Part shown: positions 1 through 64,000 of the stretch, one piece after another
Layout: every line of letters starts with the position of its first letter
How positions within the stretch are numbered: the stretch's first letter is position 1
Source: Nonomuraea rubra
GTDB taxonomy: Bacteria > Actinomycetota > Actinomycetes > Streptosporangiales > Streptosporangiaceae
DNA length: 64,000 nucleotides
NCBI RefSeq assembly: GCF_014207985.1
Contig: NZ_JACHMI010000001.1
Span: forward strand, 2,339,001-2,403,000
Direction of reading: 5' to 3'
Notes under the pieces: generated by a model
The model's database searches: none
The model's input: only the letters and a program-made list of their open reading frames with translations
Told to the model about the DNA's origin: nothing
Position numbers and translations under genes: made by a program

Positions 1-27
1 ACGGTCATCAAGGACCGCACGATATGA
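1..27 (+). CDS. 3' end of an upstream gene (partial)
   Basis: The first 27 bases read in frame 1 as TVIKDRTI followed by TGA, with mostly G or C at third positions. This is consistent with the C-terminus of a gene entering from the left, ending 78 bp before the next start. Eight codons are too few to name a family. Confidence 0.4.
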   Translation, partial: TVIKDRTI

Positions 28-105
28 GTCGTTCCGCGCGGAGCCGGTGGATTACGTTCCCCGAGTGGGGGCTTTCCGGGGACGGTACCGGCCAGGTGAC
101 GGCGG

Positions 106-1161
106 ATGACGAAACTATCTGTGACCAGACACGAGGCGCTTCCCGTCGCGACGGAGGTGGCCGGGGTCGACGACCTTCCTGCCGGTCTGTCGGGCCGGGA
201 GTGGCACGCGGCCTCCGTGAGCCTGCTGCCCGGCAGGCTGGGCCGCCACTACCTGTCGGCCTCCTGGGAGACGGAGATCGTGCTGGCCACCGGGGAGGAC
301 GGCATCCTGGGGCTGCTGCCCGTGCAGCGGGTGCGGAGCCGCGCCGTGCCGAGCCCCGTCTTCGATCCCGCCGCGCTGGCGCCGCGCCTGTTCGGCGAGG
401 TCGAGGACGCGCGGTCGTACCTCTTCGTCGGGGGTTGCGCCGACCTGGTCGCCGGGGCCGTGACCAGTGCCGCCCTCCCCGCAGGCCGGGCGGAGCAGGT
501 CCGGCGGGCGCTCGTCGCCCGGGCGCGGGCCGAGGCCGGGCGCCGCGGCCTGATCGCGGCCGCCATCTACGTGCGGGACGAGGAACTCGCCGCCTTCGCC
601 CCGGACGGTGATGATGCGCGGCGGGAGCGGATCGGCGGGCTCTCCACGCTCGCCGTCCCGCCCGATGACGAGCGGTTCCTCGCGGCGCTCACCCACAGCC
701 AGCGCAGGACCGTGCTCAAGGACCGCCGGGCCCCCGGGCTGCGGAGCACGACCATGCCTGCCCGGGACGCCGTGGGCCTGGGGGCGGACCTCGTCGCGGC
801 GGTGAAGCGCAGGCACGGCATCGAGGAGCACCCGCGGCTGCTCAGGATGCGCCTGTCCCGGTGGGCGGCCGAACCGGTGGGCGAGCGGGTCGCCTTCGCC
901 GTGTACGCCGACGGCACGCCGGACTGCCTGGCCGTCACGTTCGGCTGCGCGATCGGCGGGCGGCTGGAGATCTACGAGACCGGCGTCGCCGACGACACCC
1001 CGCACCGGCACGAGGCGTACGTGGAGAGCTTGATCCACGCCCCGCTCAGGCACGCTCTCGACCGCCGCCTCACCTGCCTCGACCTCGGCCTCGACGCCGA
1101 CACGCCCAAGACGCGCAGGGGCGCCACGCTCTCCCCCGTCTGGGCCGTGAAACTCACCTGA
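106..1161 (+). CDS. FemAB/BioF2-like GNAT-fold acyltransferase
   Basis: A 351-aa protein resembling the BioF2-like/FemAB acyltransferase group (GNAT fold). The block around residues 195-210 (THSQRRTVLKDRR) matches the family pattern in which a conserved basic stretch precedes the second GNAT-like lobe. The C-terminal half carries the usual 'substrate variety, then position on soluble face' strands, ending in DLGLDADTPK and a short tail. FemAB relatives transfer an aminoacyl group from tRNA; BioF2-like proteins use acyl-CoA or carrier-bound donors. The donor cannot be decided here. It lies 22 bp or less upstream of a free carrier protein and heads a six-gene operon with ATP-grasp, MFS, A and C genes, so transfer onto or off the carrier is the natural inference. 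The ATG at 106 lacks a strong Shine-Dalgarno sequence. Confidence 0.72.
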   Translation: MTKLSVTRHEALPVATEVAGVDDLPAGLSGREWHAASVSLLPGRLGRHYLSASWETEIVLATGEDGILGLLPVQRVRSRAVPSPVFDPAALAPRLFGEVEDARSYLFVGGCADLVAGAVTSAALPAGRAEQVRRALVARARAEAGRRGLIAAAIYVRDEELAAFAPDGDDARRERIGGLSTLAVPPDDERFLAALTHSQRRTVLKDRRAPGLRSTTMPARDAVGLGADLVAAVKRRHGIEEHPRLLRMRLSRWAAEPVGERVAFAVYADGTPDCLAVTFGCAIGGRLEIYETGVADDTPHRHEAYVESLIHAPLRHALDRRLTCLDLGLDADTPKTRRGATLSPVWAVKLT

Positions 1162-1183
1162 CCGCAACATGACTGGAGGACTC

Positions 1184-1414
1184 GTGGACAAGGCTGACGA
1201 CGTCGTTCTGGCCGAATGGTGCGACGTGCTCGACGTGGACGTGCCCTCGGCGGACGACGACTTCTTCGAGCTGGGCGGCAACTCCCTGCTCGCGGTCACG
1301 CTCATCGAGCGCATCGAGTCGCGGCTGGGCGTCGAGGTGCCCCTTGAGCAGTTCTTCATGGACGGGCGGTTGGGCACGCTGCTCGACGGCGCGCGCTCGG
1401 CCGGTGCCCGCTAG
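1184..1414 (+). CDS. Free-standing peptidyl/acyl carrier protein
   Basis: A discrete carrier protein of about 76 aa. The phosphopantetheine site is FFELGGNSLLAV, with the serine about 34 residues from the GTG start, and helix 3 is present (VEVPLEQFFMDGRLGTLL). I chose GTG at 1184 because GGAGGA lies at 1175-1180 just before it. An in-frame ATG at 1169 would put that Shine-Dalgarno inside the gene and has none of its own, but it remains possible (81 aa). The protein would be loaded by a stand-alone adenylation protein (3939-5420 is the nearest) and presented to the condensation protein or ATP-grasp ligase of the same operon. Confidence 0.88.
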   Translation: MDKADDVVLAEWCDVLDVDVPSADDDFFELGGNSLLAVTLIERIESRLGVEVPLEQFFMDGRLGTLLDGARSAGAR

Positions 1415-1424
1415 CGGGGCCGGC

Positions 1425-2687
1425 ATGCCCGAGCCCGTCGTGCCCAGGCTGGGCGTCTGCCACCGCCCGGACGGCGCCGCCAACCTGCGTGAGGTCTACG
1501 TCGCCGCCCAGGGCGTGTGCGAGGCGGTGATGCTGGTCCGGGCGGCGGTCGCGGCGGCCCATCCGGACGTCATGCGGGTCGCGGAGCGGTTCTTCGAGTG
1601 TCACGTGCTGCCGGAGCGGGGGTACCGGGAGCTCGTCGCCTCGCTCGGACTGCGCGGCGTGACCACGTTCCACGACGACGAGCTGGAGCTCGCCGACGAG
1701 CTGAACGCGGCGGCCACGGACCCTGCGACGGGTCCTGTGGCCGGTCCCTGGGACAAGCTCGTGCAGCGGCGCCTGCTCAGCGAGCACGGCCTGACCTCGG
1801 TCGGCGCCGTGCCGGTCGACGAGCCCGAAGACCTGGTCAAGGGGTTCGCCGCGCTCGGCGGCCGTCCTTGCGTGCTCAAGCCCAGGCGGGCGGCCGGCGG
1901 CCAGGGCGTCGCCTTCCTCGACGACGAGCGGGACGTGCGGCGGCAGCTCGGCCGGCGCCACGGCTGGGCCGGGCTGATGCTGGAGACGAGGATCGATCCG
2001 GCGCCGCATCCCACGGGCCCGGCCTGGCTGGGCAGCCTGGTCTCGGTCGAGACCCTGTCGGCGCCCGCCGGGCGGGTGCATCTCGGCGTGCTCGACAAGC
2101 TGCCGGTCGCGGTGACCAGAGGCGCCGGGTCCGCGGGTGCGGACGCGGTGCACGTCCAGGGCGACCTCCTCCCGTCCTGCCTGCCGGAGGAGCGCCGCCG
2201 CGCGGCCGAGGAGTACACCGGCCGGGTCCTCGACGTGCTCGGCGTGCGGTCCCGGCTGACCCACACAGAGCTGCTGATCACGGCCACGGGGTTCGAGCTG
2301 CTGGAGGTGAACGGGCGCCTGGCCGGGCACACCGCCAGGCTCTTCCGCCTCCTCGACGGGCCCGACCTGGTCGCGATGGCGCTGCGGGTGGCGGCCGGCC
2401 AGGCGCCGGAGGCGGGCCTGACCGCGATGCGCGGGGCGGCGGCCGGCGTGTTCCCCACGTTCGCCGACAGGGCGGGCCCCGTACGCACGTCGCTGAGACG
2501 GCGCGAGCTGCGCGCGCTGCCCGGCGTGTGCGCGGTGGACGAGCTGGCCGAGGACGGCGCGCCCAAGTCGGCCACGCAGTTCCGGATGGCCAACGTGACG
2601 CTGCGCGCCGGGGACCGGCCCGCGCTCGACGCCGCGGTGGCCCGGGTGCTCCGGGTCCTGGAGCGGGAGATGGGGGCGGAACGGTGA
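1425..2687 (+). CDS. ATP-grasp ligase
   Basis: A 420-aa ATP-grasp family protein. The nucleotide-binding lysine sits in VLKPRRAAGGQGVAF (K152), and the metal-binding motif is ELLEVNGR (E294, N296). ATP-grasp enzymes activate a carboxylate as an acyl phosphate and join it to an amine, thiol or hydroxyl. In peptide antibiotic clusters they make dipeptides or carry out carboxylation-like steps. The ATG at 1425 is 10 bp after the carrier-protein stop, and the gene overlaps the next by 4 bp (GTGA), so translational coupling is likely. The in-frame extension to 1344 would run inside the carrier gene and is rejected. The substrate is unknown. Confidence 0.82.
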   Translation: MPEPVVPRLGVCHRPDGAANLREVYVAAQGVCEAVMLVRAAVAAAHPDVMRVAERFFECHVLPERGYRELVASLGLRGVTTFHDDELELADELNAAATDPATGPVAGPWDKLVQRRLLSEHGLTSVGAVPVDEPEDLVKGFAALGGRPCVLKPRRAAGGQGVAFLDDERDVRRQLGRRHGWAGLMLETRIDPAPHPTGPAWLGSLVSVETLSAPAGRVHLGVLDKLPVAVTRGAGSAGADAVHVQGDLLPSCLPEERRRAAEEYTGRVLDVLGVRSRLTHTELLITATGFELLEVNGRLAGHTARLFRLLDGPDLVAMALRVAAGQAPEAGLTAMRGAAAGVFPTFADRAGPVRTSLRRRELRALPGVCAVDELAEDGAPKSATQFRMANVTLRAGDRPALDAAVARVLRVLEREMGAER

Positions 2688-3925
2688 CGCGGTGGAAGGA
2701 GTCGCTGGCGCCGCTGCGGCACCGGGCGTTCAGGTACCAGTTCGCGGGCTTCTCGGTGTCCGTCACCGGGAACATGCTCAGCCTGGTCGCCCTCACGGTG
2801 GGGCTGCTGGAGGTCACCGGCTCCGGCGCGGCGGCCGGCCTCGCGCTGGGGGCGAGCACGATCCCGCTGGTCGTCTTCCTGCTGATCGGCGGCGTCTGGG
2901 CGGACCGGCTGCCGCGCCACCTGGTGATGGCCGGCATGGACCTGGTCCGCGGAGTGGTGCAGCTCGGCCTCGGCGCGATGATCCTCACCGGGGAGGTCAA
3001 CCTGGGGCTGCTGATCGGGCTGCAGGTGGTGTTCGGCACGGCGCAGGCGTTCCACCTGCCCGCCGCCGGCGGGCTGACCGCGTTCACCGTGCCGAAGGAG
3101 GACCTGCAGCGGGCCAACGCGCTGATGTCGATCACGAGGAGCCTGTCCGGCATCGCCGGGCCGCTGATCGCCGGCGGGCTGGCGGCGACGATCGGCGCCG
3201 GCTGGGCGCTGCTCCTGGACGGCGGCACGTTCCTGCTCAGCGCCTTCCTCGCCTCCCGGATCAGGGTGCCGGCGGCTCCGCCGCGCGCGGACGGCGGCCT
3301 GGTCAAGGAGCTGTCCGACGGTTTCCGGCTGGTCACCCGCACGCCGTGGATCTGGACGAGCGTCGCCTGCTTCGCCTGCACCCACGTGGCCATCGCCGTG
3401 TTCCTGGTCACGGGGCCGGTACTGGCACTCCAGGAGCAGGGGGGCGCGCTCGGCTGGGCGCTCGTCGTCGCGGCGCTCGGCGTCGGCGACGTGCTCGGCG
3501 ACCTGGTGCTGCTCGCCGGCTACCGGCCCAGACGGCCCCTGCTGGTCGCCAGGCTGGCCGAGCTGCTGCTCGTGCCCGCGCTGATCCTCATCGCCCTCGG
3601 CGTGCCCGCCCCCGTGCAGGCGGTGGCGATCGCGCTGGCGGGGGCCGGCATGACGGCAGCCGACTCGCTCTGGATCACCACCATGCAGCAGCACGTTCCG
3701 GAGGACGCGCTGTCGAAGGTCTCGTCGTACGACTGGCTGAGCTCGCAGGCGCTGCGCCCGATCGGGTACGCGCTGGGCGCCGCGGCCGCCGCCGACGGCG
3801 CCACCGCGGCGGCCGTGCTGGCCGTGATGGCGGCCGTGGTCGCCCTGCCGCGGCTGGTCAGCCTCGCCTATCCGAGCGTACGCGAGCTGCGCGCACCACA
3901 GCCCGAACAGGCCCCGGCGAACTGA
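2684..3925 (+). CDS. MFS exporter (EntS/MFS_3-like)
   Basis: A 413-aa integral membrane protein with about 12 hydrophobic segments and the loop between TM2 and TM3 reading GGVWADRLPRHLV, the classic MFS motif A region. The layout resembles the enterobactin exporter/macrolide efflux branch, with a long cytoplasmic middle loop (VPAAPPRADGGLVKELSDGF). Its GTG start overlaps the ATP-grasp stop. Within the operon it most likely exports the product or provides self-resistance. Confidence 0.85.
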   Translation: MTRWKESLAPLRHRAFRYQFAGFSVSVTGNMLSLVALTVGLLEVTGSGAAAGLALGASTIPLVVFLLIGGVWADRLPRHLVMAGMDLVRGVVQLGLGAMILTGEVNLGLLIGLQVVFGTAQAFHLPAAGGLTAFTVPKEDLQRANALMSITRSLSGIAGPLIAGGLAATIGAGWALLLDGGTFLLSAFLASRIRVPAAPPRADGGLVKELSDGFRLVTRTPWIWTSVACFACTHVAIAVFLVTGPVLALQEQGGALGWALVVAALGVGDVLGDLVLLAGYRPRRPLLVARLAELLLVPALILIALGVPAPVQAVAIALAGAGMTAADSLWITTMQQHVPEDALSKVSSYDWLSSQALRPIGYALGAAAAADGATAAAVLAVMAAVVALPRLVSLAYPSVRELRAPQPEQAPAN

Positions 3926-3938
3926 TCGGAGCAGGACC

Positions 3939-5420
3939 ATGCACGACCTCGTCGCCCAGCTGGAGGAGACGGCCGGCCGCTTCCGCTCCCTGACCGCGCT
4001 CAGCCTCGAAGACAGGGACCTCACCTACGGCGAGCTGTGGGACCTGTCCGGGGTGGTGAGCGGCCACCTGGCGCCCCTGCTCGGCGGCACCCGCCGGGTC
4101 GCGCTCCGCGGTGACAGGTCCGCCCTGACCTACGCCGCCTACCTCGGCGTGCTCAGGGCGGGCGGCGCGGTGCTGCCCATGAGCCCGCGCTGGCCGGACG
4201 CCCGGATCTCCGACGTGGTGCGCGCCGCCGAGCCGGACGTGGTGCTGCTGAACGGACCCGCCGCGGCTCCGCGGCACCTGCCCGCCGGCGTGCCCGTCAT
4301 GACGGTCCCCACGGAGGGCACCAGGGCCGCGGCCTCGGGCGCCCGCCTGGACGACGACGCCTACGTCATCTACACGTCGGGATCGACGGGCACTCCCAAG
4401 GGAGTGCCGATCACGCACCGCGCGCTCGCCCGGTACCTCGGCCACGTGTGCCCTCTGTACGAGCTGGGCCCGGGGGACCGCATGGCCCAGGCGGCGGAGC
4501 TGACGTTCGACGCGTCGGTGTTCGAGCTCCTCGCGACGTGGGCCACCGGGGCGACGCTCGTGGTGGCCGGGCAGCGCACCTGGATGAGCCCCGTACGGTT
4601 CCTGCGGGACCGGCGCATCTCCCACCTCGACACCGTGCCGTCGATCATCGCCCTGGCCCAGCGGACCCGTACCCTCACCGAGGGCTGCCTGCCCGACCTG
4701 CGATGGAGCATGTTCAGCGGCGAGCAGCTCCCCTACGCCGCCGCGGCCGCCTGGCGCTCCGCGGTCGGCACGAACGTCATCGAGAACAACTACGGGCCGT
4801 CGGAGCTGGCCGGCGTGTGCGCGAACCACCGGCTGCCCGCCCGCACGGCGGACTGGATCCCCACCAGCAACGGCACGGTCCCGATCGGCCGGGTCTACGG
4901 CCATCTCGACTCCGTGGTGCTCGGCCCCGGCGGGGTCGTCGCGGGCGAGGGCGAGCTGTGCGTACGCGGCGGCCAGCGCTTCTCGGGTTACGTCGATCCG
5001 GCGGACAACGCCGGGCGGTTCCTGCGGGGCGACGGCCCGTACGAGGGGGTGGACGGGCTTCCGGAGCCGGGGGACTGGTACCGCACGGGGGATCGCGTGC
5101 GATGGGAGAGCGGTGCGCTGGTCCACCTGGGACGGCTGGACCGGCAGGTCAAGCTGCGCGGTTACCGGGTGGAGCCGGACGAGGTGGAGGCGGCGGCCCG
5201 CAGTCATGACGGGGTGAAGGAAGTGGCCGTGGTCGTGGCGGACGCGCAGCTCGTGGCCGTGTACGTGGGGGAGGAGGTCGCCTCCGCCGAGCTCAAGGCG
5301 CATGTCGGGGCCAGGGTGCCGGACTACATGGTGCCGGTTACCTGGCGGCGCGTGGACGCGCTGCCCCTGACGCCGAACGGCAAGCTCGACCGGGCCAGAC
5401 TGATCGAGGAGGCACGGTGA
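3939..5420 (+). CDS. Stand-alone NRPS adenylation protein
   Basis: A 493-aa amino-acid-activating enzyme with the full set of core motifs: A3 YTSGSTGTPKGV (145-156), A5 NNYGPSE (283-289), A7 YRTGD (381-385), A8 GRLDRQVKLRGYRVE (398-412) and A10 with catalytic lysine in NGKLDR (K482). No carrier domain is attached, so it must charge a carrier in trans. Aligning by eye to GrsA, I read the pocket residues as D, A, F, S, M, S, N, G, V, which matches no code I know, so no substrate is assigned. It has a start ATG with an upstream GGAG and a 4-bp overlap with the condensation gene. Confidence 0.92.
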   Translation: MHDLVAQLEETAGRFRSLTALSLEDRDLTYGELWDLSGVVSGHLAPLLGGTRRVALRGDRSALTYAAYLGVLRAGGAVLPMSPRWPDARISDVVRAAEPDVVLLNGPAAAPRHLPAGVPVMTVPTEGTRAAASGARLDDDAYVIYTSGSTGTPKGVPITHRALARYLGHVCPLYELGPGDRMAQAAELTFDASVFELLATWATGATLVVAGQRTWMSPVRFLRDRRISHLDTVPSIIALAQRTRTLTEGCLPDLRWSMFSGEQLPYAAAAAWRSAVGTNVIENNYGPSELAGVCANHRLPARTADWIPTSNGTVPIGRVYGHLDSVVLGPGGVVAGEGELCVRGGQRFSGYVDPADNAGRFLRGDGPYEGVDGLPEPGDWYRTGDRVRWESGALVHLGRLDRQVKLRGYRVEPDEVEAAARSHDGVKEVAVVVADAQLVAVYVGEEVASAELKAHVGARVPDYMVPVTWRRVDALPLTPNGKLDRARLIEEAR

Positions 5421-7051
5421 CAGCGGGGCCGGGCCAGGCTGAGTCACGTGGCGCGGGGCCGGGCGCGGCCGAGCCATGGGGCGCGGCGACTGCGGGGCTG
5501 CTCGCGGAGCTGGACGAGCTGACCGGCCGGTGGCGCCTGGGGGCGGCCGGTGGGCTGGACCCCGCAGGGCTGACACCGGAGCAGGCGCTCCGGCTGGCCA
5601 TGCGGCTGTCCACCCGGCTGGGCACCGACGTGCGCGTGCCCGACGTCCTCGCCGGCGGCTCGCTGCCCGAGCTGGTCGAGCGGGCAGCCACCGGCGCCCC
5701 CGGCGGGAGCGCGGGCGTGCCGGTCCCGCTCTCGCACGGCCAGCAGCGCTTCCTGCTCGACGAGACGCTCGCGCCGGGCCAGGACGACAACCACGTCGTC
5801 CTGGCGTACCTGCTGTCGGGCCCGCTCGACCCCGAGGCGCTGGCCGCCGCCTACGGCGACCTGGTGGCGCGGCACCCGATCCTGCGCACCGTCCACTACT
5901 GGGACGGCGAGCGCGGGCCGCTCCAGCGCGTGCTGCCACCGGACCGCGAACGGTCACCGCTGACCGGCCCCCACCCAGCCCCCGCCGCCGGACGCCCCAG
6001 CCTCGCCCGCCCCGCCGCCAGCGGTCCCACCACCAGCGGCCCCGCCGCCCGTCGTCCCGCCGACGTCGCGGCCGAGCTGTGCGCCGGCTGGTGGGATCAG
6101 CCCTTCGACCTGGAGGAACATCCCCCGCTCCGGGCCCGCCTGGCGCGGCTGGGCCCCGAGTCCTGGCTGCTCTGCCTGAGCATGCACCACATCGTCTTCG
6201 ACGGCCGTTCAGAGCTGATCCTCCTCAAGGACCTCGGCACCGCCTACGCCGCCCGCGCCGCGGGCCAGGAACCGGGCTGGCCGGCCGTGCCCGGTTACCA
6301 CCACTACGCGCAGTGGGAGCACGACCTGGTGGAGCGGTGGGCGGACCGCGACCTCCCGTTCTGGCGGGAGCTGCTCGACGCGGATCCCCCGCCCCCGCTG
6401 CTGCCCGCGCCCCCACTCGCCGACCAGGCCAAGCGTCACGAGCACGAGATCGTGCTCGACGCCCGCACCGTCGGGGAGCTGTCGGCGGCGGTACGCACGC
6501 GCGGAGCCGTCCCCCTGGCGAGCGTCCTGTACGGGACGGCCCGCGCGCTGGGCCGCGTCTTCGGCGCCGACCGGCTGAACCTGGCCACCATCGCGTCGGG
6601 CCGCTTCGAGAGCGTGTTCAACCCCGTCATCGGCTGCTTCGTCAACCCGGTCGTGCTGCCGTTCGCCTCGGTGCGGGACGGCCGTCCGGAGGAGCGGGTC
6701 GAGGAGACGGCCCGCCTGACGTTGCGGGCCCTGCGCCACGCCCGCACCCCGTACGACCGGCTCGTCCGCTCCCTGCGGCCGGGAGCCGGCCGCCTGCCCC
6801 TGTACGAGGTGATGGTCGCCCTGCAGGCGCCCCTGGAGGCGGGCTCGTTCGGCGGCACGGAGGTCGCCGTCGAGCCGGTGCGCGTCCGCGCGCCCCGGGC
6901 GAGCGCGCCGCTGATCGTGGAGGTGGAGCCGCAGCCGGAGGGCGGCTGGGCCGTCGCCGCCCGGTGGCGGGAGGACGTCGTGGACGATCGCTCGGGGCGC
7001 GAGGTCGTGAGCGAGCTGGCGAACCTCCTGACCGGCCTGCGCGCCCGCTGA
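5417..7051 (+). CDS. Stand-alone condensation-domain protein with vestigial carrier domain
   Basis: A 544-aa protein. The C-terminal ~440 residues form a condensation domain: C1-like LSHGQQRFLLDE near residue 105 and an intact catalytic HHIVFDG at 257-263. It should form the peptide or ester bond between carrier-bound partners. Residues 48-93 look like the second half of a carrier domain (LTPEQALRLAMRLSTRLG...LAGGSLPELVERA), but the position of the phosphopantetheine serine is held by non-serine residues (T53-P54), so it cannot be primed. A proline-rich insertion at about 180-215 interrupts the domain. It starts at a GTG overlapping the A-protein stop and is the last gene of the operon. Confidence 0.88.
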   Translation: MTAGPGQAESRGAGPGAAEPWGAATAGLLAELDELTGRWRLGAAGGLDPAGLTPEQALRLAMRLSTRLGTDVRVPDVLAGGSLPELVERAATGAPGGSAGVPVPLSHGQQRFLLDETLAPGQDDNHVVLAYLLSGPLDPEALAAAYGDLVARHPILRTVHYWDGERGPLQRVLPPDRERSPLTGPHPAPAAGRPSLARPAASGPTTSGPAARRPADVAAELCAGWWDQPFDLEEHPPLRARLARLGPESWLLCLSMHHIVFDGRSELILLKDLGTAYAARAAGQEPGWPAVPGYHHYAQWEHDLVERWADRDLPFWRELLDADPPPPLLPAPPLADQAKRHEHEIVLDARTVGELSAAVRTRGAVPLASVLYGTARALGRVFGADRLNLATIASGRFESVFNPVIGCFVNPVVLPFASVRDGRPEERVEETARLTLRALRHARTPYDRLVRSLRPGAGRLPLYEVMVALQAPLEAGSFGGTEVAVEPVRVRAPRASAPLIVEVEPQPEGGWAVAARWREDVVDDRSGREVVSELANLLTGLRAR

Positions 7052-7052
7052 G

Positions 7053-7113
7053 CCGTCACGACAGCCGCGCCCGCGACAGCACCGATCGCGGCCAGGCCCG
7101 TCACGACAGCCGC
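7053..7113. repeat. 16-bp direct repeat bracketing two convergent gene ends
   Basis: CCGTCACGACAGCCGC occurs at 7053-7068 and again at 7098-7113. The second copy spans the last codons and stop of the minus-strand 611-aa gene (R-L-S-stop); the first repeats the same codons and stop in the 49-bp gap after the condensation gene. It looks like a local tandem duplication of a gene end. Confidence 0.8.
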
Positions 7114-8936
7114 AGCATCATGGCCGAGGCGAGGTAGTGGCCGTTGAGCACCGCGACGAAGACGGAGGTGTGGACGTCCGGCCGGGGACGGTAGGTGACC
7201 AGGTCGGTCTCCGCCGTGTACGTCGCCGTACTGTACGGCGCGACCGTGACGGGCGAGCAGGTCTCGGGCGGCAGCCCGAACCGCTTGCGCAGCGCGAACG
7301 CGAACCCGATGCCACCGCGCAACGTCTCGCCGCCACCGTTGCGGATCTGCCTGGCGGGCCGGGCGACGGTGCCGCGCACGGCGTCCACGTCCACCGGCCC
7401 GTGCAGCACCACGCTGGGCTCCCCGCTCTCGCTGCTCCACCAGATGTCCCCGCACCTGCGGCACTGCAGCGTCCGTACGGTGAGGCCGTCGTGGACGGCG
7501 TGGCGCAGGGTCACCAGCACGGCGGTGTCCCGCAGGCAGCTCGGGCACGTCTCGTCGTGCTGGGCGACCTGGCGGAGCCCGTCGAGGGAGGGGCCGCCGT
7601 AGTTCCAGCCGGAGACGTAGATGCTGGCGGCCACCTGGCGGACGGTCCGTACCTGGAAGTCGGCGATCTCGTCCTCCAGCCGCGTGACCTCGCCGGCCAG
7701 CCCGGGCGCGACCAGGTCGGCGGACAGGTCGCGCACCCGCTCGCGCAGGCCGGTGATCTCGGCGGCGTCCACGACGGGCTCCAGCCAGGGCAGCCGTTCC
7801 AGGCGCGGGAGGATGACGTTGTTGAGCTCGGCCAGCCGGCGTACGACGGCCTCGTCCGCCCGCGGGCCGGGCGTGCTCCTGAGCGCGGCGCGCCCGCTCG
7901 GCCACGGCACGACCAGGCCGGGGTCGCCGAGCAGCCCGAACCGGTTGAGGTAGCCGTTGATGGGATGCACCCGATCGGCCAGCCGCTCGACGACGCGGCC
8001 CAGCGGCAGCCCGTCGGCCAGCGCCGACTCGAACTCGGCCTGCGCGCTGCGCTGCACGATGTGCACGCCCATGGCGCCGACCACCGCCACGGCCGTCCCC
8101 TCCATGAAGCCGAGGGCGAGGGCGATGTGGTTGGGGTAGAGGTTGGCGCCGACGCCGATGGATCCGCAGCTGTGGGTGAAGACGACGGTGGCGTGGACGT
8201 CGGCCGCGGGCAGCCGCTGGTCCTCGGTGAGGTCGGCGCGGTGGCAGCCTTCGCCCTTCATGCAGGGCATGTGCCGGTAGTGCGGCTCGAAGGGCGGCAG
8301 CGGGCCGTCGATCGGGTCGGAGCGCCCGCAGATGATGCCGTCGGGCAGCCCCACGCAGCACTCCTTGCCCAGGCTGCGCACCACCACGACCTTGAGCCTG
8401 CGCTCGCGGAGCACGCCGAGGCCCGCGAACTCGACGGTGTCGGCCGACTCCGAGTCCTCCAGCATGGGGTGGGAGGCGATGAAGACCCGGTCCTCGCCCA
8501 CCGCGCCGACCGTCAGGCTCCGGTAGACCAGGCAGGCCAGGGACGGCAGGTCGCGGGTGGCCAGCACGCCCACGGTCGCGCCGGTCGCGCCCGGCCAGTC
8601 GCCGGCCGCCGTGAGGTCCTCCGCCAGCCCCACCACGGCGACGAGCTCGCCCGCGTACCCGGCCAGCCGCTTCAGCAGGTGCTCGGGCTCCACCTCGTGG
8701 TGCTCGCGGCCGGTGGCGGCGGCCAGCATGCGGCCCGCCGGCGCCGCGTCGCCGACGGACACCACCACGCCGGGCCGCCCGGCCCGCTCGGCCTCGGGCA
8801 GCCGGCCGCCGGGGAACAGCGACCGGTACCTGTCGAGCGCGGGGCAGGCCAGCAGCGGGAACGGGCGGCCGGGCGCCCACGCGCCGGCCCTGGCCGCGAA
8901 GTCGGCGGCGTCCCGGCACAGAACGGTCGTCTCCAT
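7101..8936 (-). CDS. Unknown cluster protein with zinc ribbon; possible caspase-like core
   Basis: A 611-aa protein I cannot assign to a named family. The middle (about 180-300) alternates strands and helices in a pattern that recalls caspase/CHAT folds: VVVVRSLGKECC, then VVFTHSCGS (C257), then a helix-strand unit ALGFMEGTAVAVVGAMG (275-290). However, the usual His-Gly dyad partner is not visible. A four-cysteine zinc ribbon follows near the C-terminus (C464-x2-C467 and C492-x2-C495). The region 195-260 is unusually rich in Cys and His. It overlaps the A-PCP stop by 1 bp (TGATG), so the two are co-translated. A protease-like, acyltransfer or scaffold role is speculation. Confidence 0.7.
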   Translation of the reverse strand: METTVLCRDAADFAARAGAWAPGRPFPLLACPALDRYRSLFPGGRLPEAERAGRPGVVVSVGDAAPAGRMLAAATGREHHEVEPEHLLKRLAGYAGELVAVVGLAEDLTAAGDWPGATGATVGVLATRDLPSLACLVYRSLTVGAVGEDRVFIASHPMLEDSESADTVEFAGLGVLRERRLKVVVVRSLGKECCVGLPDGIICGRSDPIDGPLPPFEPHYRHMPCMKGEGCHRADLTEDQRLPAADVHATVVFTHSCGSIGVGANLYPNHIALALGFMEGTAVAVVGAMGVHIVQRSAQAEFESALADGLPLGRVVERLADRVHPINGYLNRFGLLGDPGLVVPWPSGRAALRSTPGPRADEAVVRRLAELNNVILPRLERLPWLEPVVDAAEITGLRERVRDLSADLVAPGLAGEVTRLEDEIADFQVRTVRQVAASIYVSGWNYGGPSLDGLRQVAQHDETCPSCLRDTAVLVTLRHAVHDGLTVRTLQCRRCGDIWWSSESGEPSVVLHGPVDVDAVRGTVARPARQIRNGGGETLRGGIGFAFALRKRFGLPPETCSPVTVAPYSTATYTAETDLVTYRPRPDVHTSVFVAVLNGHYLASAMMLRLS

Positions 8937-10735
8937 CAGCGGGCCTGCCTGTCAGGGAGCGCGCGGACGAGCGCGTCGAGGTTCCCGCTCCCGTCGTGGC
9001 GGCGGAGCATCGCGGCCTGGTCGGAGAGCCTGCTGTGGGTGAAGTAGTCGCGCAGCGGAGGTTGTGTCCCGAGCACGGAGCGGACCCTCGCGCGCAGCCT
9101 GCCGACCAGGACGGAGTGGCCGCCGATGACGAAGAAGTCGTCGTCGGGCCCCTTCGGGGCGATGCCCGTCAGGTCGGTCCAGACGCCTGCCAGCCAGCTC
9201 TCCAGCGGCGCCAGCCCGGTCAGGCCCGCCTCGGCGCGCGGCTCCTCTGCGGGCACGGACAACGCCGCCCTGTCGATCTTGCCGGAGGACGTCAGCGGCA
9301 ACCGGTCGAGCACCGTCAGCGCGGGCACCATCCACAGCGGCAGCCACTCGGACAGGTACGCGCGCAGCCGCGGCACCAGGTCACCGGCCGCGTCCCGGGC
9401 GGGAACGACGTACGCCGCCAGCCTCCTGCCGTCACCCTCGCCCTCGACGAGGACGACGCCGCCGGCCACGTCCGGGTGGGCGGTCACCCGAGCCTCGATC
9501 TCGTCCAGCTCGATGCGGTAGCCGCGCAGCTTCACCTGCCTGTCGTGCCGCCCGACGAACTCGAGCACCCCGCCGGGCCCGCGCCGGGCGAGGTCACCCG
9601 TCCGGTACATCAGCTCGCCCGGCACGGCGGGATCGGGCACGAAGGCGGCCTCGGTCAGCTCGGGACGGTTGAGGTAACCCCGGGCCACGCAGGGGCCGGC
9701 GATGCACAGCTCGCCCGGCTCGCCGTCGGGCACGGGCCGCAGGTCCCGGTCCAGGACGTGGATCCGGGCCTCTCCCAGCGGCAGGCCGATGGGGATCGAG
9801 CGGGTGCCGCCGGTCACGGCGGTGATCTCGTGCCAGGTGACGAACGTGGTCGTCTCCGTGGGGCCGTAGGCGTTGAGCAGGTGGCCGGGGCCCGCGGCCA
9901 GCACGTCCCGGGCCCTGCGCGGGTCCAGGGCCTCGCCGCCCGTCACCAGCAGGCGCAGCGGGGCGAAGGCCGCCGGGTTCGCGGCCGCGATCTCGTGGAA
10001 CACCGACGTCGCCAGGAACAACGCGGTGATGCCGTGCCGCCTGATCGCCTCGCCGAACTCGGCGGGGTCGGTGAGCAGGTCCCTGGAGACGATCACGAGG
10101 CAGCCGCCGCTGGTGAGCGGCCCGTAGATCTCGAACGTGCTCGCGTCGAAGGCCGGGTTGTTGACCTGGGCCATGCGGTCCGACGGCGACAGGGCCGGGT
10201 CGCGCAGGCTGCGCAGGAAATGCGCGACGCTGTCATGGGAGACGAGGACGCCTTTCGGCGTGCCGGTCGTCCCCGAGGTGTAATAAATGATGGCCACCTC
10301 GTTCGCACGCTGAACCGGTGGCGGCACAGGCGGCATCGCGGCTATTTCCGCGCGGTCGGCGTCGACCAGCAGCGCCGGTGTCCCGGGAAAGTGCTCGGCG
10401 AGCTCTTTCACGGTGATCACGATATCGGCCCGGCTGTCCTCGGCCATGAATTGGTGGCGGGCCTTCGGCTGGGCCGGGTCCATGGACACATATGCGGCGC
10501 CGGCCTTGCCCGCGGCGAGGAAGGCGGCGATGCGGTCCACGCCCTGGGGCAGGCAGACCGCGACCGTGCCGCTCGCCGGCAGGCCGCGCGCGACCAGCGC
10601 CTGGGCGAGCCGGCCGGCCTCGCGGGACAGGTCACGATAGGTCAGCTCGCGGCCCGCGTCCGGGTGCCGGACCGCAGGCGCGCCGGGCGTCCGGCCGGCC
10701 TGCTCCTCGAAAAGACTGGAAATTGTCGGGCTCAA
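8936..10735 (-). CDS. NRPS A-PCP didomain
   Basis: About 599 aa. An adenylation domain (A3 YYTSGTTGTPKGVL, A5 NAYGPTETTTF, A7 YRTGDL, A8 GRHDRQVKLRGYRIE, A10 SSGKIDRA) is followed by a carrier domain with IGGHSVLVG, phosphopantetheine Ser541. I place the start at TTG 10735 because AGGAG at 10741-10745 precedes it by 5 nt and the protein then begins SPTISSLFEEQ, as A domains do. A GTG at 10741 and an ATG at 10822 are in-frame alternatives. Pocket residues read by eye (D, A, F, S, V, G, A, T, F) lean toward a small aliphatic substrate; this is weak. The gene is divergent from the aldehyde dehydrogenase gene. Confidence 0.9.
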   Translation of the reverse strand: MSPTISSLFEEQAGRTPGAPAVRHPDAGRELTYRDLSREAGRLAQALVARGLPASGTVAVCLPQGVDRIAAFLAAGKAGAAYVSMDPAQPKARHQFMAEDSRADIVITVKELAEHFPGTPALLVDADRAEIAAMPPVPPPVQRANEVAIIYYTSGTTGTPKGVLVSHDSVAHFLRSLRDPALSPSDRMAQVNNPAFDASTFEIYGPLTSGGCLVIVSRDLLTDPAEFGEAIRRHGITALFLATSVFHEIAAANPAAFAPLRLLVTGGEALDPRRARDVLAAGPGHLLNAYGPTETTTFVTWHEITAVTGGTRSIPIGLPLGEARIHVLDRDLRPVPDGEPGELCIAGPCVARGYLNRPELTEAAFVPDPAVPGELMYRTGDLARRGPGGVLEFVGRHDRQVKLRGYRIELDEIEARVTAHPDVAGGVVLVEGEGDGRRLAAYVVPARDAAGDLVPRLRAYLSEWLPLWMVPALTVLDRLPLTSSGKIDRAALSVPAEEPRAEAGLTGLAPLESWLAGVWTDLTGIAPKGPDDDFFVIGGHSVLVGRLRARVRSVLGTQPPLRDYFTHSRLSDQAAMLRRHDGSGNLDALVRALPDRQAR

Positions 10736-10826
10736 TTTCACTCCTGATGGGATGACAAATCGCGGGCGCATGCGCCTGTTTCCTGCCGGGAAAATCTCCG
10801 CTCTCGCCGGAACGACCGCCATTCGT

Positions 10827-10842
10827 TACGATCGCCGGTGTG
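10827..10842 (+). promoter_or_regulatory. Probable leaderless promoter of the aldehyde dehydrogenase gene
   Basis: A -10-like TACGAT at 10827-10832 is followed by 7 nt and then the GTG start at 10840. No Shine-Dalgarno is present. The spacing fits transcription starting at or next to the start codon. No clear -35 is seen. Confidence 0.45.
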
Positions 10843-12231
10843 ACTGATCATCACTTTTCTGCGGACCGGGCAGTCGAATCCTCGCCGGAACTCGTCACCG
10901 CCGCCGACCCGCGGACGGGCGAGGCGCGCCTGTCGTACCGGCCGGCGGGGGAGCAGGAGGTGGCCGGGACGGTGGCGGCGGCGCGCGAGGCGCAGCCGCG
11001 GTGGTCGGCGCGGGTACCCGGCGAGCGGGCCCGCGCCCTGCTGGGCCTGGCCGAGATCATCGAGGCGCGGGCCGGCGACTACGCCGCGGCCGAGCGGGCG
11101 GGCACCGGCAAGCCGCACGCGGACGCCGTCGCGGAGGTCGCGCAGAGCGCCGACGTGCTGCGCTTCTACGCGGGAGCAGCGCGCGCCGACCTCGCCCCCG
11201 CGGGCGGCAGGCGGCTGCCCGGGCGGGAGAGCTGGGTGCGGTGGGAGCCGCTGGGCGTCGTGGCGGCCGTCGTCCCGTGGAACTATCCGCTGCTCATGGC
11301 CATGTGGCGGCTCGCGCCCGCCCTGGCGGCGGGCAACACCGTGGTGCTCAAGCCGGCGGAGACCACGCCCGACAGCGTCACGCTGCTGGCCGGTCACGCG
11401 GAGGAGGCCCTGGGCCCCGGCGTCCTGACCGTCGTGCCGGGCGACCGGGAGACCGGCAGGCTGCTGGTACGCGCGGGGGTGGACGCGGTGGCGTTCACCG
11501 GCAGCGTGGCCGGCGGGCTCGACGTCGCCGCCGCGGCCGGGCTGCGCAGGGTGAGCCTGGAGCTCGGCGGCAACTGCCCGGCCGTGGTGCTGCCCGGCGC
11601 GCCCGCGTACACGTACGCGGAGCTCGCCGCGGCCTGCACGTACAACGCGGGGCAGAGCTGCGCGGCGCCCGCCCGCGTGATCACCCTGCGCGACAACTAC
11701 AAGGAGACCGTCGAGCGCCTCGCCGAGGCGATGACGGCGCGCGCGGCCGGCACCGGCTTCGGCCCGCTGAACAGCGCCGGCCAGGCCGCCCGGCACGACC
11801 GCATCCTCGCGGAGAGCGGCGCGGGCGTGGAGCACGCCGGCCCCGTCACGGCCGGGCCCGGCGAGTCCGGCGGCTACTGGCGGCCCGCCCGCGTGCTGGC
11901 GGATCTGGAACCCGGCGCGCCGGCCGTGGTCGAGGAGGTGTTCGGGCCCGTGCTCACCGTGCAGGCCGCCGCGGACCTGGAGGAGGCCGTCCGGCTGGCC
12001 AACGGCCTGCCGCAGGCGCTCGCGGCCAGCGTCTGGGGTGCCGAGGTGGGGCCGGTGCTCGACCTCGCGGGCGCGTTGAACGCGGGTGAGGTGTGGGTGA
12101 ACTGCCATCTGGAGCAGACCGCCGAGCTGCCGCACGGCGGGCGCGGGAGCTCCGGGCACGGCACCGACCTGAGCGTGCTGGCGCTCGCCGAGTACCAGCG
12201 GCCCAAGACGGTCACCGTACGGCTCCAGTAG
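10840..12231 (+). CDS. NAD(P)-dependent aldehyde dehydrogenase
   Basis: A 463-aa member of the aldehyde dehydrogenase superfamily, close to the betaine/aminobutyraldehyde group. Visible motifs are PWNYPLLMAMW (cofactor-side loop), KPAETTP, the general-base block SLELGGN and the catalytic cysteine in YNAGQSCAAPARV. EEVFGPVLTV near the C-terminus is also typical. It oxidises an aldehyde to an acid, probably making or trimming a precursor (for example an omega-amino acid) for the NRPS proteins. It ends 11 bp from the convergent SIS gene. The substrate is unknown. Confidence 0.9.
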   Translation: MTDHHFSADRAVESSPELVTAADPRTGEARLSYRPAGEQEVAGTVAAAREAQPRWSARVPGERARALLGLAEIIEARAGDYAAAERAGTGKPHADAVAEVAQSADVLRFYAGAARADLAPAGGRRLPGRESWVRWEPLGVVAAVVPWNYPLLMAMWRLAPALAAGNTVVLKPAETTPDSVTLLAGHAEEALGPGVLTVVPGDRETGRLLVRAGVDAVAFTGSVAGGLDVAAAAGLRRVSLELGGNCPAVVLPGAPAYTYAELAAACTYNAGQSCAAPARVITLRDNYKETVERLAEAMTARAAGTGFGPLNSAGQAARHDRILAESGAGVEHAGPVTAGPGESGGYWRPARVLADLEPGAPAVVEEVFGPVLTVQAAADLEEAVRLANGLPQALAASVWGAEVGPVLDLAGALNAGEVWVNCHLEQTAELPHGGRGSSGHGTDLSVLALAEYQRPKTVTVRLQ

Positions 12232-12242
12232 CGCTGCGGGGC

Positions 12243-13286
12243 TCATGCGGGTGCCTCGTCCCGCTGGAACGGGCGCCTGCCCAGCCGCTCCGTCACCCGC
12301 GCCGCCAGGTGCACGCCGAACAGGTGGTACAGGAACGGCGAGAGCTCCTCGCGCACCCGGCCCGCCACCGGGAACGTCGCGTGCGCCGCCGCCTCCGTGT
12401 CACCGTCGTCCGCCACGACGACGACGTGCCTGCCGAGCTCGCGGGCCCGCGCGGCGATCGCCCAGGCGTGCGCGTGCGAGCGGCCGGGCGGGGCGAGCAC
12501 GTACACGGGCATGTCGCGCGGGCGGGCCCACCGCTCGACGTGCGCCCACTCCTCCAGGTCCTGCCCCACGGCGAGCAGCCCGGCCGACTCCACCAGCTTG
12601 GCCGCCGCGAACATGGCCGTGCCGTGACTCGGCCCGCTGCCCAGCACGACGGCGGACGCGTGCCCGGCCAGCCACCCGGCCTCCTCATGGGCCCGCGCCC
12701 CGGTGGCGCGGTGCGTCGCGGCCACCGCGCCGGCGAGCGGGCCGAACTCGGCGTGCAGCGCCTCCGCCCCGCCCAGCCTCATCGCGATCAGCGTCAGCCC
12801 GAGCAGGCTCGCCTGGTACGTCCGCACCCCCGGCGACGGCTCCAGCCCGGGAAGGTCCACGAGCAGCACCCGCTCGGCCATCTCCGTCACCGGCGAGCCG
12901 GCGGTACCGGTCACGACCAGGGTGAGCGCGCCCTCGGCCGCGGCCCGTTCCAGCGCGGTCAGCACGGCGGGCGTGCGCCCCGACGCGGTCGCCGCCACCA
13001 CCAGCGTCCGCCCACCGCCCGGCCGGTTCGCCCAGGGCGAGTCGTAGGCGGAGAACCGGAAGGCGCTCGACGCCCTGCAGGCCACGCCGCCGATCGAGGC
13101 GAAGGCCGGTTCGGCCGCGCACGAGGCGTGGTGTGAGTCGCCGTCGCCCACCAGGTGGACGCGCTCGATCGTGCCGCGCTCCGCCTCGCCCAGCAGCCCG
13201 GCCACCCGCCGCGCGAACGTCCCGGTCAGCTCGCGCAGGTCGTCGGCGAGCCGCTCGGCCTGCCGGATGAGGACCTCGGGGTTCAC
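12243..13286 (-). CDS. SIS-domain sugar isomerase/deaminase-like protein
   Basis: A 347-aa protein with two SIS (sugar isomerase) halves, as in GlmS C-terminal and AgaS-type proteins. Strand and phosphosugar loops are seen at VHLVGDGDSHHASCAAEP (about 43-60), LVVAATASGRTPAVLTALE (about 94-112) and VVLGSGPSHGTAMFAA (about 212-227). The glutamine amidotransferase domain of true GlmS is absent. It probably isomerises or aminates a phosphosugar or similar aldose/ketose. It starts at a GTG overlapping the BtpA-family stop by 4 bp, so it is co-translated with that gene and the aminotransferase. Confidence 0.8.
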   Translation of the reverse strand: MNPEVLIRQAERLADDLRELTGTFARRVAGLLGEAERGTIERVHLVGDGDSHHASCAAEPAFASIGGVACRASSAFRFSAYDSPWANRPGGGRTLVVAATASGRTPAVLTALERAAAEGALTLVVTGTAGSPVTEMAERVLLVDLPGLEPSPGVRTYQASLLGLTLIAMRLGGAEALHAEFGPLAGAVAATHRATGARAHEEAGWLAGHASAVVLGSGPSHGTAMFAAAKLVESAGLLAVGQDLEEWAHVERWARPRDMPVYVLAPPGRSHAHAWAIAARARELGRHVVVVADDGDTEAAAHATFPVAGRVREELSPFLYHLFGVHLAARVTERLGRRPFQRDEAPA

Positions 13287-14062
13287 GAGATCCCCCTGAC
13301 GATCTCGACGTACCGCCTGACCAGGTCCACGTCGATGCTGCCGCCCCAGCCGCCGCGCTCCAGGCAGCCGCCCACGAACGCCCCGTCGGCCCGGGCCAGC
13401 AGCCTGGCCGCGTTGGCGTGGTCGGTGTGCCCGGCCAGGATGACCTGCACGCCGGGGACGGCCTCACGGACCGAGGCGATCAGCTCCGTGGTCCTGCGCT
13501 CGTCGGCGTGACCCAGCACCACCGCGTCGGCGCCCACCTTCACGGCCGCCCTGGCCACCTCGGCCGTCGGCTTGCCGCCGCCGTACCAGGTGAAGTGGCT
13601 GGAGTCGACGTCGGCGAGCACCCGGACGCCCCGCGCCCCGATGCGGCGGCGATACTCCATGACGCCCATCGGGTCCGCCGTGACCAGGCCGTGCTCGGTG
13701 AGCGTCGCGCCGACCAGCGCGCCCGCCCTGATGAAGGAGGCGCCGGTGACCGTGGCGACGGCGAGCGAGGCCCTGAGCGCGTTGCGCATGAGCTGGACGC
13801 CGACCTGGAAGCCGGGGCCCGTGGCCTGGACGATCGCGTTCACGACGAGGGTCATGGCGGCGGTCCTGGCCGCGTCCGACTCGTCGTCCACCCGGTAGAC
13901 GCGCTCGACCGTCTGCACCAGGCAGCCGTCCGCGCCGCCGTCGGACAGCGCGCGGGCGGACTCGACCGCGACGTCGAGCGTGCGCGGGAAGCTGCCTTCC
14001 TCGTAGTACGGGGTGCCGGGCAGCGGCTGGAGGTGCACCATGCCGAAGATCAGCTTCGCCAT
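13283..14062 (-). CDS. BtpA/SgcQ-family TIM-barrel protein
   Basis: A 259-aa protein matching the BtpA family: N-terminal GMVHLQPLPGTPYY, the internal strand VRVLADVDSSHF and the C-terminal phosphate-loop-like DGAFVGGCLERGG. BtpA was named for a photosystem I assembly factor, while SgcQ relatives sit in sugar operons. Members are predicted TIM-barrel enzymes of uncertain reaction. Tight packing between the SIS gene (4-bp overlap) and the aminotransferase (4-bp gap) suggests it acts on the same phosphorylated or sugar-like intermediate. Confidence 0.82.
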   Translation of the reverse strand: MAKLIFGMVHLQPLPGTPYYEEGSFPRTLDVAVESARALSDGGADGCLVQTVERVYRVDDESDAARTAAMTLVVNAIVQATGPGFQVGVQLMRNALRASLAVATVTGASFIRAGALVGATLTEHGLVTADPMGVMEYRRRIGARGVRVLADVDSSHFTWYGGGKPTAEVARAAVKVGADAVVLGHADERRTTELIASVREAVPGVQVILAGHTDHANAARLLARADGAFVGGCLERGGWGGSIDVDLVRRYVEIVRGIS

Positions 14063-14066
14063 GGCG

Positions 14067-15641
14067 TCACCTGGGCGAGGTCAGCGTGAAGGCGGACTTC
14101 AGCCGGCCGAGCGCGGCCCGCAGGTCCTGCTCGCGGCGCGAGCTGGTGATGCGGACGACGCCTCCGGAGAAGCAGAAGGTGAGGATGCCGGGGAAGACCG
14201 ACACCCCGCTGCCGTGCAGCAGGTCGCGGAAGCAGAGGTAGGAGTCGTCCCAGCCGGTGAACTCGACCATGGTGTTGATGGAGTAGTGCGGCTCCAGCAC
14301 CCGCGCGGGGGTCTGCGCCAGCTCGCCGCTCGCCTGGTCGCGCAGGGCCTTCAGGCCCGCCTCGCGCCGCAGCCGCTCCGACCGGTAGGAGCGGTAGGCC
14401 GCGATGAGCGGGCCGAGCCGCATGCCGTAGGCCGGCTCGAACTCGCCGACCTCGGCCGCGGTGGGCGTGACCAAGCCGGTCAGCAGCCAGCGCTCCATCC
14501 TGGCCAGCACCTCGACGATCGTGTAGAAGAACGAGGGCGGCCCGCCGAAGGTGGTGGAGGCGTACTCGTAGTAGTCGGCCACGAACCGCTCGTCCGCCAC
14601 CAGCCAGCCCACCTTCAGGCCAGGAGCCGACCAGGTCTTCGACAGGCTGGAGACGCGGACGACGTTCGGCGCGGCCCGGACGCCGGAGCACGGCCGCTCA
14701 GGGCCGAGCCATTCGTGGCACTCGTCCAGCACGATCATGGTGGACGGCGAGGCGGCCCTGATGAGCCGGACCAGGTCCGCCTCCACGACGGCGGCGCCGG
14801 TCGGGTTGCCCACCGTCTGGAGCAGCACCATCGGGGTGTCCGGGGTCAGCGCGTCGATGAGCGGCTGCAGCGAGGTGCGCCCGTCCAGCGAGGGCAGCGG
14901 CACGAGCCGCACCTGCGACCGGCGTGCCACGGTCTCGACGAGCGGCGGGTAGTTGGGGATCGCGCACAGCGCGGGCGAGCCGGTGGGCGAGGCGCCGTGC
15001 AGGACGAAGTCCGCCAGCGAGCTGACCGCGAAGGTGCCGCCCATGGTGATCGCCACGTTCCCCGCGTGGTAGGCGGGGGCCTCCATGCGGGCGTTCTCGT
15101 ACTCGGCCACGGCCTCGCGCACCGGCAGGCGGCCGCGGGAGTCGGAGTAGCCGTACCAGTCCATGTCGAGGGCGAAGCGGATGCAGTCCTTCAACGTCTG
15201 CGGCAGGCCCCACGCCTGCTCGTCGATGGACCCGCCGGACAGGATGTGCGTGGCCTGCGGGCGCAGCTCGCCGTAGAGGTCGTCGCGGAAGTACCAGTTG
15301 AACAGCTCCTTGACGAAGCGGACCGTGGCCCTGGAGCCGAGCACGTCCGCGGGCCCGACCGTACGCAGCACGGCGGCCGAACGCCACCGCTCCGCCTGCG
15401 CCACCCGGTGCGCCCCTGGGCTCCGGGCGGCGGCGCCGAGCTCGCACTCCACCCGCCCGAGCCACAGGTCGCGCAGCTCCAGCGGGTCCTCCGGGTTGCG
15501 CGCGCGGGCGTAGACGTCGAGCATCCGGTCGTCAACGGCGGGCACGAAACCGTCGGCGAAGCCGTCCCGGCCGGCGAAGGAGGCAGGCGGACCGGGCACC
15601 TCGGGAAGGCGGGCCGGGCGTACGGATTCGAATAACCGCAT
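14067..15641 (-). CDS. PLP-dependent class I/II aminotransferase
   Basis: A 524-aa fold-type I PLP enzyme. Key residues visible are the NPTG loop (N279), the pyridine-nitrogen aspartate in IVLDECHEW (D306) and the Schiff-base lysine in SSLSKTWSAPGLKVGW (K335), with a C-terminal arginine block VVRITSSRREQ. About 100 extra N-terminal residues precede the usual aminotransferase core, making it longer than the family norm of about 400 aa. ATG 15641 is preceded by AAGGA. The open frame continues upstream into the next gene but has no support there. It probably aminates a keto precursor or forms an amino acid for the NRPS proteins. Confidence 0.88.
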   Translation of the reverse strand: MRLFESVRPARLPEVPGPPASFAGRDGFADGFVPAVDDRMLDVYARARNPEDPLELRDLWLGRVECELGAAARSPGAHRVAQAERWRSAAVLRTVGPADVLGSRATVRFVKELFNWYFRDDLYGELRPQATHILSGGSIDEQAWGLPQTLKDCIRFALDMDWYGYSDSRGRLPVREAVAEYENARMEAPAYHAGNVAITMGGTFAVSSLADFVLHGASPTGSPALCAIPNYPPLVETVARRSQVRLVPLPSLDGRTSLQPLIDALTPDTPMVLLQTVGNPTGAAVVEADLVRLIRAASPSTMIVLDECHEWLGPERPCSGVRAAPNVVRVSSLSKTWSAPGLKVGWLVADERFVADYYEYASTTFGGPPSFFYTIVEVLARMERWLLTGLVTPTAAEVGEFEPAYGMRLGPLIAAYRSYRSERLRREAGLKALRDQASGELAQTPARVLEPHYSINTMVEFTGWDDSYLCFRDLLHGSGVSVFPGILTFCFSGGVVRITSSRREQDLRAALGRLKSAFTLTSPR

Positions 15642-15664
15642 GACGTGTCCTTCGGGCTCGGCGA

Positions 15665-16519
15665 TCACATGATGCGCAGCCGCTTGAGATGGCGCGGGGC
15701 GGCGGAGGCCGCGGCCGCCGGTGGGCTCGCGGTACGGCCGTGGAAGAAGAAGGTGTTGTCGATGACGACGATCATGCCTCGGGCCCAGTGGACGCCCGTG
15801 GCGGACGTGCCGTACATCGCGGCCAGCAGGCCGAGCACGGCCTGGTTGACGCCGCCCGCGTCCTGCCCGAGGTGGGTCCACTGGAGGGGCTGGGACTGGA
15901 AGTCGCGGAAGGAGAAGACCGGCCGGCCGTCCACCGTACGCAGGAGGCTGGGCCCCTCGGCACTGTGGCGGTATCGGGTCTGGCGCAGCGTCGCCGCCGC
16001 CTCCGGCCCGATCCGGCGCTGCACGTCGGCCATGGGCACCAGGACCGTCTGGGAGGCCGTCGGATCGTTTCCGGGGGTGACGCACATCAGGACGATGTAC
16101 CGCGGTTGTTCCGCGGCCTTCCTGCCGCTGCTCTCCGTGTGCAGCGACAGCGAATTCGTCGCGAATGGCTGCAAGGAGACGTCCGCGGTGGTGGCGTGCT
16201 CGCGGCGGAGGTTGAGAATGACCTCCTCCTCGACGTAGGGCAGGACGGCCGGATCCTTTTCCGGCATCGCCTCACCGAGCAGCGCGCCGAAGGCCAGAAA
16301 CTGCCGCGCGGTCAATGGCTCGTCCAGTCGCACGACGGCGCAGCCGGTCGAGGCCAGGCAATTCAATGCGTCGTGGACCGGGCCGGCCAGAAATCCGGCG
16401 GCTGTCGCGTGAATGGCCGGTGCCGCGGGCGGCGGAAGAATGGCGCCGCTGTCGAGCAGGTTCCGCCTGGACGCCACATGCCGGTCGGTCGAATTCTCTG
16501 TGAATGCACCATGATGCAT
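15665..16519 (-). CDS. Fe(II)/2-oxoglutarate oxygenase (TauD/TfdA-like)
   Basis: A 284-aa enzyme of the TauD/clavaminate-synthase-like group. The iron facial triad is H127 and E129 (SLHTESSG) plus distal H260, followed two residues later by R262 in FFHGR, which would bind 2-oxoglutarate. It should hydroxylate or desaturate a pathway intermediate, perhaps a carrier-bound amino acid. Start ATG 16519 has a good Shine-Dalgarno (GGGGAG, 8-nt spacer on the minus strand). A 23-bp gap separates it from the aminotransferase. Confidence 0.87.
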   Translation of the reverse strand: MHHGAFTENSTDRHVASRRNLLDSGAILPPPAAPAIHATAAGFLAGPVHDALNCLASTGCAVVRLDEPLTARQFLAFGALLGEAMPEKDPAVLPYVEEEVILNLRREHATTADVSLQPFATNSLSLHTESSGRKAAEQPRYIVLMCVTPGNDPTASQTVLVPMADVQRRIGPEAAATLRQTRYRHSAEGPSLLRTVDGRPVFSFRDFQSQPLQWTHLGQDAGGVNQAVLGLLAAMYGTSATGVHWARGMIVVIDNTFFFHGRTASPPAAAASAAPRHLKRLRIM

Positions 16520-16547
16520 ATGTCACACTCCCCGTGAACCCGACTGC

Positions 16548-16553
16548 ATGCTA
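16548..16553 (-). promoter_or_regulatory. Probable -10 element for the oxygenase-aminotransferase-BtpA-SIS operon
   Basis: On the minus strand this reads TAGCAT, about 28 nt before the ATG at 16519. It would give a short leader that contains the GGGGAG ribosome-binding site. No convincing -35 was found. Confidence 0.35.
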
Positions 16554-16569
16554 TCCGGGCGGGCCTTCC

Positions 16570-17523
16570 TCAATTTCTTCTGTTGTGCGCTTTCACCCGG
16601 AGTTCGGGCACGACCCGGGTGGCGAAAAGCTCGATCGTCTGCCAGTCGAGCGGCGGGCGGCAGCCGAGCAGGAAATCCCGCACGCCCGCCTCGGCGTACG
16701 GGAGGAGGTCGGCGACGCACTGCTCGGGCGTGCCGAAGGTGAGGTATTCGGCCAGGTCGGGGGAGCCGGGCGGGAGCAGGGCGAGCCGTTCGGCGCGGCG
16801 CCGCCCGGCGTCCTCGGGGGTCGGCGCGAGCACGGCTCTGAACGTGATCGACTGGCGGATCTCCCCCGGCCGGCGGCCCTCTTCCGCGCAGTGGCTCGCC
16901 AGCAGGCCCGCCTTGCGGCGGTAGCTCTCCAGGTCGCCGGCCAGGGTGTTCCAGACGTCGGCGTGCCTGGCCACGATGCGCAGCGTGCGCCGCTCACCGC
17001 CGCCTCCGATCACCAGCGGCAGGCGGCGCTGGAGCGGCCGCGGGCTCAGGTGGGCGCCGGTCAGCCGGTAGTGCTCGCCGTGGAAGGTGACCCGCTCGCC
17101 GTCCCACAGCCTGCGCAGGATCTGGCAGTACTCCTCCAGCATGTCCAGGCGGGTGCCGGCGTCGGGGAAGGGCAGGCCGTACTGCTCGTAGCCGAGGTCG
17201 GGCCCGGCCGCGCCGACGCCGAACTCCAGCCGGCCCGAGGAGACGTGGTCGATGGTGGCGGCGAGGGTTGCGGCCAGCGCGGGGTGGCGCCAGGTGACCG
17301 CGGAGACCAGGATGGCGCAGCGCACCCTGCTCGTCCTGGCGGCGAGCGCGGCCAGCAGCGCGGGGCCGTCGAAGCACGGGCCGCCGGGCCCGCCGAGCGG
17401 CGGACGATAGTGGTCGAACAACGACACCCAGTCGAATCCTAATTGTTCCGCCCGCTGCCAGAGGTCGAGACATTCTTCGAAAGTGCTGTACTGCTGGCCC
17501 GAGTGAACGCCGAATCTGAGCAT
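16570..17523 (-). CDS. LLM-class flavin-dependent oxidoreductase
   Basis: A 317-aa luciferase-like (F420- or FMN-dependent) oxidoreductase. The N-terminus MLRFGVHSGQQYSTFEE and the central LEFGVGAAGPDLGYEQYGLPF are typical, as is the loop PLVIGGGGERRTLRIVARHAD. I chose ATG 17523 because a GGGGGAGT ribosome site precedes it; the 26-residue upstream extension is not family-like. Such enzymes do oxidations, reductions or N-oxygenations in actinomycete clusters. It lies 50 bp upstream of the 2OG oxygenase on the same strand and probably shares its transcript. Confidence 0.88.
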   Translation of the reverse strand: MLRFGVHSGQQYSTFEECLDLWQRAEQLGFDWVSLFDHYRPPLGGPGGPCFDGPALLAALAARTSRVRCAILVSAVTWRHPALAATLAATIDHVSSGRLEFGVGAAGPDLGYEQYGLPFPDAGTRLDMLEEYCQILRRLWDGERVTFHGEHYRLTGAHLSPRPLQRRLPLVIGGGGERRTLRIVARHADVWNTLAGDLESYRRKAGLLASHCAEEGRRPGEIRQSITFRAVLAPTPEDAGRRRAERLALLPPGSPDLAEYLTFGTPEQCVADLLPYAEAGVRDFLLGCRPPLDWQTIELFATRVVPELRVKAHNRRN

Positions 17524-17618
17524 GACTCCCCCATTGTGGTCGCTTGCGATGCGCGGGTGGGAATGGTCCAATGTGTCACACGAAAGTCTGCCGGGCCACA
17601 TTCCGACCGGAGGTCCAC

Positions 17619-18656
17619 GTGAAAATAGTCCGCACGCCGGTCGGCCGGACCAGCGGGCGTGAGCCGGCCGACGTGCACGCGTACACGCTCGACCCGGGAA
17701 ATGGCTTCTCCGTCACCGTGTGGACTTATGGCGCCACGCTGGTCGAGGTCCTTGTCCCGGACGCGGCGGGCCGGGTGGACAATGTGGTGGTCCGGTTGCC
17801 CGATCTGGATTCCTATGAGGACCGCCGGCGCAACGCCTATGTCGGCGCCACGGTCGGGCGCTATTGCCGCTGCGTTTCCGGCGGCCGTTTCCCGCTCGAC
17901 GGCGTCGTGCACGAGCTGGACCGCAACGAGGGCGCGCACCACGTGCACGGCGGCACGCTGGGTTTCGACCGCCAGGTCTGGGAGGCCGACGCGGAGACCC
18001 GCGGCGACCGGCTCGTCCTGCGGCTGACGCTGGAGAGCCCCGACGGCGACCAGGGATATCCCGGCGACGTCACGGCCGAGGCGCGCTACGAGCTCGGCCC
18101 CGGCGGGCGGCTGGCCTTCGAGTTCGGCGCGGTCACCACGGCGCCCACCATCGTCGGCCTCACCAACCACGCCTTCTGGAACCTGTCCGGCGGCTCCGAG
18201 CCGATCGACGGCCACCGGCTGGCGCTCAACGCGCGCCGCACCGTGGCGTTCGACGACGAGCTCATCCCGCTGCCCGGCCCGCCGCGTGACGTCACCGGCA
18301 CCGCGCTCGACTACACGCTGAACCACACTGGGCCCCGGCTGCTGGCCGGGGCCAGGCTGGACAACTTCTTCGTGCTCGACGACCCTGCCTGGGCCGCCGA
18401 GCTGTCCCACGAGGCCAGCGGCCGGATCATGCGGGTGACCACCGACCAGCCCGGCCTCGGCGTCTACTCGGCCGACCACTACCACAGGCCCAGGGCCGGG
18501 CTCTGCCTGGAGGCCGGTGCCTGGCCCGACGCGCCCAACAGGCCCGACTTCCCCTCGGCCCGCCTCGACCCCGGGCAGAGCTACCTGCACCGGACCGTCC
18601 ACGAGTTCCGCACCGCCGGAAGCCGACAGAGCACGATGGCGGTTGTTGGCCGCTGA
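17619..18656 (+). CDS. Aldose 1-epimerase
   Basis: A 345-aa GalM-family mutarotase. It has the substrate histidine block NHAFWNLSG, the earlier HHVHGG and the catalytic glutamate region LCLEAGAWPDAPNRPDFPS near the C-terminus. The GTG start at 17619 has GGAGG at 17609-17613, a 5-nt spacer. It interconverts alpha and beta anomers of an aldose. It stands first in a plus-strand block with cupin, GNAT, radical SAM and glycosyltransferase genes, so a role in preparing the sugar is likely. It lies 95 bp from the divergent LLM gene; TGTGTCACA at 17572-17580 in the gap is a short palindrome. Confidence 0.9.
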   Translation: MKIVRTPVGRTSGREPADVHAYTLDPGNGFSVTVWTYGATLVEVLVPDAAGRVDNVVVRLPDLDSYEDRRRNAYVGATVGRYCRCVSGGRFPLDGVVHELDRNEGAHHVHGGTLGFDRQVWEADAETRGDRLVLRLTLESPDGDQGYPGDVTAEARYELGPGGRLAFEFGAVTTAPTIVGLTNHAFWNLSGGSEPIDGHRLALNARRTVAFDDELIPLPGPPRDVTGTALDYTLNHTGPRLLAGARLDNFFVLDDPAWAAELSHEASGRIMRVTTDQPGLGVYSADHYHRPRAGLCLEAGAWPDAPNRPDFPSARLDPGQSYLHRTVHEFRTAGSRQSTMAVVGR

Positions 18657-18666
18657 ATGCGCCGAC

Positions 18667-18682
18667 TAGCATGCGGCTCATG
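18667..18682 (+). promoter_or_regulatory. Probable leaderless promoter of the cupin gene
   Basis: TAGCAT (18667-18672) lies 7 nt before ATG 18680, and TTGTTG at 18643-18648 is 18 nt further upstream. This -35/-10 pair would start transcription at the start codon and argues for ATG 18680 over ATG 18671. Confidence 0.5.
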
Positions 18683-19162
18683 TCACTAACGGGGAATTCT
18701 CCCATTCAACTGGGAGGAAATCAGGTCCGTTTCGATCCCGACACCCACATTCGCAATGTCTTCACCGGCCCGGAAAGTCTGCTCTACGACTCCGACGGTG
18801 TCGTACTGAAAGGAATCCGCGGAACGGCCGGCGCGGCCGAGCTGATCGAGCGCGGAATGGAAGTCGGCGCCGACCGCATCACCATGGAATGTGGCGCCGA
18901 ATTCGAGCTCCACACGCACCCGGGCGCGCATATCCTCTACGTGCTCAGTTCCCGTGGCTACATCCACGTGGACGGCATCGACTACGAGATGGTCGCCGGT
19001 GACACCGTTTACGTGCCGGCCGACTACGCGCACGGGGTGAAGACCAACCACGCGGTACGCGAGCCGCTCGAACTGCTCTCGTTCGGCGTGCCGCACATGC
19101 CCCTCGACTCCACGAGACGCATGACGGTCGTGAAGCAGGCCGTGGCGGCGGACCGGGCATGA
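18680..19162 (+). CDS. Single-domain cupin protein
   Basis: A 160-aa protein with one beta-barrel cupin domain: motif 1 ELHTHPGAHILYVLSSRGYIHV, holding the metal-binding histidines, and motif 2 YVPADYAHGVKTN with the third histidine. Small cupins in such clusters act as isomerases, dioxygenases or epimerases; none can be picked here. It overlaps the GNAT gene by 4 bp (ATGA). Confidence 0.82.
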   Translation: MSLTGNSPIQLGGNQVRFDPDTHIRNVFTGPESLLYDSDGVVLKGIRGTAGAAELIERGMEVGADRITMECGAEFELHTHPGAHILYVLSSRGYIHVDGIDYEMVAGDTVYVPADYAHGVKTNHAVREPLELLSFGVPHMPLDSTRRMTVVKQAVAADRA

Positions 19163-19680
19163 CCCGGACCGGCGGCGCGGACTGGGCGTGGGAGGACGGC
19201 CAGGAAGCCGCCGAGCTGCACGAGCTGCTCGTCCTGTGCGACGCCTACCAGGCCGAGCGGTCGGGGACGGCCGCTCCGGCCAGGCGCGTCGAGACGACCA
19301 GGGCCCTGGTGTCGCGCGGGCTCGTGCACGTGCTCAGGCACGGCGGGAGGGCGGTCGCGTCGTTCACCCTCAGCGGGTCGCCCCCTTCCGGCCTGGACCC
19401 GGACGCCTTTCCCGCCGCCCGCGACCCCGTCTATCTGAGCAGGCTGGCGGTCCTGCCCGAGCTGCTGGCCGAGGGCTCGTTCGCGGGCGTGCGCTGCGTC
19501 AGGAAGGCGATCAGGCTGGCCACCGACGCGGGAGCCGACGTGCTGCGCGCGGAGGCGAACCCCGACCTCGCCGGCACCAGGACCATGCTGCTGGGGCTCG
19601 GCTTCGAGCAGCAGGGCCCGGTACACGCCGACGAGACCGGCAGGCGCTACGTCCACCTCCAGAGGTTCCTACGGCAGTGA
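19159..19680 (+). CDS. GNAT-family N-acetyltransferase
   Basis: A 173-aa protein with GNAT topology. YLSRLAVLPEL (about 94-104) is the beta4 strand, the acyl-CoA loop follows at SFAGVRCVRKAIRLA, and LLGLGFEQQGPV gives the terminal strand pair. It probably acylates an amine of the sugar or peptide intermediate. It is coupled to the cupin by a 4-bp overlap and lies 12 bp before the radical SAM gene. Confidence 0.78.
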   Translation: MTRTGGADWAWEDGQEAAELHELLVLCDAYQAERSGTAAPARRVETTRALVSRGLVHVLRHGGRAVASFTLSGSPPSGLDPDAFPAARDPVYLSRLAVLPELLAEGSFAGVRCVRKAIRLATDAGADVLRAEANPDLAGTRTMLLGLGFEQQGPVHADETGRRYVHLQRFLRQ

Positions 19681-19692
19681 GGGACGACTTCG

Positions 19693-20898
19693 ATGAAGAC
19701 CTATGTGGCGCCGGACCTGGTGGCCGAGCTCGCCGCCGCGGGCCGGGCCGTCGTGCTCTTCGGCGCGGGTGACATCGGCGTGCTCGCGCACGAGGCGCTG
19801 ACCCGGCTCGGCGTGCGCGTCACCTGCTTCGCCGACGGCCGGCAGAGCAAGCAGGGGCAGACCCTGCGCGGCCTGGACATCTGGGCACCCGAACGGCTGG
19901 CCGAGCTCCCCGCCGACTCCCACATCTTCCTCTGCGGGAACTACCTCACCACCATGACCGCGCGGCTGCGCGCGATGGGCTTCAGCGAGATTCACGACTG
20001 CGTGGCACTCCTCGACGGTTTCGATTTCCGCGGTTCCGACACGGGCATGGACCTCGTGCTGATCGAGCGCAAGATCGCGCTGCACAAGTGGGAGTGCATG
20101 AAGGCCGGCGAATCAGCCGAAGAACCGCTCGTCCTGAAATACCTCGACGTCGTGGTGACCGAGGCGTGCTCGATGAAATGCCAGGACTGCTCGAACCTGA
20201 TGCAGTACTACACCAAGCCCCGGCACAGCGACCTCGACCTGCTGGACAGCGCGGTGGACCGCATCGTGGCGGCCATCGACGGCATCTACGAGTTCCGGGT
20301 GCTGGGCGGCGAGCCGTTCGTCAATCCCCGCGTGCATCGGGTGATCAGGAAGCTGACCGGCTACGAGCAGGTGCAGAAGGTGGTGATCTACACCAACGCC
20401 ACCATCGTTCCGCGGGGCGACAATCTCGACTGCCTGCGCCACGAGAAGGTGGTCGTGGAGATCACCAACTACGGCGCCCATTCCAGGAAACATGACGAGC
20501 TGGTCGCGACGCTCCGGGAGAACGGCGTCACCCACCTGTCGAAGATCCCGGTCTGGACCGACTCCGGGCGCATCAGGTTCGTCGAGCGCAGTGACGCCGA
20601 GCTCGACGACATGTTCCGCAACTGCTGCGTCAACGACGTGCTGACCCTGCTCAACGGGAAGCTCTACCGGTGCCCGTTCTCCGCCAACGGCACCAACCTG
20701 GGCGCCATCCCGGACGACCCCGCCGACGTGGTGGACCTGACGTCGGACACGTCGGGGGCCGCGCTGCGGGCCGGCATCCGGCGCCTGTACGGCAGGACGA
20801 CGCACCTCAGAGCGTGCGGCTACTGCAACGGCCGCGACTACCGCACGCCCAGGATCGAGCCCGCCATCCAGATCCGCAAACCGCTTCCCCTCGTATGA
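19693..20898 (+). CDS. Radical SAM enzyme with N-terminal Rossmann-like domain and auxiliary cluster
   Basis: A 401-aa protein with three parts. Residues 17-110 form a nucleotide-sugar-acyltransferase-like Rossmann half (VVLFGAGDIGVLAHEAL). The radical SAM core has CSMKCQDC (C159, C163, C166) binding the 4Fe-4S cluster and GGEP at about 205-208. The C-terminus has further cysteines (C311, C312, C327, C375, C378), suggesting a SPASM-like auxiliary cluster. Family members do epimerisation, C-C bond formation or dehydrogenation. GAGGG 9 nt before ATG 19693 supports the start. It shares a 4-bp overlap with the glycosyltransferase. Confidence 0.88.
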   Translation: MKTYVAPDLVAELAAAGRAVVLFGAGDIGVLAHEALTRLGVRVTCFADGRQSKQGQTLRGLDIWAPERLAELPADSHIFLCGNYLTTMTARLRAMGFSEIHDCVALLDGFDFRGSDTGMDLVLIERKIALHKWECMKAGESAEEPLVLKYLDVVVTEACSMKCQDCSNLMQYYTKPRHSDLDLLDSAVDRIVAAIDGIYEFRVLGGEPFVNPRVHRVIRKLTGYEQVQKVVIYTNATIVPRGDNLDCLRHEKVVVEITNYGAHSRKHDELVATLRENGVTHLSKIPVWTDSGRIRFVERSDAELDDMFRNCCVNDVLTLLNGKLYRCPFSANGTNLGAIPDDPADVVDLTSDTSGAALRAGIRRLYGRTTHLRACGYCNGRDYRTPRIEPAIQIRKPLPLV

Positions 20899-22253
20899 GC
20901 CCGCCGGCTCCGGGCGGCGTCAGGGTCGCGGTCTTCCCGATCGACGCGATCGGCCACGTCAACCCGCTCCTGCCGATCGTGCAGGCGCTGGCCGCGCATC
21001 CCGAGGTGGCGGAGGTGCGCAGCTTCGGAGCGGCCCGGCTCGCCCGGGCGTTCACCGCCGCGGGCGCGTGCCACGTGCCCGTCGAGGACCCGGCCGCTCC
21101 GCCACCGCCGCCACCGGGAGTGTCGGAGCTGGCGTACAGGAGCTTCGTCCTGCCGCTCGCGATCACCGAGCGGATGACGGCGCACGCCGCCGGGTTCCGC
21201 CCCGACGTCGTGCTGTACGACGTGTTCTGCGTGCACGGGCTGGTCGCCGCCCGCGCCCTCGGCCTGCCGTCGGCCTCGCTGGTCACCTTCCCCGGGTACG
21301 GCGCGCTCGGCGAGCACTTCGCGATCCAGCACGGCGCCGCGTACGACCGGCTCGCCCCGGCCGGGGAGCGCTACCGGGAGCTGTACGGGCTGGACCTGCT
21401 GGGCGAGGATTTCCTGCCCGTGCTCTTCCCGTCGCCGGACCTGTCGATCGTGACGGCGGTCGAGTCGTTGTCCCGGGAGGTGGACGCGGTGACGATGCCG
21501 CGGTTGCACGCCGCGCTGTCCCGCTACGACGGCACCTGCGCGTTCGTGGGGCCGTCGGTGGGGGACGTCAGGTTCGGCTTCGAGCCGCATGACCGCCTCG
21601 GCCGGGGCTTCCCGTACGAGCGCCTGGACGCGGCGCGGCGGGCGGGCCGCTCGATCGTGCTGTTCTCCCTCGGCACCGTGCTGACCGGCTTCAGGTCCGG
21701 TTCGCCGGTCGGCGGGGCGCCGACCGGGCGCGCGTACCTCGCGGCCCTGCTCGGCCACCTGGTCCGCGTGCTCGGCGACCGCGACGACGTGCTCGTCGTG
21801 GTCGCGACGGATGCGCCGCCGCCCGCCGGCGAGCCCCGGTGGCCGGAGAACTTCGTGGTGCGGGCCTTCCTCCCGCAACGGGAGCTCCTGCACGGGTACG
21901 CCGATGCGTTCATCACCCACCACGGCATGAACTCCACCACCGAGAGCATCCTCGCGGGTGTCCCGATGGTCTCGGTGCCCGGCGTCGGCGACCAGCTTCC
22001 GAACGCGGAGATCGCCATCTCGGGCGGCGCCGCGGTGGCGCTCTGGGACCTCCACGACGTGTTCGCCACGCTGACCGCCGACCGGCTGGCCCTGGCCGTG
22101 CGGCAGGTGCTGGACGACCCGTCGTACCGGGAGGCGTGCCTGGCCCTCAGGGACAGGATGACCGCGGCGGGCGGCGCACGGCGCGCGGCCGGGTTGACAG
22201 TGGCACTGGCGAGCCGATCATTCGCGAGCCGGTCGCTCGGGAGCCGGTCATGA
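20895..22253 (+). CDS. GT1-family glycosyltransferase (MGT-like)
   Basis: A 452-aa GT-B glycosyltransferase. The N-terminal acceptor domain begins VAVFPIDAIGHVNPLLPIV; the C-terminal donor domain has FLPQRELLHGYADAFITHHG followed by MNSTTESILAGVPMV, matching the UDP-sugar signature of macrolide/secondary-metabolite GT1 enzymes. ATG 20895 overlaps the radical SAM stop. The C-terminus is a 15-bp x 3 repeat (SRSFASRSLGSRS). It converges on the acyl-AMP ligase with a 6-bp overlap. It would attach the sugar to the product or self-inactivate it for export. Confidence 0.9.
   Translation: MSPPAPGGVRVAVFPIDAIGHVNPLLPIVQALAAHPEVAEVRSFGAARLARAFTAAGACHVPVEDPAAPPPPPPGVSELAYRSFVLPLAITERMTAHAAGFRPDVVLYDVFCVHGLVAARALGLPSASLVTFPGYGALGEHFAIQHGAAYDRLAPAGERYRELYGLDLLGEDFLPVLFPSPDLSIVTAVESLSREVDAVTMPRLHAALSRYDGTCAFVGPSVGDVRFGFEPHDRLGRGFPYERLDAARRAGRSIVLFSLGTVLTGFRSGSPVGGAPTGRAYLAALLGHLVRVLGDRDDVLVVVATDAPPPAGEPRWPENFVVRAFLPQRELLHGYADAFITHHGMNSTTESILAGVPMVSVPGVGDQLPNAEIAISGGAAVALWDLHDVFATLTADRLALAVRQVLDDPSYREACLALRDRMTAAGGARRAAGLTVALASRSFASRSLGSRS
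22208..22252. repeat. 15-bp tandem repeat, three copies, at the glycosyltransferase 3' end
   Basis: Units at 22208-22222, 22223-22237 and 22238-22252 share the core GAGCCGGTC (A for G in unit 1). They encode the last residues of the glycosyltransferase and overlap the end of the opposite gene. Confidence 0.7.
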
Positions 22254-23813
22254 GGAGGCGAGCAGGTGGGCGAGCTCGGGCCGGCGGATCTTGCCCGTCG
22301 CGGTCCTGGGGATCGCGTCGAGGCGGACGACGCGGTTGGGAACCACACTCTGGGCGAAGGCGGCGAGCAGGTGCGGACGCACGTTGACCGTCTCGGGCGC
22401 GCCCTCCGCGTGGACGACCGCGGCGACGATCTCCTCCCCGAGGAAGCGGTGCGGGACCGCCACGCAGGCCGCGTCCCGCACGTACGGCACCCCCCGCAGG
22501 ACCTTCTCCATCTCCTCCAGCGAGACGGACTCGCCGCCCACCTTGGCGATGTTCTTCAGCCGCCCGGTGACGAAGAAGAAGGCCCGGCCCGAGGAGTCGC
22601 GCAGCTCGAAGCCGAGGTCCTGCGAGTGGAACCAGCCCTCCTCGAACGCCTCCCGCGTCGCCGCCGGGTTGCGCGCGTAGCCGTTCATGACGTTGTGGCC
22701 GCGCATGCAGAGCTCTCCCGTCTCGCCGGGGGCGGCCCGCTCGCCGTCCCTGGTCAGCACGGCCACCTCGTTGCCGTGCACCGCGACCCCGATCGACGGG
22801 ACGTCGGCCCCGGTCACGAAGCGCTCGACGTCCTCCTCCGGCAGGCCGGGCGGCATGGTGGTGGAGAAGTTGGTGGTCTCGGTGAGCCCGTACCCCTGCA
22901 GGACGCGGGCGCCGAGCCGTTCGCGGACGGCGCGGGCGGTCGCGGCGGGCAACGGGGCGGCGGCGGAGACGAAGTAATCGAACTCGGCGGGCAGCGAGGG
23001 GCGCCGCCACGTGGTCGTCAGCGTCTCCAGGATGCTCGGCACCACGCTGGCGATCCGCGGGCGGTACCGCTCGATGAGGCGCGGGTAGGCGAACGGGTCG
23101 AACCCGCCGGCCAGGACGACGTGCGCGCCCGCCATGAACGTGGCCATCAGCGAGAAGTGCACCCCGTTGACATGGTGGATCGGCAGGCAGCCCAGCAGCC
23201 GGTCGCCCGCGACCAGCCCGTGGTGGCGGCGGACCGCCTCGGCGTTGGACACCACGTTGCGATGCGACTGGGCGACCAGCTTCGAGGCGGCGGTGGAGCC
23301 GGACGTGCCGAAGTAGAACACGTCGTCGCCAGGGGACGCGACGGGCGCCACGAGTGGCCCGGCGTCGGGCAGGTCGTACGGCTCGGGGATCGGGATCGCC
23401 CCGGCGAAGGTGCCCTCGGGCACGGCGGCGGACCTCAGGACGGCCGTCACGCCCAGCGCCTCCGTCTGCCGGCGCAGCCGCGACTCGGGGTCCGCCGGGC
23501 TGAGGAACAGCACGCGGTATCCCGCGCGTACCGCGGCGAAAATCGCCACCACCGAGGTCAGCTCGTTCCGCGGAATGAGCCCGACGGTTTCGCAGGCGCC
23601 GAGCTCGCCTTTCAGCCAGTACGCGAGCCGGCGGCTGCAGGTGTCGAGCCGCCGATAGGAAAGCGTCATTCTCTCGCCCGCCACGGCCGGGTCACCGGTG
23701 ATGTACGGCGCGTCGGGACGGACTCGGAGATGCTCGTCGAAAAACTCGGCGAAGCTGGTGCGCGCAGGTGGAGCGGACGGATGACGATGCACTTCTGCTG
23801 GGATGTCGTCCAC
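22248..23813 (-). CDS. Acyl-AMP ligase (ANL superfamily) with unusual A3 loop
   Basis: A 521-aa acyl- or aryl-adenylating enzyme. A5 GYGLTETTNF, A7 HSQDLGFEL, A8 GRLKNIAKVGGESVSLEEME and the A10 lysine in TATGKIRR are present. The phosphate loop is odd: GTSGSTAASKLV in place of the usual TSGSTGxPKGV, keeping the lysine but losing two glycines and the proline. Because it is divergent from a free carrier protein 60 bp away, it probably activates a starter acid and loads that carrier. Its GTG start at 23813 sits 5 nt after a perfect TATAAT, implying a leaderless transcript. Confidence 0.86.
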   Translation of the reverse strand: MDDIPAEVHRHPSAPPARTSFAEFFDEHLRVRPDAPYITGDPAVAGERMTLSYRRLDTCSRRLAYWLKGELGACETVGLIPRNELTSVVAIFAAVRAGYRVLFLSPADPESRLRRQTEALGVTAVLRSAAVPEGTFAGAIPIPEPYDLPDAGPLVAPVASPGDDVFYFGTSGSTAASKLVAQSHRNVVSNAEAVRRHHGLVAGDRLLGCLPIHHVNGVHFSLMATFMAGAHVVLAGGFDPFAYPRLIERYRPRIASVVPSILETLTTTWRRPSLPAEFDYFVSAAAPLPAATARAVRERLGARVLQGYGLTETTNFSTTMPPGLPEEDVERFVTGADVPSIGVAVHGNEVAVLTRDGERAAPGETGELCMRGHNVMNGYARNPAATREAFEEGWFHSQDLGFELRDSSGRAFFFVTGRLKNIAKVGGESVSLEEMEKVLRGVPYVRDAACVAVPHRFLGEEIVAAVVHAEGAPETVNVRPHLLAAFAQSVVPNRVVRLDAIPRTATGKIRRPELAHLLASS

Positions 23814-23818
23814 GGCTC

Positions 23819-23824
23819 ATTATA
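23819..23824 (-). promoter_or_regulatory. -10 element (TATAAT) of the acyl-AMP ligase, probably leaderless
   Basis: On the minus strand a perfect TATAAT ends 5 nt before the GTG start at 23813. Normal start-site spacing puts the transcript 5' end at the start codon. A weak TTCCCG lies 16 nt upstream. Confidence 0.55.
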
Positions 23825-23872
23825 CCTTTTCAACGCAGGCCGGGAAGTAATGGATCGATCGAGGGTAGCATT

Positions 23873-24112
23873 GTGGACGAGCTTTATGAAATAGTCGCGG
23901 GCCTCGTCAAGAAGTGCCTGGGAATGGACGCCGAAGAGCTCGACCCGGACGCCGACCTGAGCGTCTCCGGGCTCACGTCCCTGCGTATGGTGGAATTGAT
24001 GACGGAGCTCGAGGAACGCCTTTCCATCGAATTCCCGGACGAAATGATCGAGCCCGGCACGTTCCGTACCGCGCGGTCCCTGACCGATTCGGTGCGGAGC
24101 CTGGTCCCCTGA
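23873..24112 (+). CDS. Free-standing acyl carrier protein
   Basis: A 79-aa carrier protein from GTG 23873, with GAGGG at 23861-23865 and a 7-nt spacer. The prosthetic-group serine lies in SVSGLTSLRMVELM, and the acidic helix 2 (LMTELEERLSIEFPDEMI) is typical of ACP/PCP proteins charged by acyl-AMP ligases. The longer frame from 23768 lacks domain similarity upstream and would run through the divergent promoter. It is the likely partner of the ligase at 22248-23813. Confidence 0.87.
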   Translation: MDELYEIVAGLVKKCLGMDAEELDPDADLSVSGLTSLRMVELMTELEERLSIEFPDEMIEPGTFRTARSLTDSVRSLVP

Positions 24113-24151
24113 GCGGTCGCGGCCCGGCACGCGGGCGGGCCGCGATGGGCC

Positions 24152-24167
24152 TAGCATTTCGCGGGTG
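24152..24167 (+). promoter_or_regulatory. Probable leaderless promoter of the LexA paralogue
   Basis: TAGCAT at 24152-24157 is followed by 7 nt and the GTG at 24165. No ribosome-binding site or canonical CGAAC-N4-GTTCG SOS box was seen in the 52-bp gap. Confidence 0.45.
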
Positions 24168-24824
24168 ACCAGCTACGACGATCATGACGCGTTCGAGTAC
24201 GTGGACTTCTCGGCCCTGCCGCAGCGCCAGCAGCGGATCCTGGCCACGATCCGGGACTGGGTCGCCAGGTACGGGTACCCGCCGAGCACCCGCGAACTCG
24301 GGCGCGCCGTCGGGCTGAGATCGTCCTCGTCGGTGTCGAAGCACCTCAGGAGCCTGGAGGAGCGGGGGCTGCTGCGCCGGAGCACCGCCGTGACCAGGCC
24401 GATCGACGTGCGCCCGTTCCTGCGGGCCGCGGCGTCCGAGCCGGCCGGCGACCTGGTGAGCGTGCCCGTGGTCGGCGACATCGCCGCCGGCACGCCGATC
24501 CTCGCGGACGAGCACCTGGACGAGGCGCTGACCCTGCCCCGCGACCTCACCGGGCGGGGCACCGTGTTCGGCCTCCGGGTGCGCGGCGACTCGATGATCG
24601 ACGCCGCCATCTGCGACGGCGACCTCGTCGTGGTCCGGCAGCAGCCCGAGGCGCACTCCGGCCAGATCGTCGCCGCGATGATCGACGGGGAGGCGACCGT
24701 GAAGGTGTACCGGCGGCGCGGCGGGCACGTCCTCCTCGAACCGCGCAACCCCGCCTACGACGTCATCGACGGCGACGAGGCCGTGGTGCTGGGCATCGTG
24801 GTCTCGGTCCTGCGCAGCGTCTGA
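24165..24824 (+). CDS. lexA: LexA-family repressor
   Basis: A 219-aa LexA-type repressor. An N-terminal winged helix-turn-helix (YPPSTRELGRAVGLRSSSSVSKH, about 38-60) precedes the S24 self-cleavage domain, with the cleavage pair A108-G109 (GDIAAGTPI), nucleophile S143 (RGDSM) and K180. All catalytic parts are intact. Its place next to the cluster and the lack of a classical SOS box upstream suggest a paralogue that may link the cluster to DNA damage, but it could also be the main LexA. No second copy can be checked here. Confidence 0.88.
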   Translation: MTSYDDHDAFEYVDFSALPQRQQRILATIRDWVARYGYPPSTRELGRAVGLRSSSSVSKHLRSLEERGLLRRSTAVTRPIDVRPFLRAAASEPAGDLVSVPVVGDIAAGTPILADEHLDEALTLPRDLTGRGTVFGLRVRGDSMIDAAICDGDLVVVRQQPEAHSGQIVAAMIDGEATVKVYRRRGGHVLLEPRNPAYDVIDGDEAVVLGIVVSVLRSV

Positions 24825-24951
24825 GGAAGGGGAACCAGACACGAGCGACCGTGGCGGACGTGCCGCTGGGAAAGGTGACCGCGGCGGCCCGGCCCTTCCA
24901 GGCCGGACCCGGGTCGAGGATCAGGTCACGGGGGCGGGGAGCAGGCGTGAC

Positions 24952-26526
24952 TCATGGCCAGGAGGTGCGGAACGTGGTCAGGACGGCGGCGTGGTCGGAG
25001 CTCCACTCGTTGCCGCGATGGTTCGGCACCGCGGCCGGCGTGCCCTCGACCAGGGCCTGCGACCCGGTCACGCGCAGCGGGCCCGCGTAGTAGACGAAGT
25101 CGATCCGGTCCTGCGGCTCCGGCTCGCCCTTGTGCGAGTCGTGGCCGTAGCCGCCGGTGAACACCGGGTAGACCGGCGACCAGGTGAGGCCCGGCGCCGT
25201 CACCGGGTCCGGGTGCGCCACCCGGTAGGAGTCCCGCAGCCCCGCCTTCGCCGGCAGCACCGAGGCCGGCCACGGGACGGAGGTGTAGCCGCAGCGGTTC
25301 GCGGCCGGGGTCCAGTCCAGGTGGGACGGGGCGTTGAAGTCGCCCGTCAGCAGCACCGGCGTGCGCCGCGCCGCGTCCAGGTCCGGCCTCATCGCCTCCA
25401 GCACGGCCTCGATCTGCGGCGTGCGCCCGGAGCGCGCCTCGTTGGCCAGCAGCTCCTCCTGCGTCATCCTGCCGAAGCAGGCGTCGTACGGTCCGTACGG
25501 GGTGTAGCCGAGGTGCACGTTCCACACCACGACCTCCTGGCGCTCGCCGATCCGCACCCGCACCTTCGTCGCCACCGACAGCGGCCCGCCGGCCACCGGC
25601 TCCCTGCGCTCGGTGATCGGGTACCTGCTGATCACGCCCAGGTCGGTGCCCGCCTGGTGGTACTCCCAGCCCAGCGCCTCGGCCAGCTCGCGGGTGGAGA
25701 CGGCCGAGGTCTCCTGCAGCCCCACGACGTCCACGCCGGACTCGAGCAGGAAGCGCAGCTGCTTCTCCCGCCCGCCGTCCACCTGGCTGCCGCCGTGCCA
25801 CAGGTTGAAGCTCATCGCCCTGAGCTCGGGCACCAGGCTCTGGCCCGGCCGGCGGACCTCGATGCCGATCGTCGCGGTGCCGGTCTGGCCGCGCGCGTTG
25901 CGGGCCTCGACGCGCAGGGGCTCCCGGCGCAGCGAGTCGAGCACCCGCGGCGTCCCGGTCACCTCGCCCTCGGCCGACACCCTGGCCCACTTCGGCCCGC
26001 TCACCTTGCGGAAGGTGAGCCCTTCCGTGTCCCCGCGTACCAGGCCGTTCACCTTCGCCCGGTACGGCGCGAGCGCGCGGGCGTTACGCAGGCCGAAGGC
26101 GTCGGTGATGAAGTGCAGCGGCTCGTCGCTCATGATCCGTATCTTCACCGGTGCGGCCAGCCACCGGTAGCCGTCCTGGGCCAGCGCGAAGACGATGTAG
26201 TCGCCCGGCTCCAGCCCGTCGGTCGGCAGCGTGGCCTCGCCGCTGCCTTCGGTGATGTAGACCCACCGCGTCGACGGGCCGACGTACTGCTCCTCCACCG
26301 GGCCGTTGCCGGGGTCGGTGTAGAGGCCGAGCCAGTTGGCCGGGTGAGGATCCGGGGTGGTGTAGGTCAGCCTGATCGGCTCGCCGCGGAGCACGGCCGG
26401 CGAGGCGACGGCCAGCGTTCCCTCCGCAGTGGAGGAGGACGCCCGTGCGGGGACCGTACCGACGAGGAGGAGGAGAGCCGCCACGACGAGCGGCGATAAC
26501 CAGCGTTTGCACACGTGCTCGAACAC
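24952..26526 (-). CDS. Secreted endonuclease/exonuclease/phosphatase-family protein
   Basis: About 524 aa. After a signal peptide (KRWLSPLVVAALLLLVG...ARA) come a beta-rich region with a DPHPANWLGLYTDPGNG segment and an Ig-like domain, then the EEP catalytic domain: RAMSFNLWHGG, VVGLQETSAV (metal-binding Glu), LLTGDFNAPSHLDW (Asp/Asn) and the terminal EWSSDHAAVL (Asp-His). It should hydrolyse phosphodiesters or phosphate esters outside the cell. GTG 26526 is the longest start; GTG 26514 gives a more standard signal peptide. Confidence 0.85.
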   Translation of the reverse strand: MFEHVCKRWLSPLVVAALLLLVGTVPARASSSTAEGTLAVASPAVLRGEPIRLTYTTPDPHPANWLGLYTDPGNGPVEEQYVGPSTRWVYITEGSGEATLPTDGLEPGDYIVFALAQDGYRWLAAPVKIRIMSDEPLHFITDAFGLRNARALAPYRAKVNGLVRGDTEGLTFRKVSGPKWARVSAEGEVTGTPRVLDSLRREPLRVEARNARGQTGTATIGIEVRRPGQSLVPELRAMSFNLWHGGSQVDGGREKQLRFLLESGVDVVGLQETSAVSTRELAEALGWEYHQAGTDLGVISRYPITERREPVAGGPLSVATKVRVRIGERQEVVVWNVHLGYTPYGPYDACFGRMTQEELLANEARSGRTPQIEAVLEAMRPDLDAARRTPVLLTGDFNAPSHLDWTPAANRCGYTSVPWPASVLPAKAGLRDSYRVAHPDPVTAPGLTWSPVYPVFTGGYGHDSHKGEPEPQDRIDFVYYAGPLRVTGSQALVEGTPAAVPNHRGNEWSSDHAAVLTTFRTSWP

Positions 26527-26709
26527 ATCGTGCAGCCTGCGGCAGGACGGTGACGCTCATGTGTACGCGCCGTGGCAGCCCGCCGGCGGCCAGGGGAAGC
26601 CCTGGGCCGGGGGTCGCGGAACGGCCACGCGGCGTGGCGGCCGTCCCCTATGATGCTGGCCTTGATCAGGTAGCGGCCCAGAGGAGACGAGCGCGTCGCG
26701 TGTTGCCCG

Positions 26710-29574
26710 ATGAGTGATCCTGAGCTGCGGTTCTCGGTGCTGGGCCCGGTGCGCGCGTGGCGCGGCGGCGTCGAGGTGGACGCCGGCTCGCCGCAGCAGC
26801 GGCTGGTGCTGGCGGTGCTGCTGGTGGCCGGTGGCAGGGTGGTGAGCCAGGACCAGCTGCTCGACGCGGTCTGGGGTGAGTCCCGGCCGCGCAGCGCCGT
26901 CGGCACCCTGCGCACGTACGTGTCCCGGCTGCGGGCCGCGCTCGGCGCCGAGGTGATCGCCTCGACCGGCAGCGGGTACGCCCTCACCGCCGGCACCAGC
27001 GACCTCGCCGAGCTGGACGAGCTGGCACGGCAGGGACGGCACAGGGAGGCGCTGGCGCTCTGGCAGGGCGAGTCGCTGGCCGGGCTGGACGGCGGGTACG
27101 CGCACGCGCAGCGCGCCCGGCTGGCGGAGCGGCGGCTCACGCTGCTGGAGCGCAGGCTGAGCGAGGACGTCGAGGCGGGCAGGCACGCGGAGGTCGTCAC
27201 CGAGCTGACCACGCTCTGCGCGGAGCACCCGGTCAGGGAGCGGCTGGCCTGTCTGCTGATGCTGGCGCTGTACCGCTCGGGCAGGCAGGCCGAGGCGATC
27301 GGCGTGTTCACCGACCTGAGGAAGCTGCTGGCCGAGGAGCTGGGCGTCGACCCGTCACCGGAGCCGGCGGAGCTGTACCAGCGGATCATCACCGCCGATC
27401 CCGGGCTCTGCGCGGAGCCGGGGGAGAGGGCCAGGGCCGCGACGCCGGTGCCGCGCCAGCTCCCCGCGGACATGACGGACTTCACCGGCAGGCAGCCGGA
27501 CATCGACCAGGTGACGCGGGCCCTGACCGAGGCGAACGGCTCGGCGCTGGTCATCTCGGCCGTGGCGGGCGCGGGCGGCATGGGCAAGACCACCCTGGCC
27601 GTGCACGTGGCGCACCGGCTGGCCGCCCGCTACCCCGACGGCCAGCTCTTCGTGGACCTCCAGGGCGCGGGGCCGCGGCCGCCGGCGGCTCGGGACGTGC
27701 TGGGCGGGTTCCTGCGGGCGCTCGGCGTGGACCTGGCGGAGGTCTCCGAGGACCTGGAGGAGCGCGCCGCGCTCTACCGTTCGCTGCTGGCGGAGCGGCG
27801 GGTGCTGGTGCTGCTGGACAACGCGGCGAGCGCGGCGCAGGTGCGGCCGCTGCTGCCGGGCGCCGCCGGGTGCGCGGTGCTGGTGACCAGCCGGGCGCGG
27901 CTGGCCGGGCTCTCCGGCGCGCGGCACCTGGGGCTGGCGGCGATGCGGCCGGACGAGGCGCTGGCGCTGCTGGCCAAGGTGGTGGGCGAGGAGCGGGTGG
28001 CCGCCGAGCGGGAGGCGGCGCAGGAGCTGATGCGGGCGTGCGGGTACCTGCCGCTGGCGATCAGGATCGTGGCCTCCCGGCTGGCGGCGCGTCCCGGCTG
28101 GAGCCTGGCCAGGATGCGCGACCGGATGGCCGACGAGCGCCGCCGCCTGTCCGAGTTGCGCGTGGACGACCTGGCCGTCGAGGCGACGTTCGCCCTGGGG
28201 TACGACCAGCTCGACGAGGCGCACGCGGCGGCGTTCAGGCTGCTGGCGGTGCCGAACGCGGCCGACCTGCCGCTCCCGGCCGCGGCGGCCGTGCTGGGCG
28301 TCGCGGAGGAGGAGGCGGAGGAGCTGTGCGAGGCGCTGGTGAACGTGCACCTGATGGAGTCGCCCGCGCCCGGCCGCTACCGCCACCACGACCTGCTCAA
28401 GCTCTACGCCCGCGCCCGGCTGGACGGGCAGGAGGAGAGCCGGCGGGCCGCGCTCGACCGGCTGCTCGGCCACTACCTGGCGGCCATGGCGTGGATCGTG
28501 GACGTGATGTACCCCGGCGACCCGGCGCTCGGCTTCGGCACGACGACCGGCGCGCGGCCGTCGTTCGCGGATCTCGACGCCGCGATCGCGTGGGGGCAGG
28601 CCGAGGAGGAGGGCATGCTCGGCTGCCTGCGCCAGATCGCCGGGACGCCGGGCGCGGCGCTGCGGGACGCGGTGTCGCTGCTCGACATGATGAGCCTGGT
28701 CTTCGACTTCGAGTCGAGCCCCACCGGCTACGAGCAGGTGGCGGAGCGGCTGGTCACGGCCGCGGCGGAGCGTGGCGACCGGATCGCCGAGGCGCACGCC
28801 CGCCGCAAGCGCGGCGAGATCCTCTACGCCCGCAGGGCCGCCGGGGCGGCGGCCGAGGAGGCCAGGGCCGTGCGCGAGTGCGCCGAGGCCCGCCCGGCCG
28901 ACCACGCCTCCGCGGTCAACCTGCTCGCCATGCTCGCGCACGACAGGCGGGCCCACGACGAGGCGATCGCGCTGTACATCGAGGCGATCGAGATCTGGCG
29001 TGCCCTCGGCCACCGCTCGGAGGAGGCCATCTGCAGGGGCAACCTGGCGATGGTGCTGGCCGAGGCCGGCCGGGGCGAGGAAGGGGTGGAGGTCGCGGAG
29101 CTGGCCGTCGGCGTCACCCGCGAGCTGGGCGGCGGCAGGCCCAACCCGCAGATCCTCTACCAGCTCGCCGTCGCGCTGGGCGCCGCCGGGCGGCCTGAGG
29201 AGGCGCTCGCGGGCTTCGGCGGGAGCCGTGCGGAGTTCCGCCGGCTCGGGCAGTACACCTGGGAGGGCCTGACCCTGCGCCGGATGGCCGAGACCTACCT
29301 CGCCATGGGCCGCCCCGACCGGGCCGTGGACCACGCCGAGGAGGCGCTGGCCATGCTGCGGGAGGCGGACCAGGGCTGGATGGGCGCCAAGGCGCTCGCC
29401 GTGCTCGGCCGGGCGCTGACCGCGCTCGGCCGGCGCGGCAGGGCCAGGGCCTGCCTGACCCGGGCACTCGCGATCATGGAGGAGAAGGGACTGCCCGACG
29501 CGGACGACGTGCGTGCCCTGCTGTCCCGGCTGGACCCGCCGGTCTACTGCTCGGCGAGCGAGCCGCAGGTGTAA
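26710..29574 (+). CDS. AfsR/SARP-family regulator (DNA-binding, NB-ARC, TPR)
   Basis: A 954-aa multidomain activator. An OmpR-type winged helix (residues ~8-95, SQDQLLDAVWG...TYVSRLRAAL) is followed by the bacterial transcriptional activation domain (~95-240), an NB-ARC ATPase with Walker A GAGGMGKTTL (K293) and LVLLDN, and C-terminal TPR repeats (~690-930). Such proteins activate secondary-metabolite clusters, often in trans. The ATG at 26710 has no close Shine-Dalgarno; GAGGAG lies 22 nt upstream. The 183-bp gap to the divergent EEP gene holds no other gene I can see. The 3' end overlaps the next gene by 31 bp. Confidence 0.9.
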   Translation: MSDPELRFSVLGPVRAWRGGVEVDAGSPQQRLVLAVLLVAGGRVVSQDQLLDAVWGESRPRSAVGTLRTYVSRLRAALGAEVIASTGSGYALTAGTSDLAELDELARQGRHREALALWQGESLAGLDGGYAHAQRARLAERRLTLLERRLSEDVEAGRHAEVVTELTTLCAEHPVRERLACLLMLALYRSGRQAEAIGVFTDLRKLLAEELGVDPSPEPAELYQRIITADPGLCAEPGERARAATPVPRQLPADMTDFTGRQPDIDQVTRALTEANGSALVISAVAGAGGMGKTTLAVHVAHRLAARYPDGQLFVDLQGAGPRPPAARDVLGGFLRALGVDLAEVSEDLEERAALYRSLLAERRVLVLLDNAASAAQVRPLLPGAAGCAVLVTSRARLAGLSGARHLGLAAMRPDEALALLAKVVGEERVAAEREAAQELMRACGYLPLAIRIVASRLAARPGWSLARMRDRMADERRRLSELRVDDLAVEATFALGYDQLDEAHAAAFRLLAVPNAADLPLPAAAAVLGVAEEEAEELCEALVNVHLMESPAPGRYRHHDLLKLYARARLDGQEESRRAALDRLLGHYLAAMAWIVDVMYPGDPALGFGTTTGARPSFADLDAAIAWGQAEEEGMLGCLRQIAGTPGAALRDAVSLLDMMSLVFDFESSPTGYEQVAERLVTAAAERGDRIAEAHARRKRGEILYARRAAGAAAEEARAVRECAEARPADHASAVNLLAMLAHDRRAHDEAIALYIEAIEIWRALGHRSEEAICRGNLAMVLAEAGRGEEGVEVAELAVGVTRELGGGRPNPQILYQLAVALGAAGRPEEALAGFGGSRAEFRRLGQYTWEGLTLRRMAETYLAMGRPDRAVDHAEEALAMLREADQGWMGAKALAVLGRALTALGRRGRARACLTRALAIMEEKGLPDADDVRALLSRLDPPVYCSASEPQV

Positions 29575-30446
29575 CCCTTCTCGCGCTCCGGGTCGAGCTG
29601 GATCGAGGCCAGGTTCGTCGTCTCCATGGGGCGGCGGAAGGTCTCGTACTTGTCGCAGTCGTAGAAGACGTAGGTGCCGTCGCTCTCGCCGAGCAGCATC
29701 ATCCACCGGCCGTCGTAGAGCGGCTTGTCGTCCTCGGCGTTGTGGATGATCGCCCACTGGTCCTGGAAGCCGACGTAGCCGAGCAGCTCGTTGGCCTGGC
29801 CGGTCTCCTGGACCTCCAGCGCGCCCTGCACCATCGCCAGGATCAGCAGGAAGCCCAGCCCGACCCCGGTGAGGGCGCCGAGCAGCACCTTCGTCGCGGC
29901 GCGGCCGACCGGCTTGCGGCGCAGCAGCCGGAACGGCACCAGGAACGTCAGCACGCCGAGTCCCACGGCGACGATCACCATGACGAACAGGTCGAGGTCG
30001 CCGAAGAGGGTGAACAGCCCCCAGTACGTCGCGCCGCACCACAACGCGGCGAGCAGCGCGGCCGCCCACGGCCGCCGCCGGACGGCCTCGATCATCCGGC
30101 CGAACGTGCCCCTGGTCAGCTTGTCGGCCACCCAGAACAGGCCGACGACGAGACCGAGCGTGGGGATGAGGACGAGCAGCATCAGGATCAGCGTGCCCAT
30201 GAGCCGTCCCAGCAGGACGGACTGGTCGATGCCCGCCTGCTGGGGGCTGATGCCGAAGACGTCGTACATCGCCTCGACACCGAGGTAGAGCACCGCATAG
30301 AGCGTCACGCCGATGGGCACGATGACGGATCCGATGCGTTCTAGGAGGTAGAGGACGCCGCCGTTACCCTCTTCCGCGGAGGGGGCGTCGCTCGCGGGGA
30401 GCGTATCTGAAGCGGCGCGTTCTACCGCGAACTGGTCAGTGGACAT
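29544..30446 (-). CDS. Membrane protein of unknown function
   Basis: About 300 aa from the ATG at 30446. It has four or five hydrophobic segments (GSVIVPIGVTLYAVLYLG, LMGTLILMLLVLIPTLGLVV, AALLAALWCGATYWGLFTL, LFVMVIVAVGLGVLTFLVP, LLGALTGVGLGFLLILAMV) and an extracytoplasmic C-terminal domain with two cysteines (YDCDKY, YTCGSL). The 34-residue upstream extension is not convincing. It converges on the AfsR-like gene with a 31-bp overlap. No family recognised. Confidence 0.75.
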   Translation of the reverse strand: MSTDQFAVERAASDTLPASDAPSAEEGNGGVLYLLERIGSVIVPIGVTLYAVLYLGVEAMYDVFGISPQQAGIDQSVLLGRLMGTLILMLLVLIPTLGLVVGLFWVADKLTRGTFGRMIEAVRRRPWAAALLAALWCGATYWGLFTLFGDLDLFVMVIVAVGLGVLTFLVPFRLLRRKPVGRAATKVLLGALTGVGLGFLLILAMVQGALEVQETGQANELLGYVGFQDQWAIIHNAEDDKPLYDGRWMMLLGESDGTYVFYDCDKYETFRRPMETTNLASIQLDPEREKGYTCGSLAEQ

Positions 30447-30571
30447 GGCGCACGATGATAGGGCACGCATGTCGACAGATCGTTGACGGATGCTTAACGC
30501 TCCGGTGATCCGATGTGTGGGATCGGTGCTGCTCCACCGAGTCTCCATCCAGAAACATCGGATGGGAAGTC

Positions 30572-30600
30572 TTGTTACGCTCGGGTTTCGATGCTATCTC
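30572..30600 (+). promoter_or_regulatory. Possible promoter of the GH95 gene
   Basis: TTGTTA at 30572-30577 and TATCTC at 30595-30600 are 17 nt apart, 34 bp before the GTG start. The ribosome site GGAGG (30624-30628) can pair with an upstream CTCC, which might damp initiation. Confidence 0.35.
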
Positions 30601-30633
30601 CTAGGATCAAGGCTCCTGTGATCGGAGGATTTC

Positions 30634-33600
30634 GTGCCGCACCCCCCACGACGACGCATCAGCAGTGCCTTGGTCGCCGTCTTCACTCTCGCCGCCGGCC
30701 TGTCCGTCCCGCTGAGCGCATCCGCCGGCACTGCTCAGACACCCGATGACTTGACCCTCTGGTACGACAGGCCCGCCACCGACTGGGAGACCCAGGCCCT
30801 GCCCATCGGCAACGGCCCCCTGGGCGCGATGGTCTTCGGAGGGGTGGCGTCCGAGCAGCTCCAGTTCAACGAGAAGACGTTATGGACCGGCGGGCCCGGC
30901 GTCTCCGGCTACGACTTCGGCAACTGGAAGACCCCGCGGCCGGGCGCCATCGCCGAGGTCCAGCAGCAGATCGACCGTGACGGCAGGATGACGCCCGAGG
31001 CCGTGGCCGCCAAGCTGGGCCAGCCCAAGACCGGCTTCGGGGCGTACCAGACGTTCGGCGACCTGTTCCTCGACTTCGGCCACGCGAACCCCACCGACTA
31101 CCGGCGCGAGCTGGGCCTGCGCGAGGCCGTCGCCCGGGTCGGCTACACCGCCGGCGGCGTGCGCTACTCCCGCGAGTTCTTCGCCAGCAATCCCGGCAAC
31201 GTGATCGTCGGCCGGCTCTCGGCCGACCAGGGCGGCAAGGTGTCGTTCACGCTGCGGCACACCTCGCCGCGCGACGACAAGACCGTCACGGCCGCCGACG
31301 GCAGGCTCACCATCCGCGGCGCCCTGCGGGACAACGGCATGACGTTCGAGGCGCAGGTCCAGGTGATCAGCGAGGGCGGCACCCGCACCGACGACGGGGA
31401 CAGGATCACCGTCAGCGGGGCCGACAGCGCGGTCATCGTGCTCTCGGCCGGCACCGACTACGCCGGCACCTACCCCGCCTACCGGGGCGAGGACCCGCAC
31501 GCCAAGGTCACCGCCGCGGTGGACGCGGCCGCCGCCACGAGCTACGACGACCTCAGGCGCGCGCACGTCGCCGACTACCGCGAGCTGTTCGACCGGGTGA
31601 AGCTGGACCTCGGCGGCACGGCACCGGCGATCCCCACCGACCGGTTGCGCAGGAACTACACCGGTGGCGCCTCGGCCGGCGACCGCGCGCTGGAGGCGCT
31701 GTTCTTCGCGTACGGCCGCTACCTGCTGATCTCCTCCTCCCGCGAGAACGACCTGCTCCCGGCCAACCTCCAGGGCGTGTGGAACAACGTCACCAACCCG
31801 CCCTGGTCGGCCGACTACCACGTCAACATCAACCTGCAGATGAACTACTGGCTCGCCGAGCAGACCAACCTGCACCAGACCACGGAACCGTACGACCGCT
31901 ACATCACCTCGATGGTGGCGCCGGGCCGCAAGACCGCGCAGGACCTGTTCGGCGCGCGCGGCTGGGTGGTCAACAACGAGACGAACCCGTTCGGGTTCAC
32001 CGGCCTGCACGACTGGGCGACCGCGTTCTGGTTCCCCGAGGCGGCGGCCTGGACCACCCAGCACCTGTACGACACCTACCGCTTCACCGGCGACCTCGGC
32101 TACCTGCGCGAGACCGCGTACCCGGTGATCAAGGGCGCGGCGGAGTTCTGGCTGGACTTCCTGCACACCGACCCGCGTGACGGCAGGCTGGTCGTCTCGC
32201 CGAGCTACTCGCCCGAGCACGGCGACTTCTCGGCGGGCGCGTCGATGTCGCAGCAGATCGTCCGCGAGGTGTTCACCAACGCCCTGGCGGCGGCCAAGAA
32301 GCTGAAGGTGGACGAGGACTTCCAGGCCGAGGTGGGCGCGGCCCTGGCCAGGCTCGACCCGGGCCTGCGCGTCGGCTCCTGGGGCCAGCTCCAGGAGTGG
32401 AAGAGCGACTGGGACTCCAAGACCGACACCCACCGGCACGTCTCCCACCTGTACGCCCTGCACCCGGGCAACCAGATCCTGCCCGGCACCCCGGAGGCGG
32501 AGGCCGCCAAGGTCTCGCTGACCGCGCGCGGTGACGGCGGCACCGGCTGGTCCAAGGCCTGGAAGATCAACTTCTGGGCGCGGCTGCTGGACGGCGACCA
32601 CGCGCACAAGATGCTCGCCGAGCAGCTCAAGGGCTCCACGCTGGACAACCTGTGGGACACCCACCCGCCGTTCCAGATCGACGGCAACTTCGGCGCCACC
32701 TCCGGCATCGCCGAGATGTTGCTGCAGAGCCAGCACGACGTGGTGCACGTGCTGCCCGCGCTGCCCAGCGCGTGGCGGGACGGCTCGGTCACCGGGCTGC
32801 GCGCCCGCGGCGACGTCACCGTGGACGCCGCCTGGAAGGACGGCGCCGCCGACACGATCACCGTCCGGCCGGGCAGGACCGGGACGATCAAGGTCAGGTC
32901 GCCGTTCATCGCCGGGCGCTACCGCGTCTTCGACGAGCAGGGGCACGAGGTCGGCCCGCGCCGCGACGGCGACACGCTGAGCTGGAACGCCCGCGCCGGC
33001 AAGGCGTACACGATCCAGAACGAGGCCGCCGTGACCCTGGCCGCGCCCGCCACCGCCACGCCGGGTACGCCGTTCGAGGCGAAGGTCGCCGTCACCGCCA
33101 CCCGCCGCAGGTCGGTGCCCGCCTCCGACGTGACGCTCACCGTGCCGCAGGGCTGGATCGCCGAGCCGGCGACCCGGCACCTCGCGGGGGTCGCGCCCGG
33201 GCAGTCGCGCACGGCCACCTTCACCGTCACGCCCGGACCGTCCGACGGCACGCGGCGGGCCGTGCTGGCCGCCTCGGTGACCGGTGACTCCTGGAAGGGC
33301 GCGGCCACCGCCGTGCTCGCCCTGGAACCCTGCGCGCCGGCCCCCGCCGGATCGGTCCTGGTCGCCTGGGACCCGAAGGAGGGCGGCACGGTCACCGACA
33401 CCTCGGGCAACGGCCGCCACGCCACCGTCACGGGGACCGCCTCCTACGACCAGGGCGCCCCGACGGGCAGCGGGCTGACGCTCGACGGCAACACGTACCT
33501 GACCACCGCGAACACCACGCTCGGCGTGGTACGGGAGGCCACGTTCGCCGCCGAGGTGAAGGTCGCGGGCAGCGGCTACCGGCGGCTGTTCGACTCCCAG

Positions 33601-33960
33601 CCGTCCGGCGACCCGGGCACCGACGGCGTGCTCATCGACGTCACCCCGGCGAACAAGGTGCGCTTCATCGGCGCCGGCGCGAACGTCACCCTGGACGCCA
33701 CCCTGCCCGCCGGCCGCTGGCTCGACCTCGTGGTCACCCTCGACCGCACCGGCGCGCTCGCCCTCTACGTGGACGGCGAACGCGCGGCGACCGGCCAGGT
33801 GACCGCCGACGGCATCACCGGCTGCACCGCCAGGCCGCTGCGCTTCGGCGCCGACCAGGGCGGCGGCCAGCGCCTGACCGGCGGCGTGGACCGCGCCGCC
33901 ATCCTGGCCAGGACGCTGACCGCCGACGAGGTGAAGACCTGGAAGGAGCTGGCCTTCTGA
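30634..33960 (+). CDS. Secreted GH95 alpha-L-fucosidase with C-terminal LamG domain
   Basis: A 1108-aa exported glycosidase. The signal peptide is MPHPPRRRISSALVAVFTLA...SASA. The GH95 domain follows (LWYDRPATDWETQALPIGNG at the N-terminus; NLQGVWNNVTNPPWSADYHVNINLQMNYW split over 31750-31850; HRHVSHLYALHPGNQI; PPFQIDGNFGATSGIAEMLLQS). A NEW3-like beta-sandwich (about 800-895) and a concanavalin-like LamG domain (about 905-1100) end the protein. It should release alpha-L-fucose or galactose from plant or host glycans. GTG start with GGAGG 5 nt before it. Confidence 0.92.
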   Translation: MPHPPRRRISSALVAVFTLAAGLSVPLSASAGTAQTPDDLTLWYDRPATDWETQALPIGNGPLGAMVFGGVASEQLQFNEKTLWTGGPGVSGYDFGNWKTPRPGAIAEVQQQIDRDGRMTPEAVAAKLGQPKTGFGAYQTFGDLFLDFGHANPTDYRRELGLREAVARVGYTAGGVRYSREFFASNPGNVIVGRLSADQGGKVSFTLRHTSPRDDKTVTAADGRLTIRGALRDNGMTFEAQVQVISEGGTRTDDGDRITVSGADSAVIVLSAGTDYAGTYPAYRGEDPHAKVTAAVDAAAATSYDDLRRAHVADYRELFDRVKLDLGGTAPAIPTDRLRRNYTGGASAGDRALEALFFAYGRYLLISSSRENDLLPANLQGVWNNVTNPPWSADYHVNINLQMNYWLAEQTNLHQTTEPYDRYITSMVAPGRKTAQDLFGARGWVVNNETNPFGFTGLHDWATAFWFPEAAAWTTQHLYDTYRFTGDLGYLRETAYPVIKGAAEFWLDFLHTDPRDGRLVVSPSYSPEHGDFSAGASMSQQIVREVFTNALAAAKKLKVDEDFQAEVGAALARLDPGLRVGSWGQLQEWKSDWDSKTDTHRHVSHLYALHPGNQILPGTPEAEAAKVSLTARGDGGTGWSKAWKINFWARLLDGDHAHKMLAEQLKGSTLDNLWDTHPPFQIDGNFGATSGIAEMLLQSQHDVVHVLPALPSAWRDGSVTGLRARGDVTVDAAWKDGAADTITVRPGRTGTIKVRSPFIAGRYRVFDEQGHEVGPRRDGDTLSWNARAGKAYTIQNEAAVTLAAPATATPGTPFEAKVAVTATRRRSVPASDVTLTVPQGWIAEPATRHLAGVAPGQSRTATFTVTPGPSDGTRRAVLAASVTGDSWKGAATAVLALEPCAPAPAGSVLVAWDPKEGGTVTDTSGNGRHATVTGTASYDQGAPTGSGLTLDGNTYLTTANTTLGVVREATFAAEVKVAGSGYRRLFDSQPSGDPGTDGVLIDVTPANKVRFIGAGANVTLDATLPAGRWLDLVVTLDRTGALALYVDGERAATGQVTADGITGCTARPLRFGADQGGGQRLTGGVDRAAILARTLTADEVKTWKELAF

Positions 33961-33969
33961 CGCTGTGAC

Positions 33970-33998
33970 GCCGGGCGGGGCGCTCCACCCTGCCCGGC
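33970..33998. terminator. Hairpin between convergent genes
   Basis: GCCGGGC at 33970-33976 pairs with GCCCGGC at 33992-33998, and an inner GGG pairs with CCC after one mismatch. It lies between the GH95 stop and the NicO stop and could serve both. No T-tract is present. Confidence 0.6.
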
Positions 33999-34002
33999 AC
34001 CC

Positions 34003-35517
34003 TCACGCCAGGGCGGTGACCGCGCGCAGCGTCATGCCCGCGCCTACGAGCAGGACGAGCCCGGCGGTCATCGCCGCGCTGTACGGGCGCAGCCGCCCCA
34101 GCCGCCCCAGGGAGGCGAGGTCGCCCAGCCTCCGCAGGACGAGCGCGGCGATCAGCAGCGTCAGGGCCATGCCAAGGCCGTAGCAGATCACGGTCATGAC
34201 GCCGAAGACGGTACGGCCCAGGGCCACGGCGCCCAGCAGTACCACGAGGGCGGACGGGCTCGGCACCAGCCCCCCGGCCACCGCCATCGCCGCCACACCC
34301 CCCGACCATCGCCCGTGCCCGTGCCCGTGCCCGTGCCCGTGCCCGTGCCCATGCCCGTGCCCGTGCCCCCGGCGGTGGTGTACTGCGGATTGCAGCAGAG
34401 CCGCGCCGATCAAGAAGATGATCAGGCCGCTCACCACCCCCAGCCAGCCCAGAACCGCCTCACCCGCGAACGAGGCGGTGACCGTCACCAGAGCGCCGAG
34501 GACCAGCACACCCACCGTGTGCGTACCGGTGACGGTGGCCGCGACGGTGACCGCGTCCCGCAGCCGGCCGCGCCGCCCGGCCAGGTACGCGGCCATGATC
34601 GTCTTGCCGTGCCCGGGCATGGCGGCGTGCACGGCCCCCAGCACCAGCGACAAGAGCAGGGCCAGCAGCCCGAGCGGGACGGTCAGCCGGTCGGCGCCGA
34701 TCAGGCCGTTGAGCCGGTCGGCCAGCATCCCGGTCCAGCGGGTCACGACGCTCACCACCCGGTCGGCGAGCGAGCCCGCGATGTCCACGATGCCCGTACC
34801 CGGTGCGGACGCGGGCGCGGCGGTGCCGCCGTCGCCCGGCTCCACCGTGATCCGCGCCTCCCGGATGTCGAGCGGCGAGCTGAGCAGGTCGGCGGGGTAG
34901 TCGCGCAGCTCGCGCGACACGCTGTGCGCGGGCACGCTGGAGGCGCTGAGCCGTACGCCGTGCCCGTTCGCGGTGATCTCCCGCCAGCCGATGGTGCCGG
35001 TGAGGTAGCCGTCGGCGAAGGTCAGGGTGAGCGGCCGATCGACCCGCAGAGGCGCGGTCAGGCGGCAGGTCAGCCTGCTGGTCCGCAACCCGGCGGCGCC
35101 CGGCAGGTAGGTGAAGGAGGCGTCGGTGACGTCCCAGGCCAGCGGCCGTCCGTCGGCCTGGGCGCGGATCGCTTCGCGCAGTGACGAGCAGCCGCGCCGG
35201 GCGTGGGCGACGGCGGAGCCGATCGGCCCCTGCTGCATCGTGGGGATCTCGGCGCTGTCGACGATCGCGACGACCTCGGCCCGATCCGGGCGGATCGTCA
35301 GCCCGTCGTAGTGGTTGACGCTGAAGTCACCCAGCGGGTGCGCCGCCAGCGCCATGTGGCGGGTGCCGGCTGCGGCTGGTGGGCGGGCGGCTTGCGCGAT
35401 GGGGTGGGCGCCGGTTGTGGCCGGTGGGCGGGCGGCCTGCGCGGCGGGGTGGTCGGTGACGGTCCCCGGCGGGAGGGCGGCCAGTGCGGCGGCGAGGAGG
35501 GGCACGATCGCGTTCAT
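34003..35517 (-). CDS. NicO-family metal exporter with His-Gly loop
   Basis: A 504-aa protein. A secreted or membrane-proximal N-terminal region of about 260 residues is followed by about six transmembrane segments of the NicO/RcnA (nickel-cobalt) type: GAVHAAMPGHGKTIMAAYLAG carries the HxxxxGHG-like metal motif, and GTHTVGVLVLGAL follows. A cytoplasmic loop holds a run of nine His-Gly pairs with a (GCCCGT)n DNA repeat. The extreme N-terminus has a duplicated HPxAQAARPPA unit. It overlaps the TPR gene by 4 bp, so metal export works with the DUF4331 and TPR proteins. Confidence 0.85.
   Translation of the reverse strand: MNAIVPLLAAALAALPPGTVTDHPAAQAARPPATTGAHPIAQAARPPAAAGTRHMALAAHPLGDFSVNHYDGLTIRPDRAEVVAIVDSAEIPTMQQGPIGSAVAHARRGCSSLREAIRAQADGRPLAWDVTDASFTYLPGAAGLRTSRLTCRLTAPLRVDRPLTLTFADGYLTGTIGWREITANGHGVRLSASSVPAHSVSRELRDYPADLLSSPLDIREARITVEPGDGGTAAPASAPGTGIVDIAGSLADRVVSVVTRWTGMLADRLNGLIGADRLTVPLGLLALLLSLVLGAVHAAMPGHGKTIMAAYLAGRRGRLRDAVTVAATVTGTHTVGVLVLGALVTVTASFAGEAVLGWLGVVSGLIIFLIGAALLQSAVHHRRGHGHGHGHGHGHGHGHGHGRWSGGVAAMAVAGGLVPSPSALVVLLGAVALGRTVFGVMTVICYGLGMALTLLIAALVLRRLGDLASLGRLGRLRPYSAAMTAGLVLLVGAGMTLRAVTALA
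34311..34364. repeat. Hexanucleotide repeat (GCCCGT)n encoding His-Gly
   Basis: Nine near-perfect copies of GCCCGT, one reading GCCCAT. On the minus strand they encode the histidine-glycine metal-binding loop of the NicO protein. Repeat number may vary between strains. Confidence 0.9.
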
Positions 35518-36809
35518 GCCGCCGCCAGCAACGCCCGCGCCCGCGCCGCCCCGCCGGGCGAGAAGTGCGGGTTGATGGACAGGGCCCTGGACAGGTGGGC
35601 GCAGGCGGCGGAGGCGCGGCCGAGCGCGTGCTCGATCTCCCCCCGGTGGTAGGCGAACAGCGCGTTACGCCCGCCGGCCTGGTCGGCGCGGGTGGCGTAG
35701 GCGGCGGCCTCGGCGTGGCGGCCCGCGCGGTGCAGCGCCCAGCCCAGCGCGTCGGCGACCTCGACGCTGCGCCGCCGCTGCCATTCGGCACGCAGGTGCC
35801 GGACGGCGACGTCCGGGTCGCCGTGGTCGGCCTCGAACACGCCCGCGGCCAGGCGGTCGGGCTTTCCGCTCGCGGAGAGCAGCCTGGAGTGCGCGGCGAA
35901 CACGGCGTACTGCCGCCTGGCCCCGTCCCGGTCGCCGAGGTGTTCGAGCAGTTCCCCGTACTCCACGACGTACGAGGGGGAACGGGCGACGGCGGTGGCG
36001 TAGTCGCGCAGCGCCTGGTCGATGCGGCCGAGCGCGGCCTCCGCCCTGGCCTTGCCCGCCCGCGAGGGCACGTGCTCGGGATCGGCGGCCAGCGCCTGGG
36101 CGTAGGCGGTGCGGGCGCCGCGCGGATCGCCGTCGTGCCAGGCGAGCTCGCCGAGCTGCCACTGGCAGAAGGCGTACTCGCCGGGGTCACCGGCGATCTC
36201 GCACGCGCGGTGGAGCAGCTTGCGCGCGGGCTCGATCCGCCCCCGCAACTGCTCCAGCCGCGCGGCCCTGGTGAAGGAGGCGAGGCCGGGGCGGCCGTCG
36301 AGCATGCGCCGCAACGCGCTCTCGGCCTGCTCGTACTCGCCGAGTTCGAGGTAGGCGTCGGTGAGCACGGCGTACAGCGGCCAGCGGTACGGGGCGGCCT
36401 TGCGGGCCCGCTCGCCCCAGCGGACGGCGCCGGCGAAGTCGTGCCTGCCGTTCGCCAGCGCGCCCATGCCGATCACGGCGTCGATGTACGGCTCGCCGTC
36501 GCCCGTGGGCAGCCGCAGGGAACGCTCGAAAGCCCCCTGCGCCTTCGCGTAGTAGGCGGCGTCGGCGGTGCGGCGGGCCTGCTCCAGATAGAGGTCACCG
36601 AGGCTCGCCCAGACGGCCGCGTCGTCGGGGTGACGGCGCAGCCGGTTCTGGGTGTCATTGATCGATCCGGCCAGGTCGAACGGCGACCACGCGAGCGGCC
36701 CTGGCGGCTCGTTCCTGCGTAGGACGCCTCCCGGGGCGTACAGGGTCAGCAGGACGCATCCCAGCAGCACGCATCCCAGCAGGGGCAGCAGTCGCCGTAC
36801 GCGGTTCAT
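35514..36809 (-). CDS. Membrane-anchored TPR protein
   Basis: A 431-aa protein with an N-terminal membrane anchor (RRLLPLLGCVLLGCVLLTLYA) and about nine tetratricopeptide repeats, for example DAAVWASLGDLYLEQARRTADAAYYAKAQ and YRWPLYAVLTDAYLELGEYEQAESALRRML (each 34-residue unit type). It sits between the DUF4331 gene (34-bp gap) and the NicO gene (4-bp overlap), a trio I have seen described in other actinobacteria; it probably scaffolds the other two. Confidence 0.82.
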   Translation of the reverse strand: MNRVRRLLPLLGCVLLGCVLLTLYAPGGVLRRNEPPGPLAWSPFDLAGSINDTQNRLRRHPDDAAVWASLGDLYLEQARRTADAAYYAKAQGAFERSLRLPTGDGEPYIDAVIGMGALANGRHDFAGAVRWGERARKAAPYRWPLYAVLTDAYLELGEYEQAESALRRMLDGRPGLASFTRAARLEQLRGRIEPARKLLHRACEIAGDPGEYAFCQWQLGELAWHDGDPRGARTAYAQALAADPEHVPSRAGKARAEAALGRIDQALRDYATAVARSPSYVVEYGELLEHLGDRDGARRQYAVFAAHSRLLSASGKPDRLAAGVFEADHGDPDVAVRHLRAEWQRRRSVEVADALGWALHRAGRHAEAAAYATRADQAGGRNALFAYHRGEIEHALGRASAACAHLSRALSINPHFSPGGAARARALLAAA

Positions 36810-36843
36810 CTGATCGGATGTCCTCGGTGATGGTGATCGGTGG

Positions 36844-38229
36844 TCAGCCGGCGGCGGTGACCGGCGGCGCGAGGTAGGGGAAGCTGCCGGTGATGGGCTT
36901 GAGCAGGAAGGCCGGGTTGTCCTCGGCGATCAGGCCGGGCGCGCCCTTGCCCGCGGGTTCGCCGAGCAGCATCCGCAGGTTGATCGTCACGACGTCGTCG
37001 ATGAGCCGGCGGCCGTTGGGGTAGCCCTGCTCGTCACCCTTGAGCAGCCCGTACTTGTCCTGCGTGGCGGGGACGGGCGTGCTCATGTTGAGCCGCAGCT
37101 CCTCGGCCTTGGCGACGCGGGAGACGTCGCGGTTGAGCAGGTGGGAGTTGAGGTCCCGCCGGATCGGGCCGTCACCGCGCGTGGTGAGCCCGGTCAGGTA
37201 GATCTGCTCCAAGTCCTTGCGCGGAGCGGCGGGGGCGCTGACCTTGGCCTGCTTGGCGACGACCCTGGCCTGGTCGGGGTCGAGGGTGGACGGCACGACG
37301 AGCTTGCCGCTCTCGTCGTCCTCGGGGCGCAGCCCGTTGAACCGGTCGCGCTGCTTGAGCGGGATGATCACTTCGTTGAAGTTGGGGTTACCCAGCCTCG
37401 ACACCTGCTTGTAGGCGTCGGATCCGGAGCCGAGCAGGCCGCTCGACTTGCGGGAGGCCGTCGTCCACACGCCGATCACCGGGTTGGCGGCGGCGTCGCC
37501 GCGCAGAGCCAGCTCGGACTTGGGGAGCTGGAGGGCGAGGGCGCTGACGTTCGTCGGCACCCCGGTCTTGACCGGGAAGAACGGCAGCCCGAACCGGAGC
37601 AGGCTGACGGCGTGGTTGTCGGAGTAGAACGGGTCGGCGGCCGTGCCGGTGAAGACCTTCCCGCCTCCTGGCAGGTCACGGACGGCCTTGCGGCGCAGCG
37701 AGGGGTAGTCGGGCGTGGCCGGTCCGCCCATGTCCGTCGGCGCCACGTACCCGTCGTGCACCAGAGTCTCCCACTTGCCGTCCCGCAGCCTGGTCAGCGT
37801 GTAGCTCTGCTCGACGAGCTTGTCGAGCGGCCCCGCCTGATGCTCGCGCTTGCGGATGAACGAGGGCACCGGCAACCCTTTGTTGGCGAAGGTCCACCGG
37901 TAGGTGATCGCGGCCCTGCCGGTGCCGGCGTTGTCGATGTGCACCTCGTAACGGGCGCCGGTGTCGAACTGGTACGGCTTGTGAGGTGCCTGGAAGGGGA
38001 TGTAGTTGGCCACGATCGTGACCGTGTCCTGCCGTTCAGGGCTGGTGAAGGCGTACAGGTCGGTGGCGTCGATCTGCTTGTCCACGGTGGTGGCGGGGGC
38101 GTCCCAGTGGCTGGTCGCCGTGCCCTGGCGCATCGCGGGGCCGAGCAGGACGGTGGTGGTCAGCACGGCGATGGCGGTGCCGCCGGCGGCGATCCACGCC
38201 CACCGGCTCCGAGCGCTGGTCAGTTGCAT
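36844..38229 (-). CDS. DUF4331-family secreted protein
   Basis: A 461-aa exported protein with an N-terminal signal/anchor (RWAWIAAGGTAIAVLTTTVLL). The DUF4331 features include SHWDAPATTVDKQIDATDLYAF at the start, VTIVANYIPFQAP, the repeat-like domain ending FNEVIIPLKQRDRFNG, and the C-terminal GYPNGRRLIDDVVTINLRML. The family's function is unknown; it is often next to TPR and NicO genes, suggesting a periplasmic or extracytoplasmic metal role. Confidence 0.88.
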   Translation of the reverse strand: MQLTSARSRWAWIAAGGTAIAVLTTTVLLGPAMRQGTATSHWDAPATTVDKQIDATDLYAFTSPERQDTVTIVANYIPFQAPHKPYQFDTGARYEVHIDNAGTGRAAITYRWTFANKGLPVPSFIRKREHQAGPLDKLVEQSYTLTRLRDGKWETLVHDGYVAPTDMGGPATPDYPSLRRKAVRDLPGGGKVFTGTAADPFYSDNHAVSLLRFGLPFFPVKTGVPTNVSALALQLPKSELALRGDAAANPVIGVWTTASRKSSGLLGSGSDAYKQVSRLGNPNFNEVIIPLKQRDRFNGLRPEDDESGKLVVPSTLDPDQARVVAKQAKVSAPAAPRKDLEQIYLTGLTTRGDGPIRRDLNSHLLNRDVSRVAKAEELRLNMSTPVPATQDKYGLLKGDEQGYPNGRRLIDDVVTINLRMLLGEPAGKGAPGLIAEDNPAFLLKPITGSFPYLAPPVTAAG

Positions 38230-38251
38230 GTGTGTCTCGTTTCGCGTCGTG

Positions 38252-38289
38252 TCGCGGGGCCGGGCCGCGCCCGCGGCACGGCCCCGCGA
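38252..38289 (-). terminator. Hairpin terminator after the 224-aa secreted protein
   Basis: Perfect 11-bp arms (TCGCGGGGCCG at 38252-38262 and CGGCCCCGCGA at 38279-38289) lie just downstream of the minus-strand stop at 38311. It separates this gene from the DUF4331 operon. Confidence 0.65.
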
Positions 38290-38310
38290 ACTCGGTTCGG
38301 GATCGGCGCT

Positions 38311-38985
38311 CTACGGCACGTACTGGACGACCGCGTCGAGGTTGGCGAGGTAGTCGCCCTCGTTCAGCGGGATGCCGGTCAGGTCCCTGATCGTCCGGCT
38401 GAGGTACGCGCTGGTGTAGAACGGCCAGTGCCGGGGCCCGATGCCGCCTTCGAGCGGGCGGGGAGTGGGCACGTTCGGCAGGAACTCCTCCAGCCGGTAC
38501 GTGGCCACGAGCTGCTCGCCCTGCGGCTCACCGTCGATCTCCACCTGCGCGTGGGCGCCGTCGGGACGCAGGTAGATGTCGTGGATGGCGGCCGTGTGCC
38601 CGCTCTCGACGTCGTTGAGGACGAAGCCGCCCGGGTAGTAGACGCCGTTGCACGGGTCGATGTGGTCCTGCTTCCAGCCGATCGGCATGTAGATGCCCTT
38701 GTTGCCGGGCTTGGCCTCGATCGGGGCGATGCCCTCCACCCGCACGCCGCGCTCGTCGAGGAGCCGGACGATCTCGGGGCCGAAGTCGAAGTTGGCGTGC
38801 CCCTTCGGGCCGAAGTACGGGAACTGGAAGCACGAGGCGGTCGGCGCCGGGACCGACGGGGCGCCAGGGACGCCGGGAATCGGGGGGAACGGGCCGGCAC
38901 TCGCCGGAGCAGCCGGTGCGGCGGCGAACACCGCGGCACCGACCGCGAGAATCCGCGCGACGCGAACAAGGGCACGCATGGCCAT
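38311..38985 (-). CDS. Secreted protein of unknown function (paralogue 1)
   Basis: A 224-aa exported protein with a signal peptide (ILAVGAAVFAAAPAAPASA) and a proline-rich linker. The mature part has IAPIEAKPGNKGIYMPIGW, NGVYYPGGFVLNDVESG and GGIGPRHWPFYTSAYLSR; two cysteines are visible (ASCFQF, DPCNGV). The order of these blocks matches the 254-aa protein at 39158-39922 (VCYPGGFRLINEETG, GGIGPLKVILRLDRGW), so the two are tandem paralogues. No known family. Its promoter has a palindrome between -35 and -10. Confidence 0.78.
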   Translation of the reverse strand: MAMRALVRVARILAVGAAVFAAAPAAPASAGPFPPIPGVPGAPSVPAPTASCFQFPYFGPKGHANFDFGPEIVRLLDERGVRVEGIAPIEAKPGNKGIYMPIGWKQDHIDPCNGVYYPGGFVLNDVESGHTAAIHDIYLRPDGAHAQVEIDGEPQGEQLVATYRLEEFLPNVPTPRPLEGGIGPRHWPFYTSAYLSRTIRDLTGIPLNEGDYLANLDAVVQYVP

Positions 38986-39038
38986 CGACCTTTCGTGGGG
39001 AGAGGCGCGGTTTGCCTCTGACCTGCAATGACTCGCTT

Positions 39039-39067
39039 AAAGTAGTGATCTGATCACTGTCTGTAAA
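39039..39067 (-). promoter_or_regulatory. Promoter with palindromic operator in the spacer
   Basis: On the minus strand, TTTACA (39067-39062) and TACTTT (39044-39039) are 17 nt apart. The perfect palindrome AGTGATC-T-GATCACT at 39044-39058 fills the spacer, the classic place for a repressor site. The start codon is 54 bp downstream. Confidence 0.6.
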
Positions 39068-39107
39068 GGGGTCATAAAAATCTTGTCTCGAAGGTGGCCG
39101 GGCATGG

Positions 39108-39142
39108 CCGCGGGGCGCCCCGCCGTGCGAGGCGCCCCGCGG
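39108..39142 (-). terminator. Hairpin terminator after the 254-aa secreted protein
   Basis: Perfect 12-bp arms, CCGCGGGGCGCC (39108-39119) and GGCGCCCCGCGG (39131-39142), lie just past the minus-strand stop at 39158. Confidence 0.65.
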
Positions 39143-39157
39143 TGCGGAAGGCGCCGT

Positions 39158-39922
39158 CTAGAACAGGCCGCCCGGCATGGGCAGGGCATCGCCGCCGCCG
39201 CCGCGAATGGCGTCGCTCATGACGCGGACGCCCAGCATGCCGAGCGAGGTGCCGGACGGGACGGGCCGGCTCGGCGCGCCCCGCCAGGCGATGTCGAGAT
39301 CCGCCCAGTGGGCGCCCCCGTGGAACGAGGTGCCGAGCTCCTTGTTGAGGTCCTCGGCCCACCCTCGGTCAAGGCGCAGGATCACCTTGAGTGGGCCGAT
39401 CCCGCCGTTGTGCGGGACGAAGTTGCCCGGCATCAGGGCCTGGGGAACGCTGAAGTTGACCATGGTCAGCTCGCCGCCGGGGCGCGGCTCCCCGTTCACG
39501 GCCGGGGTGGCGAGGAACTTGCTGTCGCCCGTGGCCGCGAACAACACCCAGAAGGTGTCGATCTCGTACGTCACTCCCGTCTCTTCGTTGATGAGGCGGA
39601 ATCCACCCGGGTAGCAGACCCGGCCGCTCGGTGTCTCGATGTTGTCGTACCGCTCCCCGATGGGCATCCGGGCCACGGTGCCGCCGTCGGTCAACTCGAT
39701 GGGGTCGAGTGCCTCGAACCTGATTCCGGCCCTGTTCAGCTCGCCGAGGAACTCCGGGGAGAAGGTGGCCTTCGCGCTGCCCTCCTTGGACAGGTAGCTG
39801 CCGATCTGCCCCGGGGCCAGGCAGCCGCCGCCGGGTGGCGCGGCGGGAGCCGGCTGGGTGGACAGCAGGAGCGCGGCGAGTGCGGTGCCGCCGGCGACGA
39901 GCGTTGCGCGCGTCAAGCGCAT
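39158..39922 (-). CDS. Secreted protein of unknown function (paralogue 2)
   Basis: A 254-aa exported protein with a signal peptide (RATLVAGGTALAALLLSTQPAPA). Shared with paralogue 1 are: a PE(F/I)...L...GIRFEALDPIE block, MPIG, VCYPGGFRLINEETG, an (I/V)NGEP turn, GGIGP and the terminal 'LG/TS...ADLDI(A)W' end. It differs by having a longer C-terminal tail. Function unknown. Its upstream region carries a GTAGT...ACTAC palindrome. Confidence 0.78.
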   Translation of the reverse strand: MRLTRATLVAGGTALAALLLSTQPAPAAPPGGGCLAPGQIGSYLSKEGSAKATFSPEFLGELNRAGIRFEALDPIELTDGGTVARMPIGERYDNIETPSGRVCYPGGFRLINEETGVTYEIDTFWVLFAATGDSKFLATPAVNGEPRPGGELTMVNFSVPQALMPGNFVPHNGGIGPLKVILRLDRGWAEDLNKELGTSFHGGAHWADLDIAWRGAPSRPVPSGTSLGMLGVRVMSDAIRGGGGDALPMPGGLF

Positions 39923-39994
39923 ACGTGGTTCTCCTTCGCGGAGAGTGGGGGGATGGCGTCCCGGGCGGTCAACGCCGGGCGGCCATTATTACGA

Positions 39995-40022
39995 AGTGTA
40001 GTTATAGCACTACGTACAGCAA
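39995..40022 (-). promoter_or_regulatory. Promoter with palindrome upstream of paralogue 2
   Basis: On the minus strand, TTGCTG (40022-40017) and TACACT (40000-39995) are 16 nt apart. The inverted repeat GTAGT-GCTATA-ACTAC (39998-40013) overlaps the spacer. The half-site GTAGTG also occurs in paralogue 1's promoter. An alternative -10 is TATAAC at 40006-40001. Confidence 0.45.
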
Positions 40023-40118
40023 CAACGGTGTGCTGGAGTACCCGCGAAAAATCAGTCGCCCCCGGGTACGCACTGCGGCAGCATGATGACGGCGGGTGTC
40101 GGCTTCCGGGGAGGGCGG

Positions 40119-42020
40119 ATGACTGTGCTCGGGACACGCGAGGGCTCCGGGGACGCACCGTCCTCCCGTAAATCGTCGATCATGCTCGTCCTGCGCTACT
40201 ACTTCGGCGAGCTGAAGCGCCAGTGGCGGGTCGCCGCGCCCGCGCTGACGCTTCCCGCGCTGGGCAACGTCTGCCTGTTCTACCTGGCGCCGCTCGCGGT
40301 GGCCGGGCTCGTGGGGCACCTGGCCGGCGGTGGTGACGGCGCGATCGGCGCGCTGCTGCCGTACGTGCTCGGCTTCGGCGGCCTGCTGCTGGCGGGCGAG
40401 GTGTTCTGGCGGCTGGGCCTGCACTTCCTCAACCGCACGGACGCCCGTGGCATCGAACGGCTCGGCGTGGTCGGCATGGACGAGCTGCTCGTCAAGGACG
40501 CCGCGTTCTTCCACGACAACTTCGCCGGCTCGCTGACCAAGCGGGTGCTGGGCTTCTCCAGCAGGTTCGAGGACTTCGTCGACACGATGACGTTCTCCAT
40601 CATGGCCAAGCTGGTGCCGCTGGCCTTCGCCTCGGTGGTGCTGTGGCGCTACGACCCGCTGCTGGTCGTCGTGCTGCTGGGGCTCATCGTCGTCACCGGC
40701 TTCCTCGTCGCCCCGCTCATCAGGCGCAGGCAGGCGCTGGTCGACGAGCGCGAGGCCGCCAAGGTCCGGGTGTCGGGGCACGTGGCCGACGTGCTGTCCA
40801 ACATGGACACGGTCCGCGCGTTCGCCGCCGAGGACCGCGAGGCCATCGAGCACCGCGCCAGGATCGCCGAGCAGGCCAGGCTGTCGCTGCGCTCATGGGA
40901 CTACGGCAACCTGCGGGTCGACACCGTCGTCGCGCCGATGTCGGTCCTGACCAGCGCCGTGGGCCTGCTGCTGGCGGTGGCGCTGCGCGGCGGCCTGGGC
41001 GTGGAGGCCATCATCGTGACCTTCACCTACTACACGAACACGATCAGCATCATGTTCGAGTTCAACCAGATCTACCGGCGGCTGGAGAGCGTGCTCACCG
41101 AGGCCGCCCAGTTCACCGAGCTGCTGCTCGAACCGCCCACCGTGGTGGACCCGCCCGACCCGCAGCCGCTGCGGCCGGCCGACGCGAGCGTGCGCTTCGA
41201 ACGGGTGCGCTTCGCCTACGCCGAGGGCCCGCCCCTGTTCGACCGCCTCGACCTCGACATCCCCAGCGGCACCAGGATCGGGCTGGTGGGCCAGTCCGGC
41301 GGCGGCAAGAGCACGCTCACCCGGCTGCTGCTGCGGCTGATGGACATCGACGGGGGCCGCATCCTCATCGGCGGCCAGGACATCGCCCGCCTGCGCCAGG
41401 CCGACCTGCGCAGCCTCATCGCGTACGTGCCGCAGGAGCCGGCCATGTTCCACCGGTCGATCCGCGACAACATCGCCTTCGCCCGGCCGGACGCCACCGA
41501 CGCCGAGATCCTGCGGGCGGCGCGGGCGGCGCACGTCACCGAGTTCGCCGAGTCGCTGCCCGACGGGTTCGGCACGCTGGTGGGGGAGCGCGGCGTCAAG
41601 CTCTCCGGCGGCCAGCGGCAGCGCCTCGCCCTGGCCCGCGCCATCCTGCGTGACGCGCCGATCCTGCTGCTGGACGAGGCGACCAGCGCCCTCGACTCCG
41701 AGAGCGAGATCCTCGTCCAGGAGGCCCTGTGGCGGCTGATGGAGGGGCGGACCGCGCTGGTGGTCGCCCACCGGCTGAGCACGGTCGTCCGGATGGACCG
41801 GCTCGTCGTGCTCAACAAGGGGCACATCGTCGAGCAGGGCACCCACAGCGAGCTGCTGCAGGCGCAGGGGCCGTACGCCCGGCTGTGGCGGCACCAGTCG
41901 GGCGGCTTCCTGATCGACGACGACCTCGACGACGACGCCCCGGATGACGACGCCTCAGCCGAGGACGCCTCGGACGACGAGGGGACGTCGGACGTGCTGG
42001 CCGGGGCGCGCGACCGCTGA
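40119..42020 (+). CDS. ABC exporter (fused permease-ATPase)
   Basis: About 633 aa. An exporter-type membrane domain with six segments is followed by an ATPase domain with Walker A GQSGGGKSTLTRLL, signature LSGGQRQRLALARAIL, Walker B ILLLDEATSALD and H-loop VVAHRLSTV. A half-transporter that should dimerise. The C-terminus is an Asp-rich tail (DDDLDDDAPDDDASAED). ATG 40119 is chosen for its GGGGAGGG; ATG 40083 is 12 codons upstream in frame. The substrate is unknown. Confidence 0.88.
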   Translation: MTVLGTREGSGDAPSSRKSSIMLVLRYYFGELKRQWRVAAPALTLPALGNVCLFYLAPLAVAGLVGHLAGGGDGAIGALLPYVLGFGGLLLAGEVFWRLGLHFLNRTDARGIERLGVVGMDELLVKDAAFFHDNFAGSLTKRVLGFSSRFEDFVDTMTFSIMAKLVPLAFASVVLWRYDPLLVVVLLGLIVVTGFLVAPLIRRRQALVDEREAAKVRVSGHVADVLSNMDTVRAFAAEDREAIEHRARIAEQARLSLRSWDYGNLRVDTVVAPMSVLTSAVGLLLAVALRGGLGVEAIIVTFTYYTNTISIMFEFNQIYRRLESVLTEAAQFTELLLEPPTVVDPPDPQPLRPADASVRFERVRFAYAEGPPLFDRLDLDIPSGTRIGLVGQSGGGKSTLTRLLLRLMDIDGGRILIGGQDIARLRQADLRSLIAYVPQEPAMFHRSIRDNIAFARPDATDAEILRAARAAHVTEFAESLPDGFGTLVGERGVKLSGGQRQRLALARAILRDAPILLLDEATSALDSESEILVQEALWRLMEGRTALVVAHRLSTVVRMDRLVVLNKGHIVEQGTHSELLQAQGPYARLWRHQSGGFLIDDDLDDDAPDDDASAEDASDDEGTSDVLAGARDR

Positions 42021-42049
42021 GGGGGCGTCGGACCGCTGAGGGGGCCTCG
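42012..42049. repeat. 19-bp tandem duplication including a stop codon
   Basis: GACCGCTGAGGGGGC followed by G/C and TCG occurs at 42012-42030 and 42031-42049. The first copy contains the ABC gene's stop codon; the second repeats it just outside the gene. Confidence 0.75.
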
Positions 42050-42051
42050 GC

Positions 42052-43191
42052 TCAGAAGGCGGCGAGCTTGGCGAAGCGTTCGCCGATGAGGCGGTGGGTG
42101 GCGGCGTCCGGGTGGAGCTCGTCGGGCAGCGGCAGCTCGGCGTAGTCGGCCTCGCCGTAGAGGTCGCGGCCGTCGAGGTAGCGCAGGTTCGGGTCCTCGG
42201 CCCGCCGCTGCTCGACGATGCGGGCCAGCTCGTCCCGGATGACGCCCAGCGTCAGCTTGCCCGCGGCGCGCTCGGCCGGGTCGCCGGTGGCGCGGAAGCG
42301 CAGCTTGCCGGTGCTGAGCGCGGCGAGGTCGAAGGCGCCCGGGCCGGGGGTGTCCTCGTGGATGGGGCAGTAGAGGGCGGAGACGACCAGCAGCGGCGCG
42401 TCCGGATGGCCCTCGCGGATGGTGTCGAGGAAGCCGTGCACCGCCGGCCCGAACGCGCGCAGCCGCATCAGGTCGGCGTTGACCACGTTGATGCCGAGCT
42501 TGACGCTGATCACGTCGGCCGGGGTGTCCCGCATGGCCCGGGCGGTGAACGGGTCGAGCAGCGCGCTCCCGCCCAGGCCGAGGTTGATCAGCTCCAGGCC
42601 GGACAGGGAGGCGGCCAGCGCGGGCCACGTGGTGCTGGGGCTCGCCGCGTCGGAGCCGTGGCTGATCGAGCTGCCGTGGTGCAGCCACACCCTGCGCCCG
42701 AGGTCCGGCACGGGCTCGGCCGGGGCGTCCGTACGCAGCGCGACGAGCTCGGTGGTCTCGTTGTGCGGCAGCCAGATCTCGACGTCCTTCACCCGGTCGG
42801 GCAGGCCCGAGAAGCGCACGGTGCCGGTCGGGCCGGGGCGGTGCTCGGCCGCGCCGGTGGCCAGGTCGATGGTCACCGTGTTGCCGTCGCCGAGAGTGGC
42901 CTGGCCGGTGAGGCGGCCGTCGATGAGCAGGTCGTACACGCCGTCGGGGCGTGGCGGCGCGCCCACGTAGACCCGCTTGGTGGGCAGCGTGTCCAGCTCG
43001 ACGGTGGTGGCCCGGGTGCGGAGGGCCAGCCGTACGCCGGAGGGTTGTGACTCCGCCATGGCGAGCTGGCCGTCGGTGTACTGGGCGCGGGCGCGGGCGG
43101 GCAGCCGGTGCGGCAGCAGGCCGTGCGCGGTGCGTTCCAGGTCGAGGGCGCCGCGCAGGAGGGCGGCGGTGATGGGCGTGGTGATGAGCAT
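42052..43191 (-). CDS. SGNH/GDSL-family hydrolase
   Basis: A 379-aa protein. An N-terminal beta-sandwich of about 180 residues precedes the SGNH domain: GSSISHGSDA (nucleophile Ser in the GDS-like block), NLGLGGSALLDPF (Gly oxyanion), VSVKLGINVVNADL (Asn) and the terminal DELHPDAATHRLIG (Asp-x-x-His). It probably removes acyl groups from a carbohydrate or lipid. It follows the TetR gene by 36 bp on the same strand. Confidence 0.85.
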   Translation of the reverse strand: MLITTPITAALLRGALDLERTAHGLLPHRLPARARAQYTDGQLAMAESQPSGVRLALRTRATTVELDTLPTKRVYVGAPPRPDGVYDLLIDGRLTGQATLGDGNTVTIDLATGAAEHRPGPTGTVRFSGLPDRVKDVEIWLPHNETTELVALRTDAPAEPVPDLGRRVWLHHGSSISHGSDAASPSTTWPALAASLSGLELINLGLGGSALLDPFTARAMRDTPADVISVKLGINVVNADLMRLRAFGPAVHGFLDTIREGHPDAPLLVVSALYCPIHEDTPGPGAFDLAALSTGKLRFRATGDPAERAAGKLTLGVIRDELARIVEQRRAEDPNLRYLDGRDLYGEADYAELPLPDELHPDAATHRLIGERFAKLAAF

Positions 43192-43227
43192 GGTGTCAGC
43201 CGATCGCTTCCGGGGTCGGAGGGGTGG

Positions 43228-43803
43228 TCATGGCGCGGGGGCGGGCCAGTTGCGGAGGAGGGCGTCGAGGGCGTCCATGGTGCGGGACCAGGTCTGCTGG
43301 GTGTCGGGCGCGCTGTGGCTGAACCCGCCGCCCAGCTCCAGGCTGACGTAGCCGTGGAAGACGCTGCCCAGCAGCCGTACGGCGTGGGTCTGGTCGGGCT
43401 CGGACAGGTCGTAGCCGCGCAGGATCGCCCGCGTCATCTGCGCGTGCCGCACGCCGGCGCTGGCGGCGGCCGTCTCCGGGTCGAGCCTGAGCTGGGCCGC
43501 GGCGTAGCGGCCCGGATGCTCGTGGGCGTAGTCGCGGTAGACGTTCGCGAAGGCGATCAGGGCGTCCTTGCCCGCGCGGCCCGCCAGGGCCTCGGCTGCC
43601 CGGTCGGCCAGCTCCTCCAGGGCGAGCAGCGCGATCCTGGTCTTGAGGTCGTGGGAGCTCTTCAGGTGCGAGTACAGGCTGGCGACCTTGACGTCGAACC
43701 GCCTGGCCACGGCCGAGACCGTCACCTGCTCGAACCCGACCTCGTCGGCCAGCTCGGCCCCCGCCCGCACCAGGCGCTCCGTGGTCAGCCCCGCTCGTGC
43801 CAT
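43228..43803 (-). CDS. TetR-family repressor
   Basis: A 191-aa TetR-type regulator. The N-terminal helix-turn-helix reads FEQVTVSAVARRFDVKVASLYSHLKS, and the C-terminal ligand domain is of the WHG type (LGSVFHGYVSLELGGGF). It is divergent from the NmrA-like gene and upstream of the SGNH hydrolase, so it likely controls both through the palindromes in the 133-bp gap. Confidence 0.88.
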   Translation of the reverse strand: MARAGLTTERLVRAGAELADEVGFEQVTVSAVARRFDVKVASLYSHLKSSHDLKTRIALLALEELADRAAEALAGRAGKDALIAFANVYRDYAHEHPGRYAAAQLRLDPETAAASAGVRHAQMTRAILRGYDLSEPDQTHAVRLLGSVFHGYVSLELGGGFSHSAPDTQQTWSRTMDALDALLRNWPAPAP

Positions 43804-43816
43804 AACACTCCCTCCA

Positions 43817-43860
43817 TTTGCCGTAAGCGATTATGTATTTTCCTAAAGGCTTTAGGCAAA
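43817..43860. promoter_or_regulatory. Probable TetR operator region
   Basis: A perfect inverted repeat CCTAAA-GGC-TTTAGG lies at 43842-43856. A wider pair, TTTGCCGTAAGC at 43817-43828 and GCTTTAGGCAAA at 43849-43860, matches at 10 of 12 positions. The two together suggest two overlapping dimer sites between the divergent starts. Confidence 0.6.
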
Positions 43861-43936
43861 CCGTGAAGAGGTGATTGAATGGAACAAAGCATTCCGTTCT
43901 GATATGGTGGAGCCAACTTCACCAGAGGAGGATGAA

Positions 43937-44776
43937 ATGATCCTGGTTGTCGGGGCTACGGCCCACTTCGGCAGGCAGACCGTCGAAACGCTCGCCGCCG
44001 AGGGCCACCGGGTCCGGGCCCTGAGCCGCGAGCCGGGGAAGGCCGGGTTGCCCGCGGGCGTCGAGGTCGTGCGCGGTGACCTGACGCTGGAGGAGACGCT
44101 GGCCCCCGCGCTGAGCGGGGTGGACGCGGTCTTCCTCGTGCTGCCGTACGGCATGGACGCGGCCCCGCTGCTGCGGGCCACGCGGCGGGCCGGCGTCCGG
44201 CGGATCGTGTTCCTGTCGTCAGGGGCCGTGGTCGACGGCGCCGGCGAGCAGCCCGACGTGATCGCCGCCTACCATCACGGGGTCGAGCAGGCCGTCAAGG
44301 CCACCGGTGCGGAGTGGACGTTCCTGCGCCTCTTCTTCCCCGCCATCAACTCCCTGTCGTACGCCATGCAGCTCGGCGGCTCCGACGTCGTGCGCGGCGC
44401 GTACGCCGGTGCCACCAGCGCCCCCATCCACGAGGGCGACGTCGCCGCGGTGGCGGCCCGGGTGCTGACCGGCGACGCGCACGCGGGCAAGGTGTACGAG
44501 CTGACCGGGCCCGAGTCCATGACCCAGGCCGAGCAGGTGGGCGTGCTCGGCACGGTGCTCGGCCGCCCGCTGCGCTTCGAGGAGCTCGACGCCGGGCCGG
44601 TCAGGGCGCAGCTGGGCCGATTCATGGACCCGGCCTTCGTCAACGCGCTGTTCGACCTGATGGAGGCCACGGTGGGCAAGCCCGCGCCGGTCGGCTCCCT
44701 GGTCGAGGAGCTCACCGGCCGGCCCGCCCGCACGTACGCGCAGTGGGCCGCCGACCACCGCGCCGACTTCGGCTGA
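43937..44776 (+). CDS. NmrA-like NAD(P)-binding reductase
   Basis: A 279-aa Rossmann-fold protein. The N-terminal nucleotide-binding motif is VVGATAHFGRQTVETLA. The family block LSREPGKAGLP and the strand VRRIVFLSSGAVVDG fit NmrA/SDR atypical reductases (quinone oxidoreductase or redox-sensor type). I chose ATG 43937 because GAGGAGG (43925-43931) precedes it. It is divergent from the TetR gene and probably repressed by it. Confidence 0.86.
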   Translation: MILVVGATAHFGRQTVETLAAEGHRVRALSREPGKAGLPAGVEVVRGDLTLEETLAPALSGVDAVFLVLPYGMDAAPLLRATRRAGVRRIVFLSSGAVVDGAGEQPDVIAAYHHGVEQAVKATGAEWTFLRLFFPAINSLSYAMQLGGSDVVRGAYAGATSAPIHEGDVAAVAARVLTGDAHAGKVYELTGPESMTQAEQVGVLGTVLGRPLRFEELDAGPVRAQLGRFMDPAFVNALFDLMEATVGKPAPVGSLVEELTGRPARTYAQWAADHRADFG

Positions 44777-44800
44777 GCACCACCCTCTTACGGGTGCCGG

Positions 44801-45229
44801 TCAGCGGGGCGTGCTCTCCGTCGTGCGGAGCTCGCTGAACAGCCGCAGCGTCAGCCGGCGCGGCCACAGCAGCGGCACGCCGGGCAGCCGCAGGCTCCAG
44901 GAGGAGAACGACGTCTCCAGGACGATCTTCTCGTACGGCCGCTCACCGGGAATCTCGGCGCACAACACGGACACGGCCCGGCACACCTCCTGCCGCCCGG
45001 ACCGCAGCCAGGCCCGCCCTTCGCGGTCCAGGTCGGCGGCCTCCCACCACAGGTCCTGCGGCTCGCCGCGGCGCGCGGGCAGCGGGAGCCGCAGCGCGAA
45101 TCCCGCCAGCGCCCCGCCGGGGCGCAGGTAGAAGGATCCGGTGAGACCGGGCAGTGCGTAGAGGGGTTCGTCGGACGTGCCCGTCGAGAGCGTCGCCTCG
45201 GTGGCGTCCATGGCGATCCGCCAGGCCAT
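44801..45229 (-). CDS. Protein of unknown function, probable ECF41 target
   Basis: A 142-aa protein with no recognised domain. It is rich in beta strands (LPGLTGSFYLRPGGALAGFALRL, DLWWEAADLDREG) with an Arg-rich C-terminus and no signal peptide or membrane segment. The ATG at 45229 has GAGGTGA a few bases before it. Its upstream region holds TGTCACA-N16-CGTC, the form known for ECF41 promoters, so the neighbouring sigma factor very likely controls it. Confidence 0.7.
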   Translation of the reverse strand: MAWRIAMDATEATLSTGTSDEPLYALPGLTGSFYLRPGGALAGFALRLPLPARRGEPQDLWWEAADLDREGRAWLRSGRQEVCRAVSVLCAEIPGERPYEKIVLETSFSSWSLRLPGVPLLWPRRLTLRLFSELRTTESTPR

Positions 45230-45262
45230 GATTCACCTCGCTGTCACTCAGGTACTCTCTAA

Positions 45263-45289
45263 GACGCTGCTGAGCGCGCATTTGTGACA
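45263..45289 (-). promoter_or_regulatory. ECF41-type promoter
   Basis: On the minus strand, TGTCACA (45289-45283) and CGTC (45266-45263) are 16 nt apart and drive the gene at 44801-45229, with a leader of about 30 nt. This matches the published ECF41 consensus as I recall it. Confidence 0.7.
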
Positions 45290-45333
45290 TGTCGGGCGGG
45301 TCCCTATGACGCGGATCACATCTTCCCCGGACG

Positions 45334-45340
45334 TGTCACA
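45334..45340 (+). promoter_or_regulatory. ECF41-like -35 element upstream of the sigma factor
   Basis: TGTCACA lies 61 bp before the sigma-factor start. At the expected spacing the -10 is GCTC rather than CGTC, so autoregulation is only possible. Confidence 0.35.
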
Positions 45341-45401
45341 CTCGCGGCCCCGGCGAGCTCTTGGATCGCGGATCCGGAGACACCGAGACGGGGGAGCTGG
45401 G

Positions 45402-46313
45402 ATGACGATGCCCGGGACGGAGAGGGACGGGACGAAGCGGGACGACAGGGCCTCCGAGGTGTTCGCCCGCCACCGCGAGCTGCTGTTCTCCATCGTCTAC
45501 AACATGCTCGGCACGGTCGGCGACACCGAGGACGTGCTCCAGGAGACGTGGCTGGCCTGGTCGGGCAAGGACCTGGAGCGGATCGAGAACCACCGCGCCT
45601 ACCTGGCGCGCATCGCGGTCAACCAGGCCCTGGCCCACCAGAGCGCGCTGCGCAGGCGCAAGGAGACCTACCTGGGCCCGTGGCTGCCGGAGCCGCTGGC
45701 CGACGACGCGGCGGAGCCCGCCGTACGCGGGGAGTCGGTGTCGATCGCGATGCTGGTGGTGCTGGAGACGCTCACCCCGCTGGAGCGGGCGGTGTTCGTC
45801 CTGCACGAGGTGTTCGCCTACCGGCACACCGAGATCGCCGACATGATCGACCGGAGCCCGGCCGCGGTCCGGCAGATCGCGCACCGGGCCCGGGAGCACG
45901 TGCAGGCGCGGCGGCCGAGGGCCCGCATCGACCGGCGTACGCACCAGGCGGTCACCGAGCGGTTCGTGGCGGCCGCGTTCGGCGGCGACCTGGGCGGGCT
46001 GATGGAGCTGCTCGCGCCCGACGTCACGCTGTGGCCCGACGGTGGCGGCAAGTCCGCGGTGGGCGGGCCGCGCCCGATCCGCGGCCGGGACAAGGTGGCC
46101 CGCACGATCGTCGCGGGCACCCGCCACAACGAGGACCTGGAGCTGCGTTACCGGCAGGTCAACGGCGAGCCCTCGCTGGTGCTGTTCTCGGAGGAGGGGC
46201 CGGTCGCCGTGATGGTGCTCGGCCTGGCGGCCGACGGCGAGCACGTGGACGACGTCTACATCATCAGCAATCCGGACAAGCTCGCCACCATCCCGGACGA
46301 CCGGGACGACTGA
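45402..46313 (+). CDS. sigJ: ECF41-family RNA polymerase sigma factor
   Basis: A 303-aa ECF sigma factor with fused C-terminal SnoaL-like domain, the hallmark of ECF41/SigJ. Region 2 is EVFARHRELLFSIVYNMLG, the linker motif is GPWLPEPL, and region 4 is TEIADMIDRSPAAVRQIAHRARE. The C-terminal domain has DGGGK and ends NPDKL, both diagnostic of ECF41. The C-terminal domain works in place of an anti-sigma factor. ATG 45402 has GGGGAG upstream; the extra 32 residues from 45306 are not family-like. Confidence 0.93.
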   Translation: MTMPGTERDGTKRDDRASEVFARHRELLFSIVYNMLGTVGDTEDVLQETWLAWSGKDLERIENHRAYLARIAVNQALAHQSALRRRKETYLGPWLPEPLADDAAEPAVRGESVSIAMLVVLETLTPLERAVFVLHEVFAYRHTEIADMIDRSPAAVRQIAHRAREHVQARRPRARIDRRTHQAVTERFVAAAFGGDLGGLMELLAPDVTLWPDGGGKSAVGGPRPIRGRDKVARTIVAGTRHNEDLELRYRQVNGEPSLVLFSEEGPVAVMVLGLAADGEHVDDVYIISNPDKLATIPDDRDD

Positions 46314-46319
46314 CAAGGC

Positions 46320-46356
46320 TGGAGCCCTCGGCCGGTCAGGGTGGCCGAGGGCTCCA
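46320..46356. terminator. Bidirectional hairpin terminator
   Basis: Perfect 14-bp arms, TGGAGCCCTCGGCC (46320-46333) and GGCCGAGGGCTCCA (46343-46356), lie between the sigma-factor stop at 46313 and the convergent pectate lyase stop at 46362. Confidence 0.75.
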
Positions 46357-46361
46357 GGGGC

Positions 46362-47627
46362 CTACCGGTAGGTGATGTCGGACGGGGAGTAGAGGCAGTT
46401 CACCCCGTCGGCGCCTTCACCGATCTTGGTGGGTTCACTGCCCTTCGGCACGCCCTTGTACTTCTCGCAGATGACCGCGCTGCCGTACACGGTGATCCGG
46501 CGGAAGCGCGCGGTGTCGCCCCAGTTGGTGTTGATGCCGGCCAGCACCTTGGTGGAGCGGGCGGTCACGCCGTCCATCACCACGTGGCGCTGGTAGGAGG
46601 AGGAGCAGTTGCCGCAGGCGCGGTAGAGCTTGCCCGAGCTGTGCACCTGGAAGTTCTTGATGGTGACCGTGCCGGCGCCGTTGTGCTGGAAGACCTTGTC
46701 GGAGCCGGACTTGGCGCCGCCGCCGTCCACCAGGTAGGTCGCCGAGGAGCTGGAGCTCATGAACGTGGCCGCGTCCTCGCCGACGTCGTTCCACCACACG
46801 TTGCGGATGGTGCAGGAGCCCAGGCAGTGGATGCCGTCGCCGGCCGGGGCGTCGATGATGACGTTCTGGATCGTGCCGCCGTTGGCGACCTCGAACATCG
46901 GGTCCTGGCTCTCGCTCTGGCCGCCGTCGCCGATGCCGTAGTAGCTCTTCATGCCACCGTCGAAGTTGGTGACCTGCTGGGTGTCGGCGAGCTTGACGCT
47001 GCCGGTGGCGGTCGGCCACGCGCCGCTGCCGTCCCCGCCGCCGCTGGTCGGGGTGATGGTCGGCGTGGGGGTGGGCGTGGGGTCCGGGCCGGAGCCGCCG
47101 GCGGCCCGCAGCGTCCACTGCTTGGTGGCGACCGAGTCGCAGGAGTTCTGCTGGAGGAGGGCGCCGGACGACGTGGAGTTGTCCTTGACGTTGAGGCACT
47201 TGCCGCCGTTGCCGTTGACCACCCGGTACGCCGACCCGGACGTGGTGAGCTGCCAGGTCTGCGACGCGCCCCCGGTGCAGCCCTCCTGCTGGACGGCCTT
47301 GCCCGCCGAGGTCGAGGCGTCGCGCACGCCCGCGCACTTGCCGCTGTGCTGGGCCTTGATCTGGAAGCCGCCGCTGGTGGCGGTGAGCGTGAAGACCTGC
47401 CCGGCGCCGCCCGAGCAGGTGCTCTGCACGAGCTGGACGCCGTCCCCGGTGCTCTGGTTCGGTACGGCGGCGCAGAGTCCGCTCCCGGCGTTGACCAGCG
47501 TGTAGTTGCCGTTGGACGGGGCGGCCGAGGCGGGGCTGTTGAGCGCGGCCACCAGCCCTCCGGTCGCAAGGAGGCCGGTGGCCAGCACGACCATGAGCCT
47601 TCTGCCGATACGTTCCTTTTCGCGCAC
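46362..47627 (-). CDS. Secreted pectate lyase with ricin-type CBM13
   Basis: A 421-aa exported enzyme. The signal peptide is RRLMVVLATGLLATGG...ASA. A ricin-B/CBM13 domain of three repeats (NAGSGLCAAV, AQHSGKCAGV, NGNGGKCLNV, each with QxW-type ends) is joined by a Pro-Thr linker to a PL3-type pectate lyase (IIDAPAGDGIHCLGSCTIRNVWW, VGEDAATF, HNGAGTVTIKNF). It should cut polygalacturonate. Two LacI-type operators lie upstream. Confidence 0.92.
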   Translation of the reverse strand: MREKERIGRRLMVVLATGLLATGGLVAALNSPASAAPSNGNYTLVNAGSGLCAAVPNQSTGDGVQLVQSTCSGGAGQVFTLTATSGGFQIKAQHSGKCAGVRDASTSAGKAVQQEGCTGGASQTWQLTTSGSAYRVVNGNGGKCLNVKDNSTSSGALLQQNSCDSVATKQWTLRAAGGSGPDPTPTPTPTITPTSGGGDGSGAWPTATGSVKLADTQQVTNFDGGMKSYYGIGDGGQSESQDPMFEVANGGTIQNVIIDAPAGDGIHCLGSCTIRNVWWNDVGEDAATFMSSSSSATYLVDGGGAKSGSDKVFQHNGAGTVTIKNFQVHSSGKLYRACGNCSSSYQRHVVMDGVTARSTKVLAGINTNWGDTARFRRITVYGSAVICEKYKGVPKGSEPTKIGEGADGVNCLYSPSDITYR

Positions 47628-47668
47628 GCCGAACTCCGTTTCGAGAATGAGTGCTGAAGCCAGGTTGG

Positions 47669-47684
47669 GTAAGCGCTTTCCCGA
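47669..47684 (-). promoter_or_regulatory. LacI-type operator 1
   Basis: GGGTAAGCGCTTTCCC is an imperfect palindrome around AAGCGCTT, 42 bp upstream of the pectate lyase start. LacI-family sugar repressors bind sites of this form. Confidence 0.5.
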
Positions 47685-47732
47685 GGCGAGGGCGAGTCAA
47701 CCACAGCCGGATCGCCCGCGGGAAGCATCGGC

Positions 47733-47746
47733 TGCAACCGTTTGCA
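47733..47746 (-). promoter_or_regulatory. LacI-type operator 2
   Basis: TGCAACCGTTTGCA is a near-palindrome with a central CG, a typical LacI/GalR half-site pair, 106 bp upstream of the pectate lyase start. Confidence 0.45.
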
Positions 47747-47876
47747 AATCCGGATGCCCACACTGCGTTACTCCCAGGTCGGCCGTTGGTCGGCGGAATG
47801 AAAGTTTCACGGGCGGCCCGGCGGGCGGCGCTCCAGAATGGAGGCAGAGCCGGGCTCGACGTGAGGCGGTGGCGCG

Positions 47877-48653
47877 GTGAGGTTCCTGCGGCGGGTCAAG
47901 GCCGACGTGCGGGCGCGCAAGAACATCGAGACCTACGTGATGGCCCTCATCCTGCTCCTGTTCGCCGTCGTCTCGGTGATCAGCGACGTGGTGCCGGAGG
48001 AGGTCAAGTGGGCGGCCGTGCTGGCCGGCCTCGGCGTGCTCCTCTACCGTGCCACCCTGCCCGAGCAGCCGCGCGGCGGCCGCCAGGTGCTCGGCGACCG
48101 GGCCGGCTTCGACGACACCCCCGTGCCCAGGCTCTTCGACGGCGTCCGCGACGTGCGCGTCTTCGCGCCGTCCGCGGCCAACCTGCTCTCCCCGTACGTC
48201 TGCGAGACCCTGCGCACCAGCGTGCTCCAGCGCCGGGACGCCACCGTCCGCGTCGTGGTGCTGGACCCCGGCCAGGAGGAGGCGGTCAGGATCGCGCGTA
48301 GCCAGCTCGACGAGTCGGACGACCACCAGCTCCAGAGCCTGCCCGTCGCGCTCGGGGCGATGCTGGAACGGCTCGCGCGAATGCGGGGCTGGGGGACACC
48401 GGGAAAGGTGGAGTACCGCCTGTTCCCCTACAACCCGGGTTTCAGCCTCGTGCTCACCGATCCCGACGACTGGCAGGGGCGCGCCATCGTCGAATTGCAC
48501 GGGGCGGGCCGGTCCACTTTCGCGCGTATGCACGTGGACCTCACGCGCGAGCGGCACGAGCGCTGGTACGCCTATTGGGTCGAGCAGTTCGACTATCTCT
48601 GGGAAACGGCGCGGCAGGTCGAGACCCCGGCGCGCGAGCCGGAAGACTCCTGA
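47877..48653 (+). CDS. Membrane-anchored protein of unknown function
   Basis: A 258-aa protein with two N-terminal membrane segments (YVMALILLLFAVVSVISDVV and VKWAAVLAGLGVLLYRATL) followed by a cytoplasmic alpha/beta domain. VRDVRVFAPSAANLL, VRVVVLDPGQEEAVRIA and YRLFPYNPGFSLVLTDPDDWQGRAIVELHG recall phospholipase-D-like sensor folds, but no HKD motif is present. GTG start at 47877. It stands alone between the pectate lyase and Lsr2 regions. Confidence 0.65.
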   Translation: MRFLRRVKADVRARKNIETYVMALILLLFAVVSVISDVVPEEVKWAAVLAGLGVLLYRATLPEQPRGGRQVLGDRAGFDDTPVPRLFDGVRDVRVFAPSAANLLSPYVCETLRTSVLQRRDATVRVVVLDPGQEEAVRIARSQLDESDDHQLQSLPVALGAMLERLARMRGWGTPGKVEYRLFPYNPGFSLVLTDPDDWQGRAIVELHGAGRSTFARMHVDLTRERHERWYAYWVEQFDYLWETARQVETPAREPEDS

Positions 48654-48965
48654 CGCGCCGCCGGCCGTTGCCGCAAAGCCCTATGCAGCAAGGGAAACTT
48701 TGAATTCGACTTCAATACCGGGGAATCACCGCCATTGCCCGCGGAGCCGGTGCGAGCTGCGGCGCGGGCCGCTCGGCACGGTCCTCGTACGCGGGCGGGT
48801 GGACCCGGACGAGCATCTGTCTGCTTCCATCATGCTCAAGTCGCGCCCCGGTGCGGAGCCGGTTCGCTAAAGTCGTTTGCGCAGGTATGGCCCCCCTCGG
48901 TGATGCACGATGTGCTGAAGCGGGCTACAGTACCTGCAGCCCGTGACGTTAATTGGAGCACCCTT
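48654..48965 (+). other. Intergenic region upstream of lsr2
   Basis: A 312-bp stretch with lower GC (about 60%) in its first 80 and last 60 bases. I see no gene. The last part likely holds the lsr2 promoter: TACAGT at 48926-48931 is a fair -10, and GGAG at 48955-48958 precedes the ATG by 7 nt. No clear -35 or palindrome. Confidence 0.5.
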
Positions 48966-49304
48966 ATGGCGAAGCGTATTGTTGAGTCCTTTATCGATGA
49001 CATCGACGGCAGTGAGGCCGAGGGCACGACAAGGTTCGCGCTCGACGGAGTGAACTACGAGATCGATCTGTCGGGCTCGAACAGGGACAAGCTGGAGAAG
49101 GCACTGGCCCCCTATATCACCAAGGCCCGCGCGGTCCGTGCCGACCGCGTACGCGGCCGCCGCGTCGGCGCGCTCTCCTCGCGCGCCGTCAGCCGCGAGA
49201 AGGCCACGGAGATCCGGCGCTGGGCCAAGGCCCAGGGGCTGCCGGTCAGCGAGCGGGGCCGCATCGCCTCCACCGTCGTGGAGCAGTACGAAGCCGCTCA
49301 CTAG
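48966..49304 (+). CDS. lsr2: Lsr2-family nucleoid-associated protein
   Basis: A 112-aa xenogeneic-silencing protein. The N-terminal dimerisation domain opens AKRIVESFIDDIDGSEAEG, and the C-terminal DNA-binding domain has EIRRWAKAQGLPVSERGRI, with the RGR-type minor-groove motif; a second RGR lies in the basic linker (VRGRRVGAL). Lsr2 coats AT-rich DNA and represses horizontally gained and secondary-metabolite genes. The 77 residues upstream in the same frame are not conserved in character and are excluded. Confidence 0.94.
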   Translation: MAKRIVESFIDDIDGSEAEGTTRFALDGVNYEIDLSGSNRDKLEKALAPYITKARAVRADRVRGRRVGALSSRAVSREKATEIRRWAKAQGLPVSERGRIASTVVEQYEAAH

Positions 49305-49354
49305 AGGTTCCGAGTGGTGGCGGCGCCGGATCCGTCCTCATCGAGTCAAGACGA

Positions 49355-49383
49355 TTGTCAGCAATAGATGATCTTCTTATATT
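49355..49383 (+). promoter_or_regulatory. Promoter of the P450 gene
   Basis: TTGTCA (49355-49360) and TATATT (49378-49383) are exactly 17 nt apart, the strongest sigma-70-like promoter I see in the window, 38 bp before the P450 ATG. Confidence 0.65.
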
Positions 49384-49420
49384 CGGAGGGGTCGGACTCC
49401 CCAGTCGGAGGACAAAGGTG

Positions 49421-50641
49421 ATGGCTGACGCGATCCCTGATTTCCCGTTCGACCGCCCCACCGCTCTGGAGCCGCCGCCGCGGCTCGCGGAGCTGCGCGA
49501 GCACTGCCCGGTGGCCCACGTACGACTGCCGAGCGGCGACGTGGCCACCGTCGTCACCCGGTACGACGACGCCCGCGCGGTGATGGCCGACCCGCGGTTC
49601 AGCCGCGACCTCGCCAGGGACGGCGCCGCCAGGCTGTCCACCACCGAGGACGGCGGGCTCTTCAACCGCCGCAGGGCCGGCGTCACCCGGATCCGCGAGG
49701 GCCAGGGGCACCTGCGCTGGCGGCGGCTGCTCAGCGGCTGGTTCACCCTGCGCAAGATGGACCTCTGGCGGCCCCGGGTCCAGGCGATGACCGACGACCT
49801 GCTCGACGCCATGCTGGCCAAGGGACCGCCGGGCAACCTGTCGGCCGGCCTGGCCCTGCCGCTCCCCGTACGCGTCATCTGCGCGCTGGTCGGCGCGCCG
49901 GCCGAGGACCAGGACAGGTTCGCGCACTGGTCGCGCGTCATGCTGACGCTGACCCGCTACACCCAGGAGGAGGTCGACCAGGCCTACCGGGAGTTCAACG
50001 GCTACGTCTCGGACCTGATCGACCGCAACCGCGCCGACCCCGGCGACGACCTGCTCAGCGAGCTGACCCAGATCAGCGACGCCGAGGACGGCAGGCTCAG
50101 CCGGGACGAGCTCGTCGCCACGGTGCGCGCGCTGCTGCTGGCCGGCCACGAGACCACCTCCAACATGATCGCCATCATGACGGCCATGCTGCTGGCCGAC
50201 AGGAGCCGCTACGAGGACGTCGTGGACGACCCCGACCTGGTCCCCGGCACGGTGGAGGAGGTGCTGCGCCTGGACAGCACGCTGTCGGTGCTCGGCGGGC
50301 TCCCCAGGTTCTGCACCGAGGACGTCGAGCTGAGCGAGACCATGGTCCCCGCGGGCAGCACGGTGATCCCGCACATCCCGGCCGCCAACCGGGACCGGGT
50401 CAAGTTCGCCGACCCCGACCGGTTCGACCCGCGCCGCGAGAACGGCGCCCAGCACCTGACGTTCGGCGCGGGCCCGCACTACTGCCTCGGCCAGCCGCTG
50501 GCCAGGCTCGAACTCCAGGTCGTGCTCGGCACGCTGACCCGCCGCCTGCCCGGCCTGCGGCTGCGCGACCACCCCGACCACCTGCGGCTGCGCACCGGCC
50601 TGATCGCCGGCGGCCTCCAGGACGTCTGGGTCACCTGGTAA
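49421..50641 (+). CDS. Cytochrome P450
   Basis: A 406-aa soluble bacterial P450. The I-helix oxygen motif is LLLAGHETTSN, the ExxR motif is EEVLR, and the heme-binding loop is FGAGPHYCLGQPLARLE with the ligating cysteine. ATG 49421 is chosen for GGAGGA (49407-49412) 8 nt upstream; the earlier in-frame start at 49355 lies inside the promoter. No redox partner is adjacent. It ends 117 bp before narG and has its own promoter, so it is probably not part of the nitrate operon. Confidence 0.92.
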   Translation: MADAIPDFPFDRPTALEPPPRLAELREHCPVAHVRLPSGDVATVVTRYDDARAVMADPRFSRDLARDGAARLSTTEDGGLFNRRRAGVTRIREGQGHLRWRRLLSGWFTLRKMDLWRPRVQAMTDDLLDAMLAKGPPGNLSAGLALPLPVRVICALVGAPAEDQDRFAHWSRVMLTLTRYTQEEVDQAYREFNGYVSDLIDRNRADPGDDLLSELTQISDAEDGRLSRDELVATVRALLLAGHETTSNMIAIMTAMLLADRSRYEDVVDDPDLVPGTVEEVLRLDSTLSVLGGLPRFCTEDVELSETMVPAGSTVIPHIPAANRDRVKFADPDRFDPRRENGAQHLTFGAGPHYCLGQPLARLELQVVLGTLTRRLPGLRLRDHPDHLRLRTGLIAGGLQDVWVTW

Positions 50642-50685
50642 CCGGTCCCGGCGGGCCGGCCGCACCCGTGACCGGCCCGCCGCGA

Positions 50686-50728
50686 CGGGTCCATCGGACC
50701 TCTCAGTAGGGACTTTGGTCCCTGCCTC
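50686..50728 (+). promoter_or_regulatory. Two-palindrome DosR-like promoter cassette of the nar operon
   Basis: GGTCC-ATC-GGACC lies at 50688-50700 and AGGGAC-TTTG-GTCCCT at 50708-50723, centres about 21.5 bp (two helical turns) apart. The second fits the core GGGACT-N-GTCCC of the mycobacterial DosR box. The 43-bp block is 36/43 identical to the block at 62008-62050 in front of the nitroreductase gene, and its box centre is 43.5 nt from the narG ATG. Confidence 0.7.
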
Positions 50729-50758
50729 CCGCCCTGGGCCGGCCGCGAGGCTGGTCCC

Positions 50759-53700
50759 ATGCCCGATATCGACGCGGTTCCCGGCATGGGGCCGTTGCTT
50801 GCCGCCAGGACGTTCTTCACCAAGGCCGAGGTGTCGGCCGACGGCCGTACGCTGCACCAGATCGACCCAGGCGCGTGGGACCGCTTCTACCGCGACCGGT
50901 GGGCGCACGACAAGGTCGTGCGCTCGACCCATGGGGTGAACTGCACGGGCTCGTGCTCGTGGCAGGTGTTCGTCAAGGACGGCCTGATCACCTGGGAGCA
51001 CCAGGCCACCGACTACCCGTCGGTGGGGCCGGAGTCGCCCGAGTACGAGCCGCGCGGGTGCCCGCGTGGCGCGTCGTTCTCCTGGTACACCTACTCGCCG
51101 TCCCGCGTGCGCTACCCGTACGTGCGCGGGGTGCTGCTGGAGATGTGGCGGGAGGCCCGCGACCGGCTGGGTGACCCCGTGCTGGCGTGGGCGGAGCTGA
51201 CCGGCGACCCGGAGCGGGCGCGGGCGTACAAGAGGGCGCGCGGCAAGGGCGGGTTCGTGCGGTCGAGCTGGGACGAGGTCCTGGAGCTGATGGCCGCCGC
51301 GCACGTGCACACCATCAAGCGGTACGGTCCCGACCGGGTCGTCGGCTTCTCGCCCATCCCCGCCATGTCGATGGCGTCGTTCGCGGCCGGCACCCGGTTC
51401 CTGTCGATGATCGGCGGCACGCTGCTGTCCTTCTACGACTGGTACGCCGACCTGCCGATCGCCTCCCCGCAGGTGTGGGGCGACCAGACGGACGTGCCCG
51501 AGGCCGCCGACTGGTGGAACTCCCGCTACCTGATCATGTGGGGCTCCAACATCCCGGTCACCAGGACGCCGGACGCGCACTTCATGACCGAGGCCCGCTA
51601 CCAGGGCACCAAGGTCGTCGCGGTCAGCCCCGACTACGCCGACAACGTCAAGTTCGCCGACGACTGGCTGTCGCCGCATCCGGGCACGGACGGCGCGCTG
51701 GCCATGGCCATGGGGCACGTGGTGCTGTCGGAGTTCTTCCGCGACCGCCAGGTCCCCTACTTCACCGACTATGCCCGGAAATATACGGACCTGCCGTTCC
51801 TGGTGACGCTGGAGCCGCGCGGCGACGCCTACGTCCCGCGCCGCTTCCTGACCGCCGCCGACCTGCCCGGACATGAGAGCGAGGGCGGTGAGAACGCCGC
51901 GTTCAAGACCGTCTTCCTGGACGAGGCGAGTGGCGCGCCCGTCGTGCCGAACGGCTCGCTCGGCTTCCGGTGGGGCCAGGAGGGCGAGGGGCGCTGGAAC
52001 CTCGACCTGGACGGCGCCCGCCCGGCGCTCACGCTGCTCGGCGGGCGCGCGGTGGAGGTGGACCTGCCGCGCTTCGACCAGGGCGACACCGAGGGAGGCT
52101 CCGCCATGCGGCGCGGCGTGCCCGTCGCCGAGGTGGGCGGCAAGCTCGTCACCACCGTGTTCGACCTGCTCATGGCCCAGTACGGGGTGCCGCGCGACGG
52201 CCTGCCCGGCCAGTGGCCCGCCGGGTACGGCGACGCCGCGCAGCCGTACACGCCGGCCTGGGCCGAGGAGATCACCTCCGTGCCGGCCGCCACGACGGCC
52301 AGGATCGCCCGCGAGTTCGCCCGCAACGCCGAGGTCACCGAGGGCCGCTCGATGATCGCGATGGGCGCCGGCACCAACCACTGGTTCCACTCCGACCAGA
52401 TCTACCGCGCGTTCCTGACCCTGACCACGCTGACCGGCTGCCAGGGCGTCAACGGCGGCGGCTGGGGCCACTACGTCGGCCAGGAGAAGGTCCGCCCGAT
52501 CACCGGCTTCCAGCACCTGGCCTTCGCCTTCGACTGGCAGCGCCCGACCCGGCACATGGCGGGCACCGCGTTCTGGTACCTGGCCACCGACCAGTGGCGT
52601 TACGAGCGGATCGGCGCGGACGAGCTGGCCAGCCCGCTGGGCGAGGGCCTGTTCGAGGGCCGCTCGTTCGCCGACTGCAACGCCCAGGCCGCCCGGCTGG
52701 GCTGGCTGCCCTCGCACCCGACGTTCGACCGCAACCCGCTCGACCTCGCCGACGAGGCCGGGCTGAAGGGGGTCCCGGTCGCCGAGCACGTGGTGAACGA
52801 GCTGACCGCGGGCCGCCTGCGCTTCGCCGCCGAGGACCCCGGCGACCCGGCCAACTTCCCGCGCGTGCTCACCGTCTGGCGGGCCAACCTGCTCGGCTCG
52901 TCCGGCAAGGGCAACGAGTACTTCCTGCGGCACCTGCTCGGCACCGACGCCGAGACCCGCAACGAGGAAGGCACCCGCCCGGCCGAGGTGACCTGGCGCG
53001 AGGAGGCCGCCGAGGGCAAGCTCGACCTGCTGACCACGATCGACTTCCGGATGACGTCCACGGCGCTGTTCGCCGACGTCGTGCTGCCCGCCGCCACCTG
53101 GTACGAGAAGCACGACCTGTCGAGCACCGACATGCACCCGTTCGTGCACGCCTTCAACCCGGCCATCGCCCCGCCCTGGCAGACCCGCTCCGACTACGAT
53201 GCCTTCCTCGGCCTCGCCGACGCGTTCTCGAAGCTGGCCGCGGCCCACCTCGGCACCCGTACCGACGTGCTGGCCGTGCCGCTCGCCCACGACACCCCCG
53301 ACGAGCTGGCCCAGCCCGGCGGCCGGGTGCTCGACTGGAAGCGCGGCGAGTGCGAGCCGATCCCCGGCAGGACCATGCCGAGGATCGTCACGATCGAGCG
53401 CGACTACGCGGCCGTCGCCGAGCGCATGCGCGGCATCGGGCCGCTCTTCGGCAAGCTCGGGCTGACCACCAAGGGCATCACCTACCAGGTCGGGCCCGAG
53501 CTGGTGCACCTGCGCGGCAAGAACGGCCGCACCCCCGAGGGCCGGATCTCGCTGGAGACGGCCGACCGCATGTGCGAGGCCATCCTCGCGCTGTCGGGCA
53601 CCACCAACGGCCGCCTGGCCACGCAGGGCTTCGAGACGCTGGAGCGGCGCACCGGGACCCGGCTGGCTGACCTGGCCGCCGAGCACGAGGGCAAGCGCAT

Positions 53701-54415
53701 CACGTTCGCGGACACGCAGTCCAGGCCGCAACCGGTGATCACCTCGCCCGAGTGGTCGGGCTCCGAGACGGGCGGGCGCCGCTACTCCGCGTTCGTGATC
53801 AACGTCGAGCGCGACAAGCCGTGGCACACGCTGACAGGGCGGCAGCAGTTCTTCCTCGACCACGACTGGATCATCGAGCTGGGGGAGCAGCTGCCCGCCT
53901 ACCGGCCGCCGCTCAACCTGCTGCGCCACTACGGCGAGCAGGGCGAGGGGGACGCCGCCGAGGTGACGGTCCGCTACCTGACCCCGCACTCCAAGTGGTC
54001 CATCCACTCCGAGTACCAGGACAACGCGTACATGCTGGCGCTGTCGCGCGGCGGGCCCACGATCTGGATGAGCGTCGAGGACGCCGCGCGGATCGGGGTC
54101 GCCGACAACGACTGGATCGAGGCGTACAACCGCAACGGCGTGGTCGTGGCCAGGGCCGTCGTCTCCCACCGCATGCCCGCCGGGACCGTGTACATGTACC
54201 ACGCCAAGGACCGCAACGTGAACGTGCCGCTCACCGAGAAGTCGGGCCGGCGCGGCGGCGTGCACAACTCCCTCACCCGGCTGCTGCTCAAACCCAGCCA
54301 CCTCATCGGCGGGTACGCGCAGTTCACCTACGCCTTCAACTACTACGGGCCGACCGGCAACCAGCGGGACGAGGTCACCGTGATCCGCCGCCGCACCCAG
54401 GAGGTGACCTACTGA
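50759..54415 (+). CDS. narG: Respiratory nitrate reductase, alpha (molybdenum) subunit
   Basis: A 1218-aa catalytic subunit that reduces nitrate to nitrite with a bis-MGD molybdenum centre. The N-terminal FS0 cluster ligands are visible: H58, C62, C66 and C101 (STHGVNCTGSCSW, EPRGCPRG). YLIMWGSNIPVTRTPDAHF and the terminal YYGPTGNQRDEVTVI are characteristic. No Tat-like RR signal is present, as usual for cytoplasmic NarG. The stop overlaps the narH ATG by 1 bp. Confidence 0.97.
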   Translation: MPDIDAVPGMGPLLAARTFFTKAEVSADGRTLHQIDPGAWDRFYRDRWAHDKVVRSTHGVNCTGSCSWQVFVKDGLITWEHQATDYPSVGPESPEYEPRGCPRGASFSWYTYSPSRVRYPYVRGVLLEMWREARDRLGDPVLAWAELTGDPERARAYKRARGKGGFVRSSWDEVLELMAAAHVHTIKRYGPDRVVGFSPIPAMSMASFAAGTRFLSMIGGTLLSFYDWYADLPIASPQVWGDQTDVPEAADWWNSRYLIMWGSNIPVTRTPDAHFMTEARYQGTKVVAVSPDYADNVKFADDWLSPHPGTDGALAMAMGHVVLSEFFRDRQVPYFTDYARKYTDLPFLVTLEPRGDAYVPRRFLTAADLPGHESEGGENAAFKTVFLDEASGAPVVPNGSLGFRWGQEGEGRWNLDLDGARPALTLLGGRAVEVDLPRFDQGDTEGGSAMRRGVPVAEVGGKLVTTVFDLLMAQYGVPRDGLPGQWPAGYGDAAQPYTPAWAEEITSVPAATTARIAREFARNAEVTEGRSMIAMGAGTNHWFHSDQIYRAFLTLTTLTGCQGVNGGGWGHYVGQEKVRPITGFQHLAFAFDWQRPTRHMAGTAFWYLATDQWRYERIGADELASPLGEGLFEGRSFADCNAQAARLGWLPSHPTFDRNPLDLADEAGLKGVPVAEHVVNELTAGRLRFAAEDPGDPANFPRVLTVWRANLLGSSGKGNEYFLRHLLGTDAETRNEEGTRPAEVTWREEAAEGKLDLLTTIDFRMTSTALFADVVLPAATWYEKHDLSSTDMHPFVHAFNPAIAPPWQTRSDYDAFLGLADAFSKLAAAHLGTRTDVLAVPLAHDTPDELAQPGGRVLDWKRGECEPIPGRTMPRIVTIERDYAAVAERMRGIGPLFGKLGLTTKGITYQVGPELVHLRGKNGRTPEGRISLETADRMCEAILALSGTTNGRLATQGFETLERRTGTRLADLAAEHEGKRITFADTQSRPQPVITSPEWSGSETGGRRYSAFVINVERDKPWHTLTGRQQFFLDHDWIIELGEQLPAYRPPLNLLRHYGEQGEGDAAEVTVRYLTPHSKWSIHSEYQDNAYMLALSRGGPTIWMSVEDAARIGVADNDWIEAYNRNGVVVARAVVSHRMPAGTVYMYHAKDRNVNVPLTEKSGRRGGVHNSLTRLLLKPSHLIGGYAQFTYAFNYYGPTGNQRDEVTVIRRRTQEVTY

Positions 54416-55968
54416 TGAGGGTCATGGCACAGGTGGCCATGGTGATGAACCTGGACAAGTGCATCGGCTGCCACACCTGCTCCGTCACGTGCAAGCAGAC
54501 CTGGACCAACCGGGACGGCGTCGAGTACGTCTGGTTCAACAACGTCGAGACCAAGCCAGGCGTCGGCTACCCCAAGCGCTACGAGGACCAGGAGCGCTGG
54601 CGCGGCGGCTGGCAGCTCGACCGGCGCGGCCGGCTCAAGCTCCGCGCCGGCGGCCGGATCAAGCGGCTGGTCAACCTCTTCTCCAACCCCGACCTGCCCG
54701 CCCTGGACGACTACTACGAGCCGGCCACCTACGACTACGACACCCTGCTCAACGCCCCTGCCGGGCCGCACACGCCGGTCATCCGCCCCAAGTCCGCCAT
54801 CACCGGCGAGGACCTGGCCATCACCTGGGGCGCGAACTGGGAGGACGACCTGGGCGGCGCCCCCGAGCACGCCCCGGCGGACCCGAACCTGGCCGCGATG
54901 GCGGAGCGGGTGCGGCTGGAGTTCGACCGGACGTTCATGTTCCACCTGCCGCGCATCTGCGAGCACTGCCTCAACCCGGCCTGCGTGGCCGCCTGCCCGT
55001 CGGGGGCCATGTACAAGCGGGAGGAGGACGGCATCGTCCTGGTGGACCAGGACCGGTGCAGGGGCTGGCGCATGTGCGTGTCGTCGTGCCCGTACAAGAA
55101 GGTGTACGTCAACCACAGGACCGGCAAGGCCGAGAAGTGCACGTTCTGCTTTCCGCGCATCGAGGCCGGGCAGCCGACCGTGTGCGCCGAGACCTGCGTC
55201 GGCCGGCTGCGCTACCTCGGGCTCATCCTGTACGACGCCGACGCCGTGCTCGGCGCGGCCCGCGTCGAGGACCCGCGCGACCTGCTGGAGGCGCAGCGCC
55301 GGGTCTTCCTCGACCCCGACGACCCGGCCGTCGTCGCCGCCGCCCGTGCCGCCGGGATCAGCGAGGACTGGATCGCGGCCGCCCGGCGCTCGCCGATCTA
55401 CCGGCTGGCGATGAAGTACCGGGTGGCGCTGCCGCTGCACCCGGAGTACCGGACGATGCCCATGGTCTGGTACATCCCGCCGCTGTCTCCCGTGCTGGAC
55501 GCCGTCACCGGCGTTGGCGCGGACGCCGACGACCCCGACAACGTCTTCCACGCCATCACCGACCTGCGGATCCCCCTCGAATACCTGGCGAGCCTGTTCT
55601 CGGCGGGGGACACCGAGGTGGTGGCCGGGGTGCTGATGAAGCTGTCGGCCATGCGGGCGTACATGCGGGCCAGGACCATCGACGGCACCCAGTCCGCAGA
55701 GCTGCTGGAGGCGGTGGGGATGACCGCGGCCGACCTGGAGGAGCTGTACCGGCTGCTGGCCATCGCCAAGTACGACGAGCGTTACGTCGTGCCCGCCGCG
55801 CACCGCGAGGACGCCGCCGCGCTGTCGGCCCAGGTGGACGGGTGCAGCCTCGACGGGGAGGGCGGGCCGGGCATGGGCGGCTTCCACCCGGAGGGGCTGA
55901 CCGGCAGGCGCGGCGACGGGCGCCTCGGGCTGAAGCTGTTCGCCGGCGGCAAGGGAGGTGCGGCGTGA
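54415..55968 (+). CDS. narH: Respiratory nitrate reductase, beta (iron-sulfur) subunit
   Basis: A 517-aa electron-transfer subunit with four cysteine groups: CIGCHTCSVTCKQTW, CEHCLNPACVAACPSG, CRGWRMCVSSCPYKK (Trp in place of one Cys, which marks the 3Fe-4S cluster of NarH) and CTFCFPRIEAG...CAETC. It passes electrons from NarI to NarG. It overlaps narG by 1 bp and narJ by 4 bp. Confidence 0.96.
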   Translation: MRVMAQVAMVMNLDKCIGCHTCSVTCKQTWTNRDGVEYVWFNNVETKPGVGYPKRYEDQERWRGGWQLDRRGRLKLRAGGRIKRLVNLFSNPDLPALDDYYEPATYDYDTLLNAPAGPHTPVIRPKSAITGEDLAITWGANWEDDLGGAPEHAPADPNLAAMAERVRLEFDRTFMFHLPRICEHCLNPACVAACPSGAMYKREEDGIVLVDQDRCRGWRMCVSSCPYKKVYVNHRTGKAEKCTFCFPRIEAGQPTVCAETCVGRLRYLGLILYDADAVLGAARVEDPRDLLEAQRRVFLDPDDPAVVAAARAAGISEDWIAAARRSPIYRLAMKYRVALPLHPEYRTMPMVWYIPPLSPVLDAVTGVGADADDPDNVFHAITDLRIPLEYLASLFSAGDTEVVAGVLMKLSAMRAYMRARTIDGTQSAELLEAVGMTAADLEELYRLLAIAKYDERYVVPAAHREDAAALSAQVDGCSLDGEGGPGMGGFHPEGLTGRRGDGRLGLKLFAGGKGGAA

Positions 55969-56642
55969 AGCTCCGCACGCGGCCCGACACCACCCCTGAG
56001 GCGAGCCCGCGGGAGCGGGCGGCGTTCCTGCGGCTGGTGTCGCTGCTCCTGCAGTACCCCGACGACGGCCTGCTGGCCGCCCGCGACGAGCTGTGCCGCG
56101 CCGCCGGCGCGCTGCCCGTCTCGCCGGGGCGGGACGACCTGGTCGCGTTCACCGGCTGGTACCGCGAGTGCGAGCCGATGCCGCTGGCCCGCTCCTACGT
56201 CGAGACGTTCGACCTGCGCCGCAGGTCCAGCCTCTACCTCACCTACTACCTGCACGGCGACACCCGCCGCCGCGGCATGGCCCTGCTCACGCTCAAGCAG
56301 CGCTACCGCGTGGCCGGGCTGGTCCCGCCGGAGGGCGAGCTGCCCGACTTCCTGCCGGTGGTCTGCGAGTTCGCCGCCCTGGCGGGGCCCGTCACGGGCG
56401 AGGCGCCGCTGCGGCAGCACCGCAGGGGGCTGGAGCTGATCCGCTCCGCCCTGCGCTCCGCCGGGTCGCCGTACTCGCTGGTGCTCGACGCGCTCTGCGC
56501 CGGGCTGCCCGAGCTGTCCGCGGCCGACCGCGCCGCCGTCGCCGGCCTCGCCCTGGCCGGGCCGCCCGCCGAGGAGGTCGGCCTCGCGCCGTACGGCCCG
56601 CCGCTCGGCCAGCCGTTCAACGAAATGGAGGTACGGCCGTGA
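55965..56642 (+). CDS. narJ: Nitrate reductase assembly chaperone
   Basis: A 225-aa TorD-like chaperone that holds NarG for molybdenum-cofactor insertion. SLLLQYPDD near the N-terminus and YVETFDLRRRSSLYLTYYLHGDTRRRG are NarJ features. GTG 55965 overlaps the narH stop by 4 bp. Confidence 0.92.
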   Translation: MKLRTRPDTTPEASPRERAAFLRLVSLLLQYPDDGLLAARDELCRAAGALPVSPGRDDLVAFTGWYRECEPMPLARSYVETFDLRRRSSLYLTYYLHGDTRRRGMALLTLKQRYRVAGLVPPEGELPDFLPVVCEFAALAGPVTGEAPLRQHRRGLELIRSALRSAGSPYSLVLDALCAGLPELSAADRAAVAGLALAGPPAEEVGLAPYGPPLGQPFNEMEVRP

Positions 56643-57331
56643 GCGTCGTGCTCTGGGTCGTCGTCCCGTACATCGCCCTGACGATCTTCGTCGTGGGGCA
56701 CGTCTGGCGCTGGCGGGTGGACCAGTTCGGCTGGACCACCCGCACCACGCAGGTGCTGGAGAGCCGGCTGCTGCGGCTCGGGTCGCCGCTGTTCCACCTC
56801 GGCGCGTTCGCCGCGATCGGCGGGCACGTCCTGGGGCTGCTCGTCCCCAAGAGCTGGACCGCGGCCGTCGGCGTGGACGAGCACCTGTACCACCTGGTGT
56901 CGGTCAGCGCCGGCACCGTGGCCGGGCTCATGGTGGTGGCCGGGCTCGCGCTGCTGCTGGCCCGCCGCCTCACCAGCCCACGGGTACGCCGCACCACGAC
57001 CCGCGCCGACAAGGTGCTGTTCACGGTGCTGGCGGTGGTGATCCTGCTCGGCATGAGCGCCACCGTGGGCAAGAACCTGCTCGGCGGCGGCTACGACTAC
57101 CGTGCCACCATCGCCGTCTGGTTCCGCGGCGTGCTCTCCTTCCGGCCCGACCCCGACCTCATGACGGGCGTGCCGCTGATCTTCCAGTTGCACGCGATGT
57201 CGGCGTGGCTGCTGGCCGCCATCTGGCCGTTCACCCGGCTCGTGCACGTCTGGTCGGCGCCGATCGCCTACCTGTGGCGGCCGTACGTCGTCTACCGGCG
57301 GCGTGCGGTGCCCGCGGGGGCCGGGAAATGA
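56639..57331 (+). CDS. narI: Respiratory nitrate reductase, gamma (cytochrome b) subunit
   Basis: A 230-aa membrane subunit with five segments and the heme histidines in GHVWRWRVDQFGW, PLFHLGAFAAIGGHVLG and LHAMSAWLLAAIWPFTRLVHVWS. It oxidises quinol and passes electrons to NarH. GTG 56639 overlaps narJ; the stop overlaps the next ATG. Confidence 0.94.
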   Translation: MSVVLWVVVPYIALTIFVVGHVWRWRVDQFGWTTRTTQVLESRLLRLGSPLFHLGAFAAIGGHVLGLLVPKSWTAAVGVDEHLYHLVSVSAGTVAGLMVVAGLALLLARRLTSPRVRRTTTRADKVLFTVLAVVILLGMSATVGKNLLGGGYDYRATIAVWFRGVLSFRPDPDLMTGVPLIFQLHAMSAWLLAAIWPFTRLVHVWSAPIAYLWRPYVVYRRRAVPAGAGK

Positions 57332-57831
57332 GCGCCGTGCGCGGCGCGGCCGCGATCCTGCTGGGAGCCGCCGGAGCCGCGATGGTAGCGGCGGGGCCGG
57401 TCATGGCGCTCAAGGGGGCGCGGGGCCGTGCCGACATCCGGGCGGAGCTGCGCGGCCAGGCGATCAGCTTCCCCGGCCAGGCGATCAGCCTCTCCGGCCA
57501 GGCGCCGCCCGCCGGGGCCCCGGGCCGGGACGTCCTGACCGGGCCGCAGGCCAGGGCCTTCGCCGAGGTGATCGGGCGCAACGTGCTCGCGGCCACGGGC
57601 GGGCGCACGTACGCGGAGGTCAGCGCCGAGCTGATGGCGGCGGGAGGCGACGACGAGGCGCTGACCCGGCTGCGGCAGACCGCCTTCACCGGCCAGATGC
57701 TGCGGGCCTCGCTGCTCAACGCCTACCAGGCCTGGCAGGTCACCACCCTGGTCATCGGCCTGGGCGCGCTGCTGACCGTGACGGGCGCCGCGCTCCTCGC
57801 CGCGAGCGCCCTGCTCGCCACCACGGGGTGA
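57328..57831 (+). CDS. Small membrane protein in the nar operon
   Basis: A 167-aa protein with an N-terminal membrane segment (AAAILLGAAGAAMVAAGPVMAL), a short tandem unit (GQAISFPGQAISLSGQAPP), a soluble middle part, and a C-terminal membrane segment (LVIGLGALLTVTGAALLAASALLA). No family recognised. ATGA overlap with narI suggests a role at the nitrate reductase complex. Confidence 0.72.
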   Translation: MSAVRGAAAILLGAAGAAMVAAGPVMALKGARGRADIRAELRGQAISFPGQAISLSGQAPPAGAPGRDVLTGPQARAFAEVIGRNVLAATGGRTYAEVSAELMAAGGDDEALTRLRQTAFTGQMLRASLLNAYQAWQVTTLVIGLGALLTVTGAALLAASALLATTG

Positions 57832-57837
57832 CGTCCG

Positions 57838-58302
57838 GTGGAAGCGCCTTCCGCCACCTCGTGCGATCCGCTCGCCGGACGCGCGGTGCGCGAGCCGCGT
57901 GCCGGGCGCGCGGTGCGCGAGCCGGTCGCCGGGCGTGGCGGGGGTGAGCTTCCCGCGCCGTACGACGGGCTGTTGCGCGCGTACGCCGCCGCGCTGGCGG
58001 GCTCCCGCCTGGCTCACTCCAGCAGGGCCGTCTACCTGCGGCGTGCCCGCGGCTACCTGGCCTGGATCGCGTCGGAGGTGGCCGGCGGGCGGCTGGCGGG
58101 GGAGCCGCTGGCCGACATGACCGCGGCCGTCCGCGCCGCCCGGGCCTACCACCGCGCGCTGGCCGGCCGCTGCACCCCCCGCACCGCCGACGGCGTGCGC
58201 GCCGCCGTCGAGGACTTCCACACCCGGCTCGGGCTGGGCGGCACGGGCATCCCCCGAGCGCCGGCCCCACCACCTCTCGCAACCCCTGTGAGGAAGACAT
58301 GA
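57838..58302 (+). CDS. Small protein resembling a tyrosine-recombinase N-terminal domain
   Basis: A 154-aa protein. Residues 42-135 (YDGLLRAYAAALAGSRLAHS...YLRRARGYLAWIASE...ADMTAAVRAARAYHRALAG) look like the SAM-like, core-binding domain of phage-type integrases; the catalytic domain is absent. The N-terminus carries an 8-residue tandem unit (AGRAVREP). It starts 6 bp after the previous stop and overlaps narK by 4 bp, so it is translated with the operon. A domestication or regulatory role is an inference. Confidence 0.55.
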   Translation: MEAPSATSCDPLAGRAVREPRAGRAVREPVAGRGGGELPAPYDGLLRAYAAALAGSRLAHSSRAVYLRRARGYLAWIASEVAGGRLAGEPLADMTAAVRAARAYHRALAGRCTPRTADGVRAAVEDFHTRLGLGGTGIPRAPAPPPLATPVRKT

Positions 58303-59513
58303 CGAACCTTTCGCCCACCGGCCGCCGACCGGCGGTGATGCTCGCCCTGGCGACGCTGGGCTTCGCGGTGAACTTCTGGGCCTGGGCGCTGCTGAGCCCG
58401 CTCGGCCCCCGCTTCAAGGAGTCCCTCGGCCTGTCGGCCGCCCAGCAGGCGCTGCTGGTGGCCGTGCCGGTGATCGTCGGGTCGCTGGGCCGCATCCCCG
58501 TGGGCGCGCTCACCGACCGGTTCGGCGGGCGCGTGATGTTCCCGCTGATCTCCGCCGCGACCATCGTGCCCGTGCTGTTCATCGGGGTGGCGGGGCAGAC
58601 GTCGTTCGCCGCGCTGCTGGCCGGCGGCTTCTTCCTGGGCATCGGCGGGACGGTCTTCGCCGTCGGCGTGCCGTTCGTCAACGCCTGGTTCCCGCCGCAC
58701 CGGCGCGGGTTCGCGGTCGGCGTGTTCGGCGCCGGCATGGGCGGCACCGCGATCAGCGCCCTGACCACGGTGAGCCTGGTCAGGACGGGCGGCGCGGCCA
58801 CCCCGTTCCTGATCACCGCCGCCGTCCTGGCCTGCTACGCCGCCGTCGCCTGGCTGGTCCTGCGCGACGCGCCCGGCCGTACGGTGGCGACCGAGCCGCT
58901 GGCGGCGCGCATGGCGGCCACGCTGAGGCTGCCGATCACCTGGCAGGCGTGCGTGCTGTACGCGGTGGCGTTCGGCGGGTACGTGGCCTTCTCCGTCTAC
59001 CTGCCCGCCTACCTGCAGACCGGGTACGGCCTCGAACAGGCCGACGCCGCCAACCGGATGGCCGGGTTCGTGGTGCTGGCGGTGCTGCTGCGGCCGATCG
59101 GCGGCTGGCTGTCGGACCGGGTCGGGCCGGTGCCCGTGCTGGCGGGCGGGTTCGCGGTGATCGCCGTGATGGCGGGCGTGCAGGCGCTCACGCCGGGGCT
59201 GATGCCGCTGGGCACGATCGCGTTCCTGACCATGGCCGCCGCGCTCGGAGCGGGCAGCGGCGCCACGTTCGCCCTGGTCGCGCAGGTCGCGCCGGCGGAC
59301 AAGGTGGGCTCGGTCACGGGGCTGGTGGGGGCCGCGGGCGGGCTCGGCGGGTTCGTGCCGCCGCTGCTCATGGGGTTCATCTACGGGGAGCTCGGGTCGT
59401 ACGGGCTGGGCCTGGCGCTGCTGGCGGTCACGGCCGTGATCACCCTGGCCCTGACGGTCACCGTGATCCGCGCGGCGGCCACCCGCCGCACCGCCGAGCT
59501 GCCGGTCGGCTGA
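58299..59513 (+). CDS. narK: Nitrate/nitrite transporter
   Basis: A 404-aa MFS protein with about 12 membrane segments. WAWALLSPLGPRFKESLGLSAAQQ and the motif-A-type loop RIPVGALTDRFGGR are typical of the NarK/NarU group. The NarK signature GGxxGxxGFVPP is partly visible as GAAGGLGGFVPP. It would import nitrate and export nitrite for the reductase. Confidence 0.9.
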   Translation: MTNLSPTGRRPAVMLALATLGFAVNFWAWALLSPLGPRFKESLGLSAAQQALLVAVPVIVGSLGRIPVGALTDRFGGRVMFPLISAATIVPVLFIGVAGQTSFAALLAGGFFLGIGGTVFAVGVPFVNAWFPPHRRGFAVGVFGAGMGGTAISALTTVSLVRTGGAATPFLITAAVLACYAAVAWLVLRDAPGRTVATEPLAARMAATLRLPITWQACVLYAVAFGGYVAFSVYLPAYLQTGYGLEQADAANRMAGFVVLAVLLRPIGGWLSDRVGPVPVLAGGFAVIAVMAGVQALTPGLMPLGTIAFLTMAAALGAGSGATFALVAQVAPADKVGSVTGLVGAAGGLGGFVPPLLMGFIYGELGSYGLGLALLAVTAVITLALTVTVIRAAATRRTAELPVG

Positions 59514-59525
59514 GGGGGTACACGG

Positions 59526-59553
59526 CAGGGCGCCGCCGCACGGCGGCGCCCTG
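59526..59553. terminator. Strong bidirectional hairpin terminator
   Basis: Perfect 13-bp arms, CAGGGCGCCGCCG (59526-59538) and CGGCGGCGCCCTG (59541-59553), with a 2-nt loop, lie between the narK stop and the convergent flavoprotein stop at 59556. Confidence 0.8.
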
Positions 59554-59555
59554 GC

Positions 59556-60974
59556 TTACAGGTGGGCTTGCAACAGGATGTGGGACACGACGTCGGCGGC
59601 CGAGTAGTCGTCGGGCAGGCCGTCGAGGAAGCCGGTGTCCTGGCCCAGGGTCAGCAGGGGCGGTTCCGCGTAGCCGCCGGCGCGGTGCTGGCCGAGCCCG
59701 ATCGCGGCCAGCAGGCCGTTGCACAGGCAGCGGCGGCCGTCGGCCTCCTCGGCCGGGCGGCCCTTGCGCACGTAGACGTCCACCGGCTCGGCGGCGCAGC
59801 GGTAGCCGACCGAGCCGTCCCCCTTCTCGTACGGTGTCCGCAGGTAGCCCAGGTCGCACAGGCGGGGCCGGGTCTCGTACACGTCCTGCTCCGACAGCGT
59901 CCCCGGCACGGCGGCGACCTTGAACGGGAACCCGGTGGGCGAGGCCCGCGGATCGTTGCGCACCAGCCCGGCCTGCCTGCGCAGCCGCCGGCGCAGCACC
60001 GGATCGAGCCCGGACTCGCGGCACAGTGCGAACGCCGACCCCACCTGGATCCCGTCGGCGCCCGCCGCCAGGGCCCGCTCCAGGCCGCCGGGAGTGCCGT
60101 ACCCGCCGGCCAGCCAGAACGGCAGCCCGAGCGCGGCCACCTTGGCCAGGTCGGCCTCGTCGCGCGGCCCGTACACCGGCTCGCCCGCCGCGTCGAGCAC
60201 CGTCCGGCCGCGCGGCGGCGCGCTGTGGCCGCCCGCGACCGGCGTCTCGATCACGAACCCGTCGGGCCTCGTCAGGGGAGCGCGGGCCAGGTACGCGGCC
60301 AGCACGTGCGACGACACGATCGCCAGGAGCCGGGGCCTGGGCAGCGGCCCGAGCCGGCGGCCGAGCAGCGCCACCGGGTCGATCCCCGCCGTGTGCCCCT
60401 CGCCGTCCGCCACGGCGACCGAGATCCGGCCGGGACGCTGCCCGGCCAGGTCGTCGAGCAGGCGCGGGATCTCCGCCGGGATGCCCGCGCCCATCAGCAC
60501 GTAGTCGGCTCCGGCCAGCATCGCGCCGTAGGCGGCGGCGGGCGTGGCGAGCTGGATCTTCTCCAGGTAGTTGACGCCGACGGGGCCCTCGTGCCCCTCC
60601 TTGGCGAGGAACACCTCGGCGAAGTTGGCGACCACGGTCAGCTCGTCGCCCGCGCGGCTGCCGCGCAGGCCGAGCCTGGGCACCGGCCGGTACGGGACAC
60701 CCTCGGCGGTGCCGCCCGGCACGAAGTAGCGGCCGAGCACCCGCTCGGCGATCCCGGGCACGGGGAAGCTCGCCAGCGCGCGGCGCAGGTCGCCGCCGGG
60801 GTCGCCGAGCTGCAGCCGCCTGGCCAGGGTGACGTCCAGCGCGGTGCCCGACACCACGCCGAGCTGGCCGGTCATCGCGACGGCCCGCGCCAGCCGCCAC
60901 CCGGACACCCCCACGCCCATCCCGCCCTGGATCAGTACCGGCCGGGTCCTCGGCCCGCTGGTCGGATCAGCCAC
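59556..60974 (-). CDS. Nitronate monooxygenase-like flavoprotein
   Basis: A 472-aa FMN-dependent TIM-barrel protein of the 2-nitropropane dioxygenase/PfaD group. Motifs are LIQGGMGVGVSGWRLARAVA, MLAGADYVLMGAGIPAEIP, the catalytic-His block TPVAGGHSAPPRGR and the phosphate loop LAGGYGTPGGLERALAAGADGIQVG. A Cys-rich C-terminus (RRCLCNGLL) extends beyond the usual 320-380 aa. GTG 60974 overlaps the nitroreductase stop by 8 bp. It may detoxify nitro compounds or nitronates formed under nitrate respiration. Confidence 0.85.
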   Translation of the reverse strand: MADPTSGPRTRPVLIQGGMGVGVSGWRLARAVAMTGQLGVVSGTALDVTLARRLQLGDPGGDLRRALASFPVPGIAERVLGRYFVPGGTAEGVPYRPVPRLGLRGSRAGDELTVVANFAEVFLAKEGHEGPVGVNYLEKIQLATPAAAYGAMLAGADYVLMGAGIPAEIPRLLDDLAGQRPGRISVAVADGEGHTAGIDPVALLGRRLGPLPRPRLLAIVSSHVLAAYLARAPLTRPDGFVIETPVAGGHSAPPRGRTVLDAAGEPVYGPRDEADLAKVAALGLPFWLAGGYGTPGGLERALAAGADGIQVGSAFALCRESGLDPVLRRRLRRQAGLVRNDPRASPTGFPFKVAAVPGTLSEQDVYETRPRLCDLGYLRTPYEKGDGSVGYRCAAEPVDVYVRKGRPAEEADGRRCLCNGLLAAIGLGQHRAGGYAEPPLLTLGQDTGFLDGLPDDYSAADVVSHILLQAHL

Positions 60975-61977
60975 GCCGGGCCTCCCGCAGGTCGACGACC
61001 TCGGACACCGGCCGCCGCGGCACCTCCGCGACCGCCGGCCCGTAGCCGAACCTGGCCAGCATCTGCACGTGCCCGAACGGCCCTGGGCGGTCGCCGCGGT
61101 GCTGCGGGGCGCGCAGGTCCAGCGGCTGGCTGAACAGCGACGCCGCCACGCCGTGCGCGGTCGCGGTGAGCAGCACGCGCTGCAGCGCCTGCCCGGCACG
61201 CAGCCAGTCCCGCGGCCCGTCCTGCCGGGTGAACAGGGCCGCCAGCCGCGGCTCCCTCTCGAAGTCGGCGTCCGGCCGGGCGGCGCCGGGGGCGAAGTCC
61301 CGCAGGGGTGGCGCGCCGCGTACCGGGCGCGGGCCGAAGGCGTGCTCGGGCACGCCGTCGGAGCGCACGCCCGAGCCGGTCCATCGGGCCAGCTCGGCCC
61401 GGTAAGACTCGTCGGCGGCCAGCGTGTCCTCGGCCGCGCCCACCATGTCGAGCACCCGCCGCGCCGCCCTGCCCGTCACCGGCACCAGCGTCGCGCGTTC
61501 GGCGTGGGCGGCGTGGACCAGCTTGACGAAGACGTCCCGGGGCAGCGGCTGCCCGTCGAACGGGAACCGGTTCGTGCGCCGGTGCGGGATCATCTCGTAC
61601 AGCAGGCGCTCGCCGGCCTCCGGCGGCTCCCCCGGCACGGCGCGCACGGTGGCCAGCAGGTCGGGGCGCTCGCCCGGATCGGGCAGGGCCGTGACGCGGG
61701 CGTCGTGGCCGGTCATCCGGAGCGCCAGCCTGAGGTTGAACAGCGCGGCCCCGCAGCTGATGCCGAGCCCGCGGCCCATCGGGTCCGTGACGATCAGCAA
61801 CCGGTCGAGGTCCGCGTACAGCTCCATGGTGGCGTCGTCGACCCGGCGGAAGCGCCAGGGCTGGGTGTTGTGCACGGACGGCGCGGCCACGGCGGCGGAC
61901 ACCGCCCTGCGCACCCCGGCACGCGTCGCGAACGGCGGCGCGCCGGGCGGATCGGTCACGGGAACATGAGCAGACAT
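60967..61977 (-). CDS. Acg-family nitroreductase-like protein
   Basis: A 336-aa protein of the Acg/Rv2032 group, a nitroreductase-fold family with a lid that covers the flavin site. SVHNTQPWRFRR opens the fold, and the second half has QALQRVLLTATAHGVAASLFSQPLDL. In mycobacteria the family is part of the DosR dormancy regulon. Here the gene has a DosR-like cassette placed exactly as in front of narG. Confidence 0.85.
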   Translation of the reverse strand: MSAHVPVTDPPGAPPFATRAGVRRAVSAAVAAPSVHNTQPWRFRRVDDATMELYADLDRLLIVTDPMGRGLGISCGAALFNLRLALRMTGHDARVTALPDPGERPDLLATVRAVPGEPPEAGERLLYEMIPHRRTNRFPFDGQPLPRDVFVKLVHAAHAERATLVPVTGRAARRVLDMVGAAEDTLAADESYRAELARWTGSGVRSDGVPEHAFGPRPVRGAPPLRDFAPGAARPDADFEREPRLAALFTRQDGPRDWLRAGQALQRVLLTATAHGVAASLFSQPLDLRAPQHRGDRPGPFGHVQMLARFGYGPAVAEVPRRPVSEVVDLREARRG

Positions 61978-62007
61978 GCACCCAAGATCTCGTGATCCGC
62001 CACGCCC

Positions 62008-62050
62008 GAGGCAGGGACCAAAGTCCTTCAGAACAGGCCCGATGGACCCG
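62008..62050 (-). promoter_or_regulatory. Two-palindrome DosR-like promoter cassette of the nitroreductase gene
   Basis: On the minus strand the box AAGGACTTTGGTCCCT (62028-62013) and the partner GGTCC-ATC-GGGCC (62048-62036) copy the nar cassette. The box centre is 43.5 nt from the ATG at 61977, the same as for narG. 36 of 43 positions match the nar copy. Confidence 0.7.
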
Positions 62051-62180
62051 TGCGCGTGCCGGCCGCGTGCCGGCCGCGTGCCGGGCGCTCAGGCCGGCGA
62101 GGCGGCCGCGGGCCGGCGCTCAGGCCGGCGCGGTGCCGGCGGCGGGGAGAGCGAGGCGGGCACGGGCCGGGTGCTCAGGT
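62050..62180. repeat. Degenerate GC-rich repeats around a gene end
   Basis: CGTGCCGGCCG-type 11-bp units run near 62051-62085. Then three degenerate copies of a unit containing GCGCTCAGGCCGGCG follow, at about 62085-62100, 62120-62135 and 62168-62183. The last overlaps the stop codon of the minus-strand gene at 62175. Confidence 0.55.
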
Positions 62181-62747
62181 CAGCGCGGCGCCGGCCTGGT
62201 CCTGGACGCGGCCGGCGGCGGGCAGGCCGGCCTGGTCGGGGACCACCTTGGGCAGGGCGCGCAGCCATCCCTCCAGGTCGGCGGGCCACCACCGCCCGGC
62301 CGCCAGCCGCCCCAGCTCCTGCGCGACCGCGGCCGACGAGGCGCCCACCGGCACCACCCGCACGGGCGCCGCCCCCGCCAGCACCCCCAGCCACCAGTGC
62401 CGCCACGTCTGGGTCAGCTCGTCGGGCTCCAGCACCAGGTAGTAGTCGGGCAGCACCAGCCGACCGGCCCGCAGCTCGCCCAGCGCCTGCTCGATGGCCA
62501 CTTCGAGAGCGCCCACCACGCCGGTGCCGTCGAAGTAGCCGGCCCACGCCGCCGCCACCCCGGCCAGCGGGTCGGCGTCGTGCACGACGTACGTGGCCGC
62601 CGACCGCCCTGCGAGCTCCATCACCTCGGCCGCGCCGCGCTCGCCCCGGACGATGGCCCGCACGTTGTGCAGCTGGTCCAGCCCCGCGACCACTCCGGCG
62701 GCGCCGTCCCCCGCCACCACGACCACCGTACTGCTCAAACGCCGCAT
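62175..62747 (-). CDS. Protein of unknown function
   Basis: A 190-aa protein rich in Val, Ala and Gly that begins RRLSSTVVVVAGDGAAGVVAGLDQLHNVRAIVRGERGAAEVMELAG and looks like a Rossmann-like alpha/beta protein. YFDGTGVVGALEVAIEQALGEL, the Trp-rich TWRHWWLGVLAG and the ending are distinctive. No family recognised. The start ATG at 62747 is leaderless. Confidence 0.68.
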   Translation of the reverse strand: MRRLSSTVVVVAGDGAAGVVAGLDQLHNVRAIVRGERGAAEVMELAGRSAATYVVHDADPLAGVAAAWAGYFDGTGVVGALEVAIEQALGELRAGRLVLPDYYLVLEPDELTQTWRHWWLGVLAGAAPVRVVPVGASSAAVAQELGRLAAGRWWPADLEGWLRALPKVVPDQAGLPAAGRVQDQAGAALT

Positions 62748-62754
62748 ATCGGGC

Positions 62755-62760
62755 AGTTTA
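62755..62760 (-). promoter_or_regulatory. -10 element of the 190-aa gene, probably leaderless
   Basis: On the minus strand TAAACT (62760-62755) is followed by 7 nt and the ATG at 62747. This is the same TANNNT-N7-start layout seen at 10840, 18680 and 24165. Confidence 0.45.
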
Positions 62761-62794
62761 CCGCCGGGCCCGTTCGTCGGTCAGACTGATGACC

Positions 62795-63127
62795 ATGGCG
62801 ATGACGTACGAACTCGGCGAGATCATGGCGGAACGGCAGATCGAGGCCGTGACCGCGGACGGCGCCCGCAGCCAGGTGACGGTCAGGTTCGGCAGGCCGC
62901 GCCCCGACGAGCTGAGCACGAGCGGCGACTGGTGCTGCCCGCACCAGATCGTGGGCCTGGGGGAGGAGGGCGTGGGCGCGTCGTTCGGCGTGGACTCGCT
63001 GCAGGCCCTCCTGCTGAGCGTGTACAAGGTGCGGCTGAAGCTGGGCGAGCGGGCGGCGGCCGCGGCCGTCCGGCTCGACTGGCTGGGACAGCCGGATCTC
63101 GGCATGGAAATCGTGCCGCGCTTCTGA
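62795..63127 (+). CDS. DUF6968-like small protein
   Basis: About 110 aa. The order MTYELGEIMAERQI...VTVRFGRPRPDE...GDWCCPHQIVGLGEEGVGASFGVDSLQALLLSVYKVRLKL resembles the DUF6968 group, of unknown function. WCCPHQI with two cysteines and a histidine may bind metal. ATG 62795 is chosen, with ATGs at 62789 and 62801 as alternatives; the long open frame upstream is not coding in character. Confidence 0.7.
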   Translation: MAMTYELGEIMAERQIEAVTADGARSQVTVRFGRPRPDELSTSGDWCCPHQIVGLGEEGVGASFGVDSLQALLLSVYKVRLKLGERAAAAAVRLDWLGQPDLGMEIVPRF

Positions 63128-63196
63128 GTCACACTTTCGCGGTGCGGGGGGTCAAGGCGATGAAGACCTCGAAAACGCACCACGAAGGAGCATCCG

Positions 63197-63538
63197 ATGA
63201 ACCTCGCCTACACCATCGTCACCGTCCTGGCCGCCCTCTGGGTGGGCTTCTCGGCCCTGTCGGTCTTCATCCACGCCAAGTGGGTCGTGGAGCCCCTGGC
63301 CGAGTACGGCGTCGCCCGCCGCTGGTGGCCGTGGCTCGGCGCCGCCAAGGCCGCCGGATCGCTGGGCCTGCTGGCGGGGCTGTTCGTGCCGGTGATCGGC
63401 GTCCTGGCCACGATCGGCCTGGTGCTCTACTTCACGGGCGCCGTCGTCACCGTCGCCAGGGCCCGCTCGTACGCCCACCTCCCGTTCCCCCTGCTGTACC
63501 TGGCTCCGGTGGTGGGCGCGTTCCTGCTCGGAGTATGA
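63197..63538 (+). CDS. DoxX-like membrane protein
   Basis: A 113-aa protein with four membrane segments (IVTVLAALWVGFSALSVF, WWPWLGAAKAAGSLGLLAGL, VIGVLATIGLVLYFTGAVV, LLYLAPVVGAFLLGV), as in the DoxX-like family linked to redox stress. GAAGGAG lies before ATG 63197. It overlaps the next gene by 4 bp (ATGA). Confidence 0.82.
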   Translation: MNLAYTIVTVLAALWVGFSALSVFIHAKWVVEPLAEYGVARRWWPWLGAAKAAGSLGLLAGLFVPVIGVLATIGLVLYFTGAVVTVARARSYAHLPFPLLYLAPVVGAFLLGV

Positions 63539-64000
63539 AGGAACCCGTGATGCTTCCTCCTGTGCCCAAGCTCGACGTCCACCACGACATCCCCGAACCG
63601 CTGACCTACGCGGGGCCGTGCCCGGGCGGTGAGGTCGGTGCCGCGTACGTACGCTGGCCCGACGGCCACCGCTCGGTCCTGACCCGGGGGCCCGACGTGC
63701 GCCACCTGCTGGAGGTTGCGCGGGCGGCGGGCATCCCGGCGCCGGCGTACGAGCTGGTCAGCTCGCCGGTGATCGTGCAGGAGCTGCTGCCCGGCACGAT
63801 CTCCCGCGTGCCGTCGGAGGCGACGGTGCGGCACATGGTCGAGATCAACGCCCGCTGCCGCGGCCTGCTCGCCGGCCGCGCCGACCTGCCGCCGCACCGC
63901 CTCCACCTGCGCGACGATGGGCCCGGCTACTGCCTGCACGGCTCGCTGCGCACGTACGACAGCCGGACCCGTCACCTGCTCGACCAGGTCGAGGAGATCG
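63535..64000 (+). CDS. Aminoglycoside-phosphotransferase-like protein (partial, cut by window end)
   Basis: The ATG at 63535 overlaps the DoxX-like stop, and the frame stays open to the last base (155 codons). Residues 35-95 follow the N-lobe of APH/choline-kinase folds: GAAYVRWPDGHRSVLTRGPDV, then HLLEVARAAGIPAPAYELV, then VIVQELLPGTISRVPSEATV, the hinge block. The catalytic Asp and DFG-like motifs would lie beyond the window, so the activity cannot be judged. Confidence 0.7.
   Translation, partial: MKEPVMLPPVPKLDVHHDIPEPLTYAGPCPGGEVGAAYVRWPDGHRSVLTRGPDVRHLLEVARAAGIPAPAYELVSSPVIVQELLPGTISRVPSEATVRHMVEINARCRGLLAGRADLPPHRLHLRDDGPGYCLHGSLRTYDSRTRHLLDQVEEI

Follow-up and report, generated by a model that had tools for sequence, protein, structure and literature searches.

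A conserved tandem promoter module, probably OsdR-dependent, precedes the nitrate reductase operon and an Acg-family nitroreductase gene of Nonomuraea rubra

Why do a nitrate respiration operon and a nitroreductase gene of Nonomuraea rubra carry nearly the same 43-bp cassette in front of their start codons, and which regulator might read it? The window, the whole stretch of 64,000 nucleotides that was analysed, contains the following genes around the two cassettes.

50759..54415, plus strand: narG (TIGR01580, 1633 bits), with its ATG as the inferred transcription start
54415-55968, plus strand: narH (TIGR01660, 765 bits)
55965-56642, plus strand: narJ (TIGR00684, 120 bits)
56639-57331, plus strand: narI (TIGR00351, 209 bits)
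58299..59513, plus strand: NarK-type nitrate/nitrite transporter (MFS_1; TIGR00886, 192 bits, below the cut-off of 311.7)
59556..60974, minus strand: nitronate-monooxygenase-type flavoprotein (PF03060, 51 bits; in NCBIfam a weak FabK match only)
60967..61977, minus strand: acg-family FMN nitroreductase (NF047509, 307 bits; 2ymv Acg, 106 bits)

The four nar genes score above the cut-offs of their models and lie in order, forming the respiratory nitrate reductase operon narGHJI. The original prediction had named the nitroreductase as Acg, and its NF047509 score, well above the curated cut-off of 199, bears this out. The GTG start of the nitronate-monooxygenase-type gene overlaps the end of acg, and the two genes form a probable operon.

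One cassette (50686-50728, plus strand) lies before narG and the other (62008-62050, minus strand) before the Acg-family gene. Aligned without gaps, they are identical at 36 of 43 positions, while the next best 43-mer match to the first cassette on either strand of the window reaches 24/43. The elements of the two promoters are as follows.

50688-50700, plus strand: distal palindrome of the nar promoter, GGTCCATCGGACC
50687..50700, plus strand: distal element of nar in box register, GGGTCCATCGGACC, a probable second OsdR site
50709..50722, plus strand: proximal OsdR/DosR-type box of nar, GGGACTTTGGTCCC
50747..50752, plus strand: -10-like hexamer of nar, GAGGCT, with A at -11 and T at -7 from the start codon
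62036-62048, minus strand: distal palindrome of the acg promoter, GGTCCATCGGGCC, with one mismatch
62035..62048, minus strand: distal element of acg in box register, GGGTCCATCGGGCC
62014..62027, minus strand: proximal OsdR/DosR-type box of acg, AGGACTTTGGTCCC
61984..61989, minus strand: -10-like hexamer of acg, GATCTT

In both cassettes the distance from the box centre to the first base of the start codon (50759; 61977 on the minus strand) is 43.5 nt. This distance and the 36/43 identity had been reported before, and our re-measurement confirmed both. The centres of the two palindromes are 21.5 bp apart for the 13-bp palindrome, or 22 bp in box register.

The box in loose form is not informative. 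The pattern GGGACNNNNGTCCC with at most two mismatches occurs 53 times in the window against a shuffle mean of 104.6; it is rarer than in shuffled sequence, and a loose box therefore carries no meaning by itself. Genome-wide, boxes with at most two mismatches number 36, as do those of the reversed control, showing no excess. The full cassette, unlike the loose box, is specific: the distal-N8-box pattern with at most three mismatches hits 31 sites spread over 22 of the 297 family genomes, while its reversed form hits none. A 39-bp pattern built from both cassettes, again with at most three mismatches, matches the window's own genome at exactly these two places, and the looser distal-N8-box pattern adds a third copy there, upstream of a nirK-like gene. 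This genome scan, proposed along with the original prediction, thus returned a copy beyond the window pair, which by its sequence is a new addition to the candidate targets.

We then consider the regulator. The genome encodes an OsdR/DosR orthologue (L034:5756-6397) that scores 269 bits to Mycobacterium tuberculosis DevR (3c3w) over residues 1-211 and keeps DevR residues D54, K179, K182, N183, and T198, with T205 replaced by Ala. K182 is described as a DNA-binding residue of DevR, and we take K179 and N183 to be DNA-binding residues as well. There are also two DevS/OsdK-type kinases with a GAF-GAF-HisKA_3 arrangement (Pfam GAF, HisKA_3, HATPase_c), the first scoring 182.6 bits to the DevS GAF domain and the second being 81% identical to the first. 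The kinase GAF retains the motif HPPM...LYLT, whose His is presumably the heme ligand. A box of the GGGAC-N4-GTCCC type is present upstream of the targets and of the regulator gene, and ten of the 36 genomic box matches fall in a single 45-kb interval that surrounds osdR (binomial 6e-17, the interval having been picked post hoc). The box signal resides only in the closest matches, in this clustering, and in the full module. A search for DosR/DosS-like genes had been suggested, with the absence of both further copies and a DosR-like regulator as the outcome that would count against a regulon; a third copy and an OsdR orthologue both exist. At the sequence level, osdR, the kinases, and the box cluster largely bear out the proposed hypoxia/NO regulon, although the dual palindrome is not regulon-wide, as described below.

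Large actinomycete genomes carry many NarL/FixJ regulators, and the box might belong to another LuxR-type response regulator instead of OsdR. We consider this quite improbable: GGGACTTTGGTCCCT agrees with the DosR consensus of M. smegmatis, GGGACTTNNGNCCCT (PMC6448022, as far as consulted), the boxes cluster around osdR, and OsdR retains the three presumed DNA-contacting residues of DevR, K179, K182, and N183.

The cassette was also traced in relatives. An upstream box is found at all 16 close narG orthologues and at 17 of the 18 acg loci taken, the close orthologue L096 having none. Together with the nirK-like gene, the 16 narG and 17 acg loci make up 34 modules. For the acg set, 30 loci were fetched, 13 were set aside because of lower identity or membership of the second clade (L104, L106-L109, L111-L116, L118, and L119), and L163 was added; L150-L155 repeat stretches already in the set and were counted once. 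We note that the choice of module sites favoured those with a distal element, and that the modules, most of them from a single genus, are not independent of one another. In a second narG clade (68-72% identity; L136-L149), 10 of 14 loci have no box scoring at least 11.5 within 320 nt, on a score whose weights were set by hand, and the four with a box all lack the GGTCCATCGG element. Judged from these loci, the cassette is a conserved module that precedes narG and acg orthologues in Nonomuraea and in some of its neighbours; N. thailandensis, for example, has it before acg (L150). The module is new here: a literature search by title and abstract start, with subscription journals mostly outside its scope, found no paper on such a module.

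The 36/43 identity might simply reflect a recent promoter duplication by descent, without shared function. In all 10 genomes with both loci, however, the element columns of nar and acg are 87% identical, while the spacer columns are 38% identical, near the 32% expected at random. Because the spacers have diverged to this extent, we reject a recent duplication as scarcely credible.

The distal element is present in its usual form and register in 30 of the 34 modules, and is shifted, degraded, or absent in four. In more distant acg loci, the best box-like 14-mer lies exactly 22 bp upstream of the box in six of eight cases and 23 bp upstream in two. The count draws on eight loci from a set of 29 box-bearing named acg loci (of 80); the remaining 21 are six module loci, L162, and 14 more distant loci. 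These observations suggest that the distal palindrome is probably a second OsdR site. Alternatively, it could be the site of a second regulator beside OsdR, for example a NarL-type or an NO-responsive protein, marking a nitrate/nitrite sub-regulon. The distal sequence is nearly as conserved as the proximal box and yet different; it stands before nar, acg, and the nirK-like gene of this genome and before a narK-like gene in a relative, and inspection by eye of the other island boxes listed did not show it at that 22-bp offset; a DevR-NarL heterodimer has also been proposed on narK2 of M. tuberculosis (PMC8139620, as far as consulted). Such a regulator is nevertheless unlikely, as six of the eight distant acg promoters have an OsdR-like box at the same position, and GGCCGATCGGAC, from the nirK-like gene (L105), resembles the S. 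coelicolor OsdR consensus AGGGCCGATCGGCCCT given in the consulted part of PMC5069765.

Whichever protein binds it, the dual palindrome had been put forward as the signature of the whole regulon, and this claim does not hold. Since the other island boxes listed lack it (by eye), it marks a small subset, with three copies in the genome. As a free-standing element, the distal sequence was rejected: GGTCCATCGGNCC with at most one mismatch is rarer in the genome (91+74) than its reversed control (170+171). It matches exactly at four sites: the two cassettes, a position within acg, and L043, where no box is visible by eye in the 107 nt that follow.

In 31 of the 34 modules, 42-44 nt separate the box centre from the start codon, and among those 31, an A is found at -11 in 30 and a T at -7 in all. 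Measured from the box, the A...T pair has an offset of 31 in 32 modules and 30 in the other two. The same pair is present at 30-31 in all eight distant acg loci, whose start codons are read 57-81 nt downstream, behind a Shine-Dalgarno-like stretch; in L156, L159, and L160, there is an in-frame GTG/ATG nearer the box, and their distance of 57-71 nt is our own reading. With a -10-like element at this constant distance from the box, transcription would start at the start codon itself. By comparison, the box score is passed at 22 places of the 80-kb island region, and a clear start codon at 42-44 nt is found at only two, those of osdR (42) and a pyridoxamine-oxidase-like gene (43); most others differ. 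The promoter of osdR itself shares the module geometry (ATG at 42, TAGCGT).

That most island boxes lack this distance would fit a normal leader starting further upstream, with the 43-nt distance reflecting something else. We regard this as improbable, as the sole A...T pair at fixed distance in the 34 modules sits where the -10 element for a start at the start codon must lie, it persists in the three modules without a start codon there, and in 29 of 34 the reading frame that begins at the predicted 5' codon is coherent. In 18 modules (12 acg and 6 nar), this codon begins an ORF of 9-12 codons whose stop overlaps the start of the gene in an RTGA arrangement, and in 11, the window's included, it opens the gene itself. 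The other five have a disrupted leader ORF or lack its start. The first six codons of acg in the window appear to be what remains of the leader ORF, in frame with the gene. A conserved leader peptide was rejected; because the residues vary (for example MSVLTSALGMAL, MSAAAPTPGTPR, and MSPVIPAPETSR), the frame and the overlap, and not the peptide, seem to be kept. A hairpin CCGGG...CCCGG before the acg start was also rejected for lack of covariation: among 12 sequences, none of its five pairs changed on both sides, and 500 of 500 shuffles reached the covariation score.

There is good reason to think that both cassettes represent a single activator module for OsdR (DosR/DevR type), with tandem boxes and a leaderless start. 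In response to low oxygen or NO, OsdR would be phosphorylated by at least one of the two OsdK-type kinases. OsdR~P would occupy the proximal box GGGACTTTGGTCCC at about -43, over the -35 region, and a second dimer would bind GGTCCATCGGACC, the divergent distal box, which lies on the same side of the DNA helix 22 bp upstream. The two dimers may jointly recruit RNA polymerase, with the -10 element beginning 31 nt past the box centre, and the first transcribed base would be the A or G of the start codon, so that both mRNAs, nar and acg, would be leaderless. The start codon at the 5' end would, in most relatives, open the short leader ORF, and the RTGA overlap would pass ribosomes to narG or acg. 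In this genome, narG would begin at the 5' end itself, and acg would carry the leader relic fused in frame. The module thus probably links OsdR control to leaderless translation. Like the module, the probable distal OsdR site and this placing of the transcription start are new here, and the original prediction included neither this meaning of the 43.5 nt nor the genus-wide module with its leader ORF nor the nirK-like member. A more tentative idea, somewhat doubtful at present, is that unlinked genes of denitrification and nitro-detoxification (nar, acg, and the nirK-like gene) have retained a single portable unit, made of tandem OsdR sites and a start codon that coincides with the transcription start, in which a low-oxygen signal chooses both transcription and leaderless translation and the coupled leader ORF serves as a ribosome loader.

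These results bring Nonomuraea into the predicted DosR/OsdR hypoxia regulon, supply a defined promoter anatomy for use in scans, and add a nitrite-reductase-like gene as a candidate member. They also offer a natural set of promoters that seem to couple leaderless translation to a redox response regulator; if the coupling holds, whether hypoxia favours leaderless mRNAs becomes testable in soil bacteria.

Joint control of nar and the nitroreductase gene, as originally predicted, fits the sites and is not new. The regulon is of a known kind, because OsdR sites before narG2 (-53) and a nitroreductase gene (-99) were already predicted for the S. coelicolor OsdKR regulon (Urem et al. 2016, PMC5069765, Table 1). 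The two systems share a DevR-orthologous OsdR and USP and stress genes around osdR. In that table, as far as consulted, narG2 has a single site and no nirK-like gene is listed, whereas the sites here are tandem and the nirK-like gene is a module member. The consulted part of the account likewise comes without tandem spacing, a leader ORF, or a leaderless start, all three of which are predicted here. By locus tags, nar2 and the nitroreductase gene of S. coelicolor are divergent neighbours near osdR, while nar and acg of Nonomuraea face each other far from the osdR island.

In Mycobacterium, DevR occupies two or more sites in a cooperative manner, and the proximal site covers the -35 region (PMC3029386). 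From what was consulted of this literature (PMC3029386, PMC6448022, PMC8139620, and PMC3110807), the box type, the cooperative two-site promoters, and acg and narK2 as targets are alike in DosR/DevR; the one fixed 22-bp spacing, the drift of the distal half to GGTCCATCGGACC, and a start codon constantly about 43 nt from the box set the present module apart. Leaderless small ORFs coupled by RTGA to the next gene are also known from mycobacteria (Shell et al. 2015, PMC4633059, as far as consulted). The ORFs described here resemble them in their predicted position at the 5' end and in a TGA overlapping the RTG of the next gene, and differ in being known from sequence, in their length of 9-12 codons, and in preceding two unrelated target genes with the same OsdR module upstream.

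The window contains two cassettes on opposite strands, one upstream of narG and the other upstream of acg, each consisting of a distal element and a proximal OsdR/DosR-type box. A third full copy (L038) lies elsewhere in the same genome.

50686-50728, plus strand: nar cassette, which includes the distal palindrome GGTCCATCGGACC
50709-50722, plus strand: proximal box of nar, GGGACTTTGGTCCC
62008-62050, minus strand: acg cassette, which includes the distal palindrome GGTCCATCGGGCC
62014-62027, minus strand: proximal box of acg, AGGACTTTGGTCCC
G000:C1:5332296-5332330 (contig coordinates), minus strand: third full module, upstream of a nirK-like gene

As in the original prediction, the two cassettes are identical at 36 of 43 positions, and the distance between box centre and start codon is 43.5 nt in both; the runner-up to the first cassette anywhere in the window reaches 24/43. 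A loose box search of the window gave no excess over shuffled sequences, and the case for the cassettes rests on the regulator, the relatives, and the geometry rather than on this count.

In profile searches, narG, narH, narJ, and narI each exceed the NCBIfam cut-off, and a NarK-type transporter downstream of them scores under its cut-off. The Acg-family nitroreductase (NF047509, 307 bits versus a cut-off of 199) has its nearest named relative in N. thailandensis (93%). The GTG start of a nitronate-monooxygenase-type gene is located inside the end of acg (the two genes together span 59556-61977, minus strand), and this overlap suggests a single operon for the handling of nitro compounds. The nirK-like gene encodes a membrane protein of 910 residues; against the copper nitrite reductase model, its C-terminal part scores 146 bits, under the cut-off of 296. 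Elsewhere in the window, the protein translated from 46362-47627 (minus strand) seems, by eye, to have ricin-B-like repeats ahead of a pectate-lyase-like part.

Among 297 family genomes, the distal-N8-box pattern with up to 3 mismatches was found at 31 sites in 22 genomes and 3 of 68 genera, and the reversed pattern at none. When the genes were searched first, the box was present at all 16 close narG orthologues (91-100% over a 160-residue query) and at 17 of the 18 acg loci taken. The locus without a box (L096, genome G217) is a close acg orthologue; a leader-like GTG frame with an ATGA ending is retained there, directly after the apparent end of another gene. Of the resulting 34 modules (16 narG loci, 17 acg loci, and the nirK-like gene), 30 carry the distal element in the usual form and register. 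L134 has no distal element, that of L099 is degraded, and those of L125 and L130 are displaced by one base. Ten genomes carry both copies; comparison of their nar and acg modules gives 87% identity at element columns but 38% at spacer columns, where composition alone predicts 32%, indicating that the elements were kept and the remainder drifted.

The window occupies C1:2339001-2403000 of a 12.88-Mb genome, which has 36 box sites with up to 2 mismatches. As the reversed control also gives 36 (15+21), there is no overall enrichment. Ten of the 36 sites are clustered within 45 kb (C1:8956993-9001939). In or adjoining this island are genes for cytochrome bd subunit I, an OsdK-type kinase, a CBS-BON protein, an OsdR-type regulator, universal stress and CBS proteins, an arginine deiminase C-terminal part, an amino-acid antiporter-type permease, a second NarG, a NarK-type transporter, and a protein with the ribosome-hibernation S30AE domain. 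The DosR/DosS-like genes that the original prediction named as a check are both present: the regulator scores 269 bits to M. tuberculosis DevR, retaining D54, K179, K182, N183, and T198, with T205 replaced by Ala, and the kinase scores 182.6 bits to the DevS GAF domain. Another OsdK-type kinase (L037 5804-7453) shares 81% identity with the island kinase and sits past an exact box at C1:4426199, ahead of a further Acg-family gene (L037 7568-8560). Besides the window's narG, the genome has two homologues (C1:1027676 and C1:8967868) that are 67% and 71% identical to it over the query, making three altogether; three are reported for S. coelicolor (PMC8139620).

In most Nonomuraea modules, the distal element reads GGYCYATCGGRC. 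Eight distant acg loci from Actinomadura, Planobispora, Planomonospora, and Sphaerisporangium were searched 14 to 44 bp above the main box for the best box-like 14-mer. It lies exactly 22 bp above the main box in six and 23 bp above it in two, and the Nonomuraea element also holds the 22-bp register. The Nonomuraea element is probably a diverged second OsdR site, as in DevR promoters, where the proximal site overlaps the -35 and, for some genes, cooperative binding at two or more sites is important to full induction (PMC3029386). A site for a second regulator is a rather improbable candidate, kept because the distal sequence is unlike that of the proximal box, and inspection by eye of the other island boxes printed showed no such sequence above them.

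In 31 of 34 modules the box centre and a start codon are 42-44 nt apart, with A at -11 in 30 of these 31 and T at -7 in all. In general, a -10 element at -12 to -7 sets the transcription start, and the predicted +1 of the Nonomuraea modules would fall on the start codon. Relative to the box, the A...T pair has an offset of 31 in 32 modules and of 30 in the remaining two; no other offset shows the pair in as many as five of the 34. The offset is likewise 30 or 31 at all eight distant loci, where we read the start codons 57-81 nt away, behind a Shine-Dalgarno-like stretch; this constancy ties the -10 to the box. The osdR gene itself fits the geometry (TAGCGT, ATG at 42); most of the 22 island places passing the box score have no start codon at 42-44 nt.

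This first codon opens the structural gene in 11 of 34 modules, including the window's narG and acg and the nirK-like gene. In 18 modules (12 acg, 6 nar) it opens a 9-12-codon ORF that ends in an RTGA overlap with the structural gene, narG or acg. Two modules have a frame without the overlap, and three have no such codon. Since the leader peptide varies among modules and a possible leader hairpin shows no covariation, we infer that the leader ORF serves ribosome loading. By comparison, the leader of the window's acg seems to have been fused in frame (MSAHVP ahead of the usual VTDP start), and leader-like residues, MSGVNPVP, are also in frame with the nirK-like protein. These short overlapping ORFs resemble the coupled leaderless ORFs reported as over-represented in mycobacteria (PMC4633059).

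No description of the tandem, predicted leaderless module was found in the literature searched at the level of titles and abstract openings; from sequence, the module common to nar, acg, and the nirK-like gene appears to be a variant of a known OsdR-type regulon. The nar-nitroreductase regulon originally proposed is very probably right and of a known kind: S. coelicolor has predicted OsdR sites ahead of both narG2 and a nitroreductase gene (PMC5069765, Table 1), and a review places narGHJI2 under OsdRK (PMC8139620), so the co-control proposed for Nonomuraea is the same in kind as that of the S. coelicolor OsdKR regulon.
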